The notes below the pieces were generated by a model that searched no databases, was not told where the DNA came from, and saw only the letters and a list, made by a program, of their open reading frames with translations. A DNA stretch of 17,482 nt from assembly GCA_025964935.1 (NCBI GenBank), contig JAOPXW010000140.1:1-17482 (forward strand), written 5' to 3'. Position numbers and translations under genes: made by a program. Positions 1-17,482 of this stretch are shown in pieces. Source of the DNA: Friedmanniella sp. GTDB lineage: Bacteria; Actinomycetota; Actinomycetes; Propionibacteriales; Propionibacteriaceae. Every line of letters starts with the position of its first letter. Positions within the stretch are counted from its first letter, which is position 1.

Positions 1-570
1 CACACCGTGATCGGGCACGCCGTCGGCAACGCGATGAACATGGGCCTGACCCTGGCCGTGGCCGCCTCGATCAGCCGCCACCAGGGGACCCCGTTCGTCT
101 TCCCCGGCAGCGCGACCCAGTGGAACGGGCTGACCGACATGACCGACGCGACCGTCCTGGCCGAGCAGATGATCTGGGCCTCGACCACCCCGGCCGGCGC
201 GGACGAGGCGTTCAACATCGTCAACGGCGACATCTTCCGGTGGCGGTGGATGTGGCCCCGGATCGCGGCCTTCTTCGGGGTCGAGCCGGAGGGCTTCACC
301 GACCGGCCGCGGCCACTCGAGAAGCAGATGCGCGACGCCGCGCCGGTCTGGGCCCAGCTGGTGGCCGCGTACGACCTGGCCGAGCCCGACCTGGGTCGGC
401 TCGCGTCGTGGTGGCACACCGACGCCGATCTCGGCCGTGACATCGAGGTGGTGACCGACATGAGCAAGAGCCGACTCGCCGGCTTCACCACGCACCACCG
501 GACCGTCGACTCGTTCCTGGCCCTGTTCGAGCGATACCAGGCGGAGCGGCTGATCCCGACCTTCCGCTGA
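1..570 (+). CDS. SDR family NAD(P)-dependent oxidoreductase, PRISE-like (5' truncated)
   Basis: The frame is open from base 1 to a TGA at 568-570, so this is the last ~189 codons of a gene that begins outside the window. The visible part reads like the C-terminal half of the progesterone 5-beta-reductase/iridoid synthase-like (PRISE) branch of atypical short-chain dehydrogenases. Signs are the RPxTV(I)G-type entry (HTVIGHAVGNAMN), the strand FVFPGSATQWNGLTDMTD, FNIVNGDIFRWRWMWPRI, and the C-terminal block DMSKSRLAGFTTHHRTVDSF. The Rossmann NAD(P) motif and catalytic Tyr/Lys region lie upstream and cannot be checked. Family members reduce enones or related carbonyls with NAD(P)H in the cytoplasm; the substrate here is unknown. 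It converges on the minus-strand peptidase gene, leaving 54 nt between stops. Family assignment is good; function is inferred. Confidence 0.85.
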   Translation, partial: HTVIGHAVGNAMNMGLTLAVAASISRHQGTPFVFPGSATQWNGLTDMTDATVLAEQMIWASTTPAGADEAFNIVNGDIFRWRWMWPRIAAFFGVEPEGFTDRPRPLEKQMRDAAPVWAQLVAAYDLAEPDLGRLASWWHTDADLGRDIEVVTDMSKSRLAGFTTHHRTVDSFLALFERYQAERLIPTFR

Positions 571-586
571 GCCTCCCGGCCCGGAT

Positions 587-644
587 CAGTCGGCTCAGTT
601 CAGGGCGTCGGCGGCTCAGTCGACTCAGTTGAGGGCGTTGGCGG
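587..644. repeat. Imperfect 30-bp tandem duplication over the 3' end of the peptidase gene
   Basis: Two copies of a 28-bp unit (587-614 and 617-644) are joined by CT, giving a 30-bp period. They match at 25 of 28 positions. Read on the minus strand, the inner copy encodes the last peptidase residues (ANALN) and the stop. The outer copy would encode ADALN and a stop in the same phase. The gene end, including its stop codon, therefore seems to have been duplicated, leaving a non-translated relic in the convergent intergenic space. Confidence 0.8.
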
Positions 645-1500
645 CGAAGGTGTCGCACGTCTTGGGGTCGCCGGCGGTGAACCCCTGCTGGAGCCACTTC
701 TGCCGCATGGCCGAGGAGCCGTGGGTCCAGGTCTCGGGTGAGACCTGGCCCTGCGACTTCTGCTGGATCCGGTCGTCGCCGACGGCCTGGGCGGCGTCGG
801 TGGCGCGGTTCAGGTCGTCGGTGGTGACCTCGCTGATCGGGCTGTTGGGGTCGTTGGTGGCGTGCTTGAACCAGACCCCGGCGTAACAGTCGGCCTGCAG
901 CTCGAGGCGTACCTGCGGGGACTTGGGGCCGGTGCCCGAGCTGCCGCCCTGCACCCGCTGCATGGTGCCGGTCAGGTTCTGGATGTGGTGGCCGAACTCG
1001 TGGGCGAGCACGTACGCCTCGGCCGCGTCCCCGCCCTGGGCGCCGAGATCGCCGGTGAGCTGGTCGAAGAAGCCGAGATCCAGGTAGACCTGAGTGTCGC
1101 CGGGGCAGTAGAAAGGCCCGACCGCCGAGGTCGCGTTGCCGCAGGCGGTGTTGATGCTGCCGGTGAAGGTCTGGACCTTGATCGTCTGGTAGTTGTCGAC
1201 CGCACCGCCCCAGTACTCCTGGATCGAGTTGGTGTAGGCCACGAAACGGCAGTCCCGGTTGCTGTTGATGTCGGAGCCGCGGGTGCACTGCGCGAACGGC
1301 GAGGACCCGCCGCCGGTGGTGGCCCCCGGCTCGGCCGGCTGGGAGCCGAGGATGTCGTTGGGGTTGATCCCGAACAGCAGGGCGAGCACCAGCACGACGA
1401 CTCCTGCCCCGCCGCCGATGGCGATCTTGCCGCCGCCGCCTCGGCCGCCGCCCCCGCCCACCTGCGAGGGGTCGAGGTTGGCCTGGTCGTTGAACTTCAC
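625..1500 (-). CDS. Neutral zinc metallopeptidase, membrane-anchored (YpfJ/PF04228-like)
   Basis: This is a 291-aa protein of the putative neutral zinc metallopeptidase family. Residues 1-28 are a short cytoplasmic tail with a Gly/Arg-rich run, residues ~29-44 form one membrane span, and the rest is predicted outside the membrane. The zinc site HEFGHH is at residues 167-172, and a likely third metal ligand (Glu) is at ~200 in RLELQADCYAG. Cysteines at 72, 84, 120, 132 and 205 could form disulfides, as expected outside the cell. The GTG start at 1500 is preceded 5 nt upstream by GGAGG, and a TATGCT -10 candidate lies at 1553-1548. Substrates of this family are poorly known. The 3' end shows a duplicated stop region (587-644). 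Family call is firm; physiological role is not known. Confidence 0.93.
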   Translation of the reverse strand: MKFNDQANLDPSQVGGGGGRGGGGKIAIGGGAGVVVLVLALLFGINPNDILGSQPAEPGATTGGGSSPFAQCTRGSDINSNRDCRFVAYTNSIQEYWGGAVDNYQTIKVQTFTGSINTACGNATSAVGPFYCPGDTQVYLDLGFFDQLTGDLGAQGGDAAEAYVLAHEFGHHIQNLTGTMQRVQGGSSGTGPKSPQVRLELQADCYAGVWFKHATNDPNSPISEVTTDDLNRATDAAQAVGDDRIQQKSQGQVSPETWTHGSSAMRQKWLQQGFTAGDPKTCDTFAANALN

Positions 1501-1547
1501 GGTGCCTCCGTCGCTCCGGTGCGCACGGACGTGGTCACCGGGCGGTC

Positions 1548-1553
1548 AGCATA
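1548..1553 (-). promoter_or_regulatory. -10 box candidate for the zinc metallopeptidase
   Basis: TATGCT on the minus strand matches the TANNNT form, about 48 nt before the GTG start in the short gap between two minus-strand genes. No convincing -35 is visible. Confidence 0.35.
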
Positions 1554-1579
1554 ACGGCCGGGCGGGGCGGCGCGCGGGC

Positions 1580-1747
1580 CTACAGTCCGAGGCGGAGGAA
1601 CCAGGGGTCGACGACCTGCGGGGCCCACGCCGTCAGGACCACCAGGGCGAGCAGGGCCGCCACCAGAGCGATCAGGAGCCGGAGCGAGAAGACGAAGGCG
1701 CGGTGCACCGGCTCCGGTGACACTCTGCGCTGGACCTGCTGAGACAT
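1580..1747 (-). CDS. Small single-span membrane protein (55 aa), unrecognised
   Basis: This open frame begins MSQQVQRRVSPEPVHRAF, follows with one hydrophobic segment at about residues 19-41, and ends PQVVDPWFLRLGL. The N-terminus is polar and basic, consistent with a cytoplasmic tail and one transmembrane helix. I chose the ATG at 1747 because a G-rich stretch (GGGGGTGGG) lies just upstream and longer versions of the frame run antisense into the monooxygenase gene. It lies 79 nt upstream of the peptidase on the same strand, and the two may be co-transcribed. No family recognised. Small membrane proteins of this type are common in actinobacteria, so the main doubt is function rather than existence. 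Confidence 0.6.
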   Translation of the reverse strand: MSQQVQRRVSPEPVHRAFVFSLRLLIALVAALLALVVLTAWAPQVVDPWFLRLGL

Positions 1748-1863
1748 ACCCACCCCCGTGGCGACGTTGACGAGCCTCAGGAGGGTGTGGCTCCGCACCG
1801 AGATACACCGCAAGGCCGTGGGTGGGAATAGCTGGCCTCCGCGACCGGTTCTCTCCAACAGAT

Positions 1864-1879
1864 AGTTGAATGGTAAACT
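1864..1879. promoter_or_regulatory. Inverted repeat (MarR-like operator candidate) before the monooxygenase operon
   Basis: AGTTGA and TAAACT form an imperfect inverted repeat (5 of 6 pairs) with a 4-nt spacer, 26 nt before the ATG at 1905. The right arm also resembles a -10 box (TAAACT). It sits in a markedly AT-richer patch within a 157-nt divergent intergenic region. Redox- and phenol-responsive MarR regulators often bind AGTTGNNNNNCAACT-like sites in front of such oxidoreductases. No regulator gene is present in the window, so this is inference. Confidence 0.4.
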
Positions 1880-1904
1880 TTCGGGGACACGTGAGGAGCA
1901 GGAC

Positions 1905-3026
1905 ATGCAGTTCGGGATCTTCAGCGTCGGTGACGTCACCACCGACCCCACCACCGGGCGTACGCCGAGCGAGGCGGAGCGCATCCGGGCCATGGTCACC
2001 ATCGCCAAGAAGGCCGAGGAGGTGGGCCTGGACGTGTTCGCGACCGGCGAGCACCACAACCCGCCCTTCGTGCCGTCCTCGCCCACCACCATGCTGGGCT
2101 ACATCGCGGCCCAGACCGAGAAGATCATCCTCTCGACCTCCACCACGCTGATCACGACCAACGACCCGGTCAAGATCGCCGAGGACTTCGCCATGCTGCA
2201 GCACCTGGCCCAGGGCCGGGTCGACCTGATGATGGGTCGTGGCAACACGGGCCCCGTGTATCCGTGGTTCGGTCAGGACATCCGGCACGGGGTGGCGCTG
2301 GCCATCGAGAACTACCACCTGCTGCACCGGCTGTGGCGTGAGGACGTCGTCGACTGGGAGGGTCAGTTCCGCACCCCCCTGCAGGGCTTCACCTCCACCC
2401 CCCGACCGCTGGACGGCGTGCCCCCCTTCGTCTGGCACGGCTCGATCCGGACGCCCGAGATCGCCGAGCAGGCGGCCTACTACGGTGACGGCTTCTTCGC
2501 CAACCACATCTTCTGGCCGACGCAGCACTTCCAGCGCCTGGTCAACCTCTACCGGACCCGCTTCGAGCACTACGGGCACGGCACGGCCGACCAGGCCGTG
2601 GTCGGCCTCGGCGGGCAGGTCTTCCTCGCCCACAGCTCCCAGGACGCCGTGCGCCAGTTCCGGCCGTACTTCGACAACGCCCCGGTCTACGGCCACGGGC
2701 CATCGCTGGAGGAGTTCATGAGGGAGACGCCCCTGACCGTGGGCAGCCCGCAGGAGGTGATCGAGCGCACCCTCACCTTCCGCGAGAGCTTCGGTGACTA
2801 CCAGCGCCAGCTGTTCCTCGCCGATCACGCCGGTCTGCCCCTGAAGACGGTGCTCGAACAGCTCGACCTGCTCGGTGAGCACGTCATCCCGGTGCTCCGG
2901 CGCGAGTTCGACGCGCTCCGTCCGGCCCACGTGCCGGACGGCCCGACCCACGAGGCGCTCGTCGCGTCGGCGATCGGCACCGCCGGCGCCGGGCTGCTGG
3001 ACGCCGCCGGATCGGCCACCCGGTGA
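1905..3026 (+). CDS. LLM-class flavin-dependent oxidoreductase (CE1758-like)
   Basis: This is a 373-aa luciferase-like monooxygenase fold protein. It opens MQFGIFSVGDVTTDPTTGRT and carries GEHHNPPF at residues 48-55, the strand ILSTSTTLITTNDPVKIAEDF (~75-95), and LAQGRVDLMMGRG (~101-113), all typical of bacterial-luciferase-type TIM barrels that bind reduced FMN. Such enzymes insert oxygen into organic substrates using FMNH2 supplied by a partner. The partner is the next gene, which overlaps this stop by 4 nt (GTGA), the arrangement of the CE1758/CE1759 pair family. The ATG at 1905 follows GAGGAG at 1893-1898; an upstream in-frame ATG would bypass this ribosome site and cross the operator-like repeat. 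Expression is probably controlled at 1864-1879. The substrate cannot be told from sequence. Confidence 0.93.
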   Translation: MQFGIFSVGDVTTDPTTGRTPSEAERIRAMVTIAKKAEEVGLDVFATGEHHNPPFVPSSPTTMLGYIAAQTEKIILSTSTTLITTNDPVKIAEDFAMLQHLAQGRVDLMMGRGNTGPVYPWFGQDIRHGVALAIENYHLLHRLWREDVVDWEGQFRTPLQGFTSTPRPLDGVPPFVWHGSIRTPEIAEQAAYYGDGFFANHIFWPTQHFQRLVNLYRTRFEHYGHGTADQAVVGLGGQVFLAHSSQDAVRQFRPYFDNAPVYGHGPSLEEFMRETPLTVGSPQEVIERTLTFRESFGDYQRQLFLADHAGLPLKTVLEQLDLLGEHVIPVLRREFDALRPAHVPDGPTHEALVASAIGTAGAGLLDAAGSATR

Positions 3027-3718
3027 CGGCCCCGTCGACCGGTCGGTCGGTGACCCGGCTGGTCGTGGTCACGGCCGGTCTGAGCCAGCCGTCCTCGACC
3101 CGGCTGCTGGCTGACCGGCTGAGCAGTGCCGTCGAGTCGGTGCTGGCCGAGCGCGGTCAGCCGGTGGCGGTGGAGGTCGTGGAGCTGCGTGAGTACGCCC
3201 GCGACCTCACCAACCACCTCCTGACCGGCTTCCCCACGGGCGCGCTCGGCTCGGTGATCGAGCACGTCGCCACCGCCGACGCCCTGGTGGTCGTCACACC
3301 CATCTTCAGTGCGTCCTACTCGGGTCTGTTCAAGACCTTCTTCGACGTCTTGCCGATGGACTCCCTGGTCGGCAAGCCGACCATCATCGCGGCGACCGCC
3401 GGGACGGCGCGGCACTCGCTGGCCCTGGAGCACGCCCTGCGTCCGTTGTTCGCCTACCTGCGGGCGGTCGTGGTCCCGACCGCGGTCTTCGCCGCCGCTG
3501 AGGACTGGGCCTCCGAGGGGGCGCTGACCGAGCGGGTGCGGCGTGCCGCCACCGAGCTCGCCGACCTGCTGCACCGGGCCCCGGTCGGCACCACTGCTGA
3601 CACCCCGGGTCGCGCGGGCGACACCGCCGAGGTCGTTGCGGGCGTCGAGTCCGTGGAGCACGTGGCCGACTTCGCCGACCTGCTCGCCGGGCGGGTCACC
3701 CCAGGCCGCCGGTCCTGA
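3023..3718 (+). CDS. NAD(P)H-dependent FMN reductase (CE1759-like), partner of the monooxygenase
   Basis: This is a 231-aa flavodoxin-fold reductase. Residues 12-30 (RLVVVTAGLSQPSSTRLLA) form the first beta strand and the phosphate-binding loop for FMN. A central segment reads TPIFSASYSGLFKTFFDVL (~93-111), the usual PxFxxSYSGxxKxFxD motif of NADPH-dependent FMN reductases, followed by GKPTIIAATAG. It should reduce FMN with NAD(P)H and hand FMNH2 to the monooxygenase. The GTG start is within GTGA, overlapping the preceding TGA, so it is translationally coupled. The C-terminal ~35 residues beyond the core fold (GTTADTPGRAGDTAEV...) are polar and may be specific to the two-component pair. Family and pairing are secure; substrate and nicotinamide preference are inferred. 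Confidence 0.93.
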   Translation: MTAPSTGRSVTRLVVVTAGLSQPSSTRLLADRLSSAVESVLAERGQPVAVEVVELREYARDLTNHLLTGFPTGALGSVIEHVATADALVVVTPIFSASYSGLFKTFFDVLPMDSLVGKPTIIAATAGTARHSLALEHALRPLFAYLRAVVVPTAVFAAAEDWASEGALTERVRRAATELADLLHRAPVGTTADTPGRAGDTAEVVAGVESVEHVADFADLLAGRVTPGRRS

Positions 3719-3756
3719 GCGACGCGTCCCCGAGACCGGTCTGAGAGGCTGAGACC

Positions 3757-4035
3757 ATGAGTGTCCAGGTCCACAACCACAGCCTGCTCAGCCGTTACGA
3801 GGCCCGGGTGGGTGACGGGCTCGCCGGCATCGCGGAGTACCGGCGGGACGACGAGGTGATCACCTTCACCCACACCGAGGTCGCCGACGAGTTCGAGGGA
3901 CAGGGCGTGGGCAGCGCTCTGGCCCGGTTCGCCCTGGACGACGCACGGGCGCAGGGCTGGCGGGTCCGGCCGCTGTGCCCGTTCATCGCCGGCTGGATCC
4001 GCCGGCACGAGGACTACGCCGGCCTGGTCGTCTGA
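3757..4035 (+). CDS. Small GNAT-like N-acetyltransferase (YjdJ/PF14542-like)
   Basis: This is a 92-aa minimal acetyltransferase. The acetyl-CoA pyrophosphate loop EGQGVGSALA is at residues 48-57, preceded by FTHTEVADEF. The second family hallmark, LCPFIAGWIRRHEDYAGLV, is at residues 73-91 with Cys74. This matches the short GCN5-like family that keeps only the acetyl-CoA core and lacks the usual N-terminal substrate-binding part. Its substrate is generally unknown. An AGAGG at 3744-3748, 8 nt before the ATG, supports the start. It lies 38 nt downstream of the FMN reductase on the same strand and may be read through with it, but a functional link is not evident. Confidence 0.9.
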   Translation: MSVQVHNHSLLSRYEARVGDGLAGIAEYRRDDEVITFTHTEVADEFEGQGVGSALARFALDDARAQGWRVRPLCPFIAGWIRRHEDYAGLVV

Positions 4036-4075
4036 ACCCCGATCCGACGGTCGCGACGAGCGGCTGCGGCCTGCG

Positions 4076-4099
4076 GTCGCCGACCCAGCTGCCGGCGAC
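4076..4099. terminator. Hairpin between convergent genes
   Basis: GTCGCCG and CGGCGAC form a perfect 7-bp stem with a 10-nt loop in the 97-nt gap between the acetyltransferase and the converging glycosyltransferase. There is no T tract. It could end transcription from either side, as U-less hairpins do in high-GC actinobacteria, but chance hairpins are also frequent at this GC. Confidence 0.35.
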
Positions 4100-4132
4100 G
4101 CGGCGAGCCTGGAGGCCGAGGCCGAGGCGGTC

Positions 4133-5467
4133 TCAGCCGGCCCGGGCGGGCGCCGGACGGCCCGGGACCTCCCGCCGGGCCAGCTCCGCCGCCACCTCTG
4201 CGACGATGGCGGCCACCGGGTCGCCCTGCTCGCGGATCTGGGTCTGCAGCCGGGCGGCCGCAGCGGCGTACGTGGGATCGGTCAGGACCGCGCGCACCGC
4301 GCGTCGGACCCGCCGGGGTGAGGGGACACCGGTGCGCAGGTCGACCCCCGCCCCGACCCAGGCGACCCGGGCCGCCACCTCCGGCTTGTCCTCGGTCGCC
4401 CCGGCCACCACGAGCGGGACCCCGGCGGCCAGCGCGCGCTGCACCCCGCCGAAGCCGCCGTTGGTGACCACCACATCGACGTGCGGCAGCAGCTGGTCGT
4501 AGGGCAGGAACTCCGCCACCCGGAGGTTGGCCGGGACCGCGGGCAGCCGGTCCAGCAGGTCGGTGACCGGCCGACCCCCGGTGGTCGCCACCACCAGGAC
4601 GTCGTCTTTGGCCAGCCCGCGGGCGGCCGGCCCCAGCACTCGGCCCAGGTCGATGTTGTCCATCGTCCCCTGGGTGACGTGCACCACCGGTCGGGAACCG
4701 TCGAGGTCGGACCACCACGCCGGCAGGGCCTGGGCCGAGACCGGCAGCGTGAGCGGCCCGACGAACCGCACGCCGGACGGCAGCTCCCGGCGGGGATACT
4801 CCAGGGCGGCGACCGACAGCTGGAACGTCGTCTCGAAGATCGCGGCCAGGTCGAGGTAGCCGACCGGAGCGGGCGGACCACCACAGGTGGCCAGCGCCGC
4901 GTCCAGCGCCTCCTGCACCGGCCGCAAGAATCCCCGTGGGAGCACGGCGTTCAGCACCCGGTTGCGGAACCGGCTGTGACGGCTCCGGCCCGGCGGCAGA
5001 CCCGACCCGAACGGGGCGCAGTCCACGCTGGTCAGCGAGAGCGGCGTGGCCGAGACCGCGAACACCGGCAGCCGGTCCGACCGTGGTCGCAGCGCCGTGG
5101 GGAGCACCCCGAGGAAGGCGGCGTCGGCCACCACCGCGTCGTACGCCTCCGCCGCCAGCGCCGCCGCGACGGCCCGGTGCTGGGCGACGAGAGGGTCGAC
5201 GAACAGGCCGATGACGTCGTGGCGGCCGGCGGCCAGACCCGTAAGGGTGCCGTGGCCGGGCAGAAAGCTCGTGAGGTCGGCATCGTCGTAGTCCACCTCG
5301 GAGGGCAGCGGGAGGAACCGCAGCCCGGCGCCCGTCACCAGTTCGGCGTACTTCCGCCCGGTCAGCAGGCTGACCTGGTGCCCGGCGGCCCGCAGGCCCT
5401 GACCGACGGTGACGAGCGGGGCGACGTGGCCGTACAGCGGGGTGCTGGCCAGGAGGAGGTGCGACAT
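4133..5467 (-). CDS. Family 1 glycosyltransferase (UGT/macrolide glycosyltransferase-like)
   Basis: This is a 444-aa GT-B fold protein. The N-terminal domain begins SHLLLASTPLYGHVAPLVTVGQGLRAAGH, with the GHVxP motif at residues 13-17. The C-terminal nucleotide-sugar domain has HVTQGTMDN (~263-271) and the signature TNGGFGGVQRALAAGVPLVV (335-354), followed by ATEDKPEVAARVAWVGAG. It should transfer a sugar from an NDP-sugar to a small acceptor, possibly a lipid, macrolide or terpenoid. The usual signature is HxGxxG...DQ; here Asn336 replaces His and Lys361 follows Asp, which may change donor use. It is the last gene of the minus-strand operon, 16 nt after the family-2 glycosyltransferase. Its upstream region lacks a purine-rich ribosome site and instead reads GACCTCCTCACC. 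Family is firm; substrate unknown. Confidence 0.9.
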   Translation of the reverse strand: MSHLLLASTPLYGHVAPLVTVGQGLRAAGHQVSLLTGRKYAELVTGAGLRFLPLPSEVDYDDADLTSFLPGHGTLTGLAAGRHDVIGLFVDPLVAQHRAVAAALAAEAYDAVVADAAFLGVLPTALRPRSDRLPVFAVSATPLSLTSVDCAPFGSGLPPGRSRHSRFRNRVLNAVLPRGFLRPVQEALDAALATCGGPPAPVGYLDLAAIFETTFQLSVAALEYPRRELPSGVRFVGPLTLPVSAQALPAWWSDLDGSRPVVHVTQGTMDNIDLGRVLGPAARGLAKDDVLVVATTGGRPVTDLLDRLPAVPANLRVAEFLPYDQLLPHVDVVVTNGGFGGVQRALAAGVPLVVAGATEDKPEVAARVAWVGAGVDLRTGVPSPRRVRRAVRAVLTDPTYAAAAARLQTQIREQGDPVAAIVAEVAAELARREVPGRPAPARAG

Positions 5468-5483
5468 GGTGAGGAGGTCGAAA

Positions 5484-6350
5484 CTACCAGCGCCGCCGCA
5501 GGGCCAGGCCGCCCAGGAGCAGCACCGCCGCCCCCAGTCCGAGCCGCCACCGGCGTCGGCGGCGCCGGACCCGGGGCCGGTCGGCGTCCCGGATGGCCGG
5601 GGCCACCCGGGGCATCGAGCGTGGCGCCCGCCGGTTGAGCAGGTCCGCCAGCAGGTAGTGGTAGCCGTAGGAGACGAGCACGGTGTGGGCCAGACCCTGG
5701 TCCATCCGCCGCGACGAGGTGGTCACCGGGTTGCCGCGGTCCCACACCACCCGCCCGAGCGGAAGCAGCCGTCGCAGCAGGTGGCCCTCGTCGCCCCCCT
5801 GGGTCAGGCCGACGTCGTAACCGGGGAAGCCGACCCGGCGGAAGGCCAGGTTGGTGGCCGTCACGTAGAACGGTCGGCCCAGCACGCGGTCCAGGCCCGC
5901 CACGGTGGCGAACCACAGCGGCGGGAAGACCGCGGCCCACCAGGGCGGGTGGGCGTAGCGGCAGGGACCGGCCACCGCGACCGCGTCGGGGCGGCGTCGG
6001 AGCTGCTCATCGACCCGGGTCAGCCACCCGACGGGGTGCACGGTGTCGGCGTCGGTGGACACGACGAACTCCCCCCGGGCCACCGCCGTGCCGGCCTGGC
6101 GGGCCGCGCAGACCCCGGGCCGGGTCTGGCTGACGACCCGTACGCCGTACGCGCGGGCCACGGCCGCGGTCTCGTCGGTGCTGCCGTTGTCGACCACCAG
6201 CACCTCGTACGCTCCGACGAAGTCCTGCGCCGCCAGGGACTCCAGGGTCGCCGGAAGCGCGGCCGCCTCGTTGAAGGCGGGCACGACCACCGAGAAGCGG
6301 GGCGCCGACGCGGACTCCAGCGTCGGCGCGGGTCCCCGGGTCGAGCTCAC
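5484..6350 (-). CDS. Family 2 glycosyltransferase with C-terminal membrane helix
   Basis: This is a 288-aa GT-A fold enzyme. FSVVVPAFNEAAALPATLES (19-38) is the classic start, VLVVDNGSTDET (50-61) binds the nucleotide, and the metal-binding DxD is STDADT at 98-103. Later motifs are ATNLAFRR (165-172) and GGDEGHLLRRL (185-195), where the Asp/Glu pair is a candidate catalytic base. Residues ~240-269 are very Arg-rich and lead into one hydrophobic helix (~269-284) followed by RRRW, so the enzyme is probably tethered to the inner face of the membrane. The GTG start at 6350 lies inside GTGA and overlaps the exporter stop by 4 nt. The longer frame running back to 7715 is an artefact of reading antisense-free GC-rich sequence over the exporter gene. 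Likely acceptor is a lipid or membrane-associated molecule. Confidence 0.92.
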   Translation of the reverse strand: MSSTRGPAPTLESASAPRFSVVVPAFNEAAALPATLESLAAQDFVGAYEVLVVDNGSTDETAAVARAYGVRVVSQTRPGVCAARQAGTAVARGEFVVSTDADTVHPVGWLTRVDEQLRRRPDAVAVAGPCRYAHPPWWAAVFPPLWFATVAGLDRVLGRPFYVTATNLAFRRVGFPGYDVGLTQGGDEGHLLRRLLPLGRVVWDRGNPVTTSSRRMDQGLAHTVLVSYGYHYLLADLLNRRAPRSMPRVAPAIRDADRPRVRRRRRRWRLGLGAAVLLLGGLALRRRW

Positions 6351-7948
6351 GCGGGACCCCCGCCGGTCGCCGACCGCTCGGGTCGGGACGACGACAACGG
6401 CTCCGCCCGGACCAGGGCCAGGGCCAGCCCGCTGAGGACGACCAGCGGCACCAACCAGGCCAGGACGGGACCGAGGGCGTCCTGGTAGGCCAGGGCAACG
6501 CTCGCCCGCACGTCCGGGGCCAGCCGGGCCAGCCGCTCGGGCGTCAGCCCCGACGGGTCGACGCCCGCGACCGACAGCCCGCCGAGGCCGGCGAGCAGCC
6601 GCTGGGTGAAGGCGGCCCCCACCGCGGCCGAGCCCACGGCGACCCCGATCTCGCGGAAGAAGGAATGGGCGGCGGTGGCGGTGCCGACCTGAGCCGCGGG
6701 GACGGCGTTCTGCACCACGACGACCAGGATCTGCAGCACGCAGCCGATGCCCAGGCCCAGCAGCAGCAGGGCGAGACCGGTGACCGCCAGCCCGGCGGCG
6801 GGGGTGAGTGAGGAGAGCAGGGCGAGGGCCACGGCCACCAGTCCGGCCCCGGCCACGGGCAGTCCGCGGTAGCACCCGGTCCGGGCCACCATCTGCGCCG
6901 AGCCGACCGTGGCGAGCGCCAGCCCCGCGACCAGGGACAGCATCACGATCCCCGAGGCGGCGGCGCCCAGTCCGAACACCATCTGCAGGTAGGTCGGCAG
7001 GTAGCCCACCGTCCCGAACATGGCGACGGCCAGCACCATCCCCGCCGCGGTCGGCAGGCCGACGTTGCGGCGGGCGAGGAGCGCCAGCGGCAGGATCGGG
7101 TGGATGGCCCGGCGCTCCACCCCGACCAGGACGGCCGAGGCGACCACGGCCACGACCATCAGGCCCAGCACCGGGGGCGAGGTCCAGGCGTACGCGGTGC
7201 CACCCCAGGAGGTGACCAGCACGACCGCGGTGACGGCCACGGTCAGGGCGGCGATCCCGGCCACGTCGACCCGGACCCGGACCCGGGGGCGGGCCGGCAG
7301 CCGCAGCAGCAGGGCGGTCGTGACCACCGCGGCACCGCCCAGCGGGAGGTTGAGCCAGAACGCCCAGCGCCAGCCCGGGCCCTCGGCCAGCCAGCCGCCC
7401 AGCGGCGGTCCGGCCAGGGCGGCGACCGCGAACACCACCCCCACGACCCCCAGGTAGCGGGCCCGCTCCCGGGCCGGCACCAGGTCGGCCACGATGGCCT
7501 GGACCAGGACCAGCAACCCACCCCCGCCGAGACCCTGGACGGCCCGGGCCGCGACCAGCCAGCCCATGTCCGGGGCCAGCCCGCCCAGGACGGACCCGGC
7601 CACGAAGATCACGAGCCCGACCACCACGAGGGTGCGCCGGTCGACGCGGTCGCTGAGGGTCCCGTACACCGGCAGGGTGACGGTCGCGGCCAGCACGTAC
7701 GCCGTGGTCACCCACAGCATCTGGTCGACGCCATCGAGCTCGCCGACCACGGTGGGCAGGGCGGTCGCGAAGACGGTCTGGTCGAGCTCGCTCAGGAGCA
7801 GGCCCGCCATCAGCCCGGCGAAGACCAGCACCAGCCGGGCGCGCGCGGGGGCTGGGACCTCCCGGTCGGCGGCGGACGGCTCGGCGGGCCGTCCGGCGGC
7901 GGGCCTGAGCTCCAGGACGCCCCCTGCGTCAGCCGTACGGCGTGGCAT
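6347..7948 (-). CDS. MFS transporter, DHA2 (EmrB/QacA-like) exporter, ~14 TM
   Basis: This is a 533-aa proton-driven exporter of the 14-helix drug:H+ antiporter-2 group. A ~35-residue polar N-terminus precedes helix 1, which carries the family motif SELDQTVFATALPTVVGEL (residues 53-71). Motif A is GTLSDRVDRRT (96-106) in the loop between helices 2 and 3. The antiporter motif C occurs around 170-190 (AVAALAGPPLGGWLAEG), followed by WRWAFWLNLPLG. Substrates are typically hydrophobic drugs, but in this operon it may export the product of the two following glycosyltransferases. The ATG at 7948 follows GGAGGAAG by 5-7 nt, a strong ribosome site. The stop overlaps the next start. An AT-rich TAACAT at 7996-7991 could be the -10. 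No adjacent TetR/MarR gene is seen, unlike many DHA2 exporters. Confidence 0.94.
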   Translation of the reverse strand: MPRRTADAGGVLELRPAAGRPAEPSAADREVPAPARARLVLVFAGLMAGLLLSELDQTVFATALPTVVGELDGVDQMLWVTTAYVLAATVTLPVYGTLSDRVDRRTLVVVGLVIFVAGSVLGGLAPDMGWLVAARAVQGLGGGGLLVLVQAIVADLVPARERARYLGVVGVVFAVAALAGPPLGGWLAEGPGWRWAFWLNLPLGGAAVVTTALLLRLPARPRVRVRVDVAGIAALTVAVTAVVLVTSWGGTAYAWTSPPVLGLMVVAVVASAVLVGVERRAIHPILPLALLARRNVGLPTAAGMVLAVAMFGTVGYLPTYLQMVFGLGAAASGIVMLSLVAGLALATVGSAQMVARTGCYRGLPVAGAGLVAVALALLSSLTPAAGLAVTGLALLLLGLGIGCVLQILVVVVQNAVPAAQVGTATAAHSFFREIGVAVGSAAVGAAFTQRLLAGLGGLSVAGVDPSGLTPERLARLAPDVRASVALAYQDALGPVLAWLVPLVVLSGLALALVRAEPLSSSRPERSATGGGPA

Positions 7949-7990
7949 CGCCCTTCCTCCCGCTCGGCCCGCGGTCCGGGCGTCGCCACG

Positions 7991-7996
7991 ATGTTA
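7991..7996 (-). promoter_or_regulatory. -10 candidate for the exporter/glycosyltransferase operon
   Basis: TAACAT on the minus strand lies 43 nt before the exporter ATG, in an AT-rich island of an otherwise GC-rich 149-nt gap (7949-8097). It matches TANNNT. I see no matching -35 at normal spacing and no clear inverted repeat. Confidence 0.35.
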
Positions 7997-8097
7997 GAAG
8001 CCTGGGCCAACCGGGAGCCGGGAGTGAGAGGTCGCTTGCCCCGGCCGCGGCGGGTCAGGTGGACCCCGTCTCGGTCAGGCTGCCAGAAGTGCCCGAC

Positions 8098-8547
8098 TCA
8101 GCGCGGACGGGTCCGCAGCAGCCACAGCAGCCCCAGGAAGGGCAGGACCAGGGGGACGAAGCCGTAGCCGATCCCGTAGACCGACCAGACGGTCGCCCGC
8201 GGGAAGGCCGCCGGGTCGAGCACGCTCGCGGTCCCGACCGACAGCACGCCCACCAGCTCGAGCAGGATCGCCGCCCACGCCACCCGCCGGGAGCGGCGGG
8301 TGCTGCGGGCCAGGGTCAGTGTGGCGATGATGTAGACGACCGCGGCCAGCGCGGAGAGCAGGTAGGCCAGCGGCGCCTCGCTGTAGCTCGTGATGAGCTG
8401 GACGGCCGCGCGGGACGTCGCGGCCAGCGCGAACAGGCCGTAGACGGCGACGAGGACGCGACCGGGCCCACGGTTGGTCCGCGCCGGACCCGGGGTCCTC
8501 GGGTCAAGGAGGGTCGGGTCAGGGGTGGTGGGGTCGGGCACGGTCAT
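8098..8547 (-). CDS. Small integral membrane protein (149 aa, ~4 TM), unrecognised
   Basis: The first ~28 residues are Pro/Thr/Asp-rich and soluble (MTVPDPTTPDPTLLD...). Four hydrophobic segments follow at roughly residues 31-52, 58-79, 88-110 and 120-143, with a basic loop (ARSTRRSRR) after the second and a basic tail (RTRPR). This predicts a four-helix membrane protein with both ends inside. GAGGAG lies about 6 nt before the ATG at 8547, supporting this start. The upstream membrane gene ends 10 nt away, so the two form an operon. I do not recognise a named family; such proteins are usually annotated as hypothetical integral membrane proteins in actinobacteria. No active-site-like motif is seen. 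Confidence 0.8.
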   Translation of the reverse strand: MTVPDPTTPDPTLLDPRTPGPARTNRGPGRVLVAVYGLFALAATSRAAVQLITSYSEAPLAYLLSALAAVVYIIATLTLARSTRRSRRVAWAAILLELVGVLSVGTASVLDPAAFPRATVWSVYGIGYGFVPLVLPFLGLLWLLRTRPR

Positions 8548-8557
8548 CGTCAGCTCC

Positions 8558-8920
8558 TCAGGCGGCCGGGGTCCACAGCACGAGCAGGCGCAGCGTCATG
8601 GCCAGCACCCCGAGCGCGGCGACCGCCAGCACCACCCCGGAGAACCGGGTGCGCTCGCTGTTGGCCCACAACCAGGCCACGGGCAGCAGGACCACGATGC
8701 CGAGCAGGTAGCCGATGGTCGTGGCCGTCTCGACCGGCCGGAAACCCAGCGCCAGCCGTACGCCGGCGAGCCCCGACTGGACCACGGTGACCAGCTCGAC
8801 CAAGGCAGCGAACAGCAGCTGCGCCTTGCCCGGGGGCTTGTCCACCGCCGCGGTCACCAGACCCCACACCACCGCCGCACCCGAGAGCGCTACGACGGTG
8901 TAGGCGAGGACGTCGTTCAT
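8558..8920 (-). CDS. Small integral membrane protein (120 aa, ~4 TM), unrecognised
   Basis: This 120-aa protein begins MNDVLAYTVVALSGAAVVWG and has hydrophobic segments at about residues 4-24, 34-57, 67-86 and 93-116. Short charged loops include VDKPPGKAQ and NSERTR. The ATG at 8920 has no good ribosome site. I prefer it because a TAGCGT -10 candidate lies at 8954-8949, which would exclude longer starts. It is first in a two-gene unit with the 149-aa membrane protein. The paired small four-helix proteins may form a hetero-oligomer, but that is inference. No family recognised. Confidence 0.75.
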   Translation of the reverse strand: MNDVLAYTVVALSGAAVVWGLVTAAVDKPPGKAQLLFAALVELVTVVQSGLAGVRLALGFRPVETATTIGYLLGIVVLLPVAWLWANSERTRFSGVVLAVAALGVLAMTLRLLVLWTPAA

Positions 8921-8948
8921 GAGCTTGCTCGGGTCGCCACGTCGGCCC

Positions 8949-8954
8949 ACGCTA
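8949..8954 (-). promoter_or_regulatory. -10 candidate for the two-gene membrane protein unit
   Basis: TAGCGT on the minus strand, 28 nt before the ATG at 8920, in the 169-nt divergent region 8921-9089. It fits TANNNT. The region also holds the small inverted repeat GAGC-TT-GCTC directly beside the ATG; otherwise I see nothing distinctive. Confidence 0.35.
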
Positions 8955-9089
8955 CCCGAGCGGCCCACCCCCGCCGGGGAGCAGCGCGCAGGGGTGACGG
9001 GTGTGGTGGCCGGGTGCGTCAGCGGCCCTGCCGGGTCGTCCTGGCCGTAGCCGTCCACGCCGCTTCGCCTCCTGGGCCATGATGGGTCG

Positions 9090-9767
9090 GTGATCGTGCG
9101 GGGAGTGGCCGACGGCTCGGCGGTGTTCGAGACCGTCCTGCCGCACGGCGGCCACCCCGACCAGCTCGCCTGGGACCGGGGCTGGGTGGCCCGACGGCCG
9201 GTCGACGCCGTCCTCGAGGGCGGCCAGCTCGTGCTCCAGGTCGAGGTACGCGCCCGGAACGGCGAGGCCCGGCCCCGCCGGCCGCGACGCAGCCAGGACC
9301 CGGGGCTGGTCATCCCACGCGGGGTGGCGCCCGAGGTCCGGCAGCGGCTCGCCGCGTACGCCGTGGTGCTGTCCGACCGCGGGGTGCTGGCCACCGAGTA
9401 CTCCGACCAGACCGCGGTCGCCGGTCGCTGGGGCATGCCGGGCGGCGGCCTGGACGACGGTGAGGCACCGGTCGACGCCGTGCTGCGCGAGGTGGCCGAG
9501 GAGACCTCGCAGACGGTCACCCTGTCCGAACTCGTCCGGGTGCAGACCTCCCACTGGGTCGGCCGCAGCCCCCGCGGCACGATCGAGGACTTCCACGCCG
9601 TCCGGCTCATCTACACCGCGACCTGCGCCGCACCGGTCGACCCGGTGGTGCTCGACCAGGGCGGCACGACCGAGTCGGCCCGCTGGCTGCCGGTCCGGGA
9701 CTGGCGCACCCTGCGCTGGACCCACAACTGGGCCCAGGTGCTGGGCGAGCTGCTGCCCGCGGGCTGA
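9090..9767 (+). CDS. NUDIX hydrolase with N-terminal extension
   Basis: This 225-aa protein has a C-terminal NUDIX domain from about residue 85. The NUDIX box runs from Gly119 through Glu125 to REVAEETS at 133-140, so it keeps the metal-binding glutamates (REVAEE). The usual Gly near the box end is Ser140 and the following aliphatic residue is Gln141. Preceding WGMPGGGLDDGE and following RWLPVRDW fit the fold. The first ~80 residues contain a segment (GHPDQLAWDRGWVARRPVDAV) plus an Arg-rich linker and match no domain I know. Such enzymes hydrolyse nucleoside diphosphates linked to another group; the substrate is not predictable here. The GTG at 9090 has no ribosome site, but CATGAT lies 6 nt before it, so the mRNA may be leaderless. 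It converges on the cbs gene with 26 nt between. Confidence 0.88.
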   Translation: MIVRGVADGSAVFETVLPHGGHPDQLAWDRGWVARRPVDAVLEGGQLVLQVEVRARNGEARPRRPRRSQDPGLVIPRGVAPEVRQRLAAYAVVLSDRGVLATEYSDQTAVAGRWGMPGGGLDDGEAPVDAVLREVAEETSQTVTLSELVRVQTSHWVGRSPRGTIEDFHAVRLIYTATCAAPVDPVVLDQGGTTESARWLPVRDWRTLRWTHNWAQVLGELLPAG

Positions 9768-9793
9768 CCGGAATCGCCGGCCGCGGGCCCGCG

Positions 9794-11170
9794 TCAGGCC
9801 AGGGTGTTGATGTCGGCCAGCAGATCCTGCCGGGTGAGCACGCCGACGGGCTTGCCGTCGTCGAGCACGAGCAGGGCGTCACTCTCGACCAGGGCGTGCA
9901 CCGCGTCGCTGACCGGCTCGCTGGCCCCGACCACCGGCAGCGGCGGCTCCATGGCGGAGTCGACCGGGTCGGAGGGACGGACCCGGCCGGAGAACAGGGC
10001 GCCCAGCAAGCCGCGCTCGCTGACCGACCCGACCACCTCGGCGGCCATCACCGGCGGCTCGGCCCGGACCACGGGCATCTGGGACACGCCGTACTCCCGG
10101 AGAATCGCCACCGCCTCGGCGATGGTCTCGTTGGGGTGGGTGTGCACCAGGCTCGGCAGGTCGCCGGACTTCTCGTGCAGCACGTCGCCCACGGCCCGCA
10201 CCGAGCGGTCGGCGGGGGCGAAGCCGTAGCGGGTCAGCCAGGCGTCGCTGAACACCTTGGTCAGGTAGCCCCGACCGGAGTCGGGCAGCAGCACCACGAT
10301 GACGGCGTCCGGGTCGTCGATCTCGTGGGCCAGGCGGATCGCGGCGGCGGTCGCCATCCCGCAGGAGCCCCCGACCAGCAGCGCCTCCTCGCGGGCCAGC
10401 CGGCGGGTCATCGTGAAGGAGTCCCCGTCGGAGACCTCGATCACCCGGTCGCAGATCGTCTTGTCGAAGGTGCTGGGCCAGAAGTCCTCGCCCACCCCCT
10501 CCACCAGGTAGGGCCGACCCGTGCCGCCGGAGTAGACCGAACCGGTGGGATCGGCGCCGATGACCTGGACCCGGCCCCCGGACACCTCCTTGAGGTAGCG
10601 TCCGGCGCCGCTGATGGTGCCGCCGGTGCCGATGCCGGCCACGAAATGGGTGATCCGGCCGTCGGTCTGGGCCCAGATCTCCGGGCCGGTGGTCTCGTAG
10701 TGGCTGAGCGGGTTCTGGGGGTTGCTGTACTGGTCGGGCTTCCAGGCCCCCTCGATCTCGCTGACCAGGCGGTCCGAGACCGAGTAGTAGGAGTCGGGGT
10801 GGTCGGGCTCGACCGCGGTCGGGCAGACCACGACCCGGGCCCCGTACGCCGCCAGCACGTTCCGCTTGTCCTCGCTGACCTTGTCCGGGCAGACGAAAAC
10901 GCAGGAGTAGCCCTTGGACTGGGCCACGATGGCCAGGCCCACCCCGGTGTTGCCGCTGGTCGGCTCGACGATGGTCCCGCCGGGCTTGAGCAGGCCGTCG
11001 CGCTCGGCCGCCTCGATCATCCGGACCGCGATCCGGTCCTTCACCGAGCCGCCCGGGTTGAGGTACTCCACCTTGGCCAGGATCAGGGGGCGGGCCCCGC
11101 CGGTCACCCGGGAGAGCTGCACCAGGGGTGTGTTGCCGACGAGGTCGATCAGAGAGGTCACGTACTGCAC
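9794..11170 (-). CDS. cbs: Cystathionine beta-synthase
   Basis: This 458-aa PLP enzyme condenses serine and homocysteine to cystathionine, the first step of reverse transsulfuration. The PLP lysine is Lys44 in NPGGSVKDRIA, the substrate loop TSGNTG is at 71-76, and the phosphate-binding GTGGT is at 181-185. LLVGGSCGMATAA (~265-277) and LPDSGRGYLTKVFSD follow. Residues ~325-395 and ~400-456 form a tandem CBS (Bateman) module that may bind an adenine nucleotide or S-adenosylmethionine. There is no N-terminal heme domain. Length and domain order match actinobacterial Cbs rather than the shorter cysteine synthase. The GTG at 11170 lacks a ribosome site but has TAGAGT exactly 7 nt upstream, indicating a leaderless mRNA. 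A cystathionine lyase gene, often adjacent in actinobacteria, is not in the window. Confidence 0.96.
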   Translation of the reverse strand: MQYVTSLIDLVGNTPLVQLSRVTGGARPLILAKVEYLNPGGSVKDRIAVRMIEAAERDGLLKPGGTIVEPTSGNTGVGLAIVAQSKGYSCVFVCPDKVSEDKRNVLAAYGARVVVCPTAVEPDHPDSYYSVSDRLVSEIEGAWKPDQYSNPQNPLSHYETTGPEIWAQTDGRITHFVAGIGTGGTISGAGRYLKEVSGGRVQVIGADPTGSVYSGGTGRPYLVEGVGEDFWPSTFDKTICDRVIEVSDGDSFTMTRRLAREEALLVGGSCGMATAAAIRLAHEIDDPDAVIVVLLPDSGRGYLTKVFSDAWLTRYGFAPADRSVRAVGDVLHEKSGDLPSLVHTHPNETIAEAVAILREYGVSQMPVVRAEPPVMAAEVVGSVSERGLLGALFSGRVRPSDPVDSAMEPPLPVVGASEPVSDAVHALVESDALLVLDDGKPVGVLTRQDLLADINTLA

Positions 11171-11177
11171 GGGCCCG

Positions 11178-11183
11178 ACTCTA
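11178..11183 (-). promoter_or_regulatory. Leaderless-type -10 box of cbs
   Basis: TAGAGT (TANNNT) on the minus strand is followed by 7 nt (CGGGCCC) and then the GTG start. In actinobacteria this spacing places the transcription start on the first base of the start codon. The absence of any Shine-Dalgarno sequence supports the chosen GTG. Confidence 0.6.
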
Positions 11184-11215
11184 GCCGTCGAGGGGCCGGC
11201 GGGTCCGGACGTGGC

Positions 11216-11251
11216 GAGGGCCGCCCCTTCCCGTCGGAAGGAGCGGCCCTC
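11216..11251 (-). terminator. Strong hairpin after the Bax inhibitor-1 family gene
   Basis: A 36-nt inverted repeat has an outer 9-bp stem (GAGGGCCGC/GCGGCCCTC), one mismatch, an inner 6-bp stem (CCTTCC/GGAAGG) and a 4-nt loop. It starts 25 nt beyond the stop of the minus-strand Bax inhibitor gene and ends before the cbs promoter. It lacks a T tract, as is common for terminators in this phylum. It should insulate cbs from its upstream neighbour. Confidence 0.75.
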
Positions 11252-11275
11252 AGGTCAGGCGGTGACCGGGTGGGG

Positions 11276-12082
11276 TCAGCGGCGGATGTAGGAGATCAGT
11301 CGCAGCATCTCGATGTAGAGCCAGACCATGGTCACGGTCAGGCCGAAGGCACCCCGCCAGGACTCCTTGGCCGGAGCACCCATCTGGACGCCCCGCTCGA
11401 CGTAGTCGAAGTCGAGGATCAGGTTGAACACGGCGAGCACGATGGCGATGGCCGAGATGCCGATGGCCAGCGGGCTGACCGGGCCGACGAGTCCACCGCG
11501 CAGACCGCCACCCCCGGTGACCAGGCTGAAGACGAAGTTGACCAGCATCAGGGCGGCGAAGGCGATCGTCGAGATGACGACGACCTTGGTGAACTTGGCC
11601 GTCACCCGGATGTTGAAGAACTTGTACGCCGCCAGGGTGATGCCGGCCGCGAAGAACGTCGCCACCACAGCCTGGGCCACGATGCCGGAGTAGGTCGCCT
11701 CGAAGACCTTGCTGATCAGGCCGATGAAGACGCCCTCGATCGCCGCGTACGCCAACACCAGGGCCGGCGAGATGTTGCGACGGAAGGACACGAGCATGAC
11801 CACGACGAAGCCGACCAGGCCCGAGAGGACCATGCCGGGGAAGTACAGCGAGGTGGGGACCAGGTTCCAGGACGCGGCGGCGGCCAGGATCAGGACGCCC
11901 ATCGTGACGGCGGTCTTGGTCACCACGTCGTCCATGGTCATCCGACCCTCGGCCTGCTGGACGGGTGCGCCGCCGTAGCCGGACTGGTCGAACTGGCTGC
12001 CGTACGGGTTCTGCCCGTACTGGGGAGCTGCGGGTGTGAACGCGTCCTTCTTGGAGAGGATCGGGTTCGAACTACGCAACAT
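11276..12082 (-). CDS. Bax inhibitor-1/YccA family membrane protein
   Basis: This 268-aa protein has a ~48-residue soluble N-terminus rich in Tyr, Gln, Gly and Pro (PQYGQNPYGSQFDQSGYGG). It is followed by MTMDDVVTKTAVTMGVLILAA and six to seven hydrophobic helices between about residues 55 and 262. Family features include DDVVxKTA, the stretch VFIGLISKVFEATYSGIVAQA, LDFDYVERGV and the C-terminal WLYIEMLRLISYIRR. Bacterial relatives include pH-sensitive calcium-leak channels; the role in actinobacteria is not established. An AGGAGG 8 nt before the ATG at 12082 fixes the start. The leader carries a perfect 8-bp inverted repeat (12103-12120), and a strong hairpin follows the stop. It is a single-gene unit between the tRNA and cbs. 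Confidence 0.94.
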   Translation of the reverse strand: MLRSSNPILSKKDAFTPAAPQYGQNPYGSQFDQSGYGGAPVQQAEGRMTMDDVVTKTAVTMGVLILAAAASWNLVPTSLYFPGMVLSGLVGFVVVMLVSFRRNISPALVLAYAAIEGVFIGLISKVFEATYSGIVAQAVVATFFAAGITLAAYKFFNIRVTAKFTKVVVISTIAFAALMLVNFVFSLVTGGGGLRGGLVGPVSPLAIGISAIAIVLAVFNLILDFDYVERGVQMGAPAKESWRGAFGLTVTMVWLYIEMLRLISYIRR

Positions 12083-12102
12083 GGATGGGGCCTCCTGGGT
12101 CG

Positions 12103-12120
12103 TGCACCGGGACCGGTGCA
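12103..12120. promoter_or_regulatory. Perfect palindrome in the leader of the Bax inhibitor-1 gene
   Basis: TGCACCGG-GA-CCGGTGCA is a perfect 8+8 inverted repeat with a 2-nt centre. It lies between a -10-like TAGACT (12134-12129) and the AGGAGG of the gene. As DNA it fits a dimeric-repressor operator just downstream of the transcription start. As RNA a 2-nt loop is too tight, so a 6- to 7-bp hairpin is likelier. Confidence 0.5.
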
Positions 12121-12128
12121 GTTCGTAC

Positions 12129-12134
12129 AGTCTA
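12129..12134 (-). promoter_or_regulatory. -10 candidate for the Bax inhibitor-1 gene
   Basis: TAGACT on the minus strand, 46 nt before the ATG and just upstream of the palindrome. It fits TANNNT; no good -35 is seen at 16-18 nt. Confidence 0.35.
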
Positions 12135-12191
12135 GACAACGACGCCGGACCCCCGGTTGTTCCGGCCTTTGAATCATCTAAGAAGGGCCTG

Positions 12192-12211
12192 ACCAGGATG
12201 TTTGGCCTGGT
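12192..12211 (-). terminator. Hairpin overlapping the tRNA 3' end
   Basis: On the minus strand ACCAGG and CCTGGT pair across an 8-nt loop. The first arm contains the discriminator base and CCA of the tRNA. A pyrimidine-rich stretch (CCCTTCTT) follows a few bases later. It could be a weak terminator or a processing signal. Confidence 0.35.
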
Positions 12212-12283
12212 GCCCCCGGTGGGACTCGAACCCACACTGGAGCGGGTTTAAGCCGCTTGCCTCTGCCGTTGGGCTACGAGGGC
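12208..12283 (-). tRNA. tRNA with anticodon UAA (Leu by codon) but class I structure
   Basis: This 76-nt tRNA is encoded on the minus strand and includes the CCA end. The acceptor arm is GCCCTCG paired with CGGGGGC (one G-U), with discriminator A73. The D arm is GCC/GGC with a loop containing GG at the expected place. The anticodon stem is AGCGG/CCGCT with loop CTTAAAC, so U33 is followed by UAA and A37. The variable region is 5 nt (CCAGT). The T arm is GTGGG-TTCGAGT-CCCAC. All stems are intact. UAA reads UUA (leucine), but bacterial leucine tRNAs are class II with a long variable arm, which is absent here. The amino acid is therefore uncertain. A TAGGAT -10 candidate lies 22 nt upstream (12311-12306). 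The tRNA is certain; its identity is not. Confidence 0.95.
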
Positions 12284-12305
12284 GCGGCCAGGCCACCGCG
12301 GGACG

Positions 12306-12311
12306 ATCCTA
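12306..12311 (-). promoter_or_regulatory. -10 candidate for the tRNA
   Basis: TAGGAT on the minus strand, 22 nt before the mature 5' end, in otherwise very GC-rich sequence. It fits TANNNT; no clear -35. Confidence 0.4.
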
Positions 12312-12316
12312 ACCGC

Positions 12317-12334
12317 GCCCGGACCGGCCCGGGC
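12317..12334 (-). terminator. Hairpin after the metallophosphoesterase gene
   Basis: GCCCGG and CCGGGC form a perfect 6-bp stem with a 6-nt loop, 23 nt beyond the minus-strand stop at 12358 and before the tRNA promoter. No T tract. It is plausible as the end of the upstream operon but not strong in such GC-rich DNA. Confidence 0.3.
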
Positions 12335-12357
12335 CCGACCGCGGGTGGGGCTCGACC

Positions 12358-14079
12358 TCAGCCGCCGGTGGGGCTGGGGCTCGGGGTGGCGACCAGCCGG
12401 GCGCGGGTCGAGGCGGGCAGCTGGGTCGGGTCCCCGGTCACGATCCGGTCCTCGACCACCACCCGCGCGTCGGGCAGGAAGTGCACCGGCTGCACCCCGG
12501 TGATCAGCCCTGTCGCGTCGTCGCGGAAGTAGAAGTAGACGTCGGCGCTGATCAGCGGCGGGGAGAAGGGCGTGCTGAAGGAGGTGATGGTCGGCTGCTT
12601 GACCCCGCCCGCCGTCCCCTGCTGCATCCCCACCGTCCAGCTGCCGTCGGCGTGCGGGATGATCCGGGGCCCGTCCTGAGCGTGGAAGTGACCCCAGGTC
12701 AGCAGTCGCAGGGGCGGGTCCGGCTGGGCCAGCACCACCGTGGCCGCCGCCGGCTGGTGGACCATCATCACGTCGACCCGGCGCAGCCGGGCGACCCCCA
12801 CCAGCCGCTCCGCCATCTGCTCCTCGGTCTCGGCACGGTCCCGCGTCCGGTTCACGGTGAAGGGGATCTGACGCTCGGGATCGTCGTCACCCAGCAGGTC
12901 CAGCCCGGCCTCGCGGACCACCCCGCCGTCGAGGACGACCATCCGGTCGGTCCGCATCTGGGTCTCGGTGATGTCGGAGTCGTGGTTGCCGGTCGCGACC
13001 ACGAACGGCACCCCGTCGGGGATCTCGGCCTCGCGGCGGATGCAGCCGCGCTCGACGGCCAGACCCTGCACCGTGTCGTCGCCGGAGCTGAGGACCAGCC
13101 GCGGGTGGGTGACCCGGGCCAGCCGGGTGATGAGCTGAGTCATGGCCTGGTTGCAGTGCAGGTCGCTGAAACCGAGCAGCATCGTCTCCCCCGCCGCCGC
13201 CTCGGGCAGCCGACCCAGCTGGCGCGACAGGCTGAGCGTGGCGTCGGCGATGTAGCCGTCCACGGCGGCCTGCTCGCGGGCCGTCAGCAGGGTGATCCCC
13301 CGTACGCCCCGGTCGAGCAGGTCGGCCAGCAGCACGCTGTCCACGGTCAGGCCGTTCAGCTGGGCGCCGGCCACCGTCACCGGGATCCGGGTGCCGGTCG
13401 GGGTGGGCGGCACCAGGATCGAGCCGACGGTCACCGCCACCACGGCCAGGTAGACCCCCGCCGTACGCCGTCGGCCGACGTTCCGCGCGACCCAGGGCGC
13501 GAGCAGCTGCCGCCGCAGCCGCCACAGGGCGAAGACCAGCAGCAGCGCCCCCTCGGCCTCCGCGGAGCGCACGACGGCGTCCTGGGCGAGCCGCTCGACG
13601 ATGCCGCGGACGGCCTCCACCGGGTCGTGGTAGAGCGCGGAATAGACGGCCAGGGTCTGCGGGGAGAAGAGCGAGCCCACCCCCTGCGAGGCGGCCCCGA
13701 CTCCGCCGACGGTGACGTCCAGGCCGATCGGGGCGACCGGGCTGGGCAGGTAGGCGTTGCCGATGGGGCCCAGGTCCACCCGCACCTCACTGGTGTAGGT
13801 GCTGGCGAAGCGGACCTGGTGCGGGCCCAGGTAGTCGTCGACGGACGCATGGCCCACCCCCCAGGCCACGGCGAACGGGGCGGCCGCGACCGTGGCGACC
13901 AGCGTGAGCAGCAGCGACCGGACGACGTTGCGGCGCACCGCAGGACCGGTCCGGGCCCGCGCGGCGTGCCGGGCCAGCACCGCCGCCACGGTGCGGAGCC
14001 GACCCGTGCCCGACCGGACCGGACGCGGCGGACCGGCTCGGAGGGGGACGTCCGGCTCGGGGGGTGCCGGGATGGCCAT
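12358..14079 (-). CDS. Membrane-anchored metallophosphoesterase
   Basis: This 573-aa protein has a basic, Pro/Arg-rich N-terminus (1-50), a membrane helix at ~54-74, and an exported segment of ~100 residues. A second hydrophobic stretch is at ~176-188, then a basic loop, and a third helix is at ~206-224. The remaining ~350 residues hold the calcineurin-like metal motifs in order: FSDLH (304-308), SSGDD (331-335), GNHD (364-367), VHQP (440-443) and GHFH (463-466). By the positive-inside rule the catalytic domain faces outside the cell. The metal ligands are present, although the last Asp of the common GDxxD form is missing. Substrate is unknown (phosphodiester, phospholipid or cell-wall phosphate). 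The ATG at 14079 is 41 nt after the deformylase stop, with a hairpin between. Ribosome site is weak. Confidence 0.88.
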   Translation of the reverse strand: MAIPAPPEPDVPLRAGPPRPVRSGTGRLRTVAAVLARHAARARTGPAVRRNVVRSLLLTLVATVAAAPFAVAWGVGHASVDDYLGPHQVRFASTYTSEVRVDLGPIGNAYLPSPVAPIGLDVTVGGVGAASQGVGSLFSPQTLAVYSALYHDPVEAVRGIVERLAQDAVVRSAEAEGALLLVFALWRLRRQLLAPWVARNVGRRRTAGVYLAVVAVTVGSILVPPTPTGTRIPVTVAGAQLNGLTVDSVLLADLLDRGVRGITLLTAREQAAVDGYIADATLSLSRQLGRLPEAAAGETMLLGFSDLHCNQAMTQLITRLARVTHPRLVLSSGDDTVQGLAVERGCIRREAEIPDGVPFVVATGNHDSDITETQMRTDRMVVLDGGVVREAGLDLLGDDDPERQIPFTVNRTRDRAETEEQMAERLVGVARLRRVDVMMVHQPAAATVVLAQPDPPLRLLTWGHFHAQDGPRIIPHADGSWTVGMQQGTAGGVKQPTITSFSTPFSPPLISADVYFYFRDDATGLITGVQPVHFLPDARVVVEDRIVTGDPTQLPASTRARLVATPSPSPTGG

Positions 14080-14102
14080 CGGTCAGGCCCCGCCCGCACC
14101 GG

Positions 14103-14119
14103 CCGGGGCCCGGCCCCGG
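14103..14119 (-). terminator. Hairpin between def and the metallophosphoesterase
   Basis: CCGGGGC and GCCCCGG form a perfect 7-bp stem with a 3-nt loop, starting directly after the deformylase stop. It may stop part of the transcription before the phosphoesterase. No T tract follows. Confidence 0.4.
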
Positions 14120-14120
14120 G

Positions 14121-14672
14121 TCACGCGGGCGCCTGGGGGTCGAGGTAGACCTGGCGGGCGTAGATCGCGTGCGCGCCGGCCACCCGGTCCAGGAAGAGCA
14201 GTCCGGCGCAGTGGTCGATCTCATGCTGCAGGGCCCGGGCCTCGAACGCGTCCGTGGTGATCTGGACGGTCTCGCCGGTGCCCGGCAGCTGGCCGGAGAC
14301 GGTGATCCGGGTGGCGCGCTTCACGTCACCGGTCAGGTCGGGGACCGACATGCAGCCCTCCCGGCCCTTCTCGTTGCGGCTGGCCTCCACGACCTCGGCG
14401 TTCACCAGCACGATCAGACCGTGTCGGGTGCGCGCCTTCGGGTGCTCGGTGACGTCGACGCAGAACGCCTGGGCCGCAACGCCGACCTGCGGTGCGGCGA
14501 GCCCGACGCAGCCGGGCGAGACCCGCATGGTGGCGACCAGGTCGGCGCACAGCTGGACCACCGCCGGGTCGGCGGGGTCGACGGTCGGGCCGACCGCGGA
14601 CAGCACGGCCGCGGGAGCGCGGACGACCTCGAGCACCCGGCCTTCGGGGAGGGTCGGAACGGTGAGGCTCAC
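14121..14672 (-). CDS. def: Peptide deformylase
   Basis: This 183-aa metalloenzyme removes the formyl group from the initiator methionine of new proteins. Motif 1 is GCVGLAAPQ (54-62), motif 2 is EGCMSVP (105-111) with metal ligand Cys107, and motif 3 is QHEIDH (149-154) with ligands His150 and His154 and catalytic Glu151. All catalytic residues are present. The first Gly of the usual GxGLAAPQ is Cys55, and Met108 replaces the usual Leu. The GTG at 14672 lies in GTGA, overlapping the stop of the ACT-domain gene, so translation is coupled to it. No formyltransferase gene (fmt), the frequent neighbour of def, is in the window, so this may be one of two deformylases. Chain length is typical. Confidence 0.95.
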   Translation of the reverse strand: MSLTVPTLPEGRVLEVVRAPAAVLSAVGPTVDPADPAVVQLCADLVATMRVSPGCVGLAAPQVGVAAQAFCVDVTEHPKARTRHGLIVLVNAEVVEASRNEKGREGCMSVPDLTGDVKRATRITVSGQLPGTGETVQITTDAFEARALQHEIDHCAGLLFLDRVAGAHAIYARQVYLDPQAPA

Positions 14673-15184
14673 AGCTCGTCGCGCTCCACCAGCCGCAGGG
14701 TGGCGTCGACCCCCAGGTCGGCCGACACCCGGGCCAGCTCGGCCCGGAACCCCGCCACCGCGGCCCCCGCGGGCAGGTCCACCTCGGCCAGCAGGACGTA
14801 GAGGTCACCGGCCAGGCGGGTGGTCAGGTCGGTGATGTTGCCGCCTGCGGCGGCGATCACCCCGGCGAGCCGGGCCACGATCCCCATCCGGTCCGCCCCG
14901 TGCACGGTGACCAGGTAGGTGTCCCCCAGGGCCGGCTCGGCCGGCTCGTCGGGGACCTCCCGCACCGAGACCATCAGCGAGCCGTCGACCAGGGGGGCCA
15001 GGGCCGCCTCCACCTCGGCGGCGGCGGTCCGACCCGAGCACACCAGGGTCATGGCGAAGTGCCCCCGCAGCCGGGTCATCGAGGAGTCCTCGAGGTTCAT
15101 CCGGCACGCGGCCAGGGCCTCCGCAGCCTGGGCGATGATGCCCGGCCGGTCGTGTCCGACGACGGTGATGGCGAGTGAGGTCAC
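14669..15184 (-). CDS. Tandem ACT-domain protein (GcvR-like)
   Basis: This 171-aa protein has two ACT domains. The first spans about residues 3-80 (LAITVVGHDRPGIIAQAAEAL...MNLEDSSMTRLRGHFAM) and the second ~89-165 (YLVTVHGADRMGIVARLAGVI...GGNITDLTTRL). There is no DNA-binding or catalytic domain. This architecture matches GcvR, the glycine-sensing accessory repressor of the glycine cleavage system in E. coli, and related actinobacterial proteins whose ligands are untested. It likely binds an amino acid and acts through a partner. The GTG start at 15184 has no ribosome site; GAGACT lies 6 nt upstream. It is first in a unit with def, overlapping by 4 nt. Family is sound; the regulatory target is inferred. 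Confidence 0.88.
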   Translation of the reverse strand: MTSLAITVVGHDRPGIIAQAAEALAACRMNLEDSSMTRLRGHFAMTLVCSGRTAAAEVEAALAPLVDGSLMVSVREVPDEPAEPALGDTYLVTVHGADRMGIVARLAGVIAAAGGNITDLTTRLAGDLYVLLAEVDLPAGAAVAGFRAELARVSADLGVDATLRLVERDEL

Positions 15185-15201
15185 GCCGCCAGTCTCTCAT
15201 C

Positions 15202-15223
15202 GTCGTCCGGCGCGGCCGGCGAC
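15202..15223 (-). terminator. Hairpin after the Ppx/GppA gene
   Basis: GTCG(T)CCGGC pairs with GCCGGCGAC with one bulged base and a 3-nt loop, 6 nt beyond the minus-strand stop at 15230. It would separate this operon from the ACT/def operon whose start is at 15184. No T tract. Confidence 0.45.
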
Positions 15224-15229
15224 TTGGCG

Positions 15230-16162
15230 CTAGCTGGCCCGGCGCAGCAGGTCCAGCGCGATCCCGTCCAGGATGTCGGACTCGCTGACCACGAGGTCGG
15301 GCACCGACAGCCGGGCGGCCACGCGCTCGGCGATCAGGGCTCCGGCGGTGATCACGTCCGCGCGCTGCGGGTGCATCGAGGGCAGGGCCCGGATGGCGTC
15401 CACGTCCAGCCCGCTGAGCTGGGTGTAGAGGTCGGCGAGGACCGCCCGGGTCATCCGACAGCCGTGGACCAGCTCCCGGTCGTAGCGCTCCAGTCCCAGG
15501 TGCACGCCGGCGAGGGTGGTCGCGGTCCCGGCCACGCCGATCCAGGCCCCGACCGCGCCGAAGTCGACGCCGCTGGAGTCGAGCAGACCGTCGACGTACC
15601 CGGCCGCCCGGTCGAGGCCGACGGCCGCGGGTGGGCTGTCGGGCAGGAACCGCTCGGTCAGCCGGACCGACCCGATGTCCAGCGAGATGGCCGAGACCAG
15701 CTCCCCGGCCGCCGACCCGACGATCAGCTCGGTGGAGCCGCCGCCGATGTCCATCACCAGCACGGGCTCCCCGTCCGGGAGGACCCGGCTGAGGGCGCCG
15801 CTGAAGGACAGCCTGGCCTCCTCGTCCCCGGTGACGACCTCGGGCAGCACCCCGAGGCGGCTGCGGATGCCGTCGAAGAACGCCTGCCGGTTGCGTGCGT
15901 CCCGGGCCGCCGAGGTGGCCACGAAGCGGGTCCGGTCGGGGCCGACCCCGGCGGCGGCCACCACCTCGGCGTACGCGTCGACCACCGCGAAGGTCCGCGC
16001 GAGAGCGTCGGGGTGGAACTCCCCCGTCGCGTCGACACCCTGGCCCAGCCGGACGATCTCGGTCCGGCGGTCCAGGTCGACCAGCCGACCGTCCGGGCCG
16101 GTCTCAGCGATCAGCAGCCGGATCGAGTTGGTGCCGCAGTCCACGGCCGCCACGCGGCTCAT
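15230..16162 (-). CDS. ppx: Ppx/GppA family exopolyphosphatase/pppGpp phosphatase (short form)
   Basis: This 310-aa ASKHA-fold phosphatase opens SRVAAVDCGTNSIRLLIAE (2-20), the first phosphate-binding loop. TGDEEARLSFSGAL (111-124) carries the candidate catalytic glutamate. VMDIGGGSTELIVG (136-149) is the second phosphate loop. The protein has only the two actin-like domains and lacks the C-terminal HD-like region of the ~500-residue E. coli enzymes. It is thus the short actinobacterial form, like the two M. tuberculosis Ppx proteins. It hydrolyses terminal phosphate from polyphosphate and/or pppGpp. The ATG overlaps the DUF501 stop as ATGA. The DUF501-ppx order matches the M. tuberculosis Rv1025-Rv1026 locus, so it is probably the Rv1026 orthologue. 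Confidence 0.94.
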   Translation of the reverse strand: MSRVAAVDCGTNSIRLLIAETGPDGRLVDLDRRTEIVRLGQGVDATGEFHPDALARTFAVVDAYAEVVAAAGVGPDRTRFVATSAARDARNRQAFFDGIRSRLGVLPEVVTGDEEARLSFSGALSRVLPDGEPVLVMDIGGGSTELIVGSAAGELVSAISLDIGSVRLTERFLPDSPPAAVGLDRAAGYVDGLLDSSGVDFGAVGAWIGVAGTATTLAGVHLGLERYDRELVHGCRMTRAVLADLYTQLSGLDVDAIRALPSMHPQRADVITAGALIAERVAARLSVPDLVVSESDILDGIALDLLRRAS

Positions 16163-16662
16163 CGGGCCCCCTCCTCGTCGAGACAAGGACTGGACCAGAA
16201 CGCCCCGATCGAGGTCAGCGCCTCGTCCCCCAGGGGGTTCACCCCGGGGCCGGCGGCCAGGGCGTGGCCGACCAGGGCGTGCAGGCACTTGACCCGGGTC
16301 GGCATCCCGCCGGCGCTCACCCCGGCGATCTCGGGCACCTCGCCCAGTCGCTCCCGGTCGCTCAGGTAGGCGCGGTGGGCCGCCCCGTACGCCGCAGCCA
16401 GACCCTCGTCCTCGCTCAGCCGGACGGTCATCTCCGCCATCACCCCCTGGGACTCCAGGGTCGAGCAGGCGGCACTGGCCCGAGGGCAGGTCAGGTAGTA
16501 GGTGGTGGGGAACGGGGTCCCGTCCGCCAGCCGGGGCTCGGTGGCCAGCACCGCCGGGCGTCCGCACGGGCAGCGGTAGGCCACCCCGGCGACGCCCCGC
16601 GGCGGTCGCTGCAGCTGGGCCGTGACGGCGGCCTGGTCCTCGGCGGTCATGAGCTCGTACAT
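16159..16662 (-). CDS. DUF501 domain protein
   Basis: This 167-aa protein of unknown function is found widely in actinobacteria. Its middle has Cys residues at 31, 33, 59 and 66 (YRCPCGRP, YYLTCPRASAACS). The C-terminal block PTRVKCLHALVGHALAAGPGVNPLGDEAL (121-149) is the family hallmark, with Cys126, His128 and His133. These could bind metal, which is inference. I start at ATG 16662; a second ATG at 16650 (MTAEDQ...) is equally possible, as neither has a good ribosome site. The stop overlaps the ppx start by 4 nt, so the two proteins are made together. In many actinobacteria the pair follows eno and ftsB; here those genes are absent and a ribokinase gene is divergent 49 nt away. Confidence 0.9.
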   Translation of the reverse strand: MYELMTAEDQAAVTAQLQRPPRGVAGVAYRCPCGRPAVLATEPRLADGTPFPTTYYLTCPRASAACSTLESQGVMAEMTVRLSEDEGLAAAYGAAHRAYLSDRERLGEVPEIAGVSAGGMPTRVKCLHALVGHALAAGPGVNPLGDEALTSIGAFWSSPCLDEEGAR

Positions 16663-16698
16663 GCCGCCATCTTCGCAGGGCCGGATCAGGCGGTGCCC

Positions 16699-16704
16699 TA
16701 CGCT
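16699..16704 (+). promoter_or_regulatory. Leaderless-type -10 box of the ribokinase gene
   Basis: TACGCT (TANNNT) is followed by 7 nt and then the ATG at 16712, giving a transcript that would begin at the start codon. No Shine-Dalgarno sequence is present. The spacing is identical to that at cbs. The box lies within the 49-nt gap shared with the divergent DUF501 gene. Confidence 0.55.
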
Positions 16705-16711
16705 TCGGCTC

Positions 16712-17482
16712 ATGAGCGGAGTCGCCGTAGTCGGCAGCATCAGCGTGGACCTGACGGCGTACGGGTCCCCCCTCCCCCGACCCGGCGAGACGGTGATCGC
16801 CGACAGCTTCTCGATGGTGCTGGGCGGCAAGGGTGCCAACCAGGCCCTCGCCGCCGTCCGGGCCGGTGCGCCGACCTACATGGTCGGGGCGGTCGGGGAC
16901 GACGTCTTCCGGGAGCTGGTGCTGGGCACCCTGACCGCCGAGGGGGTGGACACCGGCGCGGTGCAGGTCGTCGACGGCAGCACCGGGGTGGCCCACATCC
17001 GGGTCGACACCACCAGCGGTGAGAACAACATCGCCATCATCGGCAACGCCAACTTCCGCCTGACTCCCGACGTGGCCGCGGCCGAGCTGCGCCGGCTGGC
17101 CGACCGGGTCTCGGTGGTGCTGGTCCAGCTCGAGGCCCCGCTGGAGACCGTCGTCCGGATCGCCGAGGTGTGCCGGGAGCTCGGGCTGGCCCTGGTCCTG
17201 GACCCCGCGCCGGCCCGGCCGCTGCCGGACGCGGTGTGGGGCGGGGTCGCGGTGGTCACCCCCAACGAGACCGAGGCGCAGGTCCTGACCGGTGTCTCGG
17301 TGCTCGACCGGGAGAGCGCCGAGCGGGCGGCGGGCTGGTTCCTGACCCGCGGCGTCGACACCGTCGTCATCACCCTGGCCGAGCGGGGTGCGGTGGTCGT
17401 GCGGTCGGGCTCGGTCGTGGAGCTGCCCGCGCACCAGGTGGAGGCGGTCGACTCCACCGCCGCCGGGGACGCCTTCGCCGGC
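16712..17482 (+). CDS. rbsK: Ribokinase-like PfkB family sugar kinase (3' truncated)
   Basis: The frame opens at ATG 16712 and stays open for 257 codons to the window edge. It begins SGVAVVGSISVDLTAYGS, with the sugar-binding loop GGKGANQALAAVRAG (~38-52) and GAVGDDVF, all ribokinase marks. Later come VVTPNETEAQVLTG (~188-201), VVITLAERGAVVV, and the ATP/catalytic motif DSTAAGDAF (~248-256), where the catalytic Asp follows AAG. A full ribokinase is ~300 residues, so about 40 are missing. It should phosphorylate D-ribose at O-5, though other PfkB substrates are possible. The gene is divergent from DUF501 and appears leaderless. No ribose transporter or LacI-type regulator is visible before the window ends. 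Confidence 0.88.
   Translation, partial: MSGVAVVGSISVDLTAYGSPLPRPGETVIADSFSMVLGGKGANQALAAVRAGAPTYMVGAVGDDVFRELVLGTLTAEGVDTGAVQVVDGSTGVAHIRVDTTSGENNIAIIGNANFRLTPDVAAAELRRLADRVSVVLVQLEAPLETVVRIAEVCRELGLALVLDPAPARPLPDAVWGGVAVVTPNETEAQVLTGVSVLDRESAERAAGWFLTRGVDTVVITLAERGAVVVRSGSVVELPAHQVEAVDSTAAGDAFAG

Follow-up and report, generated by a model that had tools for sequence, protein, structure and literature searches.

The minus strand of the window, by which we mean the whole 17,482-nucleotide stretch of Friedmanniella sp. DNA that was analysed, very probably encodes a class I tRNA-Leu(UAA) that is charged by LeuRS and is the only dedicated decoder of UUA, with UUG probably read by wobble. According to a passage of a 2023 review, the long arm is found on tRNA-Leu and tRNA-Ser everywhere except in animal mitochondria (PMC9976931). 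The first-pass annotation of this DNA likewise took bacterial tRNA-Leu to be class II throughout, a premise that fails. The short form recurs across Actinomycetota.

In the mechanism that we propose, LeuRS would read A73 and the D-arm/elbow (A14, A15-U48, G18G19, A20a), the long arm being dispensable. The LeuRS of the cell would then charge the short tRNA with leucine, and the tRNA would serve UUA alone among dedicated tRNAs and, probably, UUG by wobble. If LeuRS does not need the long arm, the short form can stand in for the class II tRNA-Leu(UAA), and it would have replaced it in the window's family and in many other actinobacterial families, with related short tRNA-Leu of other anticodons travelling in phages and tRNA arrays. 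Expression, charging by LeuRS and the order of evolutionary events are what we infer from the sequences.

We think that this form deserves attention for several reasons. In many actinobacteria no other UAA tRNA was found, and these include genomes named Mycobacterium, Corynebacterium, Nocardia, Gordonia and Microbacterium. It provides a natural test of what LeuRS truly requires, and new ground for UUA-based regulation beyond Streptomyces. For annotation it is a warning that the long arm is not a reliable mark of tRNA-Leu.

The tRNA Gene and Its Locus

A single tRNA, tRNA-Leu(taa), was found by ARAGORN on the minus strand of the window, and the Rfam tRNA model RF00005 matches it over its full length with 54.9 bits (gathering threshold 29, E 1.3e-9). 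These calls and the parsed sequence confirm the first description of the gene as a class I tRNA with a UAA anticodon, an encoded CCA, a CTTAAAC loop and a 5-nt variable region (Table 1). Its arms are GCCCTCG/CGGGGGC (acceptor stem), AGCGG-CTTAAAC-CCGCT (anticodon arm) and GTGGG-TTCGAGT-CCCAC (T-arm), with CCAGT as the variable region in the DNA. It has the UAA leucine anticodon of a class II tRNA-Leu and, with 5 nt, not the long variable arm of the canonical form. Most of the 29 related stretches, read by eye, lack a completely encoded CCA, which the window copy has.

Table 1. Features of the tRNA gene and its neighbours, in positions of the window.
Feature	Position	Strand	Basis
Class I tRNA-Leu(UAA) gene, CCA encoded	12208..12283	-	ARAGORN, Rfam, parsed sequence
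Anticodon UAA (positions 34-36)	12248..12250	-	ARAGORN, parsed sequence
Anticodon loop CTTAAAC	12246-12252	-	ARAGORN, parsed sequence
Variable region CCAGU, 5 nt, last base U48 at 12236	12236..12240	-	parsed sequence
D-arm GCC-CAACGGCAGA-GGC, stem 3 bp, loop 10 nt, tRNA-Leu type	12259..12274	-	
D-arm bases A14, A15, G18G19, A20a	12270, 12269, 12266-12267, 12264	-	
Discriminator A73	12211..12211	-	parsed sequence
Downstream neighbour gene, presumably Bax inhibitor-1-like	11276..12082	-	relatives by tblastn, E <= 1e-8
Upstream neighbour gene, presumably metallophosphoesterase-like	12358..14079	-	relatives by tblastn, E <= 1e-8

A weak point in the statement that all arms fold well is that the bare sequence, folded to minimum energy, does not give the cloverleaf. 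The predicted cloverleaf is supported by the covariance-model score and by paired changes that relatives show in every arm. Among the 210 of 228 short tRNA-Leu with the common D-arm type, two-sided changes that keep the pair occur at every stem pair save two, D pair 3 (a constant C-G) and T pair 5 (a constant G-C), which do not change.

The gene is flanked on both sides by genes on its own strand. By tblastn, a relative of the upstream gene lies on 10 of 198 other stretches bearing the short tRNA, all 10 from the same genus, and a relative of the downstream gene lies on 30 of the 198, at 0.2–7 kb from the tRNA, including records of Corynebacterium, Tsukamurella, Blastococcus and Nocardioides. 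With only 30 of 198 stretches, the downstream neighbour was rejected as a general mark of the short tRNA. Its recurrence would agree with a tRNA gene inherited vertically over a long time at a single position in the class, without being a proof of it.

The Only UAA tRNA Found in the Genome

The source genome (G000) is a draft of 2.95 Mb in 417 contigs, 83.5% complete. It has three other leucine tRNAs (TAG, CAG and CAA), all long, and no second UAA tRNA among all its 30 Rfam tRNA matches. A complete genome of the same genus, in one contig (G018), has 45 tRNA matches, all of which were parsed. Its long leucine tRNAs are CAG, GAG, TAG and CAA of 84, 87, 85 and 85 nt (ARAGORN), its tRNA-Leu(UAA) is short (74 nt, ARAGORN), and no other UAA tRNA is found among the 45. 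The check for an additional class II tRNA-Leu(UAA), which had been advised at the outset, thus gave none in either genome, and the idea that the short tRNA is an extra UUA decoder is not supported, as it is the only UAA tRNA of G018. The role of sole decoder is based on one complete genome taken tRNA by tRNA and, for the others, on pattern searches; many of these genomes are incomplete, and patterns miss variants, as happened at first with G094 and G333.

Distribution in Actinomycetota and Beyond

In the order, represented by 57 genomes including the source, blastn with the window tRNA gave a match in 53, of which the weaker ones may be other tRNAs. One pattern accepting both arm lengths matched 54 of the 57. 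The short UAA tRNA, with a variable region of 5–10 nt, is present alone in 46 genomes, namely 30/33 of the window's family (f1), 8/8 of f3 and 8/8 of f4; the long one is present alone in eight, which are all eight genomes of family f2, and by this pattern no genome has both. The proposed search of relatives for the same tRNA was therefore fruitful, and the recurrence of a short tRNA with the same anticodon in the 46 genomes dismisses both chance and a sequencing error in the anticodon as its cause. Family f2 is made of genomes of 7.6–8.7 Mb of one genus, and its long UAA tRNAs were found again by a D-arm pattern that matches none of the other genomes. In family f4 the variable regions of tRNA-Leu(UAA) can be intermediate between class I and class II, with 7–10 nt (L074–L078, L083). 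Records named Nocardioides and Aeromicrobium hold tRNAs that resemble those of f3.

The pattern found no UAA tRNA in G001, G013 and G029, which are 93%, 83% and 71% complete. A search with another short tRNA as query gave only tRNA-Lys in G001 and nothing in G013 and G029; its sensitivity is limited, since it missed the known tRNA of G013. In this 83% complete draft the same tRNA is present (L013, locus 1501-1574) with the anticodon loop CTTACAC, that is, with the valine anticodon UAC, which may be a true change or an error.

At the class level, 26 of 38 genomes (own, order and class sets) have the short UAA tRNA, 24 by pattern plus G094 and G333. The long form is present in 11, all of family f6, which comprises Streptomyces-like genomes of 6–10 Mb; G260 has no UAA match and none of the 38 has both forms. 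The class I pattern matched 125 of 396 genomes, which includes chance rows (e.g., for G094) and is not a true count of short tRNAs. The loose class II pattern matched 293 of the 396, with many chance matches in AT-richer genomes, and its matches were used only for the 38 genomes, each read by eye. In this way the match of G064 was excluded as tRNA-Gly, and one extra match each in G227, G407 and G424 was discarded as not being tRNA-Leu(UAA).

Eighteen genomes behind loci from the scan of named genomes described below were also searched whole by pattern. Nine named actinobacteria pre-chosen for a short UAA tRNA (Gordonia, Nocardia, Corynebacterium, Mycobacterium sp. SM1, Microbacterium, Amycolatopsis, Aeromicrobium, Nocardioides and Pseudarthrobacter) gave no long UAA tRNA in any of the nine; a second match in Nocardia was set aside as not tRNA-like, and Thermobifida gave no pattern match for a UAA tRNA. 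Outside the phylum, with strings read by eye, deltaproteobacterial, planctomycete and Chloroflexaceae MAGs have only the short UAA tRNA, Acidobacteria and Microcoleus genomes have the long one, and a Rokuibacteriota MAG has both. An Elusimicrobia MAG has a long UAA tRNA together with a 77-nt UAA tRNA in its array. The UAA match in Cylindrospermum is the short tRNA of its array, and a cyanobacterial tRNA-Leu(UAA) bearing a group I intron would escape the pattern. As both forms are found together outside Actinomycetota, their mutual exclusion holds for the actinobacterial sets without extending to bacteria in general.

When named bacterial and archaeal genomes were scanned, at least 119 stretches proved to carry one or more short tRNA-Leu. 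The scan pattern fixes part of the D-arm, so that it shows breadth and not frequency or the conservation of those letters. The short genes (<=80 nt) on these stretches carry the anticodons UAA (at least 95), CAA (at least 19), UAG (at least 12), CAG (at least 7) and GAG (at least 4), next to at least four long tRNA-Leu on the same stretches. Among the 80 stretches listed by title, eight come from named phyla other than Actinomycetota. Short tRNAs for both UUR anticodons are present, for example, in G447 and, by matched string, in G206, G152 and G432; by matched string, five f6 genomes (G079, G163, G217, G249 and G424) combine a long UAA tRNA with a short CAA tRNA.

Dense tRNA arrays, for example those of Cylindrospermum, Microcoleus, Elusimicrobia, Chloroflexaceae and Asanoa, hold short tRNA-Leu. 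The array of Cylindrospermum sp. NIES-4074 (L250) contains five leucine tRNAs, all of them short. A search of 50,697 phage records gave 151 with a match (E <= 1e-3), some of them through tRNAs other than leucine ones; a short tRNA-Leu was confirmed at 14 of 15 places inspected, and the hosts are not confined to actinobacteria, with Sinorhizobium, Erwinia, Acinetobacter, Prochlorococcus, Pseudomonas, Lactobacillus and Enterococcus among them. Eight plasmid records match, with a short tRNA-Leu in all four that were inspected. The Gordonia phages Trax and Rabbitrun and the Rhodococcus phage REQ2 match only tRNA positions 35–74 (H104–H107), and in Trax (L130, locus 301-340) a tyrosine integrase gene lies nearby. 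From this partial match and this gene, the class I tRNA-Leu gene looks like an attachment site for phages.

In planctomycete, Rokuibacteriota and deltaproteobacterial MAGs (L210, L213, L234), the short tRNA-Leu(UAA) shares its stretch with a tRNA-Cys(GCA), and in L213 also with a tRNA-Gly(GCC). This grouping resembles the gly-cys-leu tRNA operon of Escherichia coli, in which the leucine tRNA is long, whereas here it is short.

Leucine Identity Elements

The first reading had considered, as one option, an extra UUA decoder with non-standard charging. Passages of the review cited above report that E. coli LeuRS requires A73, the A15-U48 pair, G18G19 and A20a, that the sequence or folding of the long arm does not correlate with leucylation by this enzyme, that tRNA-Leu variants without the long arm and without the anticodon arm remain active, and that human mitochondrial tRNA-Leu(UUR), which has no long arm, is recognized via A73 and A14 (PMC9976931). 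The window tRNA holds all of these elements, A73, A14, A15-U48, G18G19 and A20a. With the known elements of E. coli LeuRS in place, there is no need to invoke non-standard charging.

These elements are maintained in the family. Of 99 short tRNA-Leu, which are not a neutral sample because they were picked by blastn searches from the window tRNA or by patterns of the anticodon and T-loop, 98 have A15-U48, 98 have A14 and all 99 have A73; of the 37 other class I tRNAs in that set, 20 have G15-C48 and 13 A15-U48. In a larger set, A15-U48 alone is not specific, as it is also seen in 82 of 207 other class I tRNAs; combined with A73 it is present in 227 of 228 short tRNA-Leu vs 34 of the 207. The D-arm geometry of tRNA-Leu (no 13-22 pair, 7 nt after G18G19) is found in 220 of these 228, part of which were selected by a D-arm pattern, and in 21/21 long tRNA-Leu vs 14/207 other class I tRNAs. 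On the enzyme side, a single LeuRS that passes the family cut-off and extends to profile positions 840–843 was found in 29 of 30 genomes, the one exception being the draft G000, with none above the cut-off. With one LeuRS per genome, both arm classes must depend on the same enzyme.

Origin of the Short Form

The body of the short tRNA is nearest to tRNA-Lys. Leaving out the variable region, the identity of the window tRNA is 0.85 to tRNA-Lys(UUU) of G018 and 0.69 to class II tRNA-Leu, and that of the short copy of G018 is 0.82 and 0.68; the T-arm of the latter is the T-arm of the tRNA-Lys of the same genome. The D-arm differs from that of tRNA-Lys mainly by one extra nucleotide, through which a 4-bp stem becomes the 3-bp stem of the leucine type. 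A tRNA-Lys would have a UUU or CUU anticodon and a 4-bp D stem with a 13-22 pair; the window tRNA has UAA and C13/A22, and positions 13 and 22 are unpaired in 226 of 228 short tRNA-Leu.

The short form may descend from a class II tRNA-Leu(UAA) that lost its long arm and not from a class I body, a route that we regard as quite possible while giving it somewhat less than an even chance. The D-arm geometry, A15-U48 and A73 are common to class II tRNA-Leu, and the f4 variable regions of 7–10 nt look intermediate. In addition, the GAG, CAG and UAG tRNA-Leu of the Cylindrospermum array resemble class II tRNAs without the arm, and in the tree these three fall together with class II Leu, tRNA-Pro and other tRNAs, though with weak resolution. 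Against this route, the remaining body resembles tRNA-Lys more closely than it does class II tRNA-Leu. Arm deletion and descent from a Lys-like body are not told apart by a tree built from 63 columns of 80 tRNAs, the latter origin being rated by us at about one third. More tentatively, we suggest a joint picture that we would call possible and still rather doubtful: class I tRNA-Leu could be a distinct, partly mobile lineage on a tRNA-Lys-like body, which would have acquired leucine identity through a one-nucleotide insertion in the D-arm and an anticodon change, would have displaced class II tRNA-Leu(UAA) as the only decoder of UUA in much of Actinomycetota, and would spread between phyla via phages and arrays.

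UUA Codons and the Meaning of the tRNA

The initial remarks on the rarity of UUA were accurate. In 152 picked ORFs on 14 contigs of the source genome (L357–L370) there are 3 TTA among 55,887 codons. In the window, 15 ORFs were picked by a GC3 rule, a heuristic of which a few picks may be wrong, and they contain one TTA, at 12179-12181, in the upstream extension of ORF 11276-12235; read from the ATG at 12082 this ORF has none, so the complete genes of the window are free of in-frame TTA, as had been seen.

The meaning of UUA was examined in aligned LeuRS (29 loci, from 22 short-UAA and 7 long-UAA genomes) and RpoB (30 loci, from 28 and 2). A column was scored when at least 80% of the other rows had a residue in it, leaving out the rows encoded by TTA. 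Of 31 TTA codons in the short-UAA genomes, 30 fall in scorable columns; they come from 10 genomes with a short UAA tRNA and no tRNA-like match to a long one, 15 of them from the single genome G031. Two of the 28 short-UAA RpoB genomes, G148 and G256, have a long-pattern match that was left unread, and contributed zero TTA codons. Leucine is the commonest residue in 20 of the 30 columns (one tie with A). Its pooled share at TTA columns is 0.514 in LeuRS and 0.721 in RpoB, next to 0.603 and 0.719 at CTG and 0.524 and 0.736 at CTC. In these two genes and 30 codons, UUA reads as leucine where the short tRNA is the only UAA tRNA found, and no reassignment is visible.

Charging with an amino acid other than leucine, which had been raised as an option, is in our opinion very improbable. 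The likeness to tRNA-Lys(UUU), with its T-arm identity in G018, suggests lysine in the first place, and similarity alone leaves another enzyme possible. LysRS uses U35 and U36 of the anticodon, which the window tRNA lacks. In the remaining 10 of the 30 TTA columns the commonest residue is V (3), I (2), E (2), F, Y or P/A, which would suit another amino acid, and there is a human precedent of isotype conflict in a short tRNA-Leu-CAA gene, as a passage in PMC8450103 has it. Nevertheless, the TTA columns are mostly leucine columns, the D-arm has a geometry rare among other class I tRNAs, the same form comes with CAA, UAG, CAG and GAG anticodons too, and in the complete genome G018 no other tRNA has the UAA anticodon. 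A non-translational or purely regulatory tRNA, to which the near absence of UUA from the source genome would lend itself, is less probable still, as leucine identity elements are retained, the tRNA is the only one for UAA in G018, and phages and arrays carry the short form among other tRNAs. We therefore keep to leucine, which LeuRS would attach, as the probable amino acid at UUA codons.

Comparison with Known Systems

The bldA tRNA of Streptomyces is an example of the canonical bacterial class II tRNA-Leu(UAA). The window tRNA is like it in anticodon, A73, A14, A15-U48, G18G19, D-arm geometry and in being the one tRNA dedicated to a UUA codon that is very rarely used, as seen from the tRNAs of G018 and the codon counts of G000; unlike it, it has no long variable arm and its body is nearest to tRNA-Lys. 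Human mitochondrial tRNA-Leu(UUR), as described in passages of PMC9976931, is another relative in kind, with a short variable region, the reading of UUR codons, A73 and A14. Unlike the mitochondrial case, the window tRNA is bacterial, has GC-rich arms and probably shares its LeuRS with class II tRNA-Leu. The human tRNA-Leu-CAA gene, in the passage concerned (PMC8450103), joins a leucine anticodon to a short-armed body as the window tRNA does; it is a recent relative of tRNA-Met, whereas the window tRNA has leucine elements and deep conservation.

A literature search covering mainly papers outside subscription gave no account of a bacterial class I tRNA-Leu family, also in PMC6409571, and among the matches listed from PMC6297222 and from a paper on cyanobacterial tRNAs (PMC5733544) there is nothing on a short tRNA-Leu. 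Mycobacteria offer the closest cases. Three tRNA-Leu of Mycobacterium tuberculosis are named as long-looped in a passage that leaves the others open (PMC11541572). Mycobacterial tRNA arrays are regarded, in the part of PMC5966550 concerned, as horizontally transferred, and the tRNAs of a linear-plasmid array of M. avium are described as different from the chromosomal ones, variable arm included (PMC12803027); the example in that passage is a tRNA-Tyr, with no leucine tRNA, whereas the window gene is a leucine one. One short bacterial tRNA-Leu has been noted in passing, in a passage of PMC6582537 on a mycobacterial cluster, where a tRNA-Leu(TAG) with a short variable loop is given as an isoacceptor difference. 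Being short-looped and actinobacterial, it is probably of the same kind as the window tRNA. As far as these passages go, the two differ in setting: the Mycobacterium TAG tRNA belongs to a tRNA gene cluster, whereas the window form is the chromosomal, sole UAA tRNA of a widespread family.
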